From Tepidibacter sp. (lineage in GTDB: Bacteria; Bacillota; Clostridia; Peptostreptococcales; Peptostreptococcaceae): 64,000 bases of DNA. The notes under the pieces were generated by a model. That model worked only from the letters and a program-made list of their open reading frames with translations. It had not been told where the DNA came from and did no database searches. Numbering within the stretch: position 1 is the stretch's first letter; each line of letters begins with the position of its first letter. Where the stretch lies: positions 1 through 64,000 of the forward strand of contig NZ_JAOASI010000013.1 in the NCBI RefSeq assembly GCF_025210165.1, given 5' to 3'. Shown one piece after another: positions 1 through 64,000 of this stretch. Made by a program: the position numbers and the translations under genes.

Positions 1-278
1 ATTTGGGCATTCTCCTTTGTTTTGTATTTGGTCGGCAAACCTAAATACTATTCTAACAAAGGAGTTTTTTCTTTTCTACTCACCGCTGGAAGCTTTTTAG
101 AACCACCCGCATAGCAGGTGGTTTTCATATATACAATAAAAGCAAGTCCACATTGAGGGTGAACTTGCTTTTAGTATGTTGCTGCATAACTTAAGAATAT
201 TGTGAAATAAAAATTATTAATATTACTATACCTCATTAATAAATAAGAATTTAAATTAACAAAATTTGTTCATAAGCT
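1..278. other. Intergenic left edge with three stem-loops
   Basis: No gene is seen here. Three inverted repeats follow each other. The first pairs CTCCTTTGTT (12-21) with AACAAAGGAG (55-64), with a further inner stem. The second pairs AACCACC (101-107) with GGTGGTT (117-123). The third pairs AAAAGCAAGT (138-147) with ACTTGCTTTT (163-172). The last two look like factor-independent terminators. They could end a gene or insertion element lying left of the window, but no transposase sequence is visible to support that. Confidence 0.5.
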
Positions 279-772
279 TCAGTCATTCATTGTTATAGAT
301 AACTTGCATTCATTTCCACCACGTAAAATCGTAGAACAAATTTCCACATCAAAATTCTTATTTAGCATAATCGAATTAAAAACATAGATAACACTCTGCC
401 TGGAACACTCACATAAAAATGGGCTGTTGACATAGCCTTCGTTATGTAAGCTACAGGTACATTTTTAAAAAACACGTAATATTTCTTTCTTGATTCAACT
501 ATTTCACTCTTTACATTTTCTATACCATTCATTTCTTCAAAAAATGAATCCATATCTCCATTTACTTTATCATATAGATTTTTATATAAATTTAGTACTC
601 CTCTATTTACACAGTTCTTGCTACATTCACAAAAAAGTAATTCTCTTTCCTGTTGTTCAATATGTACTATTGCATTTTCAAATCCCTTGAACCAATATTT
701 CAAATTCTCATCCACTATACCACCCCATATACATTTCATACTCTCTATTTGTTCTCTTCCATAAATTATCAT
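279..772 (-). pseudogene. Frameshifted small cysteine-containing protein, function unknown
   Basis: The main frame (362-772) gives 136 residues with Cys48, Cys50 and Cys54 in a CEC-x3-C arrangement, and stops early at 362. Past that stop a second frame runs to a stop at 279-281 and encodes an end containing the motif ILRGGNEC. Such an LRGG-x-EC ending is familiar from cysteine-containing clostridial proteins related to ATC-hydrolase/DUF6144-type families, so the two frames most likely belong to one protein of about 160 residues broken by a single-base indel near 355-370. A sequencing error would look the same. The family name is recalled from memory and is tentative; no function can be given. 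It is followed by the terminator-like hairpins at 101-172. Confidence 0.6.
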
Positions 773-890
773 TTACATTTTAGCTAAAAAACATATTTTG
801 TAAATATTGTACTATTCATTTTTAAAAAACACTTATATAATTTAATACGTCAAATCGTATGATTATGTCTTAATACATTATATTTTACAA

Positions 891-1436
891 TTATGCATTA
901 ATATCAACTATCCACTCTTTTCTTACCTCCCAAAGAGCAACCTGATTAATCCCTGAAATTTTTATATCTTCGTCAAATAATCTATCCCAACTCTTTCTAA
1001 TCTTAGATTTTAATTGAGGATAAAAATTACTCATATAGGCTTCACTATCATCTGTTATATTATACCTTTCCAATTCTTTTATAAACTTATCTTTATCATT
1101 TTTGTCTTTAGGTATATAAGAAAGATTTAATATTCTGTTCCATTTTCCACTATCAAATGTTATACATTTATCCTCTTCTACCTCTAATTCTAAAATAACT
1201 GAATCTTCATAATGCTCAACATACCTTAAATCAGTCCATGTCCATATAGGAAAACCTGCTTTTTCTGGTTTTTTTGCTACAACTTCTGCATTTGATACGA
1301 ACCAATCATAAGCAGTTAAAAAAATTTTTGATACATCTTGATATTTGTTAGTTATATACTCTCTTTTAACATAATACACTCCATCATTTATTATAGTATC
1401 TAGAACTATTTTTTTCTGACAAGTCCATATGTTCAT
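891..1436 (-). CDS. DUF3841 family protein, copy B
   Basis: This 181-residue soluble protein begins MNIWTCQ and ends with a conserved block containing ALWEVRKEWIVDI. It matches the DUF3841 family, whose members start with a similar M-x-x-W-T-x-Q motif and are of this size. It resembles its upstream neighbour along its whole length: both carry ILELEVE/VLELEVD near residue 85, a NFYP motif near residue 140, KSW-x-RLFD and the closing LWE-x-x-KEWIV block. The two genes are about 21 bases apart and form a tandem duplication, probably one transcript. There are no signal peptides or membrane segments. The biochemical role of DUF3841 is not established, so none is assigned. Confidence 0.85.
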   Translation of the reverse strand: MNIWTCQKKIVLDTIINDGVYYVKREYITNKYQDVSKIFLTAYDWFVSNAEVVAKKPEKAGFPIWTWTDLRYVEHYEDSVILELEVEEDKCITFDSGKWNRILNLSYIPKDKNDKDKFIKELERYNITDDSEAYMSNFYPQLKSKIRKSWDRLFDEDIKISGINQVALWEVRKEWIVDINA

Positions 1437-1457
1437 ATCATCATCTCCTACTAATTT

Positions 1458-2027
1458 CTATTCATCTTTATAATGAACAATATTAACTATCCACTCTTTT
1501 TTTATTTCCCACAATGTAGCTTGTGTTAAATCACAGAGTCTAATACTATCATCAAATAGCCTACTCCAGCTTTTCTTTGTTTTATCTCTTAATAGCGGAT
1601 AAAAATTTCCTTTGTCAGTCATAAAAAGTTCTGATTCATCTGATATTCCATACTTTTTAAGTTCTTCATTATGATTTCTCTCATCTTCTCTATCAAGGGG
1701 AACATACCAATAATTAACTACATACCCCCATTTCTCTTGATCCGTAATAATTACATTTTCTTTATCAACTTCAAGTTCAAGAACTACTGTATCTTCTGTT
1801 GGTTGAAGCATTAAATCATTAGTAGTAGAGAGCCATATAGGATAATCAACATCTTTTGGCTTTTTTACAATTTTAGAACCTTCTGTAGCATACCATTTAT
1901 AAATTTTAAGATAAAATGGAGTAATAGTATCAAGCTTTTGCTTTATATATTCTTCTTTAACACGATATACTCCATTTTTCTCTAAATCCTCTAAAATTCC
2001 TTTATGTTGTCTAGTCCAAAGTTTCAT
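1458..2027 (-). CDS. DUF3841 family protein, copy A
   Basis: The protein has 189 residues from the ATG at 2025-2027, which is preceded by a clear GGAGGG ribosome site. The frame stays open further upstream to 2090, but that extension lacks a ribosome site and the family begins with MKLWT-x-Q, so the shorter start is chosen. It is the upstream partner of the DUF3841 pair and slightly longer than copy B, with an insertion near residues 130-140 (SELFMTDKGNFYP). A structured repeat element (2126-2217) lies about 100 bases upstream. Function is unknown for the family. Assignment to DUF3841 rests on the opening WT-x-Q motif and the terminal LWEIKKEWIV block. Confidence 0.85.
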   Translation of the reverse strand: MKLWTRQHKGILEDLEKNGVYRVKEEYIKQKLDTITPFYLKIYKWYATEGSKIVKKPKDVDYPIWLSTTNDLMLQPTEDTVVLELEVDKENVIITDQEKWGYVVNYWYVPLDREDERNHNEELKKYGISDESELFMTDKGNFYPLLRDKTKKSWSRLFDDSIRLCDLTQATLWEIKKEWIVNIVHYKDE

Positions 2028-2125
2028 ATTTATTCCTCCCTCTATATTATTGACTAATACTTCTATATATTTATTATACATGAAAACCATGCATTATTTT
2101 GTGTATTTTTCTATCTTTTGAATAT

Positions 2126-2217
2126 AACTAAAATTGAGATTATTGTAATGTTAGCTACTTTTTTGTTAATATATTGACTTAAGTTGCGGTATTTCAATAA
2201 TCTCAATTTTCGCTTTA
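2126..2217 (+). repeat. Structured hairpin element 1 (short form)
   Basis: The outer arms AAAATTGAGATTATTG (2130-2145) and CAATAATCTCAATTTT (2195-2210) are perfectly complementary over 16 bases. Inside lie AATGTTAGCT, then TTTTTTGTTAA, TTGACT and GCGGTATT, and the element is followed by CGCTTTAA. The same internal blocks recur in the element at 48121-48332, where the outer arms are different in sequence but again complementary. A second internal stem (ACTT with AAGT) and a GTTAA/TTGAC stem containing a T-G wobble pair on the plus strand can form. It lies between the nifJ terminator and the DUF3841 pair. I do not recognise it as a named RNA or transposable element. Confidence 0.7.
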
Positions 2218-2232
2218 AACAGAAATTTCCGC

Positions 2233-2263
2233 AAAAAAAGAGAAGCTTTCGCTTCTCTTTTCT
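2233..2263 (-). terminator. Terminator of nifJ
   Basis: AGAGAAGC (2239-2246), loop TTTC and GCTTCTCT (2251-2258) form an 8-bp stem directly after the nifJ stop codon. On the minus strand it is followed by a T run. Confidence 0.85.
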
Positions 2264-2271
2264 ATTATTTA

Positions 2272-5826
<3,555 letters not shown>

Positions 5827-5852
5827 TTATTTTTTTAAAATTTATTACTTTG

Positions 5853-5881
5853 AGTATAGTATACAATATACATTCTGTCAA
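5853..5881 (-). promoter_or_regulatory. Sigma-A promoter of nifJ
   Basis: Read on the minus strand, TTGACA (5876-5881) is followed by a 17-base spacer and TATACT (5853-5858). It is about 40 bases upstream of the nifJ start codon. This is a near-perfect vegetative promoter, fitting a highly expressed central enzyme. Confidence 0.8.
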
Positions 5882-5922
5882 TCATCGCATGATTTAGAAA
5901 ATCAAATCAAAATCACATGATT
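5880..5922. promoter_or_regulatory. Candidate operator repeats upstream of nifJ
   Basis: Two related inverted repeats abut the -35 box: AATCAT-cgc-ATGATT (5880-5894) and AATCA-c-ATGATT (5911-5922). They are 17 bases apart and could be paired binding sites for a regulator. They do not match the Rex or CodY consensus I know. The regulator is unknown. Confidence 0.35.
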
Positions 5923-6178
5923 AAACTTTCTGTATTTTTATAAAATTTAATTTCTTTAATTACATAATAGTTCATATTTTTATGAAAATCAAGTCAATAT
6001 GGTATAATTTTGTTAATAAAATTTATTTTTTCTAATTTTTCAGTAATTTCAAATTCTTTTTAGGTATAATTAAAGTTTAAATACACTTGAAATTCTAATT
6101 TTTTATTTTCCCCTTAATTATACTGATTTTTAAACAATTTTTGATATTATATAAAATTATTATAGTTTCCTACATTGT
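5923..6178. other. AT-rich intergenic region upstream of nifJ promoter
   Basis: This stretch between the pduL terminator and the nifJ promoter is extremely AT-rich and holds no open frame with a ribosome site. I see no RNA structure or repeat shared with other parts of the window. Confidence 0.5.
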
Positions 6179-6214
6179 AAAAAGGTAGCTTTATTAAAAG
6201 CTACCTTTTTATTA
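6179..6214 (-). terminator. Terminator of pduL
   Basis: AAAAAGGTAGCTTT pairs with AAAGCTACCTTTTT across a short loop, 19 bases past the pduL stop codon. The stem is flanked by T runs on both strands. Confidence 0.85.
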
Positions 6215-6232
6215 TACTTATATATATTTTTT

Positions 6233-6802
6233 TTATTCATTAATTAATTCTACTAAATCTCCATTTCTAACTCCAGCTGCATTTCCTTCTTCTACATCAA
6301 CGTGCATTTCAAGAGCAAATTTTGGACTTACTCTTACTAATACATTTTCAAATACTACCGCTCTTTGACCTGAAGTTCTTATCTTAACCTTTTGATTATC
6401 TTCTACATTGAACTTTTCAGCATCATCAGTATGCATATGTATATGTCTTGAAGCTACTATAACTCCTCTTTCAAGCTCTACTTCACCTTTTGGTCCTACT
6501 ATTTTTACTCCTGGAGTTCCTTCAAGATCTCCTGAATCCTTTATAGGCGCTTTTACTCCTAATTTGAATCCATCACTTAAAGATATCTCAAGTTGAGTTT
6601 CTCCTCTTGCAGGTCCTAATACTCTAACTCCTTTAATTTCTCCCTTTGGTCCTACCACGTCTACTTTTTCCTCACATGCACATTGTCCTGGTTGAGAAAG
6701 GTCTTTAAAGTGAGTTAGTTTTGCTCCATCTCCAAATAATACCTCTATATCTTTTTGTCCCAAATGTATATGTCTATTTGATAATGCTATAGGTAATTTC
6801 AT
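6233..6802 (-). CDS. pduL: Phosphate propanoyltransferase, PduL type
   Basis: This is a 189-residue phosphotransacylase of the PduL family, which exchanges CoA and phosphate on acetyl or propionyl groups and is unrelated in sequence to Pta. The zinc-binding histidines are visible: H11-I-H13 in SNRHIHLG, the HIHMH block at 120-124 and H167 in EMHVDVEE. The two halves repeat the GPKGE motif (near residues 51 and 103), as expected for the paired beta-barrel domains. No shell-targeting N-terminal extension is present and no microcompartment genes are near, so it is probably a cytosolic housekeeping enzyme linking acyl-CoA to acyl phosphate. The gene stands alone between aroA and nifJ, with its own terminator. 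Confidence 0.93.
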   Translation of the reverse strand: MKLPIALSNRHIHLGQKDIEVLFGDGAKLTHFKDLSQPGQCACEEKVDVVGPKGEIKGVRVLGPARGETQLEISLSDGFKLGVKAPIKDSGDLEGTPGVKIVGPKGEVELERGVIVASRHIHMHTDDAEKFNVEDNQKVKIRTSGQRAVVFENVLVRVSPKFALEMHVDVEEGNAAGVRNGDLVELINE

Positions 6803-6869
6803 TTCACTAACCTCCTAAATTATTTTTTCAAGGAATATTATACTTTTTTTAATATAAAAAATCAAATTT

Positions 6870-8147
6870 TTAGCAAGTTATTTCTTTTAATATATCATAA
6901 AAACCCGGAAAAGATATTTCTACACATCTGGTATTATCTATATTCGTATCTCCAGATGCTACTAGTGAAGCTATTGAAAATGCCATAGCTATTCTATGGT
7001 CTGAAAAGCTCTCTATATTACAACCACTAAGTTTTGTAGGTCCTTTTATAACCATTCCATCATCCATTTCTTCAATATCTGCTCCCATTTTCTTAAGATT
7101 AGAAACAACACTACTTATTCTATTCGATTCTTTAACCTTAAGCTCCTTTGCATTTTTTATAATAGTTGTTCCTTCTGCCTGAGTTGCCATAACAGCTATT
7201 ATAGGTATTTCATCTATAAGTCTTGGTATTAACTTTGAATCTATTGTAGTAGAATTTAAGTTAGAGTGCTTAACTAATATATCACCCATCAACTCTCCAC
7301 AAACATATTTTTTATTCAATATTTCAAAATTTCCACTCATATTTTTTAATACATCTAAAATCCCAGTTCTCGTTTCATTAAGACCTACATTCCTTACTAA
7401 AATCTCTGATCCTTCTATTATACTAGCCCCAGCTATAAAAAATGCAGCAGATGAAATATCTCCAGGAATATATATATCTTCAGAATATAAGTTTTGAACA
7501 GGCTTTACATATATTTCTTTACCACTTATATCTATATCTGCTCCAAAAGACTTTAGCATAATCTCTGTGTGATTTCGGCTTTTATTCTTTTCTATTATCT
7601 TAGTAGGTGAATTTGCGTATAAAGATGCAAGTATTATAGAAGACTTAACTTGAGCTGAAGCTATAGGCATATTATACTCTATCCCATTTAAATTTCCGCC
7701 ATTTACAGTTATAGGAGTAAAATTAGCATCTTCATTACCATATATATTAGCTCCCATAAGTCTTAATGGATCTGTTACTCTTTTCATAGGTCTTTTAGCT
7801 ATAGAATTATCACCTATTAAAGTTGATTCAAAATTTTGACCTGCTAATATACCCATGATAAGCCTTATTGTTGTTCCAGAATTTCCTACATCTAAGTTTT
7901 GGATTGGTTTTTTTAATTTTCTAAGTCCCATTCCATGTATGATCACTTCATTTTTTCTGCATTTTTCTACTTTTGTCCCCATTTTTTTAAAACAGTCTAT
8001 AGTACTTAAACAATCTTCTCCATTTAAAAAATTTTTAATTATATTCTTTCCATTAGATATTGATGATAACATTATAGCCCTATGTGATATAGATTTATCT
8101 CCTGGAATATTTACTTCTCCTCTTAATTTCAAACCATTAGAACTCAT
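6870..8147 (-). CDS. aroA: 3-phosphoshikimate 1-carboxyvinyltransferase (EPSP synthase)
   Basis: At 425 residues this is the usual length. The enzyme transfers the enolpyruvyl group of phosphoenolpyruvate to shikimate 3-phosphate, the sixth step of the shikimate pathway. Visible motifs are the N-terminal PGDKSISHRA (residues 15-24, with the substrate-binding Lys and Ser), NSGTTIRL near residue 90, the KESNRISS motif, and SFSDHRIAMAF near the C terminus. It is the last gene of an aroC-aroB-aroA run: its start codon overlaps the end of aroB by 11 bases, indicating translational coupling. The spacing to pduL downstream is 67 bases without an obvious terminator, so some read-through into pduL is possible. 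Confidence 0.97.
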   Translation of the reverse strand: MSSNGLKLRGEVNIPGDKSISHRAIMLSSISNGKNIIKNFLNGEDCLSTIDCFKKMGTKVEKCRKNEVIIHGMGLRKLKKPIQNLDVGNSGTTIRLIMGILAGQNFESTLIGDNSIAKRPMKRVTDPLRLMGANIYGNEDANFTPITVNGGNLNGIEYNMPIASAQVKSSIILASLYANSPTKIIEKNKSRNHTEIMLKSFGADIDISGKEIYVKPVQNLYSEDIYIPGDISSAAFFIAGASIIEGSEILVRNVGLNETRTGILDVLKNMSGNFEILNKKYVCGELMGDILVKHSNLNSTTIDSKLIPRLIDEIPIIAVMATQAEGTTIIKNAKELKVKESNRISSVVSNLKKMGADIEEMDDGMVIKGPTKLSGCNIESFSDHRIAMAFSIASLVASGDTNIDNTRCVEISFPGFYDILKEITC

Positions 8148-9174
8148 TTTTTACCTCCTCTATTACACAAAGTATCTCCTTCTCATCTATATTATTTACC
8201 ACATCAACATCTGAATGACCAGCTGGCAGTACTAAATTTATTTTTGAAAAACTATTTTTCTTATCTTTTTTCATAATTTCTAGTATATCAATAGAATCTA
8301 TACCTTTAAAAGTTATGGGTATATTATAAGATTTATAAACATTCAACACTCTATCATAATAACTTTTATATATATATCCTTTTTTATAAGCTAGTCTAAA
8401 TGCCATATGAGTTCCTATTGCAACAGCAAAACCATGACTAAATCCGCCTAACTTTTCAATACCATGACCAAATGTATGACCTAAATTAAGTATTTTTCTA
8501 ATACCAGACTCTTTTTCATCTTTTTTAACAATATCAATTTTTATATTCGAACATTTTTTTACTATGTAGATTAAACATTCCTCGTCTAAATTTAATATCT
8601 TATCTTTATTTTTTAAAAGGTAGTCTAAAAATTCATAATCACATATAAGTGCATACTTAATAACTTCTGAAAGTCCACTTAAAAATTCACTACAATCTAA
8701 TGTTTTAAGTGTATTAATATTTATATGTATAAACTTTGGTCTATAAAAACTCCCTATTATATTTTTATAGTTTTCTAAATTTATACCAGTCTTTCCTCCA
8801 ATAGAACTATCTACCTGAGATAATAGTGTTGTAGGACAATGTATAATATCTATCCCTCTCATATAAGTAGACGCTACAAATCCACTTAAATCTCCTACAA
8901 CACCACCACCTAGTCCTATAATCAACGATTTTCTGCTCAATTCACTTTCTATACAAAACCTAAATATATCTTCATACACCTTTAGACTTTTAGAATCTTC
9001 TCCTGGATTTATAGTATACACTATTAAATTTTTAAAGTTTAAATTTCGTGTAAAATCATACATATACAACTTTTCTACATTTTCATCCGTTATAATCAAA
9101 ACTTTATCATAGTCTTTTTTTATATCTATTTCACTAAAATTTTTTTTTATATAGACCTTGTATCCATTTTCCAT
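8137..9174 (-). CDS. aroB: 3-dehydroquinate synthase
   Basis: This protein of 345 residues converts DAHP to 3-dehydroquinate using NAD+ and a divalent metal, the second step of the shikimate pathway. The NAD-binding GGGVVGDLSGF segment lies near residue 95, followed by the STYMRGIDIIHCPTTLL and SSIGGKTG motifs. The metal-binding region with LNLGHTFGHGIE is near residue 230. The gene overlaps aroC by 28 bases at its 5' end and aroA by 11 bases at its 3' end, so the three are translated from one message. No aroE, aroK, aroF or aroD is present in the window, so the rest of the pathway must be encoded elsewhere. Confidence 0.97.
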   Translation of the reverse strand: MENGYKVYIKKNFSEIDIKKDYDKVLIITDENVEKLYMYDFTRNLNFKNLIVYTINPGEDSKSLKVYEDIFRFCIESELSRKSLIIGLGGGVVGDLSGFVASTYMRGIDIIHCPTTLLSQVDSSIGGKTGINLENYKNIIGSFYRPKFIHININTLKTLDCSEFLSGLSEVIKYALICDYEFLDYLLKNKDKILNLDEECLIYIVKKCSNIKIDIVKKDEKESGIRKILNLGHTFGHGIEKLGGFSHGFAVAIGTHMAFRLAYKKGYIYKSYYDRVLNVYKSYNIPITFKGIDSIDILEIMKKDKKNSFSKINLVLPAGHSDVDVVNNIDEKEILCVIEEVKNEF

Positions 9175-10331
9175 CCTCTATCAGACAACCTTTCTAAATA
9201 GTTTTGATAATTTTTGATTATATCCTCCATATTATCTTGTCCAAACTTTTCCATAAAAAACTTTACAATAACGAATGCACATATATTTTCAGCAACAACA
9301 CAAGCAGCAGGTAAGGCACAATTATCCGATCTTTCTATTGATGCCTTATAATTTTCAAGAGTATTTATATCTATGCTATTAAGCGGCTTATACAAAGTAG
9401 GTATTGGCTTCATAACACCTCTTATCACTATTTCCTCACCTGTACTCATTCCACCTTCTATACCACCTAATCTATTAGTATTTCTATATATACCTCTTTC
9501 TTTTGAATAATATATTTCATCATGTACTTGAGATCCCTTTAAACTTCCCATCTCAAATCCAATTCCAAACTCCACCCCTTTTATAGCTTGTATAGACATA
9601 ATATGTGCACTTAACTGAGAATCCAGCTTTTTATCATAATGAACATAAGAGCCAAGTCCAGGAATTACATTTTTTATTCTAACCTCAAATACTCCTCCTA
9701 GACTATCTCCTTCTTCTTTTGCTTTTTTTATTTCATTTATAAATAATTCTTCATACGCCTTATCTACACATCTTACCTGAGATATTTCAGATTCTTTTTT
9801 TATATAATCAAATTTAAACGATTTATTTATTTTATTCTTCCCCATTTGTATTACATGAGATGTAAAATCTATATCGAATTTTGACAAAAATTCCTTACAA
9901 ATAGAACCTACTGCAACTCTCACCGCTGTTTCTCTTGCACTTGCTCTTTCTAAAACGTTTCTAACATCTTCAAAATCGTATTTTAAACTTCCAATCATAT
10001 CAGCATGTCCTGGTCTTACCTTTGAAACCCTTTTAGTCTCTTTATTTATTTCTTCAATGGGATTCATATATTCTTTCCAGTTTTCATAATCCTTATTTTT
10101 TATTTCAATAGCTATAGGAGATCCTATAGTAACACTACCTCTCATACCAGATAGAATATTTACTTTATCCTTTTCTATCTTCATTCTATCTCCTCTACCA
10201 TATCCTTGTTGTCTTCTCACTAATTCTTTATTTACATTATCTAGATTTATTTTTAGATTAGACGGAATCCCTTCTATTATAGTAATCAATGCTTGTCCAT
10301 GAGATTCCCCACTAGTTAAATATCTAAGCAT
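9147..10331 (-). CDS. aroC: Chorismate synthase
   Basis: This protein of 394 residues is FMN-dependent and makes chorismate from EPSP, the last shikimate step. It opens MLRYLTSGESHGQ, the conserved start of the family, and carries RQQGYGRGDRM, RPGHAD and ERASARETA motifs. The start at 10329-10331 is preceded by a GGAAGGGGGAA ribosome site. A longer open frame adds eight residues (MFEEGGRN) but uses the ribosome site itself as coding sequence, so it is rejected. A perfect 30-base palindrome (10351-10380) lies just upstream of this ribosome site and overlaps the end of the preceding flavoprotein gene. First of the aroC-aroB-aroA overlapping genes. Confidence 0.97.
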   Translation of the reverse strand: MLRYLTSGESHGQALITIIEGIPSNLKINLDNVNKELVRRQQGYGRGDRMKIEKDKVNILSGMRGSVTIGSPIAIEIKNKDYENWKEYMNPIEEINKETKRVSKVRPGHADMIGSLKYDFEDVRNVLERASARETAVRVAVGSICKEFLSKFDIDFTSHVIQMGKNKINKSFKFDYIKKESEISQVRCVDKAYEELFINEIKKAKEEGDSLGGVFEVRIKNVIPGLGSYVHYDKKLDSQLSAHIMSIQAIKGVEFGIGFEMGSLKGSQVHDEIYYSKERGIYRNTNRLGGIEGGMSTGEEIVIRGVMKPIPTLYKPLNSIDINTLENYKASIERSDNCALPAACVVAENICAFVIVKFFMEKFGQDNMEDIIKNYQNYLERLSDRGWKMDTRSI

Positions 10332-10350
10332 ATTCCTTCCCCCTTCCTCA

Positions 10351-10380
10351 AACAAGGGCTAGTTATAACTAGCCCTTGTT
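10351..10380. promoter_or_regulatory. Perfect 30-base palindrome between flavoprotein gene and aroC
   Basis: The half-site AACAAGGGCTAGTTA is followed directly by its reverse complement. The stop codon of the upstream flavoprotein gene lies inside it, and the aroC ribosome site starts 5 bases after it. No T run follows it on the minus strand, so it is not a standard terminator for that direction. It may be an RNA hairpin affecting aroC translation or decay, or a protein-binding site. Confidence 0.6.
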
Positions 10381-10944
10381 CTTTAAATCTATAATTAATT
10401 TTTTTATATCTTTCTTATATAAATCTCTGCTTTTTAAATCCGTATCATCTGTATTAGATATATAATAATTGTGTATCAATTTTGTATTTATACTCTTGAA
10501 TAAAAAATCAACTGTTATTTGACCTCCCATAAATTGAGTTTTATAAGGTTTACTTCCCCCTATATGTATAAACATTCCCAATCTTTTTTTATTTCTATCT
10601 ATAGACGGTCTGTTTAATACATATTTACTTGCAAAAAAAGCTTGTGTTCTATCTATTAAGCTTTTAAGCTTTGCAGGAACACTATCAAAATAAACAGGTG
10701 ATATTAATATTGTACCATCAGATTTATCAAACTTTTTATACATGTGACTCATATCATCTGTTTTGTGACAAACCCCAGTTTTATCACAGTAACCACATGC
10801 ATTACAGTATTCGATATCCATATCCCATATATTTATCATTTCATAATCTATATCATTATCGTAAAGTATATCAGTTACATATTTCGCTATAATAAAACAG
10901 TTTTTTCCTTTTCTAGGACTTGCATTTATAACTAAAAACTTCAC
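10369..10944 (-). CDS. NAD(P)H-dependent FMN reductase-like iron-sulfur flavoprotein
   Basis: This protein has 191 residues. The N terminus (MKFLVINASPRKGKN) is the phosphate-binding loop of the flavodoxin-like NADPH-dependent FMN reductase fold. Four cysteines follow in C47-x2-C50-x2-C53-x5-C59, the spacing seen in iron-sulfur flavoproteins that carry a [4Fe-4S] cluster next to FMN. A typical SPVYFDSVPAKLKSLIDR segment follows near residue 82. It probably shuttles electrons between ferredoxin and low-molecular-weight acceptors; the true substrate cannot be read from sequence. The stop codon is inside the palindrome in front of aroC, and the gene lies 18 bases after the phosphatase gene's end, so all may share a transcript. 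Confidence 0.85.
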   Translation of the reverse strand: MKFLVINASPRKGKNCFIIAKYVTDILYDNDIDYEMINIWDMDIEYCNACGYCDKTGVCHKTDDMSHMYKKFDKSDGTILISPVYFDSVPAKLKSLIDRTQAFFASKYVLNRPSIDRNKKRLGMFIHIGGSKPYKTQFMGGQITVDFLFKSINTKLIHNYYISNTDDTDLKSRDLYKKDIKKLIIDLKNKG

Positions 10945-10962
10945 CCATTATCCCCCCATTTA

Positions 10963-12741
10963 TTAACCTAACCTATTCTTTACAAATAGAATTAGTAGGT
11001 CATCTTCTAAGCTATCTTTTTCTGTAAAGTTTTTTAATTCTATTTTAAGTTTATCATATATATTTGAGGTCGTATTAGTATAATTATTCTTTATTAATTT
11101 CTTCAACCTATCTAACCCAAATTCTTCTTTATATTGATTAGATGCTTCTATTATACCATCAGTATACATACATATAAGTTCATACTCATTTATATTATAA
11201 GAATATTCATTGTATACCATATCTTTTAATACACCAATTGGCATACCTTTATCAAAACCTATATCTTCTACGATTATTCCATTGTTTTTCTTGATTCCTA
11301 TATAGTTATGATGACCAGCATTTGCTATTACTGCTTTTCCAGTTTTAGAATCGAATATTCCTATTCTAGCTGTAGCAAATGCATTGACCTTATCAAAATC
11401 ATCATATAATATAGAATTCATCTTCGTCAATATGCTTCCAGCTGATTCTTTTTCATATACTAAAGTCTGAAGCACTCCTTTTATCATAGCTACAAAATAA
11501 TTAGACATTATTCCATGCCCCATAACATCTGCTATAAATATGCATATCTTACTCTCATCTATTCTTATTATTTTACAAAAATCTCCACCTATATATTTTG
11601 AGGGTTCATGAAAATATACTATTTCTTTTGAATCCGAAAATTTAATCTGAGTATCATTCATCATAAGTTTTTGCTGTTTTGATACAATCTCCAGCTCTTT
11701 TTCCAACAAATCATGTTCAAATATCTTCTTAGAATTATTATACATTTGAATAGCAAGCACTGTTTGAGATGAAAATATATTGAGTATTTTAATATCATCA
11801 TTAGTATATTTTTTACTGTTTACAGCTGCTATATATCCTACGGTTTCATTTTCAACCTTCAATCTATAGTATATTAAAGATTTTATATTATCATCATCTA
11901 TATGCTTTTTTAAATTTTTAGGATTATAATATTTTCCATTATTATCTATGTCTTTGTCATTTCTTATAACACACCCTAGTGCTTTGTGTATATTTATACT
12001 TTCATTTCCATATTGATTAAACGACTGTGTTTTATTGTTATTGTCATTAAGTATTACTATTGAACTCTCACTAAGTGTAAGTTTACACATTTGTCTACTA
12101 ATTAAAGAAAGAAAGTTATCTACCGATTTATTTGCGTACAGCTCTTTTGTTGCCTTGCTTATATAGTTTATAGCTTCTCTTAATTTTTTTATCAACGTAT
12201 CTATTTTATAATTTTCCTTTGTTATTTCTATTGAAAGACTTATTAACGAAGAAACAGAAAATATAAAGTTTATATCTTCTTGTGAAAGATCGTCATCTTC
12301 TGTTAGGTAACAAGTTATAAATCCAATTACATTATTATTTGCTATAAGAGGAAACACTATTCTTCCTATATATCCTTCTTTTGTTGCCATATCTCTTTCC
12401 ATTATTGCTCTATCGTCTTTAAATATATTTTTTACCCAGACTATTTTTTTTTCAAATATAGCTTCATGAATGTATTTAGGGTATTCATTGAAGTCTATTT
12501 TAATTTTATCTTCATCTGTATTTGAAAATAATTCAGGTATATAATCTAGAGTAGCAGAACACACTAAGTATGAATATTTGTAATTATTTTTATAAAATAA
12601 ATTTATACATGCTTTTCTAGGATGTATCACATTTAACATTTTAGATACAACCTCGTCTTTTATTTCAAAAAAGTTCATAGATGCAGTAACTAGTTTGGAT
12701 ATTTCTAATATATTATATACTCTATATCTATCATTTTTCAT
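10963..12741 (-). CDS. GAF-domain PP2C-type (SpoIIE/RsbU-like) serine phosphatase
   Basis: This protein has 592 residues from the ATG at 12739-12741, which follows a GGGGGG ribosome site; a GTG five codons further upstream would place that site inside the coding region. Two GAF-like sensor regions are inferred (about residues 10-165 and 195-335), joined by a helical linker, followed by a SpoIIE-type PP2C catalytic domain (375-590). Metal-binding acidic motifs are present: GGDFCK near 381, ADVMGHG near 403 and YTDGIIEA near 524. Such proteins dephosphorylate anti-sigma-factor antagonists of the SpoIIAA type in response to a ligand or redox signal. No anti-sigma partner is adjacent, though a small STAS-like protein is encoded at 39672-40013. 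Cytoplasmic: no membrane segments seen. Confidence 0.88.
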   Translation of the reverse strand: MKNDRYRVYNILEISKLVTASMNFFEIKDEVVSKMLNVIHPRKACINLFYKNNYKYSYLVCSATLDYIPELFSNTDEDKIKIDFNEYPKYIHEAIFEKKIVWVKNIFKDDRAIMERDMATKEGYIGRIVFPLIANNNVIGFITCYLTEDDDLSQEDINFIFSVSSLISLSIEITKENYKIDTLIKKLREAINYISKATKELYANKSVDNFLSLISRQMCKLTLSESSIVILNDNNNKTQSFNQYGNESINIHKALGCVIRNDKDIDNNGKYYNPKNLKKHIDDDNIKSLIYYRLKVENETVGYIAAVNSKKYTNDDIKILNIFSSQTVLAIQMYNNSKKIFEHDLLEKELEIVSKQQKLMMNDTQIKFSDSKEIVYFHEPSKYIGGDFCKIIRIDESKICIFIADVMGHGIMSNYFVAMIKGVLQTLVYEKESAGSILTKMNSILYDDFDKVNAFATARIGIFDSKTGKAVIANAGHHNYIGIKKNNGIIVEDIGFDKGMPIGVLKDMVYNEYSYNINEYELICMYTDGIIEASNQYKEEFGLDRLKKLIKNNYTNTTSNIYDKLKIELKNFTEKDSLEDDLLILFVKNRLG

Positions 12742-12777
12742 AATTTGTCCCCCCACTTCAAGCCATTTATCCGAAAG

Positions 12778-12828
12778 CTAAAAGTTCTAAGATTCCATAC
12801 TCTTATAAGTCTGGATATAAGAACTTAA
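12778..12828 (-). other. Interrupted stem-loop between two minus-strand genes
   Basis: AGTTCT pairs with AGAACT and, inside, ATTCCA with TGGAT. It could be a weak terminator of the small membrane protein gene or a leader structure of the phosphatase gene. Confidence 0.35.
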
Positions 12829-12870
12829 GTAAAATCTCTATCTAATATTAAGTTTCACTTTATGCCAAAG

Positions 12871-13371
12871 CTATTTAGAAAGTTTCTGTTGAAAAGTGTT
12901 TTCGTTCATATTTTTTATGTTACTATATATGTCATTTATAGTAAATACTAAAAGAGTGATAATTATACCCATATAAAGTTTAGTGTAGTCTGAAAACTGC
13001 ATAAGTATAAACATAACCATAACTGTTTTTATTTTTAATTTTGAATTTTCTTTTATCACTTCATCAAATACTCTCTTTAATGAAAATGTTTTATTTTTCA
13101 TATTCTCCTTAAAATTATGCGTTATAATTTTTTTATAAAATATAAATCCTATTAAAAACACTGTGCTTACATATATATTTATCTTAACCATAATCAAAAA
13201 TACAAATATGTTTAAGATATACTTAGCTATTTTAGCGAGTAAACTATCTATCTTTTTTATTATATCTATATCCTCTTTTTTATTAATACTGTATTTATTT
13301 ACTTTTTTTAAATCTTTTATTTTACCCTTTATCAATTCTTTATATATTAAGCCTACAAAATTATTTAGCAT
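12871..13371 (-). CDS. Small membrane protein, function unknown
   Basis: This protein of 166 residues is lysine- and isoleucine-rich. A cytoplasmic-looking basic N-terminal region (residues 1-45) is followed by two close hydrophobic segments (about 46-84), a charged stretch (85-113) and another hydrophobic pair (about 115-148). The start has an AGAGGTGA ribosome site seven bases upstream. A possible 50-codon frame ends just in front of it. I recognise no family. Its position between a DUF2812 membrane protein gene and the phosphatase gene suggests a small group of membrane-associated genes, but nothing more can be inferred. Confidence 0.7.
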   Translation of the reverse strand: MLNNFVGLIYKELIKGKIKDLKKVNKYSINKKEDIDIIKKIDSLLAKIAKYILNIFVFLIMVKINIYVSTVFLIGFIFYKKIITHNFKENMKNKTFSLKRVFDEVIKENSKLKIKTVMVMFILMQFSDYTKLYMGIIITLLVFTINDIYSNIKNMNENTFQQKLSK

Positions 13372-13375
13372 AAAA

Positions 13376-13528
13376 TCACCTCTTATTTTTTATTTTATTC
13401 TTTCCATTTATAAAAATTTTATACTTTTTAATTTTGTATACCTCCATAATACCAACAAGCTTTATAACTCTATATCTCAAAATAGTAACAAATATAGTTC
13501 TTATAGGCATAATAATAGGAATGCCCAT
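13376..13528 (-). CDS. Possible small basic protein of 50 residues
   Basis: An open frame starts MGIPIIMPIRTIF and ends in a lysine-rich tail; its stop codon overlaps the ribosome site of the 13371 gene. The first 30 residues are hydrophobic with scattered Arg. There is no good ribosome site close to the ATG (AAAGGG lies about 14 bases upstream), so the frame may be fortuitous or the residue of a larger gene. Included because the gap would otherwise be empty. Confidence 0.25.
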   Translation of the reverse strand: MGIPIIMPIRTIFVTILRYRVIKLVGIMEVYKIKKYKIFINGKNKIKNKR

Positions 13529-13559
13529 GTTTTTATTAAAGACATCCCTTTATATATAT

Positions 13560-14924
13560 TTATAAGTCTAATTTTTCTTTACATATACTGATAATATCTT
13601 TTCTTGAAAAAACTAAATCTCCATCTAAAACATATATGATATTATCTTTCTTAATTATTATACTAGACTTTTCATTATTAAGATAATATCCCTTTTCTAC
13701 ATTCCATATTTTATTATCTATCTTACTGATTTGATTATCCATACATTCCTCATTATATCTTTTATATTTCTTTTCTTTATCTTTTACATATTCCTCAAAT
13801 ATATAATTAGCAATATCGTTATTCCTACATTGAATATAGCGAGTTTCAATATGATTTATTTGATTAGGTTTGTACTTTCCATATAAATTTTCGCTATATT
13901 CAAGACTGATTGGAACTAAAATACTAGAGTCTTTATCTGCATAGATATCTAATTTATTTGAAGCTACTTTAAAATCAGATAACTTTAAAACAGATATATT
14001 ACTTGGTATTTCTACATCCTTGTTAAAATCTGAATCATAAAGTGATACGGTCATAAATAAAATTGTAAAACCTACTATAATACCTATAGCTAATACCAAA
14101 ATACTAACAAATAAAATAATATTCTTTTTTCTAGTTCTCTTCTTACTTCTTATTTTCTTTTTTAAATATCCACCTAATATCAAACCTATTATAACTGGTA
14201 GAAATGCTATCATTGATAATAATATACCATTATCAAATATATCAATAGAAGCATATATGATATATATAAAATATATAGCTATTAAAGTCCAGGTAATTAT
14301 ACTATTAATAAAAACCGCCTTTGCTGAAGCAAACCATAGTTTTTCACCTTTATGTACTCTAGTTTTATTTCTAATAAACCATATAGCTTGAGGCAAATAT
14401 ACCGATAAATTTATTAATATTAGAAAAATAGGTGTTATAATTGAAATCATACCAGAATTGCTAAAGAGATTTTCATAGTCAAAGCCTATAGATGGATTTA
14501 TATTAACAAATATAATAAGCATCATTAACATCATGGATATAAATTCAGTTTTCATAAAAACATTCTTTATCATTTTGTATTCTTCATTACTGTCTTTATG
14601 TATTGCTTTAGCAGCATCATTCTTATTTTTATAAAATATCTGATACAATTGGTTGCTAGTACAGTATGTCCACCCATTATTTTCACAGAGTTTTCTAAAA
14701 TCCATTGATTTTTCTTCATCTGGATAATCAAATACTGTGTCTGGATAAAATAAGTTCACATTAAAATCTAACTCTTTAGGTTCACATTTTTCAAATGTAA
14801 ACTTGCCTTTTTTAGCTTCAATTAACATATATCCTTTAGTCGACATTTCTTCAAAATAGCACTCTAAGTATTTATAGTCTGTTACAGAAGTAAATTTGTG
14901 TTTTTTTACAATATCTTTACTCAC
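13560..14924 (-). CDS. DUF2812 domain membrane protein
   Basis: This protein has 454 residues and begins at a GTG codon with an AGAGGGA ribosome site. The first 110 residues match DUF2812: an opening with KHKFTSVTDYKYLECYFEEM, then FEKCEPKELDFNVNLFY and DFRKLCENNGWTY. Several membrane segments follow (about 128-147, 155-180, 205-230, 235-255, 270-300), and a soluble C-terminal domain of about 150 residues probably lies outside. DUF2812 proteins are usually paired with PadR-type repressors; none is adjacent here. A truncated zinc-ribbon sequence lies immediately upstream. The role is unknown. Confidence 0.82.
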   Translation of the reverse strand: MSKDIVKKHKFTSVTDYKYLECYFEEMSTKGYMLIEAKKGKFTFEKCEPKELDFNVNLFYPDTVFDYPDEEKSMDFRKLCENNGWTYCTSNQLYQIFYKNKNDAAKAIHKDSNEEYKMIKNVFMKTEFISMMLMMLIIFVNINPSIGFDYENLFSNSGMISIITPIFLILINLSVYLPQAIWFIRNKTRVHKGEKLWFASAKAVFINSIITWTLIAIYFIYIIYASIDIFDNGILLSMIAFLPVIIGLILGGYLKKKIRSKKRTRKKNIILFVSILVLAIGIIVGFTILFMTVSLYDSDFNKDVEIPSNISVLKLSDFKVASNKLDIYADKDSSILVPISLEYSENLYGKYKPNQINHIETRYIQCRNNDIANYIFEEYVKDKEKKYKRYNEECMDNQISKIDNKIWNVEKGYYLNNEKSSIIIKKDNIIYVLDGDLVFSRKDIISICKEKLDL

Positions 14925-14937
14925 TCGTTATCCCTCT

Positions 14938-15024
14938 TTAACTGAATAGTTCTATATATCCACAGCAAGTACATGATGCTTTTTTTGTTTTATCTTGAAA
15001 TCTTATATTATCACACTTAAAGCA
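14938..15024 (-). pseudogene. Remnant of a small zinc-ribbon protein
   Basis: One frame here reads C-F-K-C, then about 14 residues, then CTCCGYIELFS and a stop at 14938-14940. The pattern C-x2-C...C-x-C-C-G-Y is a convincing zinc-ribbon end. No start codon exists upstream in this frame before a stop inside the terminator hairpin of the next gene (15027-15059), so the N terminus is missing. It lies between the DUF1461 gene and the DUF2812 gene, at the position where a regulator would often be. Confidence 0.4.
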
Positions 15025-15026
15025 AG

Positions 15027-15059
15027 AAAAAAAGCTAGAGCTTTGGCTCTAGCTTTTTT
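15027..15059 (-). terminator. Terminator after the DUF1461 gene
   Basis: GCTAGAGC pairs with GCTCTAGC across a TTTG loop and is flanked by A and T runs. The stop codon of the DUF1461 gene lies in the stem. Confidence 0.8.
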
Positions 15060-15679
15060 CTTTTAATCAAAAAGAAATTAATATATATTAGGATAAAAGT
15101 TAATGTTAGGGCAGTTATAAAAATATATACACTTATGCTTTGAAAAAATTCAAGTGGCAATAGATTTATTATTACACTCTCTTTTGGATTTAATAACCAG
15201 TCATCGTTATTAAAAAATATTTTATGAAATAATGTAAAGCACTTATAGTAATTTAAAGATATTATAGAGCATAATAGGATAAAAAATATACATGTTGTTA
15301 AAATGCTTTTGTTAAAACTTTTTAGCATATTCTTAATATCTTTTCTATTTATATAGATTATCCCACAAATTACTATTTCAAATAACCTTTTTATCAAGAT
15401 TCCTTTTTGAAATATATACTTTACATCCTTCATATGTCTTTTTTCTTTATTTGAAAAAACATCTTTATAATCTAAATTCACATCATACTTCAAATAGTCT
15501 ATCAAATTATAAGTTATATTCCTTACATCTTCTTTTGAATATGTAATGTTTTGATAAACATGATTTTTATCATATTGGATAAAGTAAAAGAAGGAATTTA
15601 AAGAATAAAATTCAATACTTATTAAGAGTATAAGAAAAAATATTAAACCTCCACATAAATAATATATAATTTTTTTCAT
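15035..15679 (-). CDS. TIGR01906/DUF1461 family integral membrane protein
   Basis: This protein has 214 residues. Hydrophobic segments lie at about 4-26, 95-113, 125-148 and 182-206. The family signature is visible near residue 150: FHKIFFNNDDWLLNP followed by IINLLPLEFF, matching the F-H-x2-F-F-x-N-x2-W pattern of TIGR01906 (DUF1461) proteins. These are inner-membrane proteins of unknown function, common in lactic acid bacteria and clostridia. The start codon is just 2 bases after the stop codon of the small gene upstream, so the two are probably one transcript ending at 15027-15059. Confidence 0.85.
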   Translation of the reverse strand: MKKIIYYLCGGLIFFLILLISIEFYSLNSFFYFIQYDKNHVYQNITYSKEDVRNITYNLIDYLKYDVNLDYKDVFSNKEKRHMKDVKYIFQKGILIKRLFEIVICGIIYINRKDIKNMLKSFNKSILTTCIFFILLCSIISLNYYKCFTLFHKIFFNNDDWLLNPKESVIINLLPLEFFQSISVYIFITALTLTFILIYINFFLIKRKKLEPKL

Positions 15680-15680
15680 T

Positions 15681-15854
15681 CTAAGCCATAGCTTTTTCTA
15701 ATTTTTCTAAATGCTGTATAGGAAAATATTTAAGTAACTCTTTAAACTGCTCAACTGTAAGACCTGATGTAGTTGTGTATATTCTTATTTGTTCGTCTAA
15801 TGAAGCATTCTTAAACTGCTCCTTAACCGCTTCAAAATTCACATTTTGTTCCAT
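15681..15854 (-). CDS. Small conserved-looking protein of 57 residues
   Basis: The frame starts ATG at 15852-15854 behind an excellent AAGGAGTGATTTAA ribosome site and ends 15681. The product starts MEQNVNFEAVKEQFKNAS, is charged and helix-rich, contains SGLTVEQFKELLKYF and has no cysteines or membrane segments. The strong ribosome site, normal codon use and tight spacing to the DUF1461 gene argue that it is real. I do not recognise a family. The internal T-x-E-Q-F-x-x-L-L pattern suggests a short helical bundle. Confidence 0.75.
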   Translation of the reverse strand: MEQNVNFEAVKEQFKNASLDEQIRIYTTTSGLTVEQFKELLKYFPIQHLEKLEKAMA

Positions 15855-15938
15855 TTAAATCACTCCTTAAATCATTTTAGGTATATGAAAAAAAATAAAT
15901 AAGTCAAGTTACGAAGTAATTTTGATTATTTTCTAGGC

Positions 15939-15979
15939 ACTCAATCATGAGCATAATCACTGTATATAAGTGATTGAGT
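15939..15979. promoter_or_regulatory. Overlapping inverted repeats upstream of the Crp/Fnr gene
   Basis: ACTCAATCA (15939-15947) pairs with TGATTGAGT (15971-15979), and a competing stem pairs AATCACT (15955-15961) with AGTGATT (15969-15975). The shared 3' arm makes the two folds mutually exclusive. It sits between two divergent genes, about 160 bases ahead of the regulator start, and could be an operator or a leader fold. Confidence 0.4.
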
Positions 15980-16078
15980 AACGACGAAAAGAATCAAAAA
16001 GACGAGTAAGATGACTAGTTTATTTTTTGAATATGCCTTAATTCTATTGTTTACTAAAATGCTTTAAAATATTCTATA

Positions 16079-16107
16079 TTGATTTCTAAGTTTAGTTATA
16101 TTATTAT
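16079..16107 (+). promoter_or_regulatory. Candidate promoter of the Crp/Fnr-type regulator
   Basis: TTGATT (16079-16084), a 17-base spacer and TATTAT (16102-16107) lie about 33 bases ahead of the start codon, in a fitting position for a sigma-A promoter. Confidence 0.4.
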
Positions 16108-16140
16108 TTAATACATAATTTAAAGTTAAGGAGATAAGTT

Positions 16141-16818
16141 ATGTTTGATTTAGAAAAGATTTTAAAATCTAGTGTATTGTTCAAAAATATAGGAGATATT
16201 AATTTAAATGATATGCTATCCAACATTAACTACAAAATAAAATCATTCAATAAAAACGAGTTAATAGCAATAGAAGGAGATTCTTTAACTAGTATAGGTA
16301 TTTTACTATCTGGTAATGTGGAGATTCAAAAAATCTACCCCTCTGGTAAGACTCTTACAATTTCAACATTGTCATCAGGTGATATATTTGGAGAAGTTAT
16401 AGTTTTCTCTCAAAAGAATTCATACCCTGCAACCTTAATACCAATAACTTCTACAAAAATTATGTTCATGTCAAAAGAAGATATTTTAAAGATTTGCACA
16501 ATAAATCCAGATATACTAAAAAACTTTATGTCACTATTATCTAATAAAATACTTATGCTAAATAAAAAAGTAAAAACATTATCCTATCAAACTATAAGGG
16601 AAAAGATTGCGAGCTATGTCTTAGATGAATATTCAAAACAAAAAAAGCTATTAATAAATATACCTCATTCAAGACAAGAGATGTCAGAGCAATTCGCTGT
16701 AACTAGACCATCTTTATCTAGAGAGCTTATAAAAATGAGAGAAGAAGAATTAATAGAGTTTAATAGAAATACTATACTTATAAAAAATTTAGGTAAATTA
16801 GAAGATTTTATATTGTAA
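16141..16818 (+). CDS. Crp/Fnr family transcriptional regulator
   Basis: This protein has 225 residues. An N-terminal cyclic-nucleotide-binding-type beta barrel (about 15-125) contains GILLSGNVEIQKIYPSG and the SGDIFGEV motif. A long dimerisation helix follows, then a C-terminal winged helix with a recognition region SEQFAVTRPSLSREL (about 184-198). There is no N-terminal or central cysteine cluster of the FNR type, so direct oxygen sensing through iron-sulfur is unlikely; the ligand is unknown. The start has a AAGGAGATAA ribosome site. The gene is transcribed away from the minus-strand genes on its left and shares a palindromic terminator with the spore protein gene on its right. Confidence 0.92.
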   Translation: MFDLEKILKSSVLFKNIGDINLNDMLSNINYKIKSFNKNELIAIEGDSLTSIGILLSGNVEIQKIYPSGKTLTISTLSSGDIFGEVIVFSQKNSYPATLIPITSTKIMFMSKEDILKICTINPDILKNFMSLLSNKILMLNKKVKTLSYQTIREKIASYVLDEYSKQKKLLINIPHSRQEMSEQFAVTRPSLSRELIKMREEELIEFNRNTILIKNLGKLEDFIL

Positions 16819-16844
16819 AAGCGAAGAATTAATTCTTCGCTTTT
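16817..16844. terminator. Bidirectional terminator between regulator and spore protein genes
   Basis: A 28-base perfect palindrome with half-site AAAAGCGAAGAATT, ending in T runs on both strands, begins at the stop codon of the regulator gene. It serves two convergent genes. Confidence 0.88.
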
Positions 16845-16858
16845 ATTTTTCAAACTAA

Positions 16859-17077
16859 TTATTTAGGTTGTTGTCCACTCATTTGTTGCTCAGCCATTTC
16901 AACTAATTTCTTAGTCATATTTCCACCTACATAACCATTTTGTCTAGCTGTTAGGTTTCCTTTATCCATACTTTCATAATTAGATAATCCTAATTCATTA
17001 GCTGTTTCAAGTTTCATTTGATTTAAAGCTTGTTTAGCTTCTGGAACTGCTTTGTTATTATAATTATTGTTAGCCAT
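16859..17077 (-). CDS. Alpha/beta-type small acid-soluble spore protein
   Basis: This protein of 72 residues coats and protects DNA in the dormant spore and is degraded on germination. The family hallmarks are present: an Asn/Gln-rich start, ALNQMKLETANELGL (about 17-31, with the protease-sensitive ETANELG region), NLTARQNGYVGG and the C-terminal GGNMTKKLVEMAE block. It is a single short gene with its own probable sporulation promoter upstream and a shared terminator downstream. It shows that the organism makes endospores. Confidence 0.96.
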   Translation of the reverse strand: MANNNYNNKAVPEAKQALNQMKLETANELGLSNYESMDKGNLTARQNGYVGGNMTKKLVEMAEQQMSGQQPK

Positions 17078-17114
17078 ATTAAATCCCTCACTTTATTTTT
17101 TATTTGTTGCTTAT

Positions 17115-17143
17115 TAGTATTTTGTGAAGAATTTAAAATTTCA
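17115..17143 (-). promoter_or_regulatory. Candidate forespore (sigma-G type) promoter of the spore protein gene
   Basis: On the minus strand, TGAAAT (17138-17143), a 16-base spacer and AATACTA (17115-17121) resemble the sigma-G pattern TGAATA/CATACTA. The position, about 40 bases ahead of the start codon, fits. Confidence 0.4.
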
Positions 17144-17185
17144 TGTATAGTACATTTTGTAAATCCATACTTTTTATGGAGAATA

Positions 17186-18421
17186 TTATATATTTAAACA
17201 TTCTAATCTTAAGAAATTTAAAGCTTCAATAGAAGTTCTATTTCGTATTCTATTTCTATCTCCTTTTAAATTTAATTGTTTGACCTTTGTAACTCCGTTT
17301 ATACAAATACCTATATATACAAGACCCACAGGTTTTTGATCACTTCCACCACTTGGACCTGCTATTCCTGTTACAGAAATACCTATATTAGATTTTGTGT
17401 TTTTGGCTATTCCAATAGCCATCTCAGCAGCAGTTTGTTCACTTACAGCCCCATATTTTTCAAGTGTTTCCTTTTTAACTCCAAGTCTTTTCATCTTTGA
17501 TTCATTGCTGTAAGTAACCATACCTTCATTAAATACAGACGATATTCCTGGATAATTTATAAACTTTGATGCTATAAGTCCTCCTGTACAAGATTCAGCA
17601 GTAGCTATCGTCAAATTTTTATTTATAATCATTTTAGCAACTTCAAATTCAAGGCAAGTATCATCTTCTCCATAAATAAATGGAGATAACCTTGAATAAA
17701 TTTCATTTTTTATTGGTTCAATCAACTCTTTAGCTTCTTTTTTAGATGAAGCTCTAGCTGTTATTCTAAGAGTTACCTCTGAGTTCTTTGCATAAGGCGC
17801 TATTGTTGGATTAATCTGACTTTCAATTAAATCTTTTATTTTTTCCTCTACACTACTTTCTCCCATTCCACATATTCTTAAAGTTTTAGATTCTAAAATA
17901 TTTTTTTGATATTTCTGAAGATATGGCTTTGCATAGTTTTTAAACATATGAGTCATCTCTCTTGGGGGACCAGGAAACAATATAACTGTTTTATCATTAT
18001 CCTTAATTATACAACCTGGTGCTGTTCCACAATCATTTTTTAATATAATGCTATCTTTAGGAAAAAAGGCCTGTTTCTCATTAGATTTAACCATTTTCTT
18101 ATTTTGAGATTTAAAATACTCTTTTATATAATCCATACTATCTTCATTTATTTCAAGTTTTTTATTAAAAAATTCAGCACATACTTCTTTCGTCAAATCA
18201 TCCTTAGTAGGTCCCAGCCCACCCGTAGTAATAACAAGATTTGCCCTTGTAAAAGCTATTTTAAGAGCTTCTTTTAACCTATCGGTATTATCCCCCACAA
18301 CAGTTTGATAATAAACGTAAATGCCTAAATCAGCTAGTTCTTTGGCTAAAAATTGTGCATTAGTATTAACTATATCTCCTAACAATATTTCTGTCCCAAC
18401 ACAAATTATCTCTGCTTTCAT
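17186..18421 (-). CDS. cinA: CinA family nicotinamide-nucleotide amidase / competence-damage protein
   Basis: This protein has 411 residues. The N-terminal half is a molybdopterin-binding-like fold (GTEILLGDIVNTNA near 8-21, TTGGLGPTKDD near 65) linked in this family to ADP-ribose pyrophosphatase activity. The C-terminal domain (about 255-411) with TAESCTGGLIASKF and TGIAGPSGG is the nicotinamide mononucleotide deamidase, which recycles pyridine nucleotide. Length and domain order are complete. The gene follows the HI0933-like flavoprotein gene by about 30 bases on the same strand, so they may be co-transcribed. No recA lies next to it, unlike in many Gram-positive genomes. Confidence 0.95.
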   Translation of the reverse strand: MKAEIICVGTEILLGDIVNTNAQFLAKELADLGIYVYYQTVVGDNTDRLKEALKIAFTRANLVITTGGLGPTKDDLTKEVCAEFFNKKLEINEDSMDYIKEYFKSQNKKMVKSNEKQAFFPKDSIILKNDCGTAPGCIIKDNDKTVILFPGPPREMTHMFKNYAKPYLQKYQKNILESKTLRICGMGESSVEEKIKDLIESQINPTIAPYAKNSEVTLRITARASSKKEAKELIEPIKNEIYSRLSPFIYGEDDTCLEFEVAKMIINKNLTIATAESCTGGLIASKFINYPGISSVFNEGMVTYSNESKMKRLGVKKETLEKYGAVSEQTAAEMAIGIAKNTKSNIGISVTGIAGPSGGSDQKPVGLVYIGICINGVTKVKQLNLKGDRNRIRNRTSIEALNFLRLECLNI

Positions 18422-18451
18422 ACAATCACCCCTCAGTTTATCTATATTATT

Positions 18452-19681
18452 TTAACAATTAAGTCCAGCAAGGTATCCTGTAGAAAAAGCTATTTGAAGA
18501 TTAAACCCACCTGTATAAGCATCTACATCAATAACTTCACCCGCAAAATACAATCCTTTAATTAATTTAGATTCCATAGTGCTTGGATTGATTTCATTTA
18601 TCTTTACTCCTCCAGATGTAACTATAGCATCCTTTACAGGTCTATATTTCTTTATATTTAAAGTCATGTTTTTCAAAGTATCAATTAATTTTTTACGCTC
18701 TTCTTTTGATATTTGATTTACTATTTTTTCAGAATCTATCTCTGTTAATTCTATTATAGTAGGAATCATCTTTTGAGGTAGTAGATCCTTTAAAGATTCT
18801 TCAAAAGTTTTAGTTGAATACTTATTAAAATCCCTTTGTATCCTATTATCAAGTTTTTCGTTAGATAAAGCTGGTTTTAAATCTATTATTACCTTATAAT
18901 CATTTTTATCCATATCTTTTATATAACAACTTGCAGATAATATAACAGGTCCTGATATTCCATAACTGTTAAAATTAAGTTCTCCAAAATCATCATATAC
19001 CTTTTTATTATTTTTATTTAAAACTTTCATAGATATATTTCTAAGCGTTAATCCCTGCAAATTTTTTACCCATTTTTCTTTAGTCTCAAGCGGGACTAAA
19101 GATGGCTTTATTTTATTTATATTATGTCCATTTTGTCTTGCAAATTTATATCCATCTCCAGTTGATCCTGTTTGAGGATAAGACGCTCCTCCAGTTGCAA
19201 CTATAACTCTATCACACTCTATAATTTTTCCATTTTTCATTATTACACCTTTTGCAAGTCCATCCTTTGATTCAACCTTGTCAACTTCTCCTTTTAAAAT
19301 TTTTACATTATTTTGTTTCATATATTTTTTTAGAGCTTCAACCACATCTGAAGATTTATCTGAAGCTGGGAATACTCTATTTCCTCTCTCTACCTTAGTT
19401 TTAACACCTAATTTATTAAATAAATCTATAACATCCATATTCGTAAATGTATAAAAAGCACTATATAAAAATTTCCCATTTACAGGAACATTCTCTATTA
19501 ACTCTTCCACATCACAATCATTAGTTATATTGCATCTTCCTTTTCCCGTTATTAAAAGTTTCTTTCCCATGATACTATTTTTTTCAATCAAAATAACATC
19601 TAGACCTCTTTTACCAGCAATAGATGCTGCAATCATTCCAGCTGCTCCTCCACCAATTACTACTACTTTTTTATCTATCAA
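18452..19681 (-). CDS. BaiN/HI0933-family NAD(P)/FAD-dependent oxidoreductase
   Basis: This protein has 409 residues. The N-terminal dinucleotide fold (VVVIGGGAAGMIAA, residues 5-18) is followed by the family motif KKLLITGKGRCNITN near residue 42. Further signatures are TGGASYPQTGSTGDGY near 165 and, at the C terminus, GLYFAGEVIDVDAYTGGFNLQ. Members are cytosolic flavoproteins of mostly unknown substrate; one clostridial member (BaiN) was linked to bile-acid dehydroxylation, but the family is widespread and that role should not be assumed here. The gene precedes cinA closely on the same strand. Confidence 0.9.
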   Translation of the reverse strand: MIDKKVVVIGGGAAGMIAASIAGKRGLDVILIEKNSIMGKKLLITGKGRCNITNDCDVEELIENVPVNGKFLYSAFYTFTNMDVIDLFNKLGVKTKVERGNRVFPASDKSSDVVEALKKYMKQNNVKILKGEVDKVESKDGLAKGVIMKNGKIIECDRVIVATGGASYPQTGSTGDGYKFARQNGHNINKIKPSLVPLETKEKWVKNLQGLTLRNISMKVLNKNNKKVYDDFGELNFNSYGISGPVILSASCYIKDMDKNDYKVIIDLKPALSNEKLDNRIQRDFNKYSTKTFEESLKDLLPQKMIPTIIELTEIDSEKIVNQISKEERKKLIDTLKNMTLNIKKYRPVKDAIVTSGGVKINEINPSTMESKLIKGLYFAGEVIDVDAYTGGFNLQIAFSTGYLAGLNC

Positions 19682-19741
19682 TCAAAATTCCTCCTCAGTT
19701 ATTTATCTTAATTACATTTAAAATAATAACCGAAAAATAAA

Positions 19742-19770
19742 ATAAGGACAAGATTAAATCTTATCCTTAT
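19742..19770 (-). terminator. Terminator of the double-cubane operon
   Basis: ATAAGGACAAGATT pairs with AATCTTATCCTTAT with one mismatch, four bases past the activator stop codon, and a T-rich tract follows on the minus strand. Confidence 0.75.
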
Positions 19771-19774
19771 CTTA

Positions 19775-20539
19775 TTACCCTAAAAGAGCAGCACCGATTG
19801 CACCTGTAAATTGAGCACGATTATCGGTATTTATTTTTTTGTTTAATCTAGATTTAAGTACATCTTTTAAATATTCATTATTACATAATCCACCTGAAAA
19901 GAATACTTCTTCATTCAAGTTGATTTTAGATGTAAGAGAACTCACTTTATCTACTATAGAATGAATAAGACCTGCTGCTATATCCTCTTTTTTAACTCCC
20001 TTAGATTTTAAACTTATTATTTCTGATTCAGCAAACACAGTGCACATACTATTTATTTTTATAGGAGTTCCATTATAAGCTATTTCAGACAATTCTTTTA
20101 CATCTATAGCCATAGCAGTACATATAACTTCTAAAAACCTACCAGTACCCGCTGCACACTTATCATTCATTATAAAGTTTAAAACCCTTCCATCATCATC
20201 CAATTCAATAGCCTTACTATCTTGTCCTCCTATATCTATTATTGCACTAGTTTTCTCATTTAAAAACTTAGCTCCCTTAGCATGGCATGTAATTTCAGTT
20301 ATTTTCTTATCAACAAAATCTAGTGCAACTCTTCCATAACCCGTTGCTACAATACTTTTTATATCTTTTCTATCTAAATTATTATTACAAATTATATCCT
20401 CAACTAACTTCTCACAAGTTTCTTTTGGACTCCATCCACTAGGACATACTTTATATTGAATAATCTTTTTATCATTCATAAGAACTATTTTAGTAGCAAC
20501 TGAGCCAATATCTATTCCTATTGTATACAACTTAAGCAC
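19775..20539 (-). CDS. Acyl-CoA dehydratase activase-type ATPase (HgdC/DCCP reductase family)
   Basis: This protein has 254 residues. It is an ASKHA-fold ATPase that passes low-potential electrons, driven by ATP hydrolysis, to a partner iron-sulfur enzyme. The nucleotide motifs GIDIGSVATK (8-17) and IIDIGGQDSK (100-109) are present, as are the two cysteines that hold the [4Fe-4S] cluster at the dimer interface, C128 in DKCAAGTGRF and C166 in SMCTVFAESE. It is the last gene of a three-gene operon with a DUF3343 protein and a double-cubane protein. As no dehydratase subunit pair (HgdAB) is adjacent, it probably activates the double-cubane protein rather than a 2-hydroxyacyl-CoA dehydratase. Confidence 0.93.
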   Translation of the reverse strand: MLKLYTIGIDIGSVATKIVLMNDKKIIQYKVCPSGWSPKETCEKLVEDIICNNNLDRKDIKSIVATGYGRVALDFVDKKITEITCHAKGAKFLNEKTSAIIDIGGQDSKAIELDDDGRVLNFIMNDKCAAGTGRFLEVICTAMAIDVKELSEIAYNGTPIKINSMCTVFAESEIISLKSKGVKKEDIAAGLIHSIVDKVSSLTSKINLNEEVFFSGGLCNNEYLKDVLKSRLNKKINTDNRAQFTGAIGAALLG

Positions 20540-20547
20540 TCCTTAAA

Positions 20548-20799
20548 TCACCATAATTTTTCACATGTTTTTACTTCTTTATTTATTCTATACAAGCCTT
20601 CATTCTTTAACTTATTTTTATTAACTAAATTGTGTACACAAGATAAAACTTCTTCTTTTAACATTATAGACATTCCACAGCACTTACTTATAATTCTGGG
20701 TGTTGGCACTATCGTGTATTTTATTTTGTCTTTTTTAAGAACTTTTTCAAAACAAAATCCGTCATTATAAGAATCAAATAGAATATAATATTTTATCAA
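20548..20799 (-). CDS. DUF3343 family small protein
   Basis: This protein has 83 residues. The opening YYILFDSYNDGFCFEKVLKK and the following IVPTPRIISKCCGMSI match DUF3343, a small family annotated as putative Se/S carrier-like, often encoded next to activases and redox enzymes in anaerobes. The CC pair at about residues 40-41 lies where the family has a conserved D/C-C-G motif and may be the functional thiol site. The start codon overlaps the stop codon of the double-cubane gene by four bases (ATGA), and the activase gene starts nine bases downstream, so its product very likely works with those two. The chemical role is not known. Confidence 0.85.
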   Translation of the reverse strand: MIKYYILFDSYNDGFCFEKVLKKDKIKYTIVPTPRIISKCCGMSIMLKEEVLSCVHNLVNKNKLKNEGLYRINKEVKTCEKLW

Positions 20800-22088
20800 G
20801 CTGTAACACCTTTCTTTTCTTTAACAATTTCAACTAAAGCTTCAACTCTTGTTTTTATTTGACCTGTATCCTCTTCACTATAATCACTTTCTATCATGAT
20901 AACAGGTATTCCCTTTTCTTTTAATGCTTTTTCTATACTCTTATATTCAATTGAATAAGTAGAACAAAACTGTAGTGAATTATATACAACTGCATCTACT
21001 TTGTATTCTTCTATGTATCTTAATATATCCTCTACTCTACCTTCATTAGGAGTAAAGCATGCACAGTTTATTCCAAGATATCTATTAGCTAAATTTTCAA
21101 ATTGCTCATCCATACTTTGAGCATTCTCGTTAACTTGGTTTTCAAAATATCTAGTTCCAGTACAAGTTTCCTCACAAACTACCACAGCACCACTTGTCTC
21201 TATTATATGATGCATCTTCCAATTCGGAATAGACATAGGTGTTCCTGTAATCATAATTCTTGGAGTATCCTTTTCAAATACACCTTCATCTTTTTTCACT
21301 CTATCGTCTAACTCATCACATAAATTGTTAGTCTGCTCTATAAATCTATCTATATCATCATAAAAAGCAATTTGAGATACTAAAAGAGCATCTTTTCCAC
21401 TTATAGGAACTGGATCACATTTTCTAAGATCATATAATCTTTTTAAAACTTCTCTCTTTTTATTTACAACTTCTATTTTTTCTTTTAAATTTTCAAAGTT
21501 AAGCTTGTTTCCAGTTTTATCTTCTAAAACATCTTTATATATATTCATTTCATCTATCCAATGAAGTCTATCTTTTTCTCTTTTCATTTGTGGTAAGTCC
21601 ATAACGTGTACATCCATATAATCTCCTAGTATTTCCCACGCTTTCTTCTTTCCATCACATGTAGTTTCTCCAACTACCATATCACATGATTGGAAATATG
21701 GACATGTTCTACTAAGCTTTGCACCCATTGAAGCTTTAATAAGAGGACATGTATTTCTTGGCATTACTTTTTCACCATCTGGAACCCAAAATTGAGATCC
21801 AGAACAAATTCCTACAGGCACACAATCTAGGGCTAATGTTATCTCATCTGGAACAAACACACAAAATGATCCCACAACTTTTTTATCTTCCTTCTTTGAA
21901 TCTTGAAGTTCTTTTATTCTAAGTCCGTGAACTTCTGATATTACAAAGTTGTAATAATTCATATTTTCTGGTCTATTTTCTTGAGAAAGATATACATCTT
22001 CATAAAACATCGGAAGTACTTCACAAAGTCCATCATGCTTTTCAATATCAATATTTAATTCTTGCCACATTTTTGTATAATCCGCCAT
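20796..22088 (-). CDS. Double-cubane-cluster protein, 2-hydroxyacyl-CoA dehydratase superfamily
   Basis: This protein has 430 residues. It belongs to the family of HgdB-like proteins but is the single-subunit form known as DCCP, in which a [8Fe-9S] double-cubane cluster reduces small molecules (acetylene in the characterised Carboxydothermus protein) with electrons from an ATP-dependent activator. Cysteines are placed as CPLIKAS (C114), RTCPYFQSC (C129, C135), TTCDGKKK (C144), CEETCTGTRYFE and CACFTPNEGR. The operon order, DCCP then DUF3343 then activase, fits that assignment better than a fermentative dehydratase, which would have two subunits and a CoA-transferase. The physiological substrate is unknown. 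The GGAGGAGAT ribosome site is strong. Confidence 0.9.
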   Translation of the reverse strand: MADYTKMWQELNIDIEKHDGLCEVLPMFYEDVYLSQENRPENMNYYNFVISEVHGLRIKELQDSKKEDKKVVGSFCVFVPDEITLALDCVPVGICSGSQFWVPDGEKVMPRNTCPLIKASMGAKLSRTCPYFQSCDMVVGETTCDGKKKAWEILGDYMDVHVMDLPQMKREKDRLHWIDEMNIYKDVLEDKTGNKLNFENLKEKIEVVNKKREVLKRLYDLRKCDPVPISGKDALLVSQIAFYDDIDRFIEQTNNLCDELDDRVKKDEGVFEKDTPRIMITGTPMSIPNWKMHHIIETSGAVVVCEETCTGTRYFENQVNENAQSMDEQFENLANRYLGINCACFTPNEGRVEDILRYIEEYKVDAVVYNSLQFCSTYSIEYKSIEKALKEKGIPVIMIESDYSEEDTGQIKTRVEALVEIVKEKKGVTA

Positions 22089-22260
22089 ATTATCTCCTCC
22101 AAAAATAAGTTTTATTAATACATACCTTAATATATTAACTTATTTTGTAACAATAACCAGTAAATATAAAATTTATTAATATGTGAATTTTTACTATAAA
22201 AAAAATCTATAGAAAATTCATCTAATTCGCAATATATAGTGAGATTACTCTATTTCAGTG

Positions 22261-22422
22261 TTATGAAATATTTCTAAGAACATAATATTTTATTAAACTA
22301 TCTAATGCTTTATCTAAAGTTACTAATTCTAAACCATTTTCTTCATTTAATTCTTTTTTCTTTATATTGTATATTTTTTCTTTAACTCTAATAATTTCTT
22401 TTTCAATCTCTACTAAGTTCAT
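22261..22422 (-). CDS. Spo0E-like small protein of 53 residues
   Basis: This short frame has an AAAGGAGTGG ribosome site 6-7 bases ahead of its ATG. The product is two predicted helices; the second carries LDKALDSLIKYY, close to the S-Q-E-L-D-x-L-I-x-x-Y motif of Spo0E-family aspartyl-phosphate phosphatases, which remove phosphate from Spo0A or related regulators. The motif's serine position is Asp here, so activity is uncertain. The start codon overlaps the stop codon of the preceding 47-residue gene (TAGAATG), making the two a coupled pair. Fits a spore-former, but the assignment is from a short motif. Confidence 0.65.
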   Translation of the reverse strand: MNLVEIEKEIIRVKEKIYNIKKKELNEENGLELVTLDKALDSLIKYYVLRNIS

Positions 22423-22423
22423 T

Positions 22424-22567
22424 CTATTCCACTCCTTTTCTAAATAGTTTACTTAAAAAACCTGTTTTCTTCTTCTTATCTTCTCTTATAGCTGATATGT
22501 ACTTCATTAGTTTTTGATTCTCCGCTTGAATCTGCTGTTTTTGTTTTTCAATAATCTCTCTTTCCAA
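22424..22567 (-). CDS. Small coiled-coil protein of 47 residues (TTG start)
   Basis: The frame starts at TTG with a GGAAGGAGAAG ribosome site well placed upstream. The product opens EREIIEKQKQQIQAENQ, an uninterrupted amphipathic helix suited to a coiled coil, and ends with a basic, hydrophobic tail (GFLSKLFRKG) that could touch a membrane. It overlaps the start of the Spo0E-like gene by a few bases. No family is recognised. Downstream of both, 22201-22260 holds no clear terminator. Confidence 0.6.
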   Translation of the reverse strand: MEREIIEKQKQQIQAENQKLMKYISAIREDKKKKTGFLSKLFRKGVE

Positions 22568-22730
22568 TAAACTTCTCCTTCCTTATTCTTTATGGTTTTA
22601 GTTCTTTCTATAGTAAATATGTCTATATTTTTTTGCCATTATTTGTCATGTAAAATAAGTTTTTGTTTCTTTATTGATGATTTTATCATAATTTACCACA
22701 ATCCAATTTAAAGAAATCTTAAAGATTTTA

Positions 22731-22757
22731 AAAGGGATGAGTTTCTCCCATCCCTAG
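22731..22757 (-). terminator. Terminator of the sensor kinase gene
   Basis: GGGATG and CATCCC form a short GC-rich stem around the stop codon, followed by TTTTAAAATCTTT on the minus strand. Moderate strength. Confidence 0.55.
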
Positions 22758-24415
22758 ATTAATATATAAAAGATAGTTCCTTTATTCAATTCACTTTCAA
22801 CCCATACTTTACCATTATGCTTATCAACAATTTCCTTTGTAATATATAGACCTAATCCTATTGATTCTCTTTTTGCATTTTTCCCTTTATAATACCTCTC
22901 AAAAATATATAATATGTCTTCTTTATGTATACCAACACCATTATCTTTTATGGATATTTTTATTTTTTCATTTTTTATACATTCAGTAGCAATCTTTATA
23001 TAACCTTCTTCTTTACTATATTTAATTGCATTAATTATTATATTTTCAATAGCTCTATATAGTTTTAATCTATCTATTTTTTTGTTAATTTTCGCTTTTT
23101 CATCTAGCTCTAACAAAAGTTGAATATTTTTAGATTCAGCTTTTAACTCTATATCCTTTAGTATATTTTTAAGGAAATTATTGATATTGACTTCTTCTTT
23201 ATTAAGTACGATTTTGTAATCTTCCAATCTAGATATAAAAAAGAAATCATTGACAATATCATTTAAATATTTCGTTTTTCCATGTACCCTCTTTATGTAC
23301 TTTTCTTTATCTTCTTTTCTTGCTTCTCCATCTATAATAGCCTGAGTATATCCTATGATTACTGTAATAGCGGTTCTTAAATCATGTGATATATTAGTCA
23401 TAAGTTTTGTTTTATCCTTATTAGCTGCTTCTGCTTCTTCTTTTGCTTTAGCTAAATTTGCAAAAGTTTTGTATAAATAGTAGATTACCAATAATAATAT
23501 TGTGCTAAGTATTACTATTGTAAATATAAGCTTTTTTTCTCTATGACTATTTTTAGGCATGATAAATGCCTTTTCATACAACTCATTATAATTTGTATTA
23601 TTTATAACTTTATTGATAATCGGGATTAATTCACCAAAATCTTTTCTTACACCAATAAATACTTGATTCTTTTGTTTTAATTCACCAATTATTTTTATAT
23701 TATCATAGGCTCCTTGTTCTTTATAATAAGTAAATACAGGAATGTCAGTTATAGTATAATCCGCTTTTTTACTTGAAATATATTCTAAAGCTTTTTCCAT
23801 GCTTTCTACTTCAATGATTTTGGTACTAGGATTTTCTTTTGAAATAATGTCTAAAAACCAATAACCTTTAGGTCCAACGCAAGTTTTTCCTTGAAGTTGT
23901 CTAATATCATTAAACAACTTTGAGTTATCTTTATGTCCAAGAATTACTTGACTCATTTCTATATAACAAGTTGAATAATCTAAATATTTAGACCTTTCTT
24001 TTGTAAATGATACAGCAGGAAGAATGTCTATCTTTTTTTCAAAAACATTTTTTAACATTGTATCCCATGTTTCTTTTAAACTATCTTTATGTATTTTAAA
24101 TTTTAATCCTGTTACTTGATTGACTCTCTTAATAATTTCCACACCAATACCCTTTGGATTTCCATTGTTATCAATATATTCTACAGGAATGTAATCCTCC
24201 GCTATCCCTACATATATATTTTGGTCTTTAAATTTCTCTATCCATTTTAATTCTTTGTATGTAAAAATTTCTTTTTTCAGATTGATTGTATCATTTCTTA
24301 TATAAACTTCTTTCATATCTTTATATTTATCAATTGAAACTCCTATTAGAATTAAGAATGATATACTAGTTAAAATTAAGAATCCTATGATAATGATCAT
24401 AAAAAATTTCTTCAT
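22754..24415 (-). CDS. Sensor histidine kinase with periplasmic solute-binding-type (SBP_bac_3) sensor domain
   Basis: This protein has 553 residues. One N-terminal membrane segment (about 5-27) is followed by an extracytoplasmic amino-acid-binding-protein fold (about 57-280; YVGIAEDYIPVEYIDNNG, KGIGVEIIKRVNQVTG), a second membrane segment (about 292-312), then a kinase core: H-box NISHDLRTAI near 342, N-box IENIIINAIKYS, DNGVGI and the GLGLYI lid motif. The sensor design resembles that of BvgS-like kinases and suggests detection of a small ligand such as an amino acid; the ligand is not readable. The response regulator gene is divergent at 24640, not co-transcribed, sharing the 224-base region between them. 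Confidence 0.9.
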   Translation of the reverse strand: MKKFFMIIIIGFLILTSISFLILIGVSIDKYKDMKEVYIRNDTINLKKEIFTYKELKWIEKFKDQNIYVGIAEDYIPVEYIDNNGNPKGIGVEIIKRVNQVTGLKFKIHKDSLKETWDTMLKNVFEKKIDILPAVSFTKERSKYLDYSTCYIEMSQVILGHKDNSKLFNDIRQLQGKTCVGPKGYWFLDIISKENPSTKIIEVESMEKALEYISSKKADYTITDIPVFTYYKEQGAYDNIKIIGELKQKNQVFIGVRKDFGELIPIINKVINNTNYNELYEKAFIMPKNSHREKKLIFTIVILSTILLLVIYYLYKTFANLAKAKEEAEAANKDKTKLMTNISHDLRTAITVIIGYTQAIIDGEARKEDKEKYIKRVHGKTKYLNDIVNDFFFISRLEDYKIVLNKEEVNINNFLKNILKDIELKAESKNIQLLLELDEKAKINKKIDRLKLYRAIENIIINAIKYSKEEGYIKIATECIKNEKIKISIKDNGVGIHKEDILYIFERYYKGKNAKRESIGLGLYITKEIVDKHNGKVWVESELNKGTIFYILI

Positions 24416-24639
24416 TTCTACCCCCCTTTTAATTTCATCAATGACTAACTTTGCTTAATGCAAAAATTTATTTTCAATATATATTCATTATATAATAACA
24501 ATTTTAGTTTTTATTAGACATTTTTCCTTTTATTTGTATATTTTTCTTTTTTTATAGATTCACAAATGTTAAAATACACTATATACATATTTTTGTAAAA
24601 GAAAGGTGGGATTGAAGTTACGATTTAGTAACAAATATA

Positions 24640-25332
24640 ATGGATGAATATAATATACTAGTCGTTGATGATGACCCTGATATAACTGAAGTCATTACTC
24701 TTTACCTTAGAAATTCTGGATATAATGTAAATACTGCCAGTAATTGTAATGAAGCATTAAAAAAGATTAATAATGAATACTTTCATTTAATTATATTAGA
24801 TATTATGCTACCTGACTTTGATGGAACTTTTCTTTGTCAAAAAATTAGACAATATATATATTGTCCTATTATCTTTATCAGTTGTATTGATGATGAAGAT
24901 TATATAATTAATGCATTAAATTTGGGTGGAGATGACTACATAAGAAAGCCCTTTAATCCGAAGGAATTAGTAGCACGTGTTAAATCTAATTTAAGAAGGG
25001 TAATATATGACCAAAATATAAACACACTTAATAATAAAAAATTATCTATTAAAGATTTGACTATTGATGTAGAAAAATATACTGTTATTAATAAAAATAA
25101 AGAGATTTCTTTATCGCCTATAGAATTTAATATCCTCTTATTTATGATTAATAATCCTGACAAAATATTAAGCTACTCTGAAATATATGAGAACGTATGG
25201 AAATGTAAAAGTTTAGGAGATATAAGAACTGTAATGGTTCACGTAAGTAATCTAAGAAAAAAAATAGAAGATAATTCCAGTGAAAAATATATAAAAACTG
25301 TTAAAAAAAAGGGCTATATATTCTTGTCATAA
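24640..25332 (+). CDS. OmpR/PhoB-type response regulator
   Basis: This protein has 230 residues. The receiver domain (1-118) has the acidic pocket D10-D12, phosphorylation site D54 in LIILDIMLPD, and the conserved Lys in YIRKPFNPKE. The C-terminal winged helix (about 130-230) has ISLSPIEFNILLFM and VHVSNLRKKIE, typical of OmpR-type DNA-binding domains. It is the probable partner of the divergent sensor kinase. The ATG lacks a close ribosome site: AAAGGTGGG lies 30 bases upstream and the intervening bases hold an in-frame stop, so no longer protein is possible from there. Expression may depend on upstream translation or be weak. Confidence 0.92.
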   Translation: MDEYNILVVDDDPDITEVITLYLRNSGYNVNTASNCNEALKKINNEYFHLIILDIMLPDFDGTFLCQKIRQYIYCPIIFISCIDDEDYIINALNLGGDDYIRKPFNPKELVARVKSNLRRVIYDQNINTLNNKKLSIKDLTIDVEKYTVINKNKEISLSPIEFNILLFMINNPDKILSYSEIYENVWKCKSLGDIRTVMVHVSNLRKKIEDNSSEKYIKTVKKKGYIFLS

Positions 25333-25420
25333 GATAATATAATGTCAATCAATTATCTTAAGAATTAAAAAAACTCCTTTATGTCAATAATTAAAATACA
25401 AATTAAGACAAGAAGGAGTT
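25331..25420. terminator. Terminators between convergent regulator and hpt genes
   Basis: Two stems lie here. AAGATAAT (25331-25338) pairs with ATTATCTT (25352-25359) right after the regulator stop. ACTCCTT (near 25373-25379) pairs with AAGGAGT (near 25413-25419) across a long loop and has A and T runs on its sides. The second could stop transcription from both directions. Confidence 0.6.
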
Positions 25421-25428
25421 CTTTTGCA

Positions 25429-25965
25429 TTAATCTTCTTTTCCAACAATAGCTATATAAGGTAAATTTCTAAACTTCTCTGCACAATCTATTCCATATCC
25501 CACTATGAATTTATCAGGTATTTTAAATCCTACATAATCAACTGGAATATCACACTTTCTTCTTTCGGGCTTATCAAGTAAAGTACATATTTTTAACGAT
25601 TTTACATTTCGAGCCATTAGATTTTCACGTAAATAACTAAGAGTAAGACCAGTATCTATTATATCCTCTACTACAATTACATTTTTACCTTCTATATTAC
25701 TATCTAAATCTTTTAAAATTCTTACAACGCCAGAACTTTCAGTAGACATTCCATAGCTTGATACAGCCATAAAATCTAATTTTACATCTAATTTTATCTT
25801 TCTTATAATATCTGATATAAATACACAAGCACCTTTTAATATTCCAACGAATACTACTTCTTCACCTTTATAGTCATTTTCTATATTTTTAGCAAGTTCA
25901 TAAACTTTTTTTGCTATTTCTTCCTCACTTATAAGAATGTCCGTAATTTTATACACTTTAATCAC
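25429..25965 (-). CDS. hpt: Hypoxanthine phosphoribosyltransferase
   Basis: This protein of 178 residues salvages hypoxanthine (and usually guanine) to IMP (or GMP) using PRPP. The PRPP-binding motif VIVVEDIIDTGLTL is near residues 97-110, and the flexible-loop region with SSYGMSTESSG precedes it near 70. The C-terminal PDKFIVGYGIDCAEKFRNLPYI segment is the purine-contact region. Length is typical. It is monocistronic; in other Firmicutes hpt sits between tilS and ftsH, which is not the case here, so this may be a relocated or second copy. Confidence 0.96.
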   Translation of the reverse strand: MIKVYKITDILISEEEIAKKVYELAKNIENDYKGEEVVFVGILKGACVFISDIIRKIKLDVKLDFMAVSSYGMSTESSGVVRILKDLDSNIEGKNVIVVEDIIDTGLTLSYLRENLMARNVKSLKICTLLDKPERRKCDIPVDYVGFKIPDKFIVGYGIDCAEKFRNLPYIAIVGKED

Positions 25966-26060
25966 TCCCGTTTGTTTATTCTATCAAATTATATCACACT
26001 TCTAATAAAATGTGAATTTTTTTAGATTTATGTTTTTAAATATTCGTGTTTATTTTCAAA

Positions 26061-26100
26061 AAAAGATAAAAGCTAAGGATATTCTTAGCTTTTATCTTTT
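26061..26100. terminator. Terminator of the DUF1232 gene
   Basis: AAAAGATAAAAGCTAAG pairs with CTTAGCTTTTATCTTTT over 17 bases; the stop codon of the gene lies in the stem. Confidence 0.85.
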
Positions 26101-26423
26101 ATATCGTACTCTATATTATCTATAACACTACCATATTCACTATGATATCTATGCTTAATATTTTTTGATTTTAGTTCATATTTATCCAATTCTTTATTTA
26201 TTTCTGTAAGTAAATAAAGAATCACTACCCCATCATCAATAATACCAAAACCTAATATAACCTCCGGAATTAAATCTAGTGGAGATATAAAATATATAAA
26301 ACCAAATACCAATAGCATAATAAGCTTTAATTTTTTAAGCTTAGAAACACAGCTATCCTTTAAAAAATCAGATACAAGTCCTATTCTTTTAAAAAACGAC
26401 AAAGCATACTTAAATTTTTTCAT
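26085..26423 (-). CDS. YkvA/DUF1232 family membrane protein
   Basis: This protein has 112 residues. The core PLDLIPEVILGFGIIDD (about 48-64) is the DUF1232 signature (S/P-P-x-D-L-I-P-D-x-I-P-x-x-G-x-x-D-D), embedded in two hydrophobic segments. The first part is basic. Family members such as YkvA are small membrane proteins of unknown function. The gene is divergent from the Nudix hydrolase gene with about 140 bases between them. Confidence 0.88.
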   Translation of the reverse strand: MKKFKYALSFFKRIGLVSDFLKDSCVSKLKKLKLIMLLVFGFIYFISPLDLIPEVILGFGIIDDGVVILYLLTEINKELDKYELKSKNIKHRYHSEYGSVIDNIEYDIKDKS

Positions 26424-26565
26424 AATATATCATCCTTTTAAATATTTATTTGTATGTAATTTTTTTACAAGAAAGACTTTTTTATAACTTATTTAACATT
26501 ATATATTAAATATATATTATAATTATAGTATATATTCATTAAATAAATATTTAAAGGAGAATTTT

Positions 26566-27192
26566 ATGATAGAAAAAATTACTAGTAGCTTTTTCAAATT
26601 TAAACCTCAGATAAATAACTATAAAAGACTATCAAAAGCCTCTGTTTTAATACCTTTAATTCAAAAAGATTCAGATACTTTTATTTTATTTGAAGTTCGA
26701 TCAAAAAATTTAAATACCAGTCCATCTGAAATTTCATTCCCAGGTGGAAAGTTTGATACATCTGATATAACTCTAGAAAGAACAGTTATAAGAGAAACAT
26801 GTGAAGAACTAGGATTAAGCAAAAATAATATTTCTATAATAACACCTTTAAATATACTTGTAACTCCATTTAACATGCTTATACACCCATTTTTAGGTAC
26901 AATAGACAATTACAATAATATTAATATAAATATTTCTGAGGTAGACCATACTTTTTTAGTTCCTTTAGATTTTTTTATTAATACAACTCCTAAGTCTTAT
27001 AAGCATACTATACAAATACATCCTTGTAGTGATTTTCCTTACGACTTAATCCCAAACGGTCAAAATTATAAATTTAAAGAAGGTGTATACGATACATTAA
27101 TATATGAATATAAAAACTATGTTATATGGGGTATAACAGCTAGAATAATAAAAGATTTTATAGACACTATTAAAGAGAATCTACACTTATAA
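26566..27192 (+). CDS. Nudix hydrolase, CoA pyrophosphatase (NudL) type
   Basis: This protein has 208 residues. The Nudix box is present near 62-86 (SFPGGKFDTSD and RETCEELGL, with the catalytic RE and EE). The preceding PSEISFPGG matches the UPF0035 signature of NudL/PCD1-type hydrolases, which cut coenzyme A and its derivatives to phosphopantetheine and 3',5'-ADP. Substrate is inferred from that motif only. The start has an AAAGGAGAA ribosome site. The 3' end overlaps the end of the convergent nuclease gene by 23 bases, with no room for a terminator. Confidence 0.88.
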   Translation: MIEKITSSFFKFKPQINNYKRLSKASVLIPLIQKDSDTFILFEVRSKNLNTSPSEISFPGGKFDTSDITLERTVIRETCEELGLSKNNISIITPLNILVTPFNMLIHPFLGTIDNYNNININISEVDHTFLVPLDFFINTTPKSYKHTIQIHPCSDFPYDLIPNGQNYKFKEGVYDTLIYEYKNYVIWGITARIIKDFIDTIKENLHL

Positions 27193-27838
27193 ACTGTTGG
27201 TTACAAATAGAATTAAATTGACAGAATGAGCAGTGTTTACCTATTCTTTCATCAAAGTTTTTCTCATTTATTATACTAACTATCTTGTTTTTAAGCTCTA
27301 TTTTATTGTATTTATGTTCACTATGGCTATAATCTATTTTTATAGAATTATCAAACCTTGGATTATAGTATATAAGACTTATATCTTCAGGATTCACATC
27401 GAATTTTTCAGCTATATTATGTAAATATATTTTAGTTTGATATGATTTTTCCAACTTTGACTTATCAAACTTACTTTTACTAGTTTTCCAATCATATATA
27501 GTTATCTTTTGTTTTTCTATTTTTATAAGGTCTACTTTTGCTATTAGTGATATTTCCTCGTCTTTGTATTTTATATTATACTCAGGATACATACCTTTTT
27601 CTCTTTTTAAGAACTTTTTTAAATTGTTAAAAAGTATATAATCCGCTCTTCCTTCCTCCAATTCTTCATCTATTCCTATATAATACCTTTGGGCTAATAG
27701 ATGAAACTGGCTACCAAAATTCGGATTATCATTACTCCACTTTATATTATCAATATATATTTTTTTAAATTTAAGCCTACATGTATCGTAGGTATCTATG
27801 CTAGATTGACTAAATTGTATATCTTTCAAATCACTCAT
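27170..27838 (-). CDS. PD-(D/E)XK nuclease with iron-sulfur cysteines (Cas4/AddB-nuclease type)
   Basis: This protein has 222 residues and the full set of RecB-family nuclease motifs: H46 in GSQFHLLAQR, D103 in KVDLIKI, D116 and K118 in IYDWKTSK, and Q134/Y138 in SYQTKIYL. Four cysteines frame the domain: C20, then C203, C206 and C212 near the C terminus (HCSFCQFNSIC). The C...C-x2-C-x5-C layout is that of [4Fe-4S] nucleases such as Cas4 and the AddB nuclease domain. The gene is two bases downstream of a UvrD-type helicase gene and belongs to a three-gene cluster with it and a P-loop protein. It probably supplies the end-processing nuclease of that complex. Confidence 0.9.
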   Translation of the reverse strand: MSDLKDIQFSQSSIDTYDTCRLKFKKIYIDNIKWSNDNPNFGSQFHLLAQRYYIGIDEELEEGRADYILFNNLKKFLKREKGMYPEYNIKYKDEEISLIAKVDLIKIEKQKITIYDWKTSKSKFDKSKLEKSYQTKIYLHNIAEKFDVNPEDISLIYYNPRFDNSIKIDYSHSEHKYNKIELKNKIVSIINEKNFDERIGKHCSFCQFNSICNQQFISVDSL

Positions 27839-27840
27839 GT

Positions 27841-29979
27841 TTACCTTCTCCCTTCTATAAAACGTTGCGTTACATTAAAGTATATAGAATGATTCGATTC
27901 TTTCCCATTTGTATATACATATAACCTCTCTTTTGCTCTAGTAAAGGCTACATAAACAAGTTTTAAAGTTTCAGATAGTATATCACTCTTCATCTTTCTG
28001 GTGATATTTTTAGTTTCTTTATTTTCTATTAAATAATCTATTTCCGATTTATATAAAGTTTCTATATTTTTATATTCTTCTTTTAAATAATACAGTTCTC
28101 CTATAAACTTATCATTGAATTTACCAGGATAATCAGATATTGTCATATGAGGTATAACCACTATATCCCATTCAAGTCCTTTAGCCTTATGACAAGTAGT
28201 TATAGTAACATTTCCCTTTTGTGGCTCATATCCTTGCTCTTCAAATACCATAGATGCAAAATAATTAAATGAATTTTTATTCTTCAAAAGTTCATGGGCT
28301 AAATGTTCTAATGTGAAATTACTGTTTTCAAAAAACATTTTATTACATATGCTCGATATATAATCTAGTATTGCAAGTTCTTGTAAGTTAAATTTAAACT
28401 CTTCTCCTATTTGAACTAAGAACTTATCTATCTTTTGTATAGAGTATTCAAATAAATTTCTAAAACCTTTAAATAGTTCATCTAGCTCTGTTCCTATATC
28501 CATCTTTTGTATAGACTTATTTCCTATTGGAAAAAATATATCTTCTATATTATATTTATCTATCTCACTTTTTTGCATTTCGGTAAGTTCTTCATCATAA
28601 ATAATATCTATAACTTTAAATAAATTTTCTTTGTCAGGATTTGATATAAAACTTACTATTTTTCCTATTTTCTCAATCACAAGAGCTGCCTCTCCTCTAT
28701 ATTTATCTATAACTTGATATGGTATATCTTCTTTTTCAAACAAATTGATATATTTATCTATCTTATAATTATATCTAAGAAGCAGTGCTATTGTTTTATC
28801 TGGATATTTTTTTACAATATTTTTTATATTACAAACAACATCCTTCATCTCTATATCTTCATTTTGGCAAGTTTTTGTATATATACCGATATCATCTACA
28901 ACTGGATTCTGAAATGGATCATCCTCATCAACAGGCTTTATATACTGCTTTACTAAAACTTCATCTTTATTTAGCTCCATCCCATTTTCATTGCTCCATT
29001 TTACTAAGTAATTTGCAAGGTTCAATATATTTTTTGTATTTCTACTAGATACTGGTATAACTATTTTATCTACATCTTCTCTTTCACAAAATCTTCTAAA
29101 TAGTCTATAATCAGAATTTGTAAACGTTGACATTATAGCTTGATTAGGATCTCCAACTCTAACTAAATTCTTGTTATCTTTAGATAATAATGCTAATATT
29201 TTTTCTTGAGCAGGAGATGAATCTTGTGCCTCATCTTCAAATATATATGTATATTTTTGTTGAAATTTATTTAATATATCTTCTTTATTTTGCAGTACCC
29301 TTAAAGCCCTAATAATTATATCATCATAATCTAATTTTCCTTTTTTTATTAAGTCTTTTTCATAGAAAATATATATATTGACTATTATCTTTAAAAGATC
29401 ATCCATTTTAGGATTGTTTCTTAATATATTCTGAGCTTCATTATACGTTATTCCTTTTGACTTTAAATAACTTATTATGTTTTTAGCTACAGATATAAAT
29501 TTATCACTCCACTTTTTTTCGATTTTTTGTATATATTCCTGAGAACTGTTATTTCTTATATTTAAATATTTAGAATATATATGCTTATAAGTTTTATAAA
29601 ATTCAAATGAATGTTTTCTAATTATATCATTAGCCTCAATATCATCTATAACTTCAAAATCATCGTCAAGTCCTGCATCCTTTGGGCTTTCTCTTATTAT
29701 AGAATTAGCTAAAGAATGAAGAGTCTTACATTCCCATCCGTTCTTACTATCAAGACCTTTATCTTCTAATAAAGTCTTTAGCTTTGTTTTAAAATTTGAT
29801 ACAGCACTATTAGTAAAGGTAACTATAAGAATTTTACCATCTTTATTTAAGTCCTGCTCTATAAGTTCTGCTGTTTTTGATGTTATAACTGTAGTTTTTC
29901 CAGCACCTGGAACAGATGGTACAGCAAGCGTACCTCCTTTATACTGCATCACTTGTATTTGACCTTCTCTCCACTTCAT
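27841..29979 (-). CDS. UvrD/Rep-family (superfamily 1) DNA helicase
   Basis: This protein has 712 residues. It carries Walker A (PGAGKTT, 24-30), DEAQD near residue 250, VGDPNQAIMSTF shortly after, and the C-terminal helicase motifs TTCHKAKGLEWD near 610 and YVAFTRAKERLYVY near 685. It stops there: the nuclease domain present at the C terminus of AddA/RecB is absent, and the nuclease is a separate gene immediately downstream. The next gene upstream encodes a P-loop protein 12 bases away. A split, AddAB-like resection machine is the best reading. It could also be a phage-defence helicase-nuclease. Confidence 0.92.
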   Translation of the reverse strand: MKWREGQIQVMQYKGGTLAVPSVPGAGKTTVITSKTAELIEQDLNKDGKILIVTFTNSAVSNFKTKLKTLLEDKGLDSKNGWECKTLHSLANSIIRESPKDAGLDDDFEVIDDIEANDIIRKHSFEFYKTYKHIYSKYLNIRNNSSQEYIQKIEKKWSDKFISVAKNIISYLKSKGITYNEAQNILRNNPKMDDLLKIIVNIYIFYEKDLIKKGKLDYDDIIIRALRVLQNKEDILNKFQQKYTYIFEDEAQDSSPAQEKILALLSKDNKNLVRVGDPNQAIMSTFTNSDYRLFRRFCEREDVDKIVIPVSSRNTKNILNLANYLVKWSNENGMELNKDEVLVKQYIKPVDEDDPFQNPVVDDIGIYTKTCQNEDIEMKDVVCNIKNIVKKYPDKTIALLLRYNYKIDKYINLFEKEDIPYQVIDKYRGEAALVIEKIGKIVSFISNPDKENLFKVIDIIYDEELTEMQKSEIDKYNIEDIFFPIGNKSIQKMDIGTELDELFKGFRNLFEYSIQKIDKFLVQIGEEFKFNLQELAILDYISSICNKMFFENSNFTLEHLAHELLKNKNSFNYFASMVFEEQGYEPQKGNVTITTCHKAKGLEWDIVVIPHMTISDYPGKFNDKFIGELYYLKEEYKNIETLYKSEIDYLIENKETKNITRKMKSDILSETLKLVYVAFTRAKERLYVYTNGKESNHSIYFNVTQRFIEGRR

Positions 29980-29991
29980 AATTTATCTCCT

Positions 29992-31854
29992 TTAAGAATC
30001 TGCCTTTATATATTTATTTAACTCACCCGTTTGTTCATATCCATTAGAGTTAAATTCACTACTATATATATATACTTTATCCGAAGCTTTTCTAAGTAAT
30101 CTGTCAACTACACTTTTAGTCTGCTTATATCTATATAATTGTTCATTATCAAAATTCCATTTTTCACCTTTATTTTCTCTTAAAAAGATAAATGAATTGT
30201 GATATTTTTTTATTCCTATTTGATGCCATACATCTGAATTTGAATCTGTCCATATTTGTATTTTGCTTTTTTTAGAGCTTAACAAATACGAATAAGATGA
30301 CCAGACCTTTATTCCATTTGACTCTATATCATCTCTTGTATCAGAAACCCTTATACCCTTTGAAATCATATCTATAAATAATTTATTTTTATTATTTTTA
30401 AACTTTTCATTCTCATCAGCATAGTCTATAAATGATTTAGCCAGATTTATTAAATAATTACATGTACTTAAATTTTCTGCATTTACATTAAGAGGTAGCA
30501 GTATATCCAAAAACATTTTTTTCAAAAACTTATCCATATCAAGTTCACTATTTGTATTTTCGTATATCCAATTTCTTAAAATTTCATATTTATTTATATA
30601 CTCTTTATCTATATCAATAGATATTAACTCTTCAATTCCTGGAAGTTCATAAGGTTCTTTTTGAGTTATGTTATTAGTTATGTACCTAGACCTTATCATA
30701 TCTGTATCCAATATAAATGATACCATTTTACATATAGAATCTTTATTAGGACTCATTTTCCAAGAACTATTTACTAAAAGTGTTATAGTAACTAAGCTAT
30801 TTATATATGGATTATCAGTAAGAGATCCACTTCTAGTCATAATATTTATATTAACACCATTTTTATCCATCTCTTTTTTTATTCTATTCTCAAATATAGA
30901 ATCTACAAATGGCCCTATTATATCTATATCCTCTTCTTTATACCCATTTGTTAATAGTTTTTGAATGTCTTCAGATATTTTAAGTATCATCTCACTTCTC
31001 ATATTAGAATTTTTAAATTCTATATTCTCTATATTTATAAAATTCGATGTACCTATATCTATGCTTTTACATTTAGGAAGTATTACCTGTTTGAAAGTTT
31101 CCTCGTCAGCCCCAAGTATCTTTGTTATAGCTCCATCAGAATTATAAGCTATATGAGTTTCCTTTACTATATTCATTACCTTATTTATAAATTTAAGTTC
31201 AAGAAATGACTTTTCTTGAACATCATCCACAATAAAATAATCTATATTATTTTTTATATACTCCTCATATAAAGGGTCATCTATTATATATTTATTGAAA
31301 AGATATGATGCTAAGCTAAAATTCAAAACACCTTCATTTATGTTTTTTCTAACAAATACATTTATTATATCCTTCATAGATAAAATATTCTCTTTTACAA
31401 GTATATCTTCTATATCTAAAAAGTTAACTAAATACTTATCTACTTCATCAAATTCTATGCAATTTAGAGATATTTTAGATATATTATTAAGTATATCGGA
31501 TGACAAAACCGAGTTAGGTATATTTATATCTAAAAACCTTCCTCCTTCTCTATATTTATCTACAAGTTTATTTAGAAGATACTCACTTATCTCCATATCT
31601 AAAAACTTTGGAGTATTCTTTTTTATTTTAATATTCTTTTGTACTAAAGGCCAAAATAAAACTATATGATTTCTAATTATTTTATAAAATGTACTAGTAT
31701 CTATATCTTTCCAAAATCTTTTTTGAGATTTAGAGTTTATAAATACAATTATTTTATTTTCATTAATATTATTTTTTATAAATTCTTTATATATATTTAT
31801 CAACTTAGTCGTTTTACCACAATTAGATGACCCAGTGTATACATATTTACTCAT
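29992..31854 (-). CDS. P-loop ATPase, probable AddB-like partner of the helicase
   Basis: This protein has 620 residues from the ATG at 31852-31854; a TTG one codon upstream fits the GGTGGTG ribosome site less well. A Walker A motif is seen at GSSNCGKTTKL near residues 6-16 and a Walker B-like IDYFIVDDVQE near 205. The remainder has an SF1-helicase-like layout (NMRSEMILKISEDIQKLL, DIDIIGPFVDSI, MTRSGSLTDNP) but clear C-terminal helicase motifs are missing. No iron-sulfur cysteines or nuclease motif is seen, in contrast to full AddB. Gene order (this protein, UvrD helicase, Cas4-like nuclease) suggests a complex with the two others. Family name not recognised with certainty. Confidence 0.75.
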   Translation of the reverse strand: MSKYVYTGSSNCGKTTKLINIYKEFIKNNINENKIIVFINSKSQKRFWKDIDTSTFYKIIRNHIVLFWPLVQKNIKIKKNTPKFLDMEISEYLLNKLVDKYREGGRFLDINIPNSVLSSDILNNISKISLNCIEFDEVDKYLVNFLDIEDILVKENILSMKDIINVFVRKNINEGVLNFSLASYLFNKYIIDDPLYEEYIKNNIDYFIVDDVQEKSFLELKFINKVMNIVKETHIAYNSDGAITKILGADEETFKQVILPKCKSIDIGTSNFINIENIEFKNSNMRSEMILKISEDIQKLLTNGYKEEDIDIIGPFVDSIFENRIKKEMDKNGVNINIMTRSGSLTDNPYINSLVTITLLVNSSWKMSPNKDSICKMVSFILDTDMIRSRYITNNITQKEPYELPGIEELISIDIDKEYINKYEILRNWIYENTNSELDMDKFLKKMFLDILLPLNVNAENLSTCNYLINLAKSFIDYADENEKFKNNKNKLFIDMISKGIRVSDTRDDIESNGIKVWSSYSYLLSSKKSKIQIWTDSNSDVWHQIGIKKYHNSFIFLRENKGEKWNFDNEQLYRYKQTKSVVDRLLRKASDKVYIYSSEFNSNGYEQTGELNKYIKADS

Positions 31855-31890
31855 CAAAACACCACCACAGTCTTTATTTAAATTCTTAAT

Positions 31891-31928
31891 ACAAAAACCT
31901 TATGACTATATCGACATAAGGTTTTTGT
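31891..31928 (-). terminator. Terminator of ptsI
   Basis: ACAAAAACCTTATG pairs with CATAAGGTTTTTGT over 14 bases, just past the ptsI stop codon, with T runs at the end. Confidence 0.88.
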
Positions 31929-31931
31929 TAT

Positions 31932-33638
31932 TTAAGCAAAATTATTTTCCATATATTCTTCTATTTCTTTAGAAGTACCCATAGATACTACTTTTTCGGC
32001 TACTTCTTTCATTTCTTCATATTTTAATGAATTTATAAGCTTTCTAGCTGAAAGTATAGATATTGGACTCATACTGAATTCATCAAGTCCCATTCCAAGT
32101 AATATTGGAATCATTCTCTTATCTCCTGCTGCTTCTCCACACATACCTACCCATTTACCTTCTTTATGACCATTGTCTATAACCATTTTGATAAGTCTTA
32201 AAACAGCAGGATTAAATTGATTATATAGATTTTGTATTTTTTCATTCATTCTGTCTACTGCAGTAGTGTATTGTATTAAATCATTAGTTCCTATACTAAA
32301 GAAATCAACATGCTTTGCAAGTATATCTGATATTAATGCAGCTGATGGAACTTCTATCATCATACCAACTTCTATATTCTTGCTGTAAGATATACCTTCT
32401 TTATCTAAATCACATTTAACACTCTCAAGTATTTCTTTTGCCAAAAGTAATTCTTCAAGACTAGATATCATAGGGAACATTATTCTTAAGTTTCCACTTA
32501 CACTAGCTCTTAAAAGAGCTCTTAATTGAGTTTTGAATATATCTTGTCTATCAAGACATAATCTTATAGCTCTATATCCCAAGAAAGGATTCATTTCCTT
32601 ATCCATTTGAAGATACGAAAGCTCTTTGTCTCCACCTATATCAAGAGTTCTTATAACTATAGGTTTTGGATTCATACTCTCAAGAACAGCCTTATAAGAT
32701 TCATATTGCTCATCTTCTGTTGGAAAATCTGATCTATCCATGTATAAAAATTCAGTTCTATAAAGTCCAACACCTTCTGCACCGTTGTTTATAAGGCCTT
32801 GTACATCATTTGGAGTTCCTATATTACCCGCTAACTCTACATGTCTTGAATCTAATGTTTTACTTTCTTGTCCTTTTAAAGACTCTAATTCTTTTTTTTC
32901 TTTCTCAAACTTTTCTTTTAAAGTTCTATATTCATTTATAGTATTTTCATCTGGATTTACTATAACTTCACCTGTTTCCCCATTAAATATTACATAATCT
33001 CCATCTTTAACAGCCTTAGTTATATTTTTAAGTCCTACAACCGCTGGTATTTCTAATGTTCTAGCCATTATAGCTGTATGAGAAGTCCTTCCGCCTATAT
33101 TAGTTAAAAATCCTATAATATTTTTCTTATTCATAGTTGCAGTATCAGATGGTGTTAAGTCATTAGCAATTAATACAACTTCATCTTCAAGAGCTGATAA
33201 ATCTATGAATTTTATATTTAATATATGTCGTAAAACTCTATTAGCTACATCCTTTATATCCGCTGCTCTTTCTTTCATATATTCATTATCCATAGATTCA
33301 AACATAGAAACAAACATACTCTTTATTTCATTCAATGCATAATCAGCATTTACTTTTTCATCTTTTATTTTACTTAAAGTAGAATCTACAAGTTCTGGAT
33401 CTTGAAGAACTAATAGATGTGCTTCAAATATTTCAGCTTTTTCTGCTCCTAACTCAACTAAAGCCCTTTCCTTAATCTTAATCAATTCTTCTTTTGATTT
33501 GTCTATTGCATCCATTAGTTTTTTCTGTTCTAACTCTATATTCTCTATAGTTTTCTTTTCTATAATTATTTCATTATGCTCTAATACTAACGCTTTCCCC
33601 AAAGCAATACCAGGTGATGCATTCATTCCTTTAATCAT
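31932..33638 (-). CDS. ptsI: Phosphoenolpyruvate-protein phosphotransferase (PTS enzyme I)
   Basis: This protein of 568 residues phosphorylates HPr from phosphoenolpyruvate, the first step of all PTS sugar uptake. The phosphorylated histidine is in GGRTSHTAIMAR near residue 188. The PEP-binding C-terminal half carries GVGLYRTEFLYMDR, PMISSLEEL, VGMMIEVPSAALI and MCGEAAGD motifs. The usual partner gene ptsH is not adjacent, which is somewhat unusual. A dispersed repeat (33658-33790) lies directly upstream of its AAGGAGAGG ribosome site, so the message leader probably contains it. Confidence 0.97.
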   Translation of the reverse strand: MIKGMNASPGIALGKALVLEHNEIIIEKKTIENIELEQKKLMDAIDKSKEELIKIKERALVELGAEKAEIFEAHLLVLQDPELVDSTLSKIKDEKVNADYALNEIKSMFVSMFESMDNEYMKERAADIKDVANRVLRHILNIKFIDLSALEDEVVLIANDLTPSDTATMNKKNIIGFLTNIGGRTSHTAIMARTLEIPAVVGLKNITKAVKDGDYVIFNGETGEVIVNPDENTINEYRTLKEKFEKEKKELESLKGQESKTLDSRHVELAGNIGTPNDVQGLINNGAEGVGLYRTEFLYMDRSDFPTEDEQYESYKAVLESMNPKPIVIRTLDIGGDKELSYLQMDKEMNPFLGYRAIRLCLDRQDIFKTQLRALLRASVSGNLRIMFPMISSLEELLLAKEILESVKCDLDKEGISYSKNIEVGMMIEVPSAALISDILAKHVDFFSIGTNDLIQYTTAVDRMNEKIQNLYNQFNPAVLRLIKMVIDNGHKEGKWVGMCGEAAGDKRMIPILLGMGLDEFSMSPISILSARKLINSLKYEEMKEVAEKVVSMGTSKEIEEYMENNFA

Positions 33639-33657
33639 TTTAACCTCTCCTTCACAT

Positions 33658-33790
33658 AAAAAATTCGTCTACTCGCTATCGCGGTGACTCATGTCGCCAA
33701 CGATCCCTACGGACTCCGTTGCTCAAAAATAGTTGCAAGTATAGCTTTTTTAATATGTTATCCACAAAACAAAAAATGATATAATTCCTT
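33658..33790 (-). repeat. Dispersed repeat R, copy 1, in the leader of ptsI
   Basis: A GC-richer block of about 75 bases reads, on the minus strand, from GAGCAACGGAGTCCG through GTAGGGATCGTTGGCGAC to GCGAGTAGACGAATTTTT. It recurs at 52448 and 57920 with only a few substitutions. Here the match to copy 2 continues for about 60 more bases. It can fold into several short hairpins (GGCGAC with GTCACC, CGC with GCG) and ends in a T run 15-20 bases before the ptsI ribosome site. Confidence 0.8.
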
Positions 33791-33921
33791 AAGCATAAAA
33801 AGACATCAACAAGCGATTATGAATATTCTTAACAAAATTGTACGTACATATCCATAAAACACTTTGGTTAATGCCTGCATAACCACTAAATTCTTATATA
33901 AGGACGTTTTCCCTAGTTATA
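33791..33921. other. Intergenic region between repeat and HD-GYP gene
   Basis: AT-rich; no open frame with a ribosome site and no shared repeat seen. It probably holds the ptsI promoter, but I do not see a convincing -35/-10 pair. Confidence 0.3.
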
Positions 33922-34992
33922 TTATATGAATTCCTTTATATATACTTTAGAATTTTTACTGTTACTCAAATCTATTATTTCATCAGTGTCTTCTATTTCA
34001 ACTAAAGGCCTACATATATTCTGATTTGGTATAAATATTATTTTTCCAATTTTCCCATTATCTAAAACAACCTTATTTCCTAAATATTCTCCAGCTATTT
34101 TTTTCAAGAACAAATATAAAATTTCTGTATCTAATTTAGATAAAAACTTTTCTTCAAGTATTTTTATAGCATCAAAAGGAGTATGCTTATCTCTATAAGG
34201 TCTGTTAGATGTAAGAGCACTATAAACATCAGCTATTGCTATTATCTTAGCATATGTGCATATTTGTTCTCCTTTTTTTCCAATCGGATATCCACTCCCA
34301 TCTATTTTTTCATGGTGCTCAAATACAGCTTTTTTAATTTTATCACTTATGTCAGGAATTTCTTTAACCATCTTGTATCCTAAAGTACAGTGTTTTTTTA
34401 TTTCTTCATATTCTTCTTTTGTTAGTTTTTCTGATTTACCAATTATATCCTTAGATATTTTTATTTTTCCTAAATCACTCAGTATTGCAGCAAGAGTAAG
34501 TTCTTTTAATTCATACTCACTTAGACCAATCCATTTTCCTATTTGATAACTTGTTAAAGTAACAGTCATAGAATGCATATATATATAGTCATCCATATCT
34601 TTTAATTTATTTATCAACTTAAATAAATTAAGTTTTCGATCACATGCTTTGATTGCATTTTCTATTGTTTTTTCAAAATCATCTTTCTTTATACCCTCAC
34701 CATATTCTATAGAAGAAAAACCCATTTTTAAGTTATAGAGTAGTTCCCTCATATCTTGTTTAAAATCATAGACTTCAAAATATTCTTTTGTATAAGTATC
34801 GTCCATTCCTTCTTCAACAAGAACATTCACTTTATGTACATCATGAATAAAAAGCATATTTTTTATTTTCTCTATATCATCAAATTCAAATCCTTCTGAT
34901 AATAAACATATTCCATTGCTACTTATAATATCCTTTTCAAGAATCATACCTATTTTTAATTCATCTACGTTTACAACAATCTGCCTTTTCAT
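33922..34992 (-). CDS. HD-GYP-type protein with altered HD motif
   Basis: This protein has 356 residues. The C-terminal half is an HD-GYP domain, a class that hydrolyses cyclic di-GMP: YMHSMTVT near residue 140, KHCTLGYKMVKEI, EHHEKIDGSGYPIG (with the GYP motif) and ALTSNRPYRDKH. The defining HD pair, normally in LLHDIGK, reads ILSDLGK here, so the metal-binding His is replaced by Ser while the rest is intact. Either the enzyme works with one ligand fewer or it is a non-catalytic receptor. The N-terminal 120 residues resemble the DUF3391-like lead region of such proteins. A nested hairpin lies in its leader at 35035-35064. Confidence 0.88.
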   Translation of the reverse strand: MKRQIVVNVDELKIGMILEKDIISSNGICLLSEGFEFDDIEKIKNMLFIHDVHKVNVLVEEGMDDTYTKEYFEVYDFKQDMRELLYNLKMGFSSIEYGEGIKKDDFEKTIENAIKACDRKLNLFKLINKLKDMDDYIYMHSMTVTLTSYQIGKWIGLSEYELKELTLAAILSDLGKIKISKDIIGKSEKLTKEEYEEIKKHCTLGYKMVKEIPDISDKIKKAVFEHHEKIDGSGYPIGKKGEQICTYAKIIAIADVYSALTSNRPYRDKHTPFDAIKILEEKFLSKLDTEILYLFLKKIAGEYLGNKVVLDNGKIGKIIFIPNQNICRPLVEIEDTDEIIDLSNSKNSKVYIKEFI

Positions 34993-35034
34993 GTTTTTAT
35001 ATCTCCCGCCTTTTTACTACTGTATTTTATGAAG

Positions 35035-35064
35035 ATTCAGTTAGAGTAAATACTCCCGCTGAAT
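35035..35064 (-). other. Nested stem-loop in the leader of the HD-GYP gene
   Basis: ATTCAG (35035-35040) pairs with CTGAAT (35059-35064), enclosing GAGTA (35044-35048) with TACTC (35051-35055). It may end the upstream transporter transcript, though no T run follows on the minus strand, or fold in the leader of the HD-GYP message. It does not contain the conserved parts of a cyclic-di-GMP riboswitch. Confidence 0.45.
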
Positions 35065-35099
35065 TAAATTTCTCTTTATTCAGATAAGTTATAATCTTA

Positions 35100-36080
35100 T
35101 TATACTATACAATATATAGATACAAAATACATAGTCATAGATATTACTGAAAATAATAATATTCCCACTATAAGTGCCTTCATTCCTTTATCTTTTATAC
35201 TCTTAATATCTACATTAAGACCCATACCAATCATTGCCATTAGTATAAACACAGAACTTAATTTAGATAATACTTTTATCCACTCTAAAGGTAGTATATT
35301 CAAAGAGCTTATTATTCCAGCTAATACAAAATATAGTATATACATTGGAAATTTGACCTTACTCTCTTTATCTTCTTTATTAAATATATAGCTAAGAACT
35401 AATGAAATTGGAACTAGCATAACTACTCTTCCCATTTTTACCAATGTACCTATTTCTCCAGATTGATTTCCCCTTGCAAAAGCTGCTGCAATAGCATGTG
35501 CTACTCCTTGAAGAGATATACCAGACCAAATACCATATTCTAAATTACTCATACTAGAAGTTATTGATATAGTAGAATATACAAGTACACCTATTGCCCC
35601 CAGAAAGTTTATTATAGATACCGCTACAATTGAATCATCTTCTTCAGCATTTATACAACTACTCATTGCAACAACTGCTGAAGCTCCACAAATGCTAGAT
35701 CCTACCCCAAGCAAAACAGCTACCTTATTATTAATTTTAAACACTTTACCCAGTAAGTAGGATAATATTAAAACAAAGGGAACATATAATATAATCATCA
35801 TTACAACCTTCGGACCCAGTTCTATAAGCGATCTAAAATTAAGCTTAAATCCAAGTATAACTATACCCAACTTTAGTAAAGTTTTAAGCGAGAAGTTAAT
35901 TCCAGGCTTCAATACTTCTCTAGTCTTAAAAGTATTATTATATATAATTCCGATTATAATTCCTATTGTCAGTGACTCTAAGTTCATTATGTGTTTTATT
36001 TTATTATTTATAAATATAGATATTATTGATATTAAAAATACAAACAATAAACCTGGTAATAATTTTTTTATTCTATTCAA
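35100..36080 (-). CDS. YeiH/UPF0324 family putative sulfate/anion exporter
   Basis: This is an integral membrane protein of about 326 residues with around nine to ten hydrophobic segments. Family motifs are VILGFKLNFRSL, GVGSSICGASAVVA with the following NAEEDDSIVAVS, and GISLQGVAHAIAAA. UPF0324 members have been linked to sulfate or sulfonate export, but evidence is thin. I place the start at the TTG at 36078-36080, which has a GGGGGAGA ribosome site; the upstream in-frame extension would run through the terminator of iorB and is rejected. It is probably transcribed on its own or by leakage from iorAB. Confidence 0.85.
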   Translation of the reverse strand: MNRIKKLLPGLLFVFLISIISIFINNKIKHIMNLESLTIGIIIGIIYNNTFKTREVLKPGINFSLKTLLKLGIVILGFKLNFRSLIELGPKVVMMIILYVPFVLILSYLLGKVFKINNKVAVLLGVGSSICGASAVVAMSSCINAEEDDSIVAVSIINFLGAIGVLVYSTISITSSMSNLEYGIWSGISLQGVAHAIAAAFARGNQSGEIGTLVKMGRVVMLVPISLVLSYIFNKEDKESKVKFPMYILYFVLAGIISSLNILPLEWIKVLSKLSSVFILMAMIGMGLNVDIKSIKDKGMKALIVGILLFSVISMTMYFVSIYCIV

Positions 36081-36131
36081 GTTAATCTCCCCCTTAAATT
36101 GATTATAGCAAAGAATATATATAATTAAAAA

Positions 36132-36154
36132 TCCCCTAGAAATTTTTCTAGGGA
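36132..36154 (-). terminator. Terminator of the iorAB operon
   Basis: TCCCCTAGAAA pairs with TTTCTAGGGA, followed on the minus strand by GATTTTTAATT, five bases past the iorB stop codon. Confidence 0.8.
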
Positions 36155-36159
36155 ATTTT

Positions 36160-36732
36160 TTATTTATAATCATATCCAATATTAAAAGCTTTTATGTTAT
36201 GTTCTATAAATTTTTTAGGAACATTTCTTTGAATTACTTTCTCCCAAGTTTCTTTTTTTATATCTAATTTTTTTGCCATAATTCCTATTAAAACAGTATT
36301 TCCCACTTTAGTATTTCCAACTTCTTTTCCTACTTTTATTACATCTATATCAACTACATTATACTTTTGTTTTAAATTATCTAATATTCCTTCCGGATAT
36401 TCCTCTACCTCTTGCTGAATACTAGTTGATGGTATTCTATATGTGTTTACAATAGCTAATCCATCATCTTTTATCATGTGAGAATATCTATATCCCTCCA
36501 TAGGTTCCATAGCAAGCAATATATCGCACTCTCCATGAGGAATATTAGGCGAATATACTTTACTATCTATTTTAACACTTCCATACACCTTACCACCTCT
36601 TTGAGATAAACCTATAACATCATTAGTTTTTACATCATATCCTGCTTCTAAAGCAGCTTCACTTATTATTTTGGTTGCTATAACTAAGCCCTGACCCCCA
36701 ACACCTGTTATTAATATATTTTTTCTATCCAT
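36160..36732 (-). CDS. iorB: Indolepyruvate:ferredoxin oxidoreductase, beta subunit
   Basis: This protein of 190 residues is the small subunit that works with IorA to oxidise aryl pyruvates (from Trp, Phe, Tyr) to aryl-acetyl-CoA with reduction of ferredoxin. It has the ITGVGGQGLVIATKIISEAA start typical of 2-oxoacid oxidoreductase gamma/beta domains, plus SQRGGKVYGSVKI. Three in-frame ATGs stand close together (36741, 36738, 36732); the third is chosen because it is best spaced from the AAAGGA site and gives the family's usual N terminus. The gene starts a few bases after iorA and ends at a terminator. Confidence 0.94.
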   Translation of the reverse strand: MDRKNILITGVGGQGLVIATKIISEAALEAGYDVKTNDVIGLSQRGGKVYGSVKIDSKVYSPNIPHGECDILLAMEPMEGYRYSHMIKDDGLAIVNTYRIPSTSIQQEVEEYPEGILDNLKQKYNVVDIDVIKVGKEVGNTKVGNTVLIGIMAKKLDIKKETWEKVIQRNVPKKFIEHNIKAFNIGYDYK

Positions 36733-36744
36733 ATCCATCATCCT

Positions 36745-38535
36745 TTACTCTTTATTCTTTAAATCATTATCTGTTCTAGAGCTTTTAATCGCATTAACAG
36801 GACATACTTGAGCACAAATAGAACATCCAACACACATATCCGGATCTATAGATGATTTTAACTTTTCGTGTCCCTCATACTTCTTCATTAATAACGGCGG
36901 ACAATTGGTTTTGATACAATTTCTACAGCTAATACATATATCAGGATCTACATAAAAATGAGGATGTCTCATTCTATATTGAAGCGCACATGGTCCCGTA
37001 GCAACTATTATGGATAATCCTTCATGCTTTATTTCTTCATCAATAACATCTTTTGCTTTTTTATAGTTGTACTGATTTAATACTTTGATTCTTTCAAATC
37101 CTATAGTTTTGAGAAGTTCTTCTATACTTATATCCATTTCATTGTCAGAGCTTGCATTGGGCTGTCCACCTGTCATAGCAGTAGTCTTATTATCCAAAAC
37201 TATGATCGTCATATTTGCATTTTCATCTAATTTATGCATTAAATTGATAAATCCATTGACACCTGAGTGAAAAAACGTTCCATCTCCAATCATTGCAACT
37301 AATGGCTTTTTATTTCCTGATAAATCCCATGCTTTCCTCATTCCTTTTAATATACTTACACCAGATCCCATACTTATATTTATATCGTGAACTTCAAAAG
37401 GATATAAAACACCCATAGAATAACAACCTATATCCCCAATAACATTCACTTTTGCTTTTTTTAGTATGTCATAAATAGGTCTGTGAGGACAACCTGAACA
37501 AAATTGAGGACTTCTTGATGGAACTTCTAATCTTTGTTGTTCATTAAATTTTCTTTTTTCTATTAATCCTGCTTTTGCAAGTCCTTTTTCTACATCTTCA
37601 ATTTGAATTTCTCCAGTAAATGAAAAATACTGTTTTCCTTTACAATCAATACCATTTATTTTCAATTCGTTCTCTATAAAAGGCATCATTTCTTCTAAAA
37701 TTATTATGTTTTTATATTTTTGACTTAATTCTTTTATTTTTTTAATAGATATTGGATAAACCATACCTAATTTATATATAGAAGCATTCAAATCTATTTC
37801 TTTTAGATGTTGATATACAAGACCTGAGGTTATTATAATTGTATCTGTTCCTTCTTTTTCTTCTAATTTATTTAAATCTGTATTATAAGCAAGATCCTCT
37901 AGTTTTTGAAGTCTTTCCTTCATAAAATATTGAGCTTTATCTGTATACGGTGGAAGCATACAATATTTATAGGCATCTTTTTCAAAAGACTTATTATCAA
38001 TTTCTTCTCTTTCCCCTAAATTTACTATACTCCTGTTATGACATAATCTACTTGTTATTCTAAGCATAAAAGGTATATTATAATTTTCACTTAGCTCAAG
38101 TCCTATTTTAGTGAAGTCTTTAGCCTCTTGCGAATCACTAGGATCTAATATTGCCATATTTGCAAATTTACCGAAAACTCTATTATCCTGTTCATTTTGA
38201 GAAGAATGCATTCCAGGATCATCACCGGTAATCAATATGAAACCTCCATTTATTGTAGTTTGTGTAAATGTCATTAAAGGGTCTGCTGCAATATTAACAC
38301 CTACATGCTTCATACTACAAAGAGATCTAACTCCTCCAAAAGATGCTCCCATAGCTACTTCTAATGCAACTTTTTCATTAGTTGAAAATTCACTGTACAC
38401 TTCTTTGTAGTTTTTTATATTCTCTATAATCCCAACCGTAGGAGATCCTGGATAACTAGATGCTACTAATCCACCTGCCTCATAAAATCCTCTAGCTATA
38501 GCCTGATTTCCCGTCAACACCACTTTTTCATTCAT
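36745..38535 (-). CDS. iorA: Indolepyruvate:ferredoxin oxidoreductase, alpha subunit
   Basis: This protein has 596 residues. The pyrimidine-binding domain comes first (SSYPGSPTVGIIENI near 30), then the thiamine diphosphate domain (SRSPQFCSGCPHRP near 345, GDIGCYSMG, MIGDGTFFHSGVNG, NKTTAMTGGQP near 450). The C terminus carries two [4Fe-4S] motifs (CISCRNC and CVGCSICAQVCP). Together with IorB it channels aromatic amino-acid fermentation into ferredoxin reduction. The region upstream is shared with the divergent DUF362 gene. Presence of iorAB and nifJ indicates a ferredoxin-based amino-acid-fermenting metabolism. Confidence 0.96.
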   Translation of the reverse strand: MNEKVVLTGNQAIARGFYEAGGLVASSYPGSPTVGIIENIKNYKEVYSEFSTNEKVALEVAMGASFGGVRSLCSMKHVGVNIAADPLMTFTQTTINGGFILITGDDPGMHSSQNEQDNRVFGKFANMAILDPSDSQEAKDFTKIGLELSENYNIPFMLRITSRLCHNRSIVNLGEREEIDNKSFEKDAYKYCMLPPYTDKAQYFMKERLQKLEDLAYNTDLNKLEEKEGTDTIIITSGLVYQHLKEIDLNASIYKLGMVYPISIKKIKELSQKYKNIIILEEMMPFIENELKINGIDCKGKQYFSFTGEIQIEDVEKGLAKAGLIEKRKFNEQQRLEVPSRSPQFCSGCPHRPIYDILKKAKVNVIGDIGCYSMGVLYPFEVHDINISMGSGVSILKGMRKAWDLSGNKKPLVAMIGDGTFFHSGVNGFINLMHKLDENANMTIIVLDNKTTAMTGGQPNASSDNEMDISIEELLKTIGFERIKVLNQYNYKKAKDVIDEEIKHEGLSIIVATGPCALQYRMRHPHFYVDPDICISCRNCIKTNCPPLLMKKYEGHEKLKSSIDPDMCVGCSICAQVCPVNAIKSSRTDNDLKNKE

Positions 38536-38709
38536 AAATTTAACAACGCCTTTCTATATTACTTATTTCTACTTCTTTATTATGTATTTATTTAATTATT
38601 TTTAATCACTATATAATCCTCATTTTTAGGACTATATTGGCATTACTTGTATATCCATATGTATTTATATAAATTTCTTGGATATTCTAATTTTATAAGG
38701 AGGTTTTTT

Positions 38710-39648
38710 ATGAGAATTAATAGAAAAATAAAAGATAGTATAGTTGCTATAACTCAGTCAAAGAGTGAAAAGGACTCATTAAAAGATGCACTGGATATGC
38801 TTCCTATAGGAGATATGATAAAAAATGATGATACAGTGGTTATAACTCCTAACTGGGTTAAATCTAAACAACCATCAACAGGTACAGTAATAGGTCCAGA
38901 TACTTTAAAATCATTAATTCAGTATGTAAAAGGTTATAATCCTTCAAAAATATACATAGCAACAGGTTCTGGAGGAGATGAAACCTTAGATGTAATGAAA
39001 TTCGTAGGTTACGATAAAGTAATTAAAGATGAAAATGTAGAGTTTGTAGATCTAAACTATGGACCATATACAACAATAGATTTAGACCATAATATAATTC
39101 CAAATACTAAAATAAACGAGCTGATAGACGAAGTTGATGTATTAATATCATTTACCCAGCTTAAGCAACATGAGGAAGCTACCATGAGTGCTAGTATAAA
39201 AAACATAATGCTTAGTTGGCCTCCAGCTGGTGTTCATGGATTTCCAAAGAAAAAATTAGGTATACATGAAGATTTGCATGGATTTATAGTTGCAATGTCT
39301 AAGAAAATACCTATAGATTTAAGTATCATCAGTCTTGATAAGACTATGATAGGAAATGGCCCAAGCGAAGGAAAAGCAGTGGGTACAGATGGTCTTACAA
39401 TAGCAGGAACAGACCCCGTTGCTTGTGATACTGTAGCAGCTAGAATGTTAGGATTTTTACCTCAAGCAATTAATTACTTATACAAACTATATATAGATAA
39501 GGTTGGAGAAGCCAAGCCTGAAAATATGATATTAAAGGGTATTCCTATTGCACAGGCAGAAAAAATATTCTCAAAAGCCGCTTATAATCAAGAAATAGTT
39601 ATAGATAAAAACGGTATTAAAAATATTCATGGAAATCAAAAAAAATAA
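38710..39648 (+). CDS. DUF362 domain protein
   Basis: This protein has 312 residues from the ATG at 38710, which has a perfect AAGGAGG ribosome site; an upstream in-frame ATG at 38647 has none. DUF362 features are PNWVKSKQPSTGTVIGPDTLKSL, a central TQLKQHEEATMSASIKNIML and AGTDPVACDTVAARMLG near the end. Ferredoxin-type cysteines found in some family members are missing here. Distant relatives include lactate-racemase-like folds, but no activity is assigned. It is divergent from iorA with a shared promoter region and is followed by a terminator overlapping its stop. Confidence 0.88.
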   Translation: MRINRKIKDSIVAITQSKSEKDSLKDALDMLPIGDMIKNDDTVVITPNWVKSKQPSTGTVIGPDTLKSLIQYVKGYNPSKIYIATGSGGDETLDVMKFVGYDKVIKDENVEFVDLNYGPYTTIDLDHNIIPNTKINELIDEVDVLISFTQLKQHEEATMSASIKNIMLSWPPAGVHGFPKKKLGIHEDLHGFIVAMSKKIPIDLSIISLDKTMIGNGPSEGKAVGTDGLTIAGTDPVACDTVAARMLGFLPQAINYLYKLYIDKVGEAKPENMILKGIPIAQAEKIFSKAAYNQEIVIDKNGIKNIHGNQKK

Positions 39649-39678
39649 GTTGAAAACATTACGTTTTCAACTTATTTT
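39642..39678. terminator. Bidirectional terminator between DUF362 and STAS-like genes
   Basis: AAAATAAGTTGAAAAC pairs with GTTTTCAACTTATTTT over 16 bases with a five-base loop. The DUF362 stop codon lies in the left arm and the minus-strand gene ends in the right arm. Confidence 0.88.
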
Positions 39679-40013
39679 ATATCACTCATAGAATTTACTA
39701 TAGTAACCTTACTATAAAAAAACTTTTTTTCTAGTTTACTCAATCTCAAACTTTCTTTTATTCCTATTTTATCCAATATATATATTCTTTTAAATCCACT
39801 TTTCATAAATTTTTTAAATATACTTTTTATACTATTTTCTTCGCTTGTTTCAATCTCATGTGGCTGTACAACTAGATTGTATCTTGATGCTTTTATTTCT
39901 TTTATATTCTCTTTATACTCTATAAAAAATTCATTTATTTCTTCCTTAGATATATTACCACCCACATTTATTAACAGCATCTTATCTTCTTCACTAACAT
40001 TTATTTTAAACAT
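39672..40013 (-). CDS. Small protein with a STAS/SpoIIAA-like appearance
   Basis: This protein has 113 residues. Alternating short strands and helices (MFKINVSEEDKMLLINVGG, then an amphipathic helix, YNLVVQPHEIET, then a helix SIFKKFMKSGFKRIYIL) fit the compact fold of STAS or SpoIIAA-like domains. The expected phosphorylatable Ser of anti-sigma antagonists (D-S-S/T-G) is not seen, so a role in partner switching is doubtful. The ribosome site AGGAGG can be partly hidden in a hairpin (40021-40047). Treated as hypothetical with a fold guess. Confidence 0.6.
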   Translation of the reverse strand: MFKINVSEEDKMLLINVGGNISKEEINEFFIEYKENIKEIKASRYNLVVQPHEIETSEENSIKSIFKKFMKSGFKRIYILDKIGIKESLRLSKLEKKFFYSKVTIVNSMSDIK

Positions 40014-40020
40014 GAAATCC

Positions 40021-40047
40021 CTCCTTCTATATATATTTATGAAGGAG
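40021..40047 (-). promoter_or_regulatory. Hairpin covering the ribosome site of the STAS-like gene
   Basis: CTCCTTC (40021-40027 on the plus strand) pairs with GAAGGAG (40041-40047). In the minus-strand message the copy nearest the start codon is the ribosome site GAAGGAGGG. The stem is 7 bp with a 13-base AU loop, weak enough to melt at moderate temperature. Confidence 0.45.
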
Positions 40048-40069
40048 ACTATTATATATTAATACTATT

Positions 40070-42367
40070 TCATATATTTTTTAAATTTAAATCATCATAT
40101 ATTATACCTAAATTCTCTTTAGTTAAGTTAAATGAGTCTATTATAATATAATCTACCTCTAACTCTAATCTATATATTTCTTGTTTTAACTCTATTATAT
40201 CTGTATCTTTTTTGTCATAGCTTTTGTTGTTCTTTATTATATCTATATCTAATTTTAAAGACATTATCTTTTTACCTATATCTTCTATTTCTTTATATTT
40301 TGAATTCTTAAATATACCCAAATCCATTATAGAATTAGGATAATAATCATATATATGAGTACTTATTTTTTTTGCAAACATTTTGAAATAAAATTCATAT
40401 ACCCTTGAATTAAGTAAAGTCACTATATATTCTAAAGAGAAGATTTCCTCATACATATCTTTTATATAAAAAGAATATACATCCGCACTACAATAATATC
40501 CATTTCTATCAATTGAAAATTTATTATGCGAAGCCTTGTAAGGATACATTATCTTATCTTTTTCAAAGTACTTATAATCTCTACCCCATTGAAGTTCGTA
40601 CCATTTTCTTATATTTTTTCTACACTCTCTTCTATTCATTAACTTTTCCTTATATTTTGCTATATAATTTAAAGCATTTTTATATTTAGATTCATCTTCA
40701 ATAAAATCCGAATATATTATAAACAAATCATTATCTTCAATAAAGTATCTACTTATATTTTTATTTTTAATCCATTTTCTAAGTATACGCTTTTCTATAT
40801 TATTATCTTCAACATCCTTTCCACTTAAAACAAAAGCCTTGTCACATCCAGTTATTATGCCTTGAAAGCTTTGAGCTATATCTTTTAATTTATACTCTAA
40901 ATTTTCGTTTATTTTATTATAAATATCTAATTTATTATCAGATATAATAATCCATCTTTCATCATCAAGATCACACTTTTTCAAATTGAATTTTTCAAAA
41001 CATTTATCATTTAACATAATCTCAAGGCTTATATTATTACCTAAATTTAAATTATCATTTTTAAGCTTATACACATTTATATTATCCGTATCCAACTTTT
41101 TCTTAAATGTAAATATTGCACTAGCCACCCCTACACCCTTAAATACTTGATTTCCGTAAAAATCTACTATTTCTATTATACTCGAATTTCTTTTAAGATA
41201 CCCTCTAAGTAATTTACCACTTGGACTTTCTATAAAGTATCTAGGAGTTATTATACAAGCCTTTCCATCAACATCTAAAACATCTAATATCCTCTTATAA
41301 AAGCAATAATACAAATCAGATTTATCCTTGAATACATCTCTGTACTCATCAATTAGCCATTTTTTATAATGACTATCTAACTTCTTACTACCAACATATG
41401 GAGGATTTCCTATAACATAATCGTATTTATTACTCCAAAATTCTCTTTCTTTAATGTACTTATCATATTCCCACTTTACCAAACTATCTGAATTTATAAT
41501 ATTAATATTACAACTGAAGTTTTTTGTATCTTTTATAATTAAATTTACAATAGTAATGTCTATAGCAAACTTATCAACATCAGACCCATATATACAATTT
41601 CTTAACAAATGATAATGAATATTTTCCTTTTTCCAATAATCTATACCCCTAAGCTTTATATCTTTTTCACCGTTTTTTATAATATATATCTCATCCTTAT
41701 ATACCTCTTTAAGAATACTTAAATTTTCAATAAACTTCTTTTTTAACATATCATATGCCTTTATAACAAAATGCCCACTCCCACATGCAGGATCTAAAAT
41801 TTTTATAAAGGGTTTTTTCACTATATCTTCATCTGCAATAGTCTTATTTAGAATATAATCTATTATAAAACTTGGGGTATAAAACTGACCAAGAGACTTT
41901 CTAATCTCCTCATCCATAAAAACTTCATATAAATCTCCAAGTATGGTATTATCTATTCTCTGCAAATAGTCTACATTAGATTTTATTTTATCTATTGTAT
42001 TGTACATAATATATATTTCATCTTCACTCAATTGAGCTTCACTTAAATTTATCTCTTCACAAAATAAATTTAAATCTTCATAGTTTTCTGTATTTTTAAG
42101 ATAAATTTTTAATATTTCATTAAGTCTATTACCTATAATAAATTTATTTTCATTATAATTTTCTTCAAGTTTAAAACCATTATTTTGAAATATTCTAATT
42201 AAAAAAACCTTATTAATAAAAATATAAGCCTGTCTAAACGCCAAAGATTTATCACAACTTTTATATTTAGTATTTAAAATTCTTATATATACCTGAGTTA
42301 ATTGTTTATGCATCTTTTTAAATTTAAATACTAATTTTTCTTTAGTAAAGCTTGATTTTTTGTCCAT
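40070..42367 (-). CDS. Eco57I-type adenine-specific DNA methyltransferase, orphan
   Basis: This protein has 765 residues. A helical N-terminal region (1-160) precedes the methyltransferase core: LGQFYTPSFIIDYIL, motif I LDPACGSGHF near 193 and motif IV GNPPYVGSKKL near 324, typical of N6-adenine enzymes of the Eco57I/type IIG class. The C-terminal 300 residues form a TaqI-like specificity region (SFQGIITGCDKAF, then ECRKNIRKWYELQWGRD and ITPRYFIESPSG earlier). No PD-(D/E)XK nuclease motif is evident at the N terminus and no restriction gene follows, so it is either an orphan methylase or its partner is the adjacent patatin-like protein, whose gene lies 39 bases upstream on the same strand. 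Confidence 0.9.
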   Translation of the reverse strand: MDKKSSFTKEKLVFKFKKMHKQLTQVYIRILNTKYKSCDKSLAFRQAYIFINKVFLIRIFQNNGFKLEENYNENKFIIGNRLNEILKIYLKNTENYEDLNLFCEEINLSEAQLSEDEIYIMYNTIDKIKSNVDYLQRIDNTILGDLYEVFMDEEIRKSLGQFYTPSFIIDYILNKTIADEDIVKKPFIKILDPACGSGHFVIKAYDMLKKKFIENLSILKEVYKDEIYIIKNGEKDIKLRGIDYWKKENIHYHLLRNCIYGSDVDKFAIDITIVNLIIKDTKNFSCNINIINSDSLVKWEYDKYIKEREFWSNKYDYVIGNPPYVGSKKLDSHYKKWLIDEYRDVFKDKSDLYYCFYKRILDVLDVDGKACIITPRYFIESPSGKLLRGYLKRNSSIIEIVDFYGNQVFKGVGVASAIFTFKKKLDTDNINVYKLKNDNLNLGNNISLEIMLNDKCFEKFNLKKCDLDDERWIIISDNKLDIYNKINENLEYKLKDIAQSFQGIITGCDKAFVLSGKDVEDNNIEKRILRKWIKNKNISRYFIEDNDLFIIYSDFIEDESKYKNALNYIAKYKEKLMNRRECRKNIRKWYELQWGRDYKYFEKDKIMYPYKASHNKFSIDRNGYYCSADVYSFYIKDMYEEIFSLEYIVTLLNSRVYEFYFKMFAKKISTHIYDYYPNSIMDLGIFKNSKYKEIEDIGKKIMSLKLDIDIIKNNKSYDKKDTDIIELKQEIYRLELEVDYIIIDSFNLTKENLGIIYDDLNLKNI

Positions 42368-42405
42368 ACAGCACTCCTTAGTATAATTTGTTTAAATAAA
42401 TTATA

Positions 42406-43314
42406 CTACAACCAGCTATCCTTAATCCAATCATTTGCAAATTTTATATCATAAGTATCTGCCACATTAACAAGATAAGGTATTTGTTTACAACTATCTA
42501 AAGCAATAGATTTTGAAAGTTCAGGATTTACTCTTAAAAAATTATCCATTAACAATCCACTGCTATAATAATTATCAGCCTCCATATTCCCATCAAACAA
42601 TATACTAAGTAGTGGATATGGAGGATTTTGTCCAAGTCCCCATTCAATAGCTCCCCACTTTCTTGTATCTACTTTTATATTTTCTGGAGTAAATCCCGTT
42701 CCAATAGACAAAAGTCTCATATCTTCAAGCTTTTTATTTGCTCCATCTATATCCTTAGCAACACAAATCGAAGCTAAACTTGGATTGTTTGCAATAACAC
42801 CTCCATCTATATGTTTTTTATAAGATGGAAAATATATAGGGGCTGAACTACTATATAAGGCTACATCTATTACATACTCATTATCTGTTCCCATAGCTTC
42901 AAAGTTAGTATAAAACTTAGGTCTCCAGCTACCGTTATCCTTAGTTATAACTTGAAAACTTGGTATTAACACTTTCTTTTTTAAATCTTTTAGCTTAAGT
43001 TTTTTAGGAAATACTCTCATAAGAACTTCCTTCAAATGCTTATTATTGTACTTTGGTCTAAAAAATTCGTTGTATTTGGGAGAAAATATATATTTACAGT
43101 TAGTCATAGAGTATAAGTTCAATATTTCTTTTACAGATAATCCATAGGCAAGACCTAAGGCTATAAAAGCACCAGTTGATGTACCAGCAAATAAATCTGT
43201 ATTTTTGATTAGTTGTTTATTTTCTTTTTCAAGTCTTTTAAGTATATTAGCACTAAGCACTCCTCTTATACCTCCCCCGTCAAAGGTCATTATCCTATAC
43301 TTTTTCTTAGACAT
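42406..43314 (-). CDS. Patatin-like phospholipase
   Basis: This protein has 302 residues. The catalytic dyad motifs of the patatin family are intact: oxyanion loop DGGGIRG (12-18), nucleophile Ser46 in GTSTG (44-48) and the aspartate in DGGVIANNP near 170. The sequence ends KDSWL with no membrane anchor. Patatin enzymes of this size occur both as housekeeping lipases and as membrane-degrading effectors of anti-phage systems such as CBASS; no cyclase gene is nearby, so CBASS is not supported. The gene is in tandem with the orphan methyltransferase. Its ribosome site is buried in an unusually strong hairpin (43319-43367). Confidence 0.92.
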   Translation of the reverse strand: MSKKKYRIMTFDGGGIRGVLSANILKRLEKENKQLIKNTDLFAGTSTGAFIALGLAYGLSVKEILNLYSMTNCKYIFSPKYNEFFRPKYNNKHLKEVLMRVFPKKLKLKDLKKKVLIPSFQVITKDNGSWRPKFYTNFEAMGTDNEYVIDVALYSSSAPIYFPSYKKHIDGGVIANNPSLASICVAKDIDGANKKLEDMRLLSIGTGFTPENIKVDTRKWGAIEWGLGQNPPYPLLSILFDGNMEADNYYSSGLLMDNFLRVNPELSKSIALDSCKQIPYLVNVADTYDIKFANDWIKDSWL

Positions 43315-43318
43315 AAAA

Positions 43319-43367
43319 ATCCCCCCTCTAAATCATCTTAGTATTAAGGTATGATTTAAGGGGGGAT
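43319..43367 (-). promoter_or_regulatory. Strong hairpin that hides the ribosome site of the patatin gene
   Basis: ATCCCCCC and TAAATCAT (43319-43336) pair with ATGATTTA and GGGGGGAT (43351-43367): 16 bp with one small internal bulge, and the loop itself can pair CTTA with TAAG. In the minus-strand message the G-rich arm is the ribosome site and is followed by TTTTTATG, so the same structure also has the form of an intrinsic terminator ending at the start codon. On the plus strand it could end nothing obvious. Confidence 0.75.
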
Positions 43368-43504
43368 GTGGTGAGGTTAGGTCACTTTAATAAATTTAGA
43401 GAAAAAATAAAAGTATAGATTTCAATTTACAGTTCTTTACATATAGAACTTAGTATACTATAATTATATTAATAATTATATAAAATTCTCAACGAGGTGA
43501 AGTA

Positions 43505-43735
43505 ATGAAGTTAGATTTAAATAATATACTATATATATTAATCTATATAGCCTTCTTATTATCAACAATTGGATGTCTAGTTTACTTTTGTGAAAAACGT
43601 GCATCTTACCAAATCGAATATATTTTAACAAAAAATATATTTTTAAATAGATTTAAGTATTCTGAAATATTAGAACTAAGACAGTATTTTAGTTTTCAAA
43701 AATATGATATTTGGAGATATTGTAGTTTGTTCTAA
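43505..43735 (+). CDS. Small single-pass membrane protein
   Basis: This protein has 76 residues and a GAGGTGAAG ribosome site. Hydrophobic residues 8-28 ([19 protein letters not shown]) form one membrane segment, followed by a basic and aromatic cytoplasmic part. It is about 55 bases upstream of the YidC-type insertase gene and likely shares its transcript. In several Gram-positive loci a YidC paralogue is paired with a small membrane protein, but I do not recognise this one. Confidence 0.6.
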
Positions 43736-43789
43736 TTTGAAATGAGCCTTTTTATAAATCTAAATTTAAAAGTTAAAGGAGAAAATAAA

Positions 43790-44440
43790 ATGGATTTCAT
43801 TTCAAGTATATTACAAGATTTATTAAATATATTATTCAGTTTTACAGGAGATTTAGGAATTGCAATAGTATTTATAACCTTAGTGGTGAAACTGGTTTTA
43901 ATGCCACTATCTTTAAAGCAAAGGTTTGCTATGAGAAAACAACAAGATTTAGCAGAAAAGATTAATCATATAAAAGAAAAGTATAAAGACAATACTAAAG
44001 AGCTTGAGGAACAACTACAAAAACATTTAGCCGAAAGTATGAAAAGTATGTTAGGATGTTCAACACTTTTAATACAGATGCCTGTAATTTATTCACTATA
44101 TAATACATTTTTAAATATGCCACAAAGTTCAGCAAGTATATTGATTCCATGGATTAGTAGTTTAAATGTATCAGATAATTTATTTATAATACCTTGTATC
44201 TATACTTTAACTATGTTAGCTCCAAGTTTAATAAGCTTTATTCCATATTTTAAAGTAAGTTCTCAAATTGCATTTAGTAAGCAAATGGCTATCTCTACAG
44301 TTATAATGAGTTTTATATTAACAGCTAAGACTCCAGTAGCTATTGGTATATATTTTATAACTAGTAGTGTATATTCTTTAATTGAGGATATTTGCTTTAG
44401 AATATATGTTAAACAGAAAAGTAAATTAATTGTAAATTGA
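43790..44440 (+). CDS. YidC/Oxa1-type membrane insertase paralogue
   Basis: This protein has 216 residues from ATG 43790, which has an AAAGGAGAA ribosome site; the frame is open further upstream but without one. The membrane core is typical: first segment with IAIVFITLVVKLVLMPLSLKQ, cytoplasmic helical hairpin rich in Lys/Glu (about residues 45-85), then LIQMPVIYSLYNTFL and three further segments. The conserved positively charged residue in the first core segment (K36 or R43 region) is present. The housekeeping YidC gene of clostridia lies by rnpA/rpmH, which are absent here, so this is probably a second copy with a specialised client such as its small neighbour. Confidence 0.88.
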   Translation: MDFISSILQDLLNILFSFTGDLGIAIVFITLVVKLVLMPLSLKQRFAMRKQQDLAEKINHIKEKYKDNTKELEEQLQKHLAESMKSMLGCSTLLIQMPVIYSLYNTFLNMPQSSASILIPWISSLNVSDNLFIIPCIYTLTMLAPSLISFIPYFKVSSQIAFSKQMAISTVIMSFILTAKTPVAIGIYFITSSVYSLIEDICFRIYVKQKSKLIVN

Positions 44441-44446
44441 TATAGT

Positions 44447-44482
44447 AATCAGCTATCTTATATCCTAGATAGCTGATTTTTA
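44447..44482 (+). terminator. Terminator of the YidC paralogue gene
   Basis: AATCAGCTATC pairs with GATAGCTGATT, followed by TTTTATATC, a few bases past the stop codon. Confidence 0.85.
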
Positions 44483-44641
44483 TATCAATTCTTAATTTTT
44501 AGGCATTTATGAAGTTCTAGTTTTTCCATATAAGCTATACACACAGGAATATATAAATGTAATATTTTTGTAAACATTTTTTGTGTTATAGTAGTTATAA
44601 TATACTATATAGAAAAATATATACAAAGTGTATATAATGAT

Positions 44642-45898
44642 CTAATAGTAATCATAATAATTACTACTCATTTCTGCTCTCATCTCTCCTTCCCATTCTG
44701 CTTTAATCTCAGCCATTATCTCATTGTGTGCTGACATCATTCCATTAATTCCACTTAAAAAGGAAAGTAATTCTTCGAAAAAATCATTCACATTATCAAC
44801 ATCAAACTTATGTTTCTTCTTAAAATATACATTCAAATTTTTGCTAAATGGATAGCGAAATAAATCTGCACCTCCATCAATACTATTAAGTTGATGAATA
44901 TACTTAAATGCATTTTCTGCAGTCTTATCTCCTTTGGGTGGATTAGCATGTTCTTCAATTTCATCCTTGATTAAATTCCATAGCCCTAAAACTTTATGTT
45001 TTTTCTTATTCATTAGTTTTAATGCTTCTTGTAATTCAAACGAACATTCTTCAAATAAAGTTTCCTTTAATGATATTTCAACCGCATTACGATATAAATA
45101 ACACATTGGAATAAATAAAAAGTCTTTTAAGGTATCATCATTGCTAATTAATTCGTAAAGATATTTTGCTGAATTAGTGTATGCTTTGACATATGGATAA
45201 TACTCTTTAAAATTATACTTATATCCAACAACACTTTGCCCATAATAACTTCCGCCTTCTTCAAGAAAAATTGGTTTTAGTTCTTCATCCCTCTTATATT
45301 CACCATAAGTATCCTTATATAGCGAATCCAATATTTTGTATGCTATAAGCATCTTATTTCCAAACTTAACCAAATCTATATGTGTTTGTTCTGTAAAAAC
45401 GGGATGTATTGAATATATTTTATTGCCAAGCCAATCCTTTTTAGTTGAAATTCCAAATGGATACCTAAATGAGTCCGATTCTCTATCAATATCATTAATA
45501 TCACGGAATAGCTCTAATAACCAGCAAAATGAATCTTCATCTACTCTAATATCTGATTCAATATATGGCCTTATTTCAAGTAATAAATTGTGTAAATTAT
45601 GCTTTGTTCTTTTAAGAAACTCACTTCTGTCTTCTATATTGCTAATATACTTAAATGCAATTGCTTTTAAAATCAACTCGATACTGTGTCTAAACAAATA
45701 AGCAACAGCGAAAAAGTAATTATCCAATTTACTTATACTAGCTGATTTAAGTAAATACTCAGTAAGTTTATATGCCGATAATTGAAATTTCTCAGCATAT
45801 AACTTCAATAAAATACCTAAGTCGTTGTTATTTTCTATTTTAATGATTTTACCACTATCAATTTTATAAATATCTGCATTTGTCCCAATCCACTTCAA
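44642..45898 (-). CDS. Protein with two HEPN-like repeats
   Basis: This protein has 418 residues with an internal duplication. Repeat 1 has VAYLFRHSIELILKA (R70-H71), KHNLHNLL near 100 and DSFRYPFG (144-148). Repeat 2 has MCYLYRNAVEISLKE (R270-N271), KHKVLGLW near 301 and DLFRYPFS (346-352). Each block is the helical HEPN-like pattern (hydrophobic-R-H-x2-E-L-x-L-K, then H-N/x-L, then R-Y-P) seen in many accessory and defence proteins. The canonical R-x4-6-H RNase motif is not clear, and repeat 2 has lost the His after Arg, so catalytic activity is uncertain. The start has an AAGGAGTGAT ribosome site. It lies next to decayed genes, suggesting an accessory region. Confidence 0.72.
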   Translation of the reverse strand: MKWIGTNADIYKIDSGKIIKIENNNDLGILLKLYAEKFQLSAYKLTEYLLKSASISKLDNYFFAVAYLFRHSIELILKAIAFKYISNIEDRSEFLKRTKHNLHNLLLEIRPYIESDIRVDEDSFCWLLELFRDINDIDRESDSFRYPFGISTKKDWLGNKIYSIHPVFTEQTHIDLVKFGNKMLIAYKILDSLYKDTYGEYKRDEELKPIFLEEGGSYYGQSVVGYKYNFKEYYPYVKAYTNSAKYLYELISNDDTLKDFLFIPMCYLYRNAVEISLKETLFEECSFELQEALKLMNKKKHKVLGLWNLIKDEIEEHANPPKGDKTAENAFKYIHQLNSIDGGADLFRYPFSKNLNVYFKKKHKFDVDNVNDFFEELLSFLSGINGMMSAHNEIMAEIKAEWEGEMRAEMSSNYYDYY

Positions 45899-45922
45899 TT
45901 TATCACTCCTTACGTAACATTT

Positions 45923-45980
45923 AGAGTCCTTTTCAATAGATTCTCTAGTATCAAAAGGACTCTAAACAAAGAGTCCTTTT
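45923..45980 (-). terminator. Terminator with a third, competing arm
   Basis: The 11-base sequence AAAAGGACTCT or its complement occurs three times: complement at 45923-45933, direct at 45953-45963, complement at 45970-45980. The last two form a strong stem with a short loop and act as terminator for the pseudogene on the right. The first could instead pair with the middle copy, giving an alternative fold just upstream of the HEPN-like gene. Confidence 0.6.
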
Positions 45981-46044
45981 CTCTACTTAAAAATATCATC
46001 CAATACGATCAAAATTTTTATCTAGCGTTTATACAAATACAAGT

Positions 46045-46565
46045 TTATCCTTTTAAATAGTCATAATACACTGCCTCTTTTTCAATAACTTCAAAATCTA
46101 TGTCCTTAACTTCATAATCTACATACGACACATCATAATCATTGCATGGATAATCTATATAATTTTCATAATCATACTCATGATGAGTTATAGTATCTGT
46201 AATCTCTTCGTCTATCTCCTTTATAAGTTGTTCCTCAACATATCTTTCAGCATTTAATTCTAATTCTGTTATATACGAAAGCACATTATAGTATTTTGAG
46301 GTTACGGAGTAAAAATCCCTTAATGTTAAGAAATGAATACTTTTATTGCTATTATACCTTTTAAATTCCTCAATCAATTCTTTTCTAGGTCCAATTAATT
46401 TGTCATTCTCCATTTCCCACCAATCAGGTTTTTCATCATTTGTTATAAATAATATATCTCCGTTATTATTACTTGAATATCTTAGTATCTCTTTCCATAC
46501 AATATAATTCAAGTAATACATTTGCATCAATGTTTAATCTTTATGCAAAAGCAGTATAAAAATAC
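46045..46565 (-). pseudogene. Decayed PIN-type (PIN_8/DUF4935-like) nuclease gene
   Basis: The readable 161-codon frame (46045-46530) encodes only the second half of a PIN-like protein: YIVWKEILRYSS, then DILFITNDEKPDWWE and IGPRKELIEEF, which match the C-terminal half of PIN_8 proteins. The same bases at its 5' end, read one frame over, give IDANVLLELY, the classic PIN N-terminal strand with its metal-binding Asp. The two are therefore fused by a deletion and frameshift that removed the middle of the gene. A stop codon further upstream confirms decay. The acidic tail after residue 100 is of unknown meaning. No functional nuclease is expected. Confidence 0.65.
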
Positions 46566-46566
46566 T

Positions 46567-47266
46567 TTAAAATACACTCTTAATTTTCGTATACATTCCT
46601 ATCAAAGGTTCATAGCCTAATATAATGGTAATTATAGAACTAATCAATCCAATTAATGCTACTAGCATGGTAATTATTTTTACAAAGAAATTATCAGCAA
46701 GTCTATTATATGTATGATATTTTATTAGCCCAGACCAATAAATAAAAGATATAGGAAACACTACAAAAAATCTAATCCCCTCCCTCAACCATACTGTCGG
46801 ATTCTTAAGTTGAGAAATAATAACCTGCTCTTTATCTTCTAATGCTCCCATATAAGCAATAAGGCAATCATCTATCATTCTTATCATATAAGTTTTGATA
46901 AGTAAGACTCCCACCAAAGCCAACCATAGGTTGTGACAGAGAAAATTGTTTTCTTATTTCAGATAGCCCATTATAGACAATATGATAATTTTTATATGCT
47001 ATCTTAGAAAATGGTGGTTGAAATAAACTAGCTATCCCATAGCTTCCCATTATATTTTGCATTTTTGAAGATTTCAAGCTTAGCCATTCATAAACTTCTT
47101 CATTCATTTGTCCTTTAAATAGTCCATTTCCAAGTTCTCTATATTTGTTAATATAGTCAATTGTAAAGTCTTTGTTTATTGATATATTTCTGTATCTAAA
47201 TAGTATTTTTATAACACCAATAACACAAATACATACGATAATCAGTATTGTAATCCATCTTTCCAC
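46567..47266 (-). pseudogene. Frameshifted membrane protein gene
   Basis: Two overlapping frames belong together. The first (47266 to 46868) starts MERWITILIIVCICVIGVIKI, a membrane anchor followed by a cytoplasmic part. The second (down to 46567) continues with ALVGVLLIKTYMI, an 80-residue region and two more hydrophobic segments (about 45-65 and 80-105 of that frame). They overlap by 56 bases, the second has no ribosome site of its own, and shifting by one base near 46915-46925 joins them into about 230 residues. A one-base indel or sequencing error is the simplest reason; a programmed shift is possible but no clear slippery heptamer is seen. Family unknown. Confidence 0.6.
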
Positions 47267-47309
47267 ATTCTCACCCTATATTTAAATTTTTTATTATATA
47301 TCTTGAATT

Positions 47310-47996
47310 TTAAGAAATGTCGAATTCAAATTCTTCTACAGCAATTGGTCTACCTGTAAAATTTGTGTAATCAAAACTAAATGCATGATCAGAGTTTTTG
47401 TTACAAACCCCAATATATCTTTCATTATTTTTTAGTTTCATTACATTAACTCTTCCATTGCATATAGGACAGTCGGAATAAGCTTTTATTAAAAAAAACT
47501 TTCTTTCTTCATCTAATAAAAGTAAAAAATCACCTAAAAAAGTATTCACTCCCTTAAACCCTTGGTTTTTAAGAGTTCCCAGTATATATAATAATCCAAA
47601 TCCTAATAGCATAGACAATGGTATCACATATTGTATCCATGTATTACTTCTTAATAAGATTCCGCCTTTAAAGAAACTTACAATAGATACTATACTCCCA
47701 ATAAAACCTATTAGTCCTACAAAACCACTAAACATAGATGCTTTTTTAATATCTAGCGGTATTTTTTTAATCTTATCCATATTATATTTAATATGTTTTT
47801 GCTGATTATCTACATTATAATTTATACTGTCAATGTGATACCTATGGTTATCCCCATTTCCTCCAATATTTACACTATTGTGACCACTTTTGATAGATTG
47901 ACTTTTAGAACTATCTTTACCCAAGTTCACACCACAATTTGGACAAAATTTGTAAACTTCAGGAACTATTTTTTTTCCACAATTATGACAATACAC
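47310..47996 (-). CDS. Zinc-ribbon protein with two membrane segments
   Basis: This protein has 228 residues. A zinc ribbon opens it (CHNCGKK, then CPNCG at 18-21), followed by a polar Ser/Asn-rich linker (25-75). Two membrane segments lie at about 90-110 and 123-143. The C-terminal part holds CPICNGRVNV and GVCNKNSDH, a second possible metal site. Proteins with this layout often sit in accessory or defence regions. Its neighbour downstream is the frameshifted membrane protein gene, 43 bases away, and they may once have been co-transcribed. The structured element 48121-48332 lies just upstream. Function unknown. Confidence 0.75.
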   Translation of the reverse strand: MYCHNCGKKIVPEVYKFCPNCGVNLGKDSSKSQSIKSGHNSVNIGGNGDNHRYHIDSINYNVDNQQKHIKYNMDKIKKIPLDIKKASMFSGFVGLIGFIGSIVSIVSFFKGGILLRSNTWIQYVIPLSMLLGFGLLYILGTLKNQGFKGVNTFLGDFLLLLDEERKFFLIKAYSDCPICNGRVNVMKLKNNERYIGVCNKNSDHAFSFDYTNFTGRPIAVEEFEFDIS

Positions 47997-48120
47997 ATAG
48001 TTCTCCTCCTTTTTACCTTGATATCTATATTATAACTACAAATTATTCCAAACTACAAATAAATTTTACAAAAACAGGTACTCAAATGATATTCATTTTT
48101 GCTTTTTTTATATAACCAAA

Positions 48121-48332
48121 CTAAAAATGGCGCTCATTTTAATGTTAGCTGATTTTTTGTTAACATTTTACTATAAAACTTAGATTTAGACGTTTGAATA
48201 TACGTTAAGAAACTTCATTGTCTGACCGTAGGGAGTTGATGAAGTTTTAGTATATTCAATAAGTATAAGTCTTAGTTTTATTAAAATGTTGACTAATCAG
48301 CGGTATTAAAATGAGTGCCATTTTTCGCTTAA
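48121..48332 (+). repeat. Structured hairpin element 2 (long form)
   Basis: The outer arms AAAAATGGCGCTCATTTT (48123-48140) and AAAATGAGTGCCATTTTT (48308-48325) are complementary with one G-T wobble on the plus strand. Next come AATGTTAGCTGATT, TTTTTTGTTAA and TTGACT, AATCAGCGGTATT, the same blocks as in element 1, with an added inner stem. The inner part continues pairing nearly to the middle (TGAATATAC with GTATATTCA, AAACTTCAT with ATGAAGTTT) and ends in a loop with GACCGTAGGGAG. The whole is one long imperfect hairpin of about 200 bases. It lies between rnpB's terminator and the zinc-ribbon gene. Confidence 0.75.
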
Positions 48333-48334
48333 GC

Positions 48335-48368
48335 ACTAAAAAAGACCCAACCAAAGCTGAGTCTTTAT
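48335..48368 (-). terminator. Terminator of rnpB
   Basis: On the minus strand AAAGACTCAGC pairs with TTGGGTCTTT around an internal loop, followed by TTTTTAGTGC, five bases after the RNA's last paired base. Confidence 0.75.
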
Positions 48369-48372
48369 TTAA

Positions 48373-48713
48373 AATGAGCAAATCTATAAGCCGAGTTCTG
48401 TATTGAATAGTTATCTATCTAGGCTTATTGTTACCAATAAGCTCAAGCGACCTACCTACGGAACGGGAACGAGCAGCCCCCTTTTTAAGTTCCTACTTGG
48501 TCTTGCTCCAGGTGGGGTTTACATAGCCAACTAGTCACCTAGTTGCTGGTGAGCTCTTACCTCACCTTTCCATCCTTACCATAATAAATTATGGCGGTTT
48601 ATTTCTGTTGCACTGTCCTTAAAGTCACCTTCACTGGGTATTACCCAGCACCCTGCTCTACGGAGCTCGGACTTTCCTCGTGTTTACACACGCAACTATC
48701 CGACTTACTCATT
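48373..48713 (-). ncRNA. rnpB: RNase P RNA, class A
   Basis: This is the catalytic RNA that matures the 5' ends of tRNAs. Minus-strand landmarks of bacterial class A are all present: GAGGAAAGTCCGAGCTCC near the 5' end, AGGGTGCTGGGTAATACCCAG, AAGGACAGTGCAACAGAAA, GGTAAGGATGGAAAGGTGA, GAGCTCACCAGC, GTAGGTCGCTTGAGC, GCCTAGATAGAT and ACAGAACTCGGCTTATAGA at the 3' end. The P1 helix pairs AATGAGTAAG (5') with TTTGCTCATT (3'), which sets the ends given. A TTGACA-17-TATTAT promoter and a terminator flank it. Exact 5' end may include a few more bases. Confidence 0.97.
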
Positions 48714-48735
48714 ATTTAATTTTTCGACAAGTCAT

Positions 48736-48764
48736 ATAATATCATAATAAAATATTATTGTCAA
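48736..48764 (-). promoter_or_regulatory. Sigma-A promoter of rnpB
   Basis: On the minus strand TTGACA (48759-48764), a 17-base spacer and TATTAT (48736-48741), ending about 20 bases before the P1 helix. The -35 box touches the end of the eam gene. Confidence 0.7.
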
Positions 48765-48767
48765 AAA

Positions 48768-50024
48768 CTATTTTATTACTTCTTTTATATCTACAGAAGG
48801 ATGATTTTCATACTTAACAATTTCACCTTCCCAAGTTCTTATCATTACAAAATCTTTTCCTCTTGAAATTAAATATTGAGGAAGTATAGGAGTTTTACCT
48901 TTTCCTTTTGGAGCATTAACTATATAAGTTGGAACAGCTAATCCAGATGTATATCCTCTTAAATACTCCATGATTTCAATTCCATCATCTATAGAAGTAT
49001 TAAAATGTGTAGTTCCTTTAACATGCTTTGCATGGAATATATAATATGGTCTTACTCTACACTTTAACAATTCATGATTTAAGCATCTCATAACAAATTT
49101 ATCGTTATTTATACCATTTAATAATACAGCCTGATTTCCAAGAGGTACTCCTGAATTTGCAAGCTTTTCACATGCAGCTTTACTCTCTTGTGTAATTTCC
49201 ATAGGATGATTAAAATGTGTATTTATAAATATAGGATGGTACTTTTTAACCATATTACAAAATTCATCTGTGATTCTTTGAGGCATAGTAACTAATGTTC
49301 TGCTTCCAAGTCTTATATAATCAACATGAGGAATAGATCTTAAGCTACTTATTATCCACTCTAGATAATCATCATTTAACGTAAGAGGATCTCCTCCTGT
49401 TATTAATACATCTCTTATTTCTTCATTTTTTCTTATATAATCTATTGATTCTTGTATAACTTTTTTAGACTTAGCTTCGTCACATTGACCTATATTTCTT
49501 CTTCTTTGACAGTGTCTACAATACATAGCACATTCATTAGTTACATTTATTATAAGTCTATCAGGATATCTTCTAGTTATACTTCCAGCAGGATTTGTAA
49601 ATTCTTCTCCCATAGGATCTAAATCATCTACATTATCTTGAATTTCTATAAATTCAGGTATAGACATAAGTTTTACAGGATCGAATTTATCCTTAGGATC
49701 TATTAAGCTTAAATAATATGGAGATACAGCCCATCTAAATTGCTTTCCAACCTCTTGTATTTTATTTATTTCTTCATCTGTTAAATCTAATATTTTAGAT
49801 AAAGTATCTACATCCCCGATTCTATTAGATAATTGCCATTTATAGTTATTCCAATCTTCCTCAGTTCCTCCAAGAACAGATCGAATTTTATTCTTTCTCT
49901 CAATTAGCTTTTCTTCATTTTCTAATCCTTTAGATATACTTTTTTTAGCTTCTAAATAATCCTCTATTCTACCTTTTAACTCTTCAGCTCTTTTTAATGA
50001 AATCTCTCTTTTATTATTTTCCAT
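48768..50024 (-). CDS. eam: Glutamate 2,3-aminomutase (radical SAM, PLP-dependent)
   Basis: This protein has 418 residues. The radical-SAM cluster motif C165-x3-C169-x2-C172 (CAMYCRHC) and the PLP lysine (K377, in APKGKGKTP) place it in the lysine 2,3-aminomutase family. Two positions decide substrate: the aspartates that hold the side-chain amine in lysine enzymes are replaced by K333 (FHAKHVKG) and N370 (YIVNAPKG), as in the glutamate 2,3-aminomutase described in Clostridioides difficile. The C-terminal zinc-binding cysteine motif of lysine enzymes is absent. It would make beta-glutamate, an osmolyte. The adjacent cation antiporter gene would fit an osmotic or ionic stress setting, though they are separated by 404 bases. 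Confidence 0.9.
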   Translation of the reverse strand: MENNKREISLKRAEELKGRIEDYLEAKKSISKGLENEEKLIERKNKIRSVLGGTEEDWNNYKWQLSNRIGDVDTLSKILDLTDEEINKIQEVGKQFRWAVSPYYLSLIDPKDKFDPVKLMSIPEFIEIQDNVDDLDPMGEEFTNPAGSITRRYPDRLIINVTNECAMYCRHCQRRRNIGQCDEAKSKKVIQESIDYIRKNEEIRDVLITGGDPLTLNDDYLEWIISSLRSIPHVDYIRLGSRTLVTMPQRITDEFCNMVKKYHPIFINTHFNHPMEITQESKAACEKLANSGVPLGNQAVLLNGINNDKFVMRCLNHELLKCRVRPYYIFHAKHVKGTTHFNTSIDDGIEIMEYLRGYTSGLAVPTYIVNAPKGKGKTPILPQYLISRGKDFVMIRTWEGEIVKYENHPSVDIKEVIK

Positions 50025-50410
50025 TTAAAACCTCCTTGTATTACTTTGTTTATTTTTAAATATTAAAAATGACAATATTGTAACATTTTTACATAGAAGC
50101 AGAAGTTGTTTCTATTCTGATGATTTTTAGTTTAAATAATTTATTTATAAATATATTATTAATATTCCAAATTTAAAGTGCTATATATACGTGTAAATAC
50201 TGCCACATAGACTATACATCTCAGTTATGTATATTTATTTTGATTAATTGAATTTAGATACTATATCTAGACAAGAATTTCATAAAGATTTGTAAATTCT
50301 AATTACGAAATGTTTAGAGTTAAAATCCCTCTATTTATTATATCACTATAAATTTTAAAAGTAAATATATTAATTATTTACAAAACAAAATGTTATAGTT
50401 CCTATAGAAG
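50025..50410. other. Long AT-rich leader/intergenic region upstream of eam
   Basis: This region holds the eam ribosome site (AAGGAGG) and, at its right end, the terminator of the antiporter gene. In between I see no open frame with a ribosome site, no repeat shared with the rest of the window and no riboswitch core that I recognise. Confidence 0.4.
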
Positions 50411-50449
50411 AAAGAAAACAATTATTTATTATAAATAACTGTTTTCTTT
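50411..50449 (-). terminator. Terminator of the antiporter gene
   Basis: AAAGAAAACA and TTATTTAT pair with ATAAATAA and TGTTTTCTTT over about 17 bases; the stop codon is inside the stem. T runs follow on the minus strand. Confidence 0.8.
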
Positions 50450-52303
50450 AATACTTCCAAGCATATTTTTTGCCTTTTTTACATTATGACTTTCTCCAAC
50501 AACCATTATAAGGTCTCCTGGCTGAAGTATATTATATCCGTGTGGTATTATTTTTTCAGATCCCCTCATTATAGATAAAATCAAGCAATCCCCTGGCAAA
50601 ACTACCTTGTTTAATGGTTTTAAGAAATATTCTTGATTCTGAAGATATACTTCTTCTATCATAAAGTCATCTTCCTCAAATAATAAGGAGAATGCCTTTG
50701 GATGTATTATAAAATGTTCAGCCATAAAAGCAGTTGCAAATTCTGGCGATACACTCATAGCTCCATATAAAGACTCTCCTTTAGGTGTTGATTGACTATT
50801 AGTTAAAAGTATTATATGTTCTATTCCAAATTTCACCTTACATATTTCACATATCTTAGTATTGATATCTTCTATACTCTTTGCAACAACAACAGTATCA
50901 GCATCTCTCATTCCTATTTCCTCAAGCCACTTAATATCGGTTGCATCTCCCAAATATACCTTTTCTCCAGTAACACTTATTTTATCAAACTGAGATTTAT
51001 TATATGTTATAAAGGTTAAATTCATATCAAATTTCTTAAGTCTTCTAGCAAGTAACATACTTTTATCATTAATACCTATTATAAATATATTTTTTTTGTT
51101 TTTTATATCTACTTTAGGCATCATTTGATTAAATACAAGGGGAGAGAATGTGCATGTTATTATAGCAACTAAGATAATCGCTCCGTTAGTCTCCTCTTTT
51201 ATAAGTCCAAGCTTTAACCCAATAGCACTTGCAGCTATAATTAGGCTTAATCTTGATGATAATAAAAATCCAGCTGCCATACTCTTTTTCATAGAAAAAT
51301 TAAACTTCAACAGTAAAGATGGTATTATTTTCACTGCATAAACAGCTACTAATAAAGCTGGTACAAGGTACATTGCCTTTGAATTATTAATAACTGACTT
51401 AATATCAAAATTAACTCCTACCATTATAAAAAATATAGGTACAAAAAATCCATATCCTATAGCATCAAGCTTAACATATAAATCTGATTTATCCTTTTCA
51501 TCTAGTAGTGCAACTATAAGTCCTGCTAAAAATGTACCTAAAATAATTTCTGTACCAAGGCTTTGAGCTAGAGCTATAAATATAAGTATTAAAGCAAATG
51601 CTCCTCTAACCTTTATTTGAGATGTAGTATTAGCTAATTCTTTTACTATCTTGTTATCTACTACAAATTTAAGACCCATTCTATAAAAAACAAAGAATGC
51701 AACAAATAACAATAATATTAACAAAACCTCATAAGTTGCCTTTGATGTATAGAACGTTACAAAGAATGTTATTAGAACCATAGTTACAAAGTCAGATATT
51801 AAAGCAGTAAGAAGTATTGTTTGACCATATTCTGAATTTATTATATTTTTTTCTTTTAATATAGGTACTACTATACCCAAAGACGTAGTACTAAGTATTA
51901 AGCTCATAAGAGCTACATTAGATACAAGTCCAAATATTTTAAACATATAAGCTATACCAAATGATAAAATCAAGGTTATAAAAAATAGAATCATAGATAC
52001 TAATAACGGTTTTTTATACCATTTAGACTCTGAGCTTTTATTAGTAGGCTTCATTAAATTGAAATCAATCTCAAGACCTGATAAAAACATTAAAAATGCA
52101 AATCCAAATGTATATAAGAACTCGAGCTGTGAACTTTCTTGAATTAGGTTAAAGCCACTCTTACCTATAATCATTCCAGATACTATTTCTCCAACCACTA
52201 TAGGTATTGGTATAAATTTAATTTTTGTTATCAATATAGGTACAAATGTAGCAAGTAAAATTATTATCAACAAAGATATATATGAAATAGATGAATGCTC
52301 CAT
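50429..52303 (-). CDS. CPA2 family cation:proton antiporter with TrkA domains
   Basis: This protein has 624 residues. About 12 hydrophobic segments (1-390) form the Na+/H+ exchanger-type transporter domain, with motifs such as VGEIVSGMIIGKSG, GLEIDFNLM and GTFLAGLIVALLDEKD. The C-terminal half is cytosolic: a nucleotide-binding TrkA-N domain (NIFIIGINDKSMLLARRL, then GDATDIKWLEE) and a TrkA-C domain (VVLPGDCLILSI...LQPGDLIMVVG). Members such as KefB/GerN-like proteins exchange K+ or Na+ for protons under control of nucleotides or thiols. The specific ion is not readable. A copy of repeat R lies about 145 bases upstream. Confidence 0.92.
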   Translation of the reverse strand: MEHSSISYISLLIIILLATFVPILITKIKFIPIPIVVGEIVSGMIIGKSGFNLIQESSQLEFLYTFGFAFLMFLSGLEIDFNLMKPTNKSSESKWYKKPLLVSMILFFITLILSFGIAYMFKIFGLVSNVALMSLILSTTSLGIVVPILKEKNIINSEYGQTILLTALISDFVTMVLITFFVTFYTSKATYEVLLILLLFVAFFVFYRMGLKFVVDNKIVKELANTTSQIKVRGAFALILIFIALAQSLGTEIILGTFLAGLIVALLDEKDKSDLYVKLDAIGYGFFVPIFFIMVGVNFDIKSVINNSKAMYLVPALLVAVYAVKIIPSLLLKFNFSMKKSMAAGFLLSSRLSLIIAASAIGLKLGLIKEETNGAIILVAIITCTFSPLVFNQMMPKVDIKNKKNIFIIGINDKSMLLARRLKKFDMNLTFITYNKSQFDKISVTGEKVYLGDATDIKWLEEIGMRDADTVVVAKSIEDINTKICEICKVKFGIEHIILLTNSQSTPKGESLYGAMSVSPEFATAFMAEHFIIHPKAFSLLFEEDDFMIEEVYLQNQEYFLKPLNKVVLPGDCLILSIMRGSEKIIPHGYNILQPGDLIMVVGESHNVKKAKNMLGSIKENSYL

Positions 52304-52447
52304 ATAAATCCCCCCCTCTCTTAATTAATATTATTTTTTAAAGCAATATCTATACCAATTAAGTTTATTAGAATCTATTTTTTCGTTCTTTTGCCATTTA
52401 TTCTCATATTTAATACCCTTTATTTATTAATATTAAACATTTATAAT

Positions 52448-52584
52448 AAAAAAATTCGTCTACTCGCTAACTCGGTTACTCATATTGCCAACGATCCTTA
52501 CAGGCTCCGTTGCTCAAAAATAATCTCAAGTGTAGCTTTTTCAATCAGTTATCTACAAAACAAAAATGCTATAGTTTCCTATTG
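52448..52584 (-). repeat. Dispersed repeat R, copy 2
   Basis: Same orientation as copy 1, matched over about 135 bases with scattered substitutions. Several fall in short hairpin stems. It lies in the region upstream of the antiporter gene, and a second block shared with copy 3 (TTTCCTATTCGTTATAAAA) follows at 52660-52678. Confidence 0.75.
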
Positions 52585-52654
52585 AAAATTTTTTAATGTA
52601 GACTTTTTTGAAATTCGTAACGTAAATTATACTTATCCACAATTTAAATATGAA

Positions 52655-52678
52655 TATAATTTCCTATTCGTTATAAAA
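52655..52678. repeat. Distal block of repeat R
   Basis: A 24-base sequence (TATAATTTCCTATTCGTTAT plus AAAA) is identical to that joined to the end of copy 3 at 57996-58019. The 70 bases between this block and the main part of copy 2 are missing in copy 3, suggesting copy 3 is an internally deleted form. Confidence 0.6.
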
Positions 52679-52709
52679 AAGGTATGATTGAATTCAATCA
52701 TACCTTTTT
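52676..52709 (-). terminator. Terminator of cstA
   Basis: A perfect 34-base palindrome with half-site AAAAAGGTATGATTGAA, about 85 bases past the cstA stop, ends in T runs on both strands. Confidence 0.75.
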
Positions 52710-52792
52710 GCATCATATTGATACAATTATCATCTCGATAGCTTTTTCTTTATGTATTAAAACAATACACATGTTTCATTTTAATACATTTA

Positions 52793-54202
52793 TTAAGCAA
52801 CTATTTTATCTTTATTCTTATTCTTCTTAGCGATAAATAATCCAAATATTATAACCCCCAATATTATTCCTATAGGATTTGCAATACTTGCAGGTTGCTT
52901 TAATCCTTCTGGTGCTTGTATTATATATGCTGTTGTTACAAAAGTCATAAATGTAGCTGGTATACTTGCAATCCAGTGATTTTTATCTTCTTTAGCTAAG
53001 TAAGCAGCCCCTGCCCATAACATCATCATAGCTAAAGTTTGATTAGCCCAAGAGAAGTATCTCCAGATTTTATTGAAGTCCATAAATGTAAGTGCTATAC
53101 CTACAGCAAATAACGGTAATGCTATTGAAAATCTCTTAACTAAACTATCTTGCTTATATTTCATTGAATCAGCTATAGTAAGCCTTGCACTTCTAAACGC
53201 AGTATCTCCCGATGTTATAGGACATGCAACAACTCCTAATAGTGCCAGTAATCCTCCAAATTTTCCAAGTAAAGAAGTTGATATCTCATTAACTGCAACT
53301 GCCGGTCCTCCATTAGCAAGCACAGCTGCAAGTCCTTGAGTTCCTCCGAAGAAAGTCATAGCAGCAGCTGCCCATATTAAAGCTATTATTCCTTCTGCTA
53401 TCATTGATCCATAGAAGATTCTTCTAGCTTCGCTTTGTTTTCTAACACATCTAGCCATAAGAGGAGATTGTGTAGCATGGAATCCTGAAATAGCACCGCA
53501 TGCTATAGTTATAAATAAAAATGGGAATATAGAAGTTCCCTTAGGGTGTAAATTTGCAACAGTTATTTCTGGTATATTATATCCTTTTACAACTAACCCT
53601 CCAGCTATACCTACAGCCATCGTAAGAAGAGATGCTCCAAATATTGGATATATTTTTCCTATTAATTTATCAACCGGAAGTACAGTTGCTAATATATAAT
53701 ATGCTATTATTGCTATAACCCAAAATCCTTTGTCAAATGAAGTTAGATTAGCTAAAAGTCCAGCTGGTCCTGTAACAAATACTACTCCAACTAATATTAA
53801 TAGTACTACTGTAAATACTCTCATTATTTGCTTAATAGTTTCCCCTAAGTAGATACCTACTATTTCTGATGCACTAGTACCCTTGTGCTTCATAGATAAA
53901 TATCCTGATAAGAAATCATGTGTTGCTCCTGCGAATATACATCCAAATACAATCCATAAAAATGCTACTGGTCCCCATAATGCTCCTGCTACTGCTCCAA
54001 ATATAGGTCCAAGTCCTGCAATATTTAGAAACTGAATAAGAAAGATTCTAGGCCAACTCATAGGTATGTAATCCACACCATCTTCCATTTCAATAGCTGG
54101 TGTAGCTTGTGAATCATCAATTCCAAGTATATTTTCTACAAGTTTACCATATACAAAATATCCTAAAATCAAAAGCATGATTGCTGAAAAAAACGTTTTC
54201 AT
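52793..54202 (-). CDS. cstA: CstA family peptide/pyruvate transporter
   Basis: This integral membrane protein has 469 residues with about 13 hydrophobic segments. The family motifs DYIPMSWPRIFLIQFLNIAG (53-72 region), AGATHDFLSGYLSMKHKGTSAS and SGFHATQSPLMARCV are intact. The length matches the short CstA form of Firmicutes rather than the 700-residue Escherichia proteins. CstA relatives carry peptides or, as with BtsT, pyruvate. The adjacent LytS/LytTR pair (54310-56698) is the arrangement of pyruvate- or peptide-responsive transporter control, so the pair probably regulates this gene. An inverted repeat lies in its promoter region. Confidence 0.93.
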   Translation of the reverse strand: MKTFFSAIMLLILGYFVYGKLVENILGIDDSQATPAIEMEDGVDYIPMSWPRIFLIQFLNIAGLGPIFGAVAGALWGPVAFLWIVFGCIFAGATHDFLSGYLSMKHKGTSASEIVGIYLGETIKQIMRVFTVVLLILVGVVFVTGPAGLLANLTSFDKGFWVIAIIAYYILATVLPVDKLIGKIYPIFGASLLTMAVGIAGGLVVKGYNIPEITVANLHPKGTSIFPFLFITIACGAISGFHATQSPLMARCVRKQSEARRIFYGSMIAEGIIALIWAAAAMTFFGGTQGLAAVLANGGPAVAVNEISTSLLGKFGGLLALLGVVACPITSGDTAFRSARLTIADSMKYKQDSLVKRFSIALPLFAVGIALTFMDFNKIWRYFSWANQTLAMMMLWAGAAYLAKEDKNHWIASIPATFMTFVTTAYIIQAPEGLKQPASIANPIGIILGVIIFGLFIAKKNKNKDKIVA

Positions 54203-54231
54203 GATATCCCCTCCTTGAAATTTAATTAATA

Positions 54232-54261
54232 TTAACTAAATTATAATAAATAATTAGTTAA
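54232..54261. promoter_or_regulatory. Candidate operator upstream of cstA
   Basis: TTAACTAA (54232-54239) and TTAGTTAA (54254-54261) form an inverted repeat 14 bases apart, about 30-60 bases ahead of the cstA start. LytTR proteins often bind paired sites at such positions, but these do not obviously match a known LytTR consensus. Confidence 0.3.
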
Positions 54262-54292
54262 AATTTTTATAATGAACACGAAATGCAAAAAA

Positions 54293-54330
54293 AAGCACAT
54301 AAAGTGCATTTATATGCCCATTATGTGCTT
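54293..54330 (-). terminator. Terminator of the LytS/LytTR operon
   Basis: AAGCACATAA pairs with TTATGTGCTT; the last codons of the regulator gene lie in the loop and stem, and TTTTTTTGC follows on the minus strand. Confidence 0.75.
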
Positions 54331-55020
54331 AAACTCCTTTATATTTTTTCTGCTAACTGGAATTTCAACATTCAAACCTCTTAATTTAACATTGTATGTA
54401 TTGTTAAACCAAGGTATTATCTCTTCTATCTTGTCTATATTCATTATATAGGATCTATGACTTTTAAAAAAATTATAATTAGATATTTTATTGTAAAACT
54501 CTGATATACTCATATTAACACTGTATTCTTCATCCTTAGTAAACACTAAAGTATAACGTTCCGAGGATGTACAATAATATATATCTTCAATATTTACTAC
54601 TATCATTTTTTCTCCCTTAAAAAGAGTTATTCTATCATATATACATTTTTTTTCTTCGCAAGTCTCTAATCTCTCTATCTTTTTTAATGTGGTAAGTATT
54701 CTTTCTTCAGAATAAGGCTTTAGTATATAATCAAACGCCTCTAGTTCAAAAGCCTCTATAGCATGTTCTTTATATGCTGTTATAAAAACTATTTTAAAAT
54801 CTTTATTAAACTTATGTATAACTCTTGCTAAACAAACACCATCTAGCTTTGGCATGTTTATATCAAGAAATATAACATCTATATCATTACTTTCTATGAA
54901 TTTTAAAGCGTCTAATGAATCATCAAATTCTTGTACTATCTCTATTGAACTAAAGTTATTTATAAAGTATTTAAGCTCCTCTCTTGAAGGAGATTCATCA
55001 TCTACTATTATACATTTCAT
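54310..55020 (-). CDS. LytTR-type response regulator
   Basis: This protein has 236 residues from ATG 55018-55020, with a GAGGAAATAG ribosome site. Receiver domain: acidic DDES (7-10), phospho-acceptor D53 in VIFLDINMPKLDG, Lys in YILKPYSEE. The C-terminal half is a LytTR DNA-binding domain (KMIVVNIEDIYYCTSSERYT, then FFKSHRSYIMNIDKI). The start nearly touches the stop codon of the sensor kinase gene upstream (1 base between), so they are translated together. The most likely target is the adjacent cstA. Confidence 0.94.
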   Translation of the reverse strand: MKCIIVDDESPSREELKYFINNFSSIEIVQEFDDSLDALKFIESNDIDVIFLDINMPKLDGVCLARVIHKFNKDFKIVFITAYKEHAIEAFELEAFDYILKPYSEERILTTLKKIERLETCEEKKCIYDRITLFKGEKMIVVNIEDIYYCTSSERYTLVFTKDEEYSVNMSISEFYNKISNYNFFKSHRSYIMNIDKIEEIIPWFNNTYNVKLRGLNVEIPVSRKNIKEFKHIMGI

Positions 55021-55021
55021 T

Positions 55022-56698
55022 CTATTTCCTCTTTCCTTCACGATATATTATAAAGCTTATCTTTGTTCCTTTATCAAGTTTTTTTATATCAAGTCCTTTT
55101 CCATATATAAGTCTTAATCTATTGTGTACATTTGAAAGCCCAATTTTGTTTTCTTTCATATTTCTTTTATATATATTTTTTATTATGTCCTCATCTATTC
55201 CAATTCCATTATCTTCTATTGATATTTCTACATCTTCATAATATTTTTGAACCTTTACTCTTACACATCCTCTACCTGTTCCCTTTAGTATTCCATGCTT
55301 TATAGAATTTTCAACCAAAGGCTGTATTATAAGACTTGGAACCTTTATTTGTATACTCTCATCAATGTCATACACTACATTTAATTTATCACCAAATCTA
55401 GCTTTTTCAATTTCTACATACGCCTTAACTTGATCTAATTCTTTATTTATATCAACACAAGATTCACCTATTTCTAGGTTATATCTAAGATAGGTAGATA
55501 AGTTTATTATAAGCTCTCTTGCACGATTTGGATTTATTCTTATAAATGAAACTATAGTATTTAATGCATTAAATAGAAAGTGAGGATTTATCTGAGCTTG
55601 AAGAGCCTTTATTTCAGCCTTGTTTGCCATTTCCTTAAGCCTTTCTATTTTAGCTATTTCAAGCTGAGTAGATATCATCTGAGAAAGTCCTATTGCTAAA
55701 GTTTCATCCTTAAAACTTACAGAATTTTCTTTATTATAATATATTTTTAATGTACCAACAACAGATTCCCTATCCTTTAATGGCATTATTATAGCAGATT
55801 TTAATGGACAATTCTCATTCGAGCAATCTATTTCCCTATGAGATTTAAATATTATTATTTCTCCAGTTTCTATTACCCTTTCAGTTGCACGAGTTAATAC
55901 CTTCTCACCATCTATATGATGGTCCTCTCCATCTCCCACATGAGCTAATATATACTTTTTATCAGTTATAGATACAGCACTAGCTCCAACACTATCTTTT
56001 ATAACTGTACATATTTTTTTTAAAGAATCATTGTTTATATTTCTGAAATAAGGGAGAGTTTTGTTAGCTATCTCAAGAGCTAATTTTGCTTGTCTTGCAG
56101 CTATCTCTTCTTTTTCCTCAAATATATTTTCTGTAATTATTATTACAATTCCTATACCTATTCCATTGACTAAGGTCATTGGTATATATATTTTCTTAAC
56201 TATCAAAAGTGCTACTGCAAATGGTCTTGAAAGCAAAAGTATTAATCCCATACTTATACTTTCAATTAGTATTCCACCTAAAATACCATATATCCATCTC
56301 TTCTTATCAGTAGCTTTGTTGTATATAATACCTGATAAAAAACCTCCAATAACTGTACTTATAAAACAAGGAAACGCTGTAATGCCTCCGATATCTATTA
56401 AATATCTATGCATTCCTGCTATTATACCTGATAATATACCAACAAAAGGACCACAAAGTATTCCTCCTGCCATAACACCAATAATCCTAGTGTTGGCTAT
56501 AGCTCCCCTAACATCTGTACCTATATAAGTTCCAAGTATACCAAATGTACCAAATATAACAGATAGTATAAAAAGATCTATATGAGTAAACGCATCTTTT
56601 TGTATTATCTTTTTAAAGCTTTTTATCTTGGATATCATAAACGCTATTAATACAACATATCCTAGATTGTTTATAAGATTTTTTAATAGATATATCAA
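55022..56698 (-). CDS. LytS-type sensor histidine kinase
   Basis: This protein has 558 residues. Five to six membrane segments (1-195) form the 5TMR-LYT sensor with the signature GTDVRGAIANTRIIGVMAGG and GPFVGILSGIIAGMHRY. A GAF domain (about 215-355) follows, with a cysteine pair in SNENCPLK. The kinase domain has its histidine in QINPHFLFNALN near 370 and an ATP-binding domain with VENSIKHG and DNGIGI. LytS-type sensors such as BtsS and YpdA detect extracellular pyruvate, and LytS detects membrane state. The stimulus here is inferred only from the neighbouring cstA. Confidence 0.94.
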   Translation of the reverse strand: MIYLLKNLINNLGYVVLIAFMISKIKSFKKIIQKDAFTHIDLFILSVIFGTFGILGTYIGTDVRGAIANTRIIGVMAGGILCGPFVGILSGIIAGMHRYLIDIGGITAFPCFISTVIGGFLSGIIYNKATDKKRWIYGILGGILIESISMGLILLLSRPFAVALLIVKKIYIPMTLVNGIGIGIVIIITENIFEEKEEIAARQAKLALEIANKTLPYFRNINNDSLKKICTVIKDSVGASAVSITDKKYILAHVGDGEDHHIDGEKVLTRATERVIETGEIIIFKSHREIDCSNENCPLKSAIIMPLKDRESVVGTLKIYYNKENSVSFKDETLAIGLSQMISTQLEIAKIERLKEMANKAEIKALQAQINPHFLFNALNTIVSFIRINPNRARELIINLSTYLRYNLEIGESCVDINKELDQVKAYVEIEKARFGDKLNVVYDIDESIQIKVPSLIIQPLVENSIKHGILKGTGRGCVRVKVQKYYEDVEISIEDNGIGIDEDIIKNIYKRNMKENKIGLSNVHNRLRLIYGKGLDIKKLDKGTKISFIIYREGKRK

Positions 56699-56725
56699 AT
56701 TATCATCTCCATAAATCCTTATTAT

Positions 56726-57382
56726 TTAATATCCCTTTTCTTCCCCTATAAATACTCCCCCTTCACTGAATAAAGCCTTTTTAGCCCCTTCAGCACTGTC
56801 ATATTCAACAACTATTTTATCATCAATTTTTGACACAGATGTTGACCAAAACATATCACCATTATCATATTGCCATATTTGTTTACCAGTTTTACGTTCA
56901 ATACATGTTAAAAAAGGTCCATAATAACCAGTTATATATATTCTGTCCTTATCTATATAAGATTTCGAACTTGCCCCTATTCCTTTACTAATCCATATTT
57001 CTTTCCCAGTTTTTAAATCTATTGAATATAAATCACCATAAACTTCTATATATACAAACTCATTTTTTATTATAGGTTTTGAAGCTAACTCTAATTCTGT
57101 AATATATAAATTTTTCCATTTTTTGTCCCAAATAATATTTTCATCCCTATCATATGCTTCAAGAATAAAATCAGCTTTTGCTTCTTTATTGTCTACTACT
57201 TCATGTTGTTTAAAATAAGATATATTATTATCTTCTTCATCTTTTTTAGTTTCTTCATTATTTACAATTTTTTCTTTTTTTTCTATTTTTAATTCTTCTT
57301 TTATAGCTTTATTTTTCTCAGTTGAGCATCCTGTCATAAATATAATTATAGTTAATAGAATCAGCGATATTATTTTTTTCAT
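56726..57382 (-). CDS. PQQ-like beta-propeller lipoprotein
   Basis: This protein has 218 residues. A signal peptide (MKKIISLILLTIIIFMTGC) ends with a lipobox T-G-C, Cys19, followed by a charged linker (Lys/Glu-rich, 20-60). The C-terminal 130 residues contain repeating SIDLKTGKEIWIS and IERKTGKQIWQYDNGD motifs, the PQQ-type beta-propeller blades. Only about three blades are visible, far fewer than a full eight-blade enzyme, so it is probably a binding or scaffold protein on the outer face of the membrane. It lies between the LytS gene and a small membrane protein gene on the same strand. Function unknown. Confidence 0.8.
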   Translation of the reverse strand: MKKIISLILLTIIIFMTGCSTEKNKAIKEELKIEKKEKIVNNEETKKDEEDNNISYFKQHEVVDNKEAKADFILEAYDRDENIIWDKKWKNLYITELELASKPIIKNEFVYIEVYGDLYSIDLKTGKEIWISKGIGASSKSYIDKDRIYITGYYGPFLTCIERKTGKQIWQYDNGDMFWSTSVSKIDDKIVVEYDSAEGAKKALFSEGGVFIGEEKGY

Positions 57383-57401
57383 AATTACCTCCTATAACTT
57401 A

Positions 57402-57875
57402 TCAACATTTTATAACTAAAAGAGATATTATCATTATTATATTTTCTATATTTTTTATTTTTTTACTTTTTTTATTATGTTTATACATAATAAATTTTTC
57501 ATGATAATCATCTAATTTATTATATCTAATAAATTTTCTCATCGCAAAAGAAATACCTATAGTAGATATTATAATTATCCAAGAAATATATATATTCAAA
57601 CCAATATAATAGTCAGTTTTTATAAATAAAACTATAGATATTAAAGCTAGCAAAGCAAATATCCACCAACTCATAAAATAACTAATTATTTTATTTCCTC
57701 TGTAATGTCCTACAAATAAGGTTATTACAGCAACTGTAAATATTATATCCTTATAATCAAATCCACGTTTATTTAATTTAAATATCACAAGTAAAATAAT
57801 AGAAATCAATTCTGCCCCTAGTATATATTTAGCTATTTTTTTACCCTTTTCAATTTCATCTACACTCAAATACAA
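57402..57875 (-). CDS. Small four-segment membrane protein
   Basis: This protein of 157 residues has hydrophobic segments at about 15-33, 42-56, 63-85 and 90-110 and a lysine-rich tail. No family is recognised. It starts 20 bases upstream of the lipoprotein gene and is probably co-transcribed with it. A copy of repeat R (57920-58018) lies 44 bases upstream, so the repeat would be in its leader or promoter region. Confidence 0.7.
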   Translation of the reverse strand: MYLSVDEIEKGKKIAKYILGAELISIILLVIFKLNKRGFDYKDIIFTVAVITLFVGHYRGNKIISYFMSWWIFALLALISIVLFIKTDYYIGLNIYISWIIIISTIGISFAMRKFIRYNKLDDYHEKFIMYKHNKKSKKIKNIENIIMIISLLVIKC

Positions 57876-57919
57876 ATCGCTCTCCCCTAGTCTATATTAT
57901 ATTTTCAAACTTAGATTAT

Positions 57920-58019
57920 AAAAAAATTCGTCTACTCGCTAACGCGGTGATTCATGTCGCCAACGTTCCCTACGGTCTCCGTTGCTCAAAAATAGTATAA
58001 TTTCCTATTCGTTATAAAA
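57920..58019 (-). repeat. Dispersed repeat R, copy 3 (internally deleted)
   Basis: It has the first 75-base block of the repeat, here with GCGAGTAGACGAATTTTT toward the downstream gene, and is joined directly to the 24-base distal block found 70 bases further away in copy 2. Substitutions relative to copy 1 are few. It is in the same orientation with respect to the following minus-strand gene as the other copies. Confidence 0.75.
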
Positions 58020-58026
58020 CAATCTT

Positions 58027-58722
58027 TTATTTAGGATTGTTCTTAAAAATTATCAAGTTATATACAAGTATATAAGTGAACAGTAAAACCATACCAAACA
58101 TCAAAGTAAAATAGATAGCTTCAAGCTTAAAGCTATTTATAATGTATCCAAATAACTTCATAGGATTTGATATTATATCCCAGCTATTAAATCTAACAAA
58201 TCTACCTAAATATATTCCATATCCACTAAGAAAAGATACAATAATTACGAATATCCAAGATATCAAATTATTAAACTTATCTTTGACTATTATTTGGTTT
58301 AAATATAAAGAAGCTACTCCAAGTAAGTATCCTATTAAAGCACAAAAAGCTATAAGTATAAAATCATACCATATCCTAAAGTTTCGTTGAAACTCTAAAG
58401 TATCTTCTATCTTAAATGGATAATTAGATACACTTATATGTATAAAATCCGTTATTATATATGGAGCATTAGGATAAAACAATAACCATATCCCCATACA
58501 TATAAATATTAATATACTATTTATAATTCCCTTACCTTTGTAATACCTATTGTGTACTATCAAAGAAAACACAAATGGTATCCACGCCAAAAACATATTC
58601 CAAACATATATATAATATCTATATGTATTTAATTTGTAAGAACCATTTGTAGCCATAACTACAGCCATCATTGTAACTAAGAAAAACACACTAAAAATCG
58701 AAATTAATTTTTTATTTATCAC
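58027..58722 (-). CDS. DUF1361 family membrane protein
   Basis: This protein has 231 residues and about seven hydrophobic segments. The DUF1361 signature LFYPNAPYIITDFIHI is near residue 82, and SGYGIYLGRFVRFNSWD near 165. Members are membrane proteins of unknown function in Firmicutes. It ends with a weak hairpin (AACAATC with GATTGTT, near 58018-58044) overlapping repeat R, which may serve as terminator. Confidence 0.88.
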   Translation of the reverse strand: MINKKLISIFSVFFLVTMMAVVMATNGSYKLNTYRYYIYVWNMFLAWIPFVFSLIVHNRYYKGKGIINSILIFICMGIWLLFYPNAPYIITDFIHISVSNYPFKIEDTLEFQRNFRIWYDFILIAFCALIGYLLGVASLYLNQIIVKDKFNNLISWIFVIIVSFLSGYGIYLGRFVRFNSWDIISNPMKLFGYIINSFKLEAIYFTLMFGMVLLFTYILVYNLIIFKNNPK

Positions 58723-58846
58723 TTTTTTCCTCCTATATTATAAATCCTTTTATAATTTGGATAAATTTTCATCACAGGTTTATATTACCATATATTGACT
58801 TACAATGCAAAACACCAAATATATATCTATCTACTTTTATTTTTTA

Positions 58847-58875
58847 TTGACAAACGATAAATAATTGTATATCAT
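58847..58875 (+). promoter_or_regulatory. Promoter of the DUF2975/HTH pair
   Basis: TTGACA (58847-58852), a 17-base spacer and TATCAT (58870-58875), about 33 bases ahead of the start codon. Confidence 0.7.
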
Positions 58876-58907
58876 TATTATAAAATAAAAGAATCGAGGT
58901 TGATAAA

Positions 58908-59396
58908 ATGAAAAATAATCTTAATCCAAAAATTTTAAATATGGTTGTAACTTTAGGAATTGCTATTACATGCATTCTTCTTCTAGGAACCCCACTTATT
59001 ACTACAGCATTCTTTAAAAGTCAATTTTTTCTATTAGATCATAGCTTAGTAATGATTGTTACAACTTGTATTTATTTATGTGCTATACCTTATGTTATAT
59101 CTTTATTTAAACTAAAAAAACTCTCTAATTTAGTTGTAAAAAACAATCCATTTTCTATTGAAAGTGTTAAATCATTAAAAGTTATTTCTATATGTTCTTT
59201 TAGTGAAATTATTATTTTTATTTTATGCTTAAAATATTTGAAACACTCAGTTGAATTTTTCAAGTATACTGTTCTAGGAAGCCCAATTATTGTAGTGGCT
59301 TTCATTTGTATAACAATAGGATTTTTTTGCCTAGTATTATCAGAATTATTTAATATAGCTATAAAAATTAAGGAAGAAAACGATAAAACAATTTAG
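58908..59396 (+). CDS. DUF2975 membrane protein
   Basis: This protein has 162 residues and four hydrophobic segments (about 10-33, 45-65, 95-115, 125-150). It matches DUF2975, which is regularly paired with a small HTH protein of the YozG type. Here such a gene follows 15 bases downstream. The start has an AATCGAGGTTG ribosome site. The pair may form a membrane-signalling regulator, but no evidence shows what it senses. Confidence 0.85.
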   Translation: MKNNLNPKILNMVVTLGIAITCILLLGTPLITTAFFKSQFFLLDHSLVMIVTTCIYLCAIPYVISLFKLKKLSNLVVKNNPFSIESVKSLKVISICSFSEIIIFILCLKYLKHSVEFFKYTVLGSPIIVVAFICITIGFFCLVLSELFNIAIKIKEENDKTI

Positions 59397-59410
59397 AAAG
59401 GAATGTTGAT

Positions 59411-59635
59411 ATGCCAATTATAGTAAATGTAGATGTAATGATGGCCAAAAGAAAGATTAATTCTACTCAACTTTCAGAAAAGCTGGGAATAACTATGGCT
59501 AATCTATCTATTCTAAAAAACAACAAAGCAAAAGCTGTTCGTTTTTCCACACTAGAATCTCTATGTAAAATTTTAAATTGTCAGCCTGGTGATATTTTAG
59601 AATATGTAGATGAAGATGATGAAAGATTAAAATAA
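59411..59635 (+). CDS. Helix-turn-helix regulator, YozG/Cro-C1 type
   Basis: This protein has 74 residues. It opens MPIIVNVDVMMAKRKIN; the HTH spans about 17-55 (STQLSEKLGITMANLSILKN and the second helix with RFSTLESLCKILNCQPGDIL), closing with an acidic tail EYVDEDDERL. It is a DNA-binding protein of the DUF2975-linked type. The palindromic terminator follows directly. Confidence 0.9.
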   Translation: MPIIVNVDVMMAKRKINSTQLSEKLGITMANLSILKNNKAKAVRFSTLESLCKILNCQPGDILEYVDEDDERLK

Positions 59636-59637
59636 GT

Positions 59638-59669
59638 AAATGCTCCTTAAAATTTTAAGGAGCATTTCT
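59638..59669. terminator. Bidirectional terminator after the HTH gene
   Basis: AAATGCTCCTTAAAA is followed directly by its complement TTTTAAGGAGCATTT, between convergent genes. Confidence 0.85.
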
Positions 59670-59684
59670 AATGCACAAATATAA

Positions 59685-61040
59685 TTATAAAATCTTTAAA
59701 AGATGTCTACCAACATACACTCCACTAGTAGCCGCCTGCGATAAAGAGTATGTGGTTCCAGAACAATCTCCTATAAGATATATACCTTTCTCTTTAGTCT
59801 CAAAATATTCATTAGTATTAATCTCACCTTCATAAAACTTTGCATCAATTCCATACAATAAAGTATCCTTATCAATCTCTTCTTTTATTAGTTTTTCCAT
59901 TGATTCAAAAATCTTCAATACAGCATCTGTGTAAATTTTAGGAACTTTATCATTTAGATTTACAGCCTGTGCGTAAAGAGTGGGCTGAATACTATTTTTA
60001 TTAAGTTGTTCTTTTGTAGTTGCTCTATCTTTTATTAAATCTTCTAGTCTTTGAACAACTACACGATGCTTCTCTTGATTTATAGATTTTATTATACTTG
60101 TAGCATATTCTTTTGCATCTTTAGTAGAGGAAAAATATTTAGGTACAAAAACAGAGAAATTTAAATTACAGCTTGGATTATCTGTTTCAAGATAATTTTG
60201 TCCATCTGCCATCACAAATCCTTCCTGATATTTTCTGATAACTTTTCCTTTTAAATTCATACAATAAGTTGTTGCTTCAAGTTTATCATCTTTATACCTA
60301 ACCTTAGTTTCTAAAGAATCTTTTAAGATAGTGTCTAGTTGATTATCCTTCATCTCAACTCTTATTCCTAAATCTACTCTACATCTATATTCTTCAATAT
60401 CAAATGATTTGCAATATTCTAAAAATTGATTTCCTCCACTTATCCCTGTAGCTAATACAACTACTTTTGATTGAGAACTCTTTTCTTTACTATTTAATTC
60501 AAATCTATCATTAACTTTATTTATTGAGTCTATTTGGGTATTAAACTCAATATCAATCTTATTTTTAAGATATAAATACATTTTATTTAAAATTTCATGT
60601 GATAAGTTAGTTCCTAAATGCCTTACCTTTGTAGTTAATATTTCACAATTATTTTCATTTGCTATTTTGCTAAGATATTCATTTTCTGTACTATATATCT
60701 TAACTTTATCAGCTCCAAACGAACATAATATTTTATCAACAGACTCCATTAAATTTATGGCTTTATCATTTCCAATTTTTTCACCTAAGTAACCACCAAA
60801 ATCATTAGTATAATTGAACTTTCCTTCAGACCTTCCCATACCTCCAAACCCTTGAATCTTATTGCATATTTTACAATTAACACATTTTTCATTTGATCCT
60901 TGTTCAATTGGACATATTCTATCTATAAAGTTTTTTCCCTTTTCTATCATCAATATTTTTAATTCTTTTTCTGTTTGTAGTAGAGTATATGCAAGAAAAA
61001 TGCCACTAACTCCTGCACCTACTATTGTTATATCATACAT
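59685..61040 (-). CDS. FAD-dependent oxidoreductase, COG2509 type
   Basis: This protein has 451 residues. The FAD-binding fold starts ITIVGAGVSGIFLAYTLL (4-21). A cysteine-rich region CP-IEQGSN-x2-CVNCKIC (C43, C53, C56, C59) follows, then GGMGRSEGKFNY, characteristic of the family, and the second FAD motif GDCSGTTYSLSQAATSG near 425. These proteins are found in many anaerobes, with unknown substrate; the four cysteines suggest an iron-sulfur or zinc site. The gene is monocistronic. Confidence 0.88.
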   Translation of the reverse strand: MYDITIVGAGVSGIFLAYTLLQTEKELKILMIEKGKNFIDRICPIEQGSNEKCVNCKICNKIQGFGGMGRSEGKFNYTNDFGGYLGEKIGNDKAINLMESVDKILCSFGADKVKIYSTENEYLSKIANENNCEILTTKVRHLGTNLSHEILNKMYLYLKNKIDIEFNTQIDSINKVNDRFELNSKEKSSQSKVVVLATGISGGNQFLEYCKSFDIEEYRCRVDLGIRVEMKDNQLDTILKDSLETKVRYKDDKLEATTYCMNLKGKVIRKYQEGFVMADGQNYLETDNPSCNLNFSVFVPKYFSSTKDAKEYATSIIKSINQEKHRVVVQRLEDLIKDRATTKEQLNKNSIQPTLYAQAVNLNDKVPKIYTDAVLKIFESMEKLIKEEIDKDTLLYGIDAKFYEGEINTNEYFETKEKGIYLIGDCSGTTYSLSQAATSGVYVGRHLLKIL

Positions 61041-61085
61041 ATATCTTTCCTTTCATGAAAATTTAAATTATAGTTTTATTTTAAC

Positions 61086-61132
61086 AAAAAAGCACCTACT
61101 TCTAGCTGATCTGCACTTGTAGGTACTTTTTT
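61086..61132 (-). terminator. Terminator of the lipoprotein gene
   Basis: AAAAAGCACCTAC pairs with GTAGGTACTTTTT with one mismatch, around a 20-base loop, immediately past the stop codon. Confidence 0.7.
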
Positions 61133-61137
61133 CATAT

Positions 61138-62100
61138 TTAATAATAATACTCTTCAATTTTTTGAGCTACTTCATCTGATAATTTGAACCTCAGCTCATT
61201 TATTTTTTGAGTAGCCTCTTGATTAGTTGCCTTTACCACATATTTGTATTCAGATAATAAAGTATCCATTTCTTCTGATACATATTTTAAAATCTTAAAA
61301 TCACTCGATTTAAGTTCTTCATATGTTTTCTTAACAACCTCATCTACTTTTCCAGTTTCATAGTCTACAGTATTGCTAAAATAATCAATTCTTAATAAAG
61401 CTTCTACGTACATTTTCATCATACTTTCTAAGGTTTCTTTATTCTCAAAATCTTTGTTATCTCTAATAAATTTTTCAAGTGCAACTGCTCTATCTTTTAT
61501 CTCTTTAAAATCAATACCGATAGACTCTTCAATAAATGTAGGGTTCTCTAACTCTTTCTTTTTCAACTTATAATATGATTTTAAGTTTTCAGAAAGATAA
61601 GAGCTAAAAGTATCATAAATCATTGAATCGTCCATAGTTAAGTAATAATCGCCTTCTAACATTTCAAATGTATGTCCGGAAGCTACAGCATCCATTGCTT
61701 CTTTCTTTATATTTTTATCTTTAATCAACTCTAAGTTTAGTTTGTGATTTTCATCTATTGCTTTATTAATTGCTACAAAATATTCTGTTGAACTAAATTT
61801 TTCAGACAACATATAGAAATTCTTTCTTAATAATCCTTCATATTTCATAACCATTTTATCTGCAGTTTTTTGATCTACCTTTTCTATATTATCTAAGATA
61901 AATTTTTTTGCCTCTATTGCATTGTTTGATTCTAATACTTTTGTCAATTCATCAAATATTTTTCCATTAGCTACTTTTTTATCTTCTTCAACATTATTTT
62001 CTACTTGTTTATTTTCTTTTTGTTCTTCTGTATTAGCACAACCTGTTAAAACAGTGCCTAAGCAAAGTATTAATAATGCTTTTATTAATATTTTTTTCAT
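61138..62100 (-). CDS. Putative lipoprotein, function unknown
   Basis: This protein has 320 residues. The signal peptide MKKILIKALLILCLGTVLTGC ends in a lipobox, with the cysteine at about residue 21. The mature part is Lys/Glu-rich and almost wholly helical (charged stretches around 60-110, 190-250 and 270-320), without a catalytic motif that I recognise. It is divergent from the threonine-aldolase-type gene. Likely anchored on the outer face of the membrane. Confidence 0.8.
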   Translation of the reverse strand: MKKILIKALLILCLGTVLTGCANTEEQKENKQVENNVEEDKKVANGKIFDELTKVLESNNAIEAKKFILDNIEKVDQKTADKMVMKYEGLLRKNFYMLSEKFSSTEYFVAINKAIDENHKLNLELIKDKNIKKEAMDAVASGHTFEMLEGDYYLTMDDSMIYDTFSSYLSENLKSYYKLKKKELENPTFIEESIGIDFKEIKDRAVALEKFIRDNKDFENKETLESMMKMYVEALLRIDYFSNTVDYETGKVDEVVKKTYEELKSSDFKILKYVSEEMDTLLSEYKYVVKATNQEATQKINELRFKLSDEVAQKIEEYYY

Positions 62101-62186
62101 TTCAAACTTCTCCTTCCCTATTTCTTATTATGTATAATCATATAATATCAAATAATTTTGTAGTTTACCATTTAATCTAAAACTAG

Positions 62187-62215
62187 TTGAAAATTTTTCT
62201 ATTTTTATCTATACT
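62187..62215 (+). promoter_or_regulatory. Promoter of the threonine-aldolase-type gene
   Basis: TTGAAA (62187-62192), a 17-base spacer and TATACT (62210-62215), about 50 bases ahead of the start codon. Confidence 0.7.
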
Positions 62216-62266
62216 ATAATCAATTAAAATTTAATAAGTTTAAATACTAAAAAGGAGGAAATTACT

Positions 62267-63286
62267 ATGTATAGCTTCAAAAATGACTATAGCGAAGGTG
62301 CTCATCCAAGAATTTTAAATGCTTTAATAGCATCAAACATGGATCAAGAAGAAGGATATGGATATGATAGACATACTCAAAATGCAGTTTCCAAAATAAA
62401 AAATATAATGCAAAATCAAAATATAGATGTTCACTTTATATCAGGAGGAACTCAAACAAATCTTATAGCAATTGGAGCTTTTTTAAAACCTTACGAAGCT
62501 TGTATATCTGTAAACACAGGCCATATTGCTGTTAATGAAACCGGAGCAATCGAATATACAGGACACAAAGTAATTACAATAGATTCAAACGATGGAAAAA
62601 TAATTCCTGAGAAAATAAAGGAAGTATTAAATTCTCATTCAAATGAACATGTTGTAAAGCCAAAACTTGTATATATTTCTAACACAACAGAACTAGGCAC
62701 AATATATACAAAAAAAGAACTTAAAAATCTTAGTGAGTTTTGTAAATCTAATAACCTTATATTATATGCAGATGGTGCAAGATTAGGTTCTGCTATTTGT
62801 GTTAAAGAAGCTGATTTAACATTATCTGATATGTGTAATTTTACAGATGCATTTTTTATTGGCGGAACTAAAAATGGAGCTCTTCTTGGTGAGGCTTTAG
62901 TAATAAAAAACGAGAACCTAAAAGAGGATTTTAAATATCATATAAAACAAAAAGGTGCATTACTTGCTAAGGGAAGACTTCTAGGAATTCAATTTGAAGA
63001 ATTATTTACTGATAATCTTTATTTTGAACTTGCTAATCATGCTAATGAAATGGCTAATCTTTTGAGTAAAGGTTTAAAAGAAGCTAATTGCAAGTTTTTA
63101 ATAGACTCTCCAACTAATCAAATTTTTCCTATATTAGAAAATAAAATAATAAAAAGATTAGAAAAAAAGTTTAATTTTTATACTTGGAAAAAAATAGACG
63201 ATAACTATTCTGCTATTAGGTTAGTTACCTCTTGGGCTACAAAAAAGGAAGCTGTACTTGAATTTATAAATGAATTAAAAAAATAG
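62267..63286 (+). CDS. Threonine-aldolase-type beta-eliminating PLP enzyme
   Basis: This protein of 339 residues belongs to the low-specificity L-threonine aldolase / beta-eliminating lyase family, which splits threonine (or allo-threonine) to glycine and acetaldehyde. PLP lysine K202 is in FFIGGTKNGALLG; D169 in LYADGARLG contacts the cofactor ring; the phosphate-binding turn is FISGGTQTN near 58-66. Complete length. The AAGGAGG ribosome site is strong. Single gene with its own promoter, consistent with amino-acid fermentation. Stereospecificity cannot be told from sequence. Confidence 0.9.
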   Translation: MYSFKNDYSEGAHPRILNALIASNMDQEEGYGYDRHTQNAVSKIKNIMQNQNIDVHFISGGTQTNLIAIGAFLKPYEACISVNTGHIAVNETGAIEYTGHKVITIDSNDGKIIPEKIKEVLNSHSNEHVVKPKLVYISNTTELGTIYTKKELKNLSEFCKSNNLILYADGARLGSAICVKEADLTLSDMCNFTDAFFIGGTKNGALLGEALVIKNENLKEDFKYHIKQKGALLAKGRLLGIQFEELFTDNLYFELANHANEMANLLSKGLKEANCKFLIDSPTNQIFPILENKIIKRLEKKFNFYTWKKIDDNYSAIRLVTSWATKKEAVLEFINELKK

Positions 63287-63354
63287 CAATTCACCTTAAT
63301 TTAGGAGAAAAATGAGCATAGCTCAATAAGTTTAGCATTTAATGATTAAATCTT

Positions 63355-63774
63355 TCAATAAATATAATCTTTTTCTCCTAAATCCTGTGCAAATCTTAAC
63401 AAATAGCCATCAGGATCCATAACTAGAAACTCCTTTTGTCCTACTAATTTATCATCTGCTCTATACCAGTTCTCTTCCATCTCTATTTTTATTGGATATT
63501 CATTTTCTTTTATATTTTCATATAACTTATCAATATCATCAACTTCTATTTGAAAGTTGATTCCCCTTCCAAAAGGATATGATAATTCTCCTGTTTCCCA
63601 ATATCCATTTATCTGTTCAATCATGATTTGAGACCCATTTAATGATATCATAGCAAACTTGTCTTCTTTTCTCTCATACTCTAGCTTGAACAAAAGAATA
63701 TTTAAATAAAAATTTAAGCTTTTGTCTATATCCAAAACGGATAACTCTGGTATTAGCTTATTGAATTTAAACAT
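63355..63774 (-). CDS. VOC (glyoxalase/bleomycin-resistance-like) family protein
   Basis: This protein has 139 residues. Two beta-alpha-beta-beta-beta units are recognisable: KLIPELSVLDIDKSLNFYLNILLFKLEYE then the second with FQIEVDDIDKLYENIKENEYP and EFLVMDPDGYLLRFAQDLGE. The end FLVMDPDGYLLRF is the usual metal-site strand, with the Glu replaced by Arg-Phe-Ala (RFAQ), so it may bind rather than catalyse. The role could be drug binding or another small ligand; no partner gene is near. Confidence 0.85.
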   Translation of the reverse strand: MFKFNKLIPELSVLDIDKSLNFYLNILLFKLEYERKEDKFAMISLNGSQIMIEQINGYWETGELSYPFGRGINFQIEVDDIDKLYENIKENEYPIKIEMEENWYRADDKLVGQKEFLVMDPDGYLLRFAQDLGEKDYIY

Positions 63775-63895
63775 ATTTATTTCCTCTCATTTCTATTTAT
63801 TTAATATTATCCTTTTTATATACATAATCTAAGAATTTATCATTAGCAGTTCTTTTTAGAAATAAATAAGGTGTAAGGTTAATTTGAAACACGCC

Positions 63896-63925
63896 AAAAA
63901 GACTACCTTGATTGGTAGTCTCAAA
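63896..63925 (-). terminator. Terminator of the gene at the right edge
   Basis: AAAAAGACTACC pairs with GGTAGTCT, just past the stop codon of the cut gene, and T residues follow on the minus strand. Confidence 0.75.
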
Positions 63926-63927
63926 AC

Positions 63928-64000
63928 CTATAATATCTTTCTATTTAATTTAAATATATTTTGTTCATTTTTATATTCTTTTTGTTTTATAAATTCAATA
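63928..64000 (-). CDS. C-terminal end of a gene cut by the window edge
   Basis: An open minus-strand frame enters from the right edge and ends at TAG (63928-63930). Only 23 residues are visible (IEFIKQKEYKNEQNIFKLNR and three more), a basic, helical end. A terminator follows. No family can be assigned. Confidence 0.5.
   Translation of the reverse strand, partial: IEFIKQKEYKNEQNIFKLNRKIL

Follow-up and report, generated by a model that had tools for sequence, protein, structure and literature searches.

A recurrent gene trio of Bacillota encodes a candidate helicase–nuclease for DNA ends with a free-standing nuclease subunit

Three bacterial enzymes that resect DNA ends are usually distinguished: RecBCD, AddAB, and AdnAB. 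In a contig of Tepidibacter sp. (NCBI RefSeq assembly GCF_025210165.1, contig NZ_JAOASI010000013.1), of which we analyzed the first 64,000 nucleotides (hereafter the window), a P-loop protein, a UvrD-type helicase, and a small nuclease are encoded side by side by genes that we call P, H, and N. A reading made from the sequence alone had seen in them a likeness to a split AddAB that could serve either as the organism's end-resection machine or as a dedicated anti-phage complex. The locus thus raises the question of whether the three proteins form one machine and, if so, what it acts on. The genes and the element upstream of them are as follows (window positions).

29992–31854, minus strand: gene P, 620 aa; UvrD-fold superfamily-1 protein without a nuclease domain (from the ORF, AlphaFold and Foldseek predictions, and the motifs of homologues)
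27841–29979, minus strand: gene H, 712 aa; UvrD/PcrA-type superfamily-1 DNA helicase without a nuclease domain (from Pfam, NCBIfam, and motifs)
27170–27838, minus strand: gene N, 222 aa; stand-alone PD-(D/E)XK nuclease with four cysteines, predicted to bind Fe–S (from Pfam and residue conservation)
31891–31928, minus strand: hairpin with a T-run between ptsI and P, ACAAAAACCTTATG...CATAAGGTTTTTGT (seen by eye)

All three genes are intact ORFs transcribed in the order P-H-N, with exactly 12 bases between P and H and 2 bases between H and N. P, which starts with an ATG at 31854 and has a TTG one codon upstream, is the first gene of the minus-strand set. On one side of the trio is ptsI, with its end at 31932 and the hairpin after it at 31928–31891, and on the other a convergent NUDIX gene. 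Our reading of this hairpin by eye suggests a ptsI terminator, an automatic scan not having listed it, and with a terminator-like structure at this place the trio is probably a separate transcription unit. The site downstream of ptsI is common to Tepidibacter species (our relative genomes include T. mesophilus, G001; T. thalassicus, G024; and T. formicigenes, G443). Elsewhere in the window, positions 22754–25332 encode a response regulator and a sensor kinase, divergently transcribed, whose extracellular part is solute-binding-like.

As had been noticed at first sight, this locus encodes separately what AddAB fuses. H matched the Pfam families UvrD-helicase (E 3e-47) and UvrD_C (E 1e-26), and its motif VI begins at residue 672 of 712, the protein ending 23 residues after the motif and leaving no space for a nuclease domain; the helicase motifs were all intact in 36/36 tabulated loci, in every lineage tabulated. 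N matched PDDEXK_1 (E 1e-24) and shows the signature H...D...DxK...Q..Y plus C-x(n)-CxxCx(5)C of the four-cysteine AddB/Cas4-type Fe–S nucleases. The catalytic residues H46, D103, D116, and K118 are kept in all 54 loci compared and the cysteines C20, C203, C206, and C212 in 53–54 of them (the three C-terminal ones in 53, the remaining locus being gapped there), and N is predicted to hold an Fe–S cluster. It is not the Cas4 of a CRISPR system, scoring 44 bits against the cut-off of 65 of the NCBIfam Cas4 model TIGR00372, and the CRISPR-linked Cas4 of the genome lies on another contig. That gene belongs to a type I-B-like CRISPR–Cas operon with Cas4 and Cas1 (G000:C77, 40000–53054; L086).

Searched as a single sequence against Pfam, NCBIfam, PADLOC, and PHROGs, P gave no significant or useful match. 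With the alignment of its homologues, PF00580 (UvrD-helicase) was matched in 15 of 29, at best with E 7e-12, and the AlphaFold model of P (pLDDT 86.7) was matched by Foldseek to UvrD (E 1e-19 over ~690 alignment columns), AdnB, AddB, AddA, and RecC. By this model P has the UvrD fold over its full length and no nuclease domain, the predicted fold being of the SF1A UvrD-like type. The ATPase motifs are recognizable as GSSNCGKT (Walker A, motif I), FIVDDVQE (motif II), MRSEM (motif IV), and a basic motif VI. The earlier view of P as an AddB-type ATPase stripped of its nuclease holds for the fold, which matches AddB and RecC well, but P stands nearer to H in profile comparison (E 8e-6 vs. 0.07 for AddB) and nearer to AdnB in structure, where the TM-score was highest (0.70 vs. 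0.59 for AddB). We rejected a split-off helicase-like part of AddB as its origin, since the AddB profile match is weak and that to H stronger. In some genomes of the family coded f63, the P frame including Walker A continues upstream (L172 near 5174, L178 near 5566, and L132 near 3429); the extension has a GGAGG-like motif and no ATG, GTG, or TTG start, which hints at a rare start codon.

Across Bacillota, the order P-H-N on one strand was found in 54/54 trio loci, often with overlapping reading frames, a recurrence far beyond chance; the cluster described from one sequence is a conserved unit. Among 391 Clostridia genomes, N (scored as present at E <= 1e-10) was carried by the same 18 genomes as full-length P; one further genome had part of P at the end of a contig, and those weak hits to P that were examined elsewhere proved to be ordinary UvrD-type helicases. 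The genes next to the trio differ between lineages. A phylum-wide sample added 18 genomes with P from more than 10 families, in all of which P-H-N was found, with recJ next after N in 15 (two of the other three end at the contig edge), and P-H-N-recJ is also the arrangement in 7/8 genomes of two other Clostridia families (f63 and f70). The DHH motifs of the linked RecJ are intact, and in most genomes checked this protein is the second RecJ. This paralogue of ~745–790 aa directly follows N in L171, L172, L174–L178, and L198–L215, the canonical RecJ being encoded elsewhere in most of those genomes. In Peptostreptococcaceae, P-H-N-addB-addA was found in 26/26 genomes with both systems, mostly with overlapping frames (the order in G034 spans a contig break and is inferred, and the P of G017 is off the end of its contig). 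In L077, L080, and L084, whose fetched stretches extend far enough, addA is followed by SbcD–SbcC-like genes. The trio stands without linked recJ or addBA in Clostridium species, Tepidibacter, and the genus g7.

Family searches found no canonical addA, no addB, and no RecB-like nuclease fusion in the window's genome. H is not AddA, with 94 bits against the TIGR02785 cut-off of 707.65 and no nuclease domain, and the AddB model TIGR02773 matched neither P nor anything else in that genome. Its only PDDEXK_1 proteins are N and the Cas4 of the type I-B CRISPR locus. A PF12705 screen revealed no long fused nuclease frame there, nor in the other trio carriers T. formicigenes (G443), the near-complete G331 and G381, G447, or G493, nor in G246, G531, and G563, which are only 80–87% complete. 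By the same searches (TIGR02773, TIGR02785, and PF12705 on sampled, partly draft genomes), AddA and AddB were absent from 7/7 genomes of three trio-bearing genera (g1, g22, and g7), and the remaining 30 Peptostreptococcaceae genomes of the sample had both; Tepidibacter and one other genus of this family have kept the trio and lack AddAB. As no other enzyme of AddAB, RecBCD, or AdnAB type was found, the trio is probably the main end-resection complex in Tepidibacter. A plain substitute for AddAB in a housekeeping position, the outcome that the sequence-only reading had set against its own proposal, describes the situation within Tepidibacter but not elsewhere: most trio-bearing genomes also carry AddAB, and the trio is therefore not simply its replacement. 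The absence of AddAB was not significantly enriched with the trio (6/18 vs. 64/373, P = 0.11), and mutual exclusivity of the two systems is unsupported (P = 0.11 and P = 0.57). L183 (G143) and L184 (G202) have divergent AddA/AddB pairs that score far below the cut-offs of the Gram-positive AddAB models, their AddB partners having ADDB_N and PDDEXK_1 domains.

The ATPase motifs of P have a history of their own. Tepidibacter, g7, Clostridium, f63, and f70 have all conserved motifs I, II, IV, and VI, as has, with small variations, the phylum-wide set. In the addBA-linked clade of Peptostreptococcaceae, each of the four is lost or altered. This clade forms one branch with full support in a tree of P, H, and N, in which the placement of Tepidibacter is uncertain due to long branches. 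The C. difficile P is nevertheless still predicted to have a UvrD-type fold (pLDDT 85.5, with matches to UvrD and AddB). The restriction of motif loss to one addBA-linked branch suggests that P lost its motor function a single time, in the lineage that carries it in one operon with addBA, a fate recalling that of RecC. We also considered that Walker A might be kept only where AddAB is missing and rejected this, since both occur together in Clostridium, f63, and other Bacillota; the loss instead tracks the operon fusion on that one branch. The joint loss of the motifs on joining addBA offers a natural experiment on the change from a motor to a RecC-like scaffold. Separately, P is strongly eroded or divergent in genus g6 (L080, L084, and L179–L181; 531–731 aa, with no recognizable Walker A or motif II), and H, N, addB, and addA are intact at these loci.

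Judging from motifs, predicted folds, and gene linkage, we consider it likely that P, H, and N assemble into one helicase–nuclease whose role is to process double-strand DNA ends in recombinational repair. Such a complex would act like AddAB, AdnAB, or RecBC but with the nuclease on a separate polypeptide. P and H would pair as two UvrD-fold subunits on the DNA end, H being, by homology to UvrD, the 3′-to-5′ unwinding motor, and P, whose ATP site appears complete in Tepidibacter, a second motor or a DNA-guiding partner; in the AddAB-linked clade P may have become a scaffold without motor activity, like RecC. N, docked on the P–H pair, would cut the unwound strand, and in many Bacillota the dedicated second RecJ could trim the 5′ strand, so that the DNA would be handed over to RecJ or processed in co-operation with AddAB where these are linked.

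A helicase and a nuclease could, however, serve replication-fork repair rather than end resection. The trio may be a Dna2-like repair unit whose substrates are stalled forks, flaps, or lagging-strand intermediates and whose downstream partners are RecJ or AddAB: N is of the Cas4/Dna2/AddB type with its predicted Fe–S cluster, a second RecJ accompanies the trio, and a distinct substrate would explain why most genomes keep both AddAB and the trio. We nevertheless think this unlikely, as the three linkages, to recJ, to addBA, and to sbcDC after addA, all indicate the processing of broken ends, and in genomes without AddAB the trio is the only enzyme of its kind.

Part of the trio has been seen before. 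Hudaiberdiev et al. 2017 (PMC5704561) described an unfused operon of UvrD and Cas4-like genes, mostly in Clostridiales, in a non-defense context and proposed a role in repair, and their pair is very likely our H–N pair. The text of that paper does not mention P or a third subunit, RecJ, the linkage to AddAB, or the loss of P motifs, and we found no published description of P, of the RecJ and AddAB linkages, or of the loss of the motor.

The same paper bears on the proposal that the trio is a dedicated anti-phage system, like Gabija or the UvrD–Cas4 fusions of defense islands. Such fusions do occur in defense contexts according to that paper, H matches GajB profiles (E 7e-46), and N matches profiles of Cas4 and of Argonaute-associated nucleases. 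The GajB match nevertheless reflects generic UvrD similarity, and GajA, the OLD-type ATPase with a TOPRIM nuclease, was matched neither by P or N nor by the ten neighboring genes. Among those ten genes there was no defense system, only a response-regulator domain being matched, and a scan of viral contigs gave no P homologue. The trio sits at the same housekeeping site downstream of ptsI in Tepidibacter species, its linked genes in other families are recJ, addBA, and sbcDC, and the unfused Clostridiales pair was judged not to be defensive by the authors who described it. The anti-phage half of the first proposal was thus abandoned as very improbable. Finally, co-operonic genes need not build one complex, but the reading of P, H, and N as merely co-regulated and working apart (a PcrA-like helicase, which H alone resembles in full, a solo Cas4-like nuclease, and an unrelated ATPase) deserves equally little credence given the strict co-occurrence and order across many families and the UvrD fold that P shares with the partner subunits of AddAB and AdnAB.

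The end-processing complex may also bear on an observation in C. difficile, where deletion of addAB left SOS induction and growth largely intact and another exonuclease was postulated (PMC6344619). The trio lies directly upstream of addB in this species, outside the addAB deletion, and is a candidate for the enzyme that still yields SOS-inducing single-stranded DNA when addAB is lacking.

Whether P-H-N(-RecJ) should be placed as a fourth bacterial class beside RecBCD, AddAB, and AdnAB is, in our judgment, evenly balanced. This class would combine a free-standing nuclease with two UvrD-type motors and occur in many families of Bacillota; it would have replaced AddAB in several lineages and merged with it into one operon in one clade, the second motor being switched off there by the loss of ATPase motifs. 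If many anaerobic Firmicutes do share a conserved fourth arrangement, this would explain how Tepidibacter copes without AddAB. Among known systems, AddAB of the B. subtilis type resembles the trio in its two UvrD-fold subunits and AddB-like predicted Fe–S PD-(D/E)XK nuclease, and in Peptostreptococcaceae shares its operon; the trio differs in having a single nuclease as a separate protein, an H below the AddA cut-off (94 vs. 708 bits), and a P missed by the AddB model. AdnAB of mycobacteria is likewise a pair of UvrD-like motors, and AdnB is the top TM-score match of P (0.70), but AdnA and AdnB each have a fused nuclease and no subunit of the trio has one. Resection by RecQ–RecJ or of the Dna2 type also relies on a helicase with a separate nuclease, and the trio shares the connection to RecJ, whereas it brings a pair of SF1 UvrD-type helicases and an additional PD-(D/E)XK nuclease. 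In RecBCD the nuclease is fused to RecB, and the trio has no RecD partner; the P of Tepidibacter keeps the ATPase motifs, while the P of the addBA-linked clade, with its motifs lost and fold kept, resembles RecC as a degenerate UvrD-fold partner.
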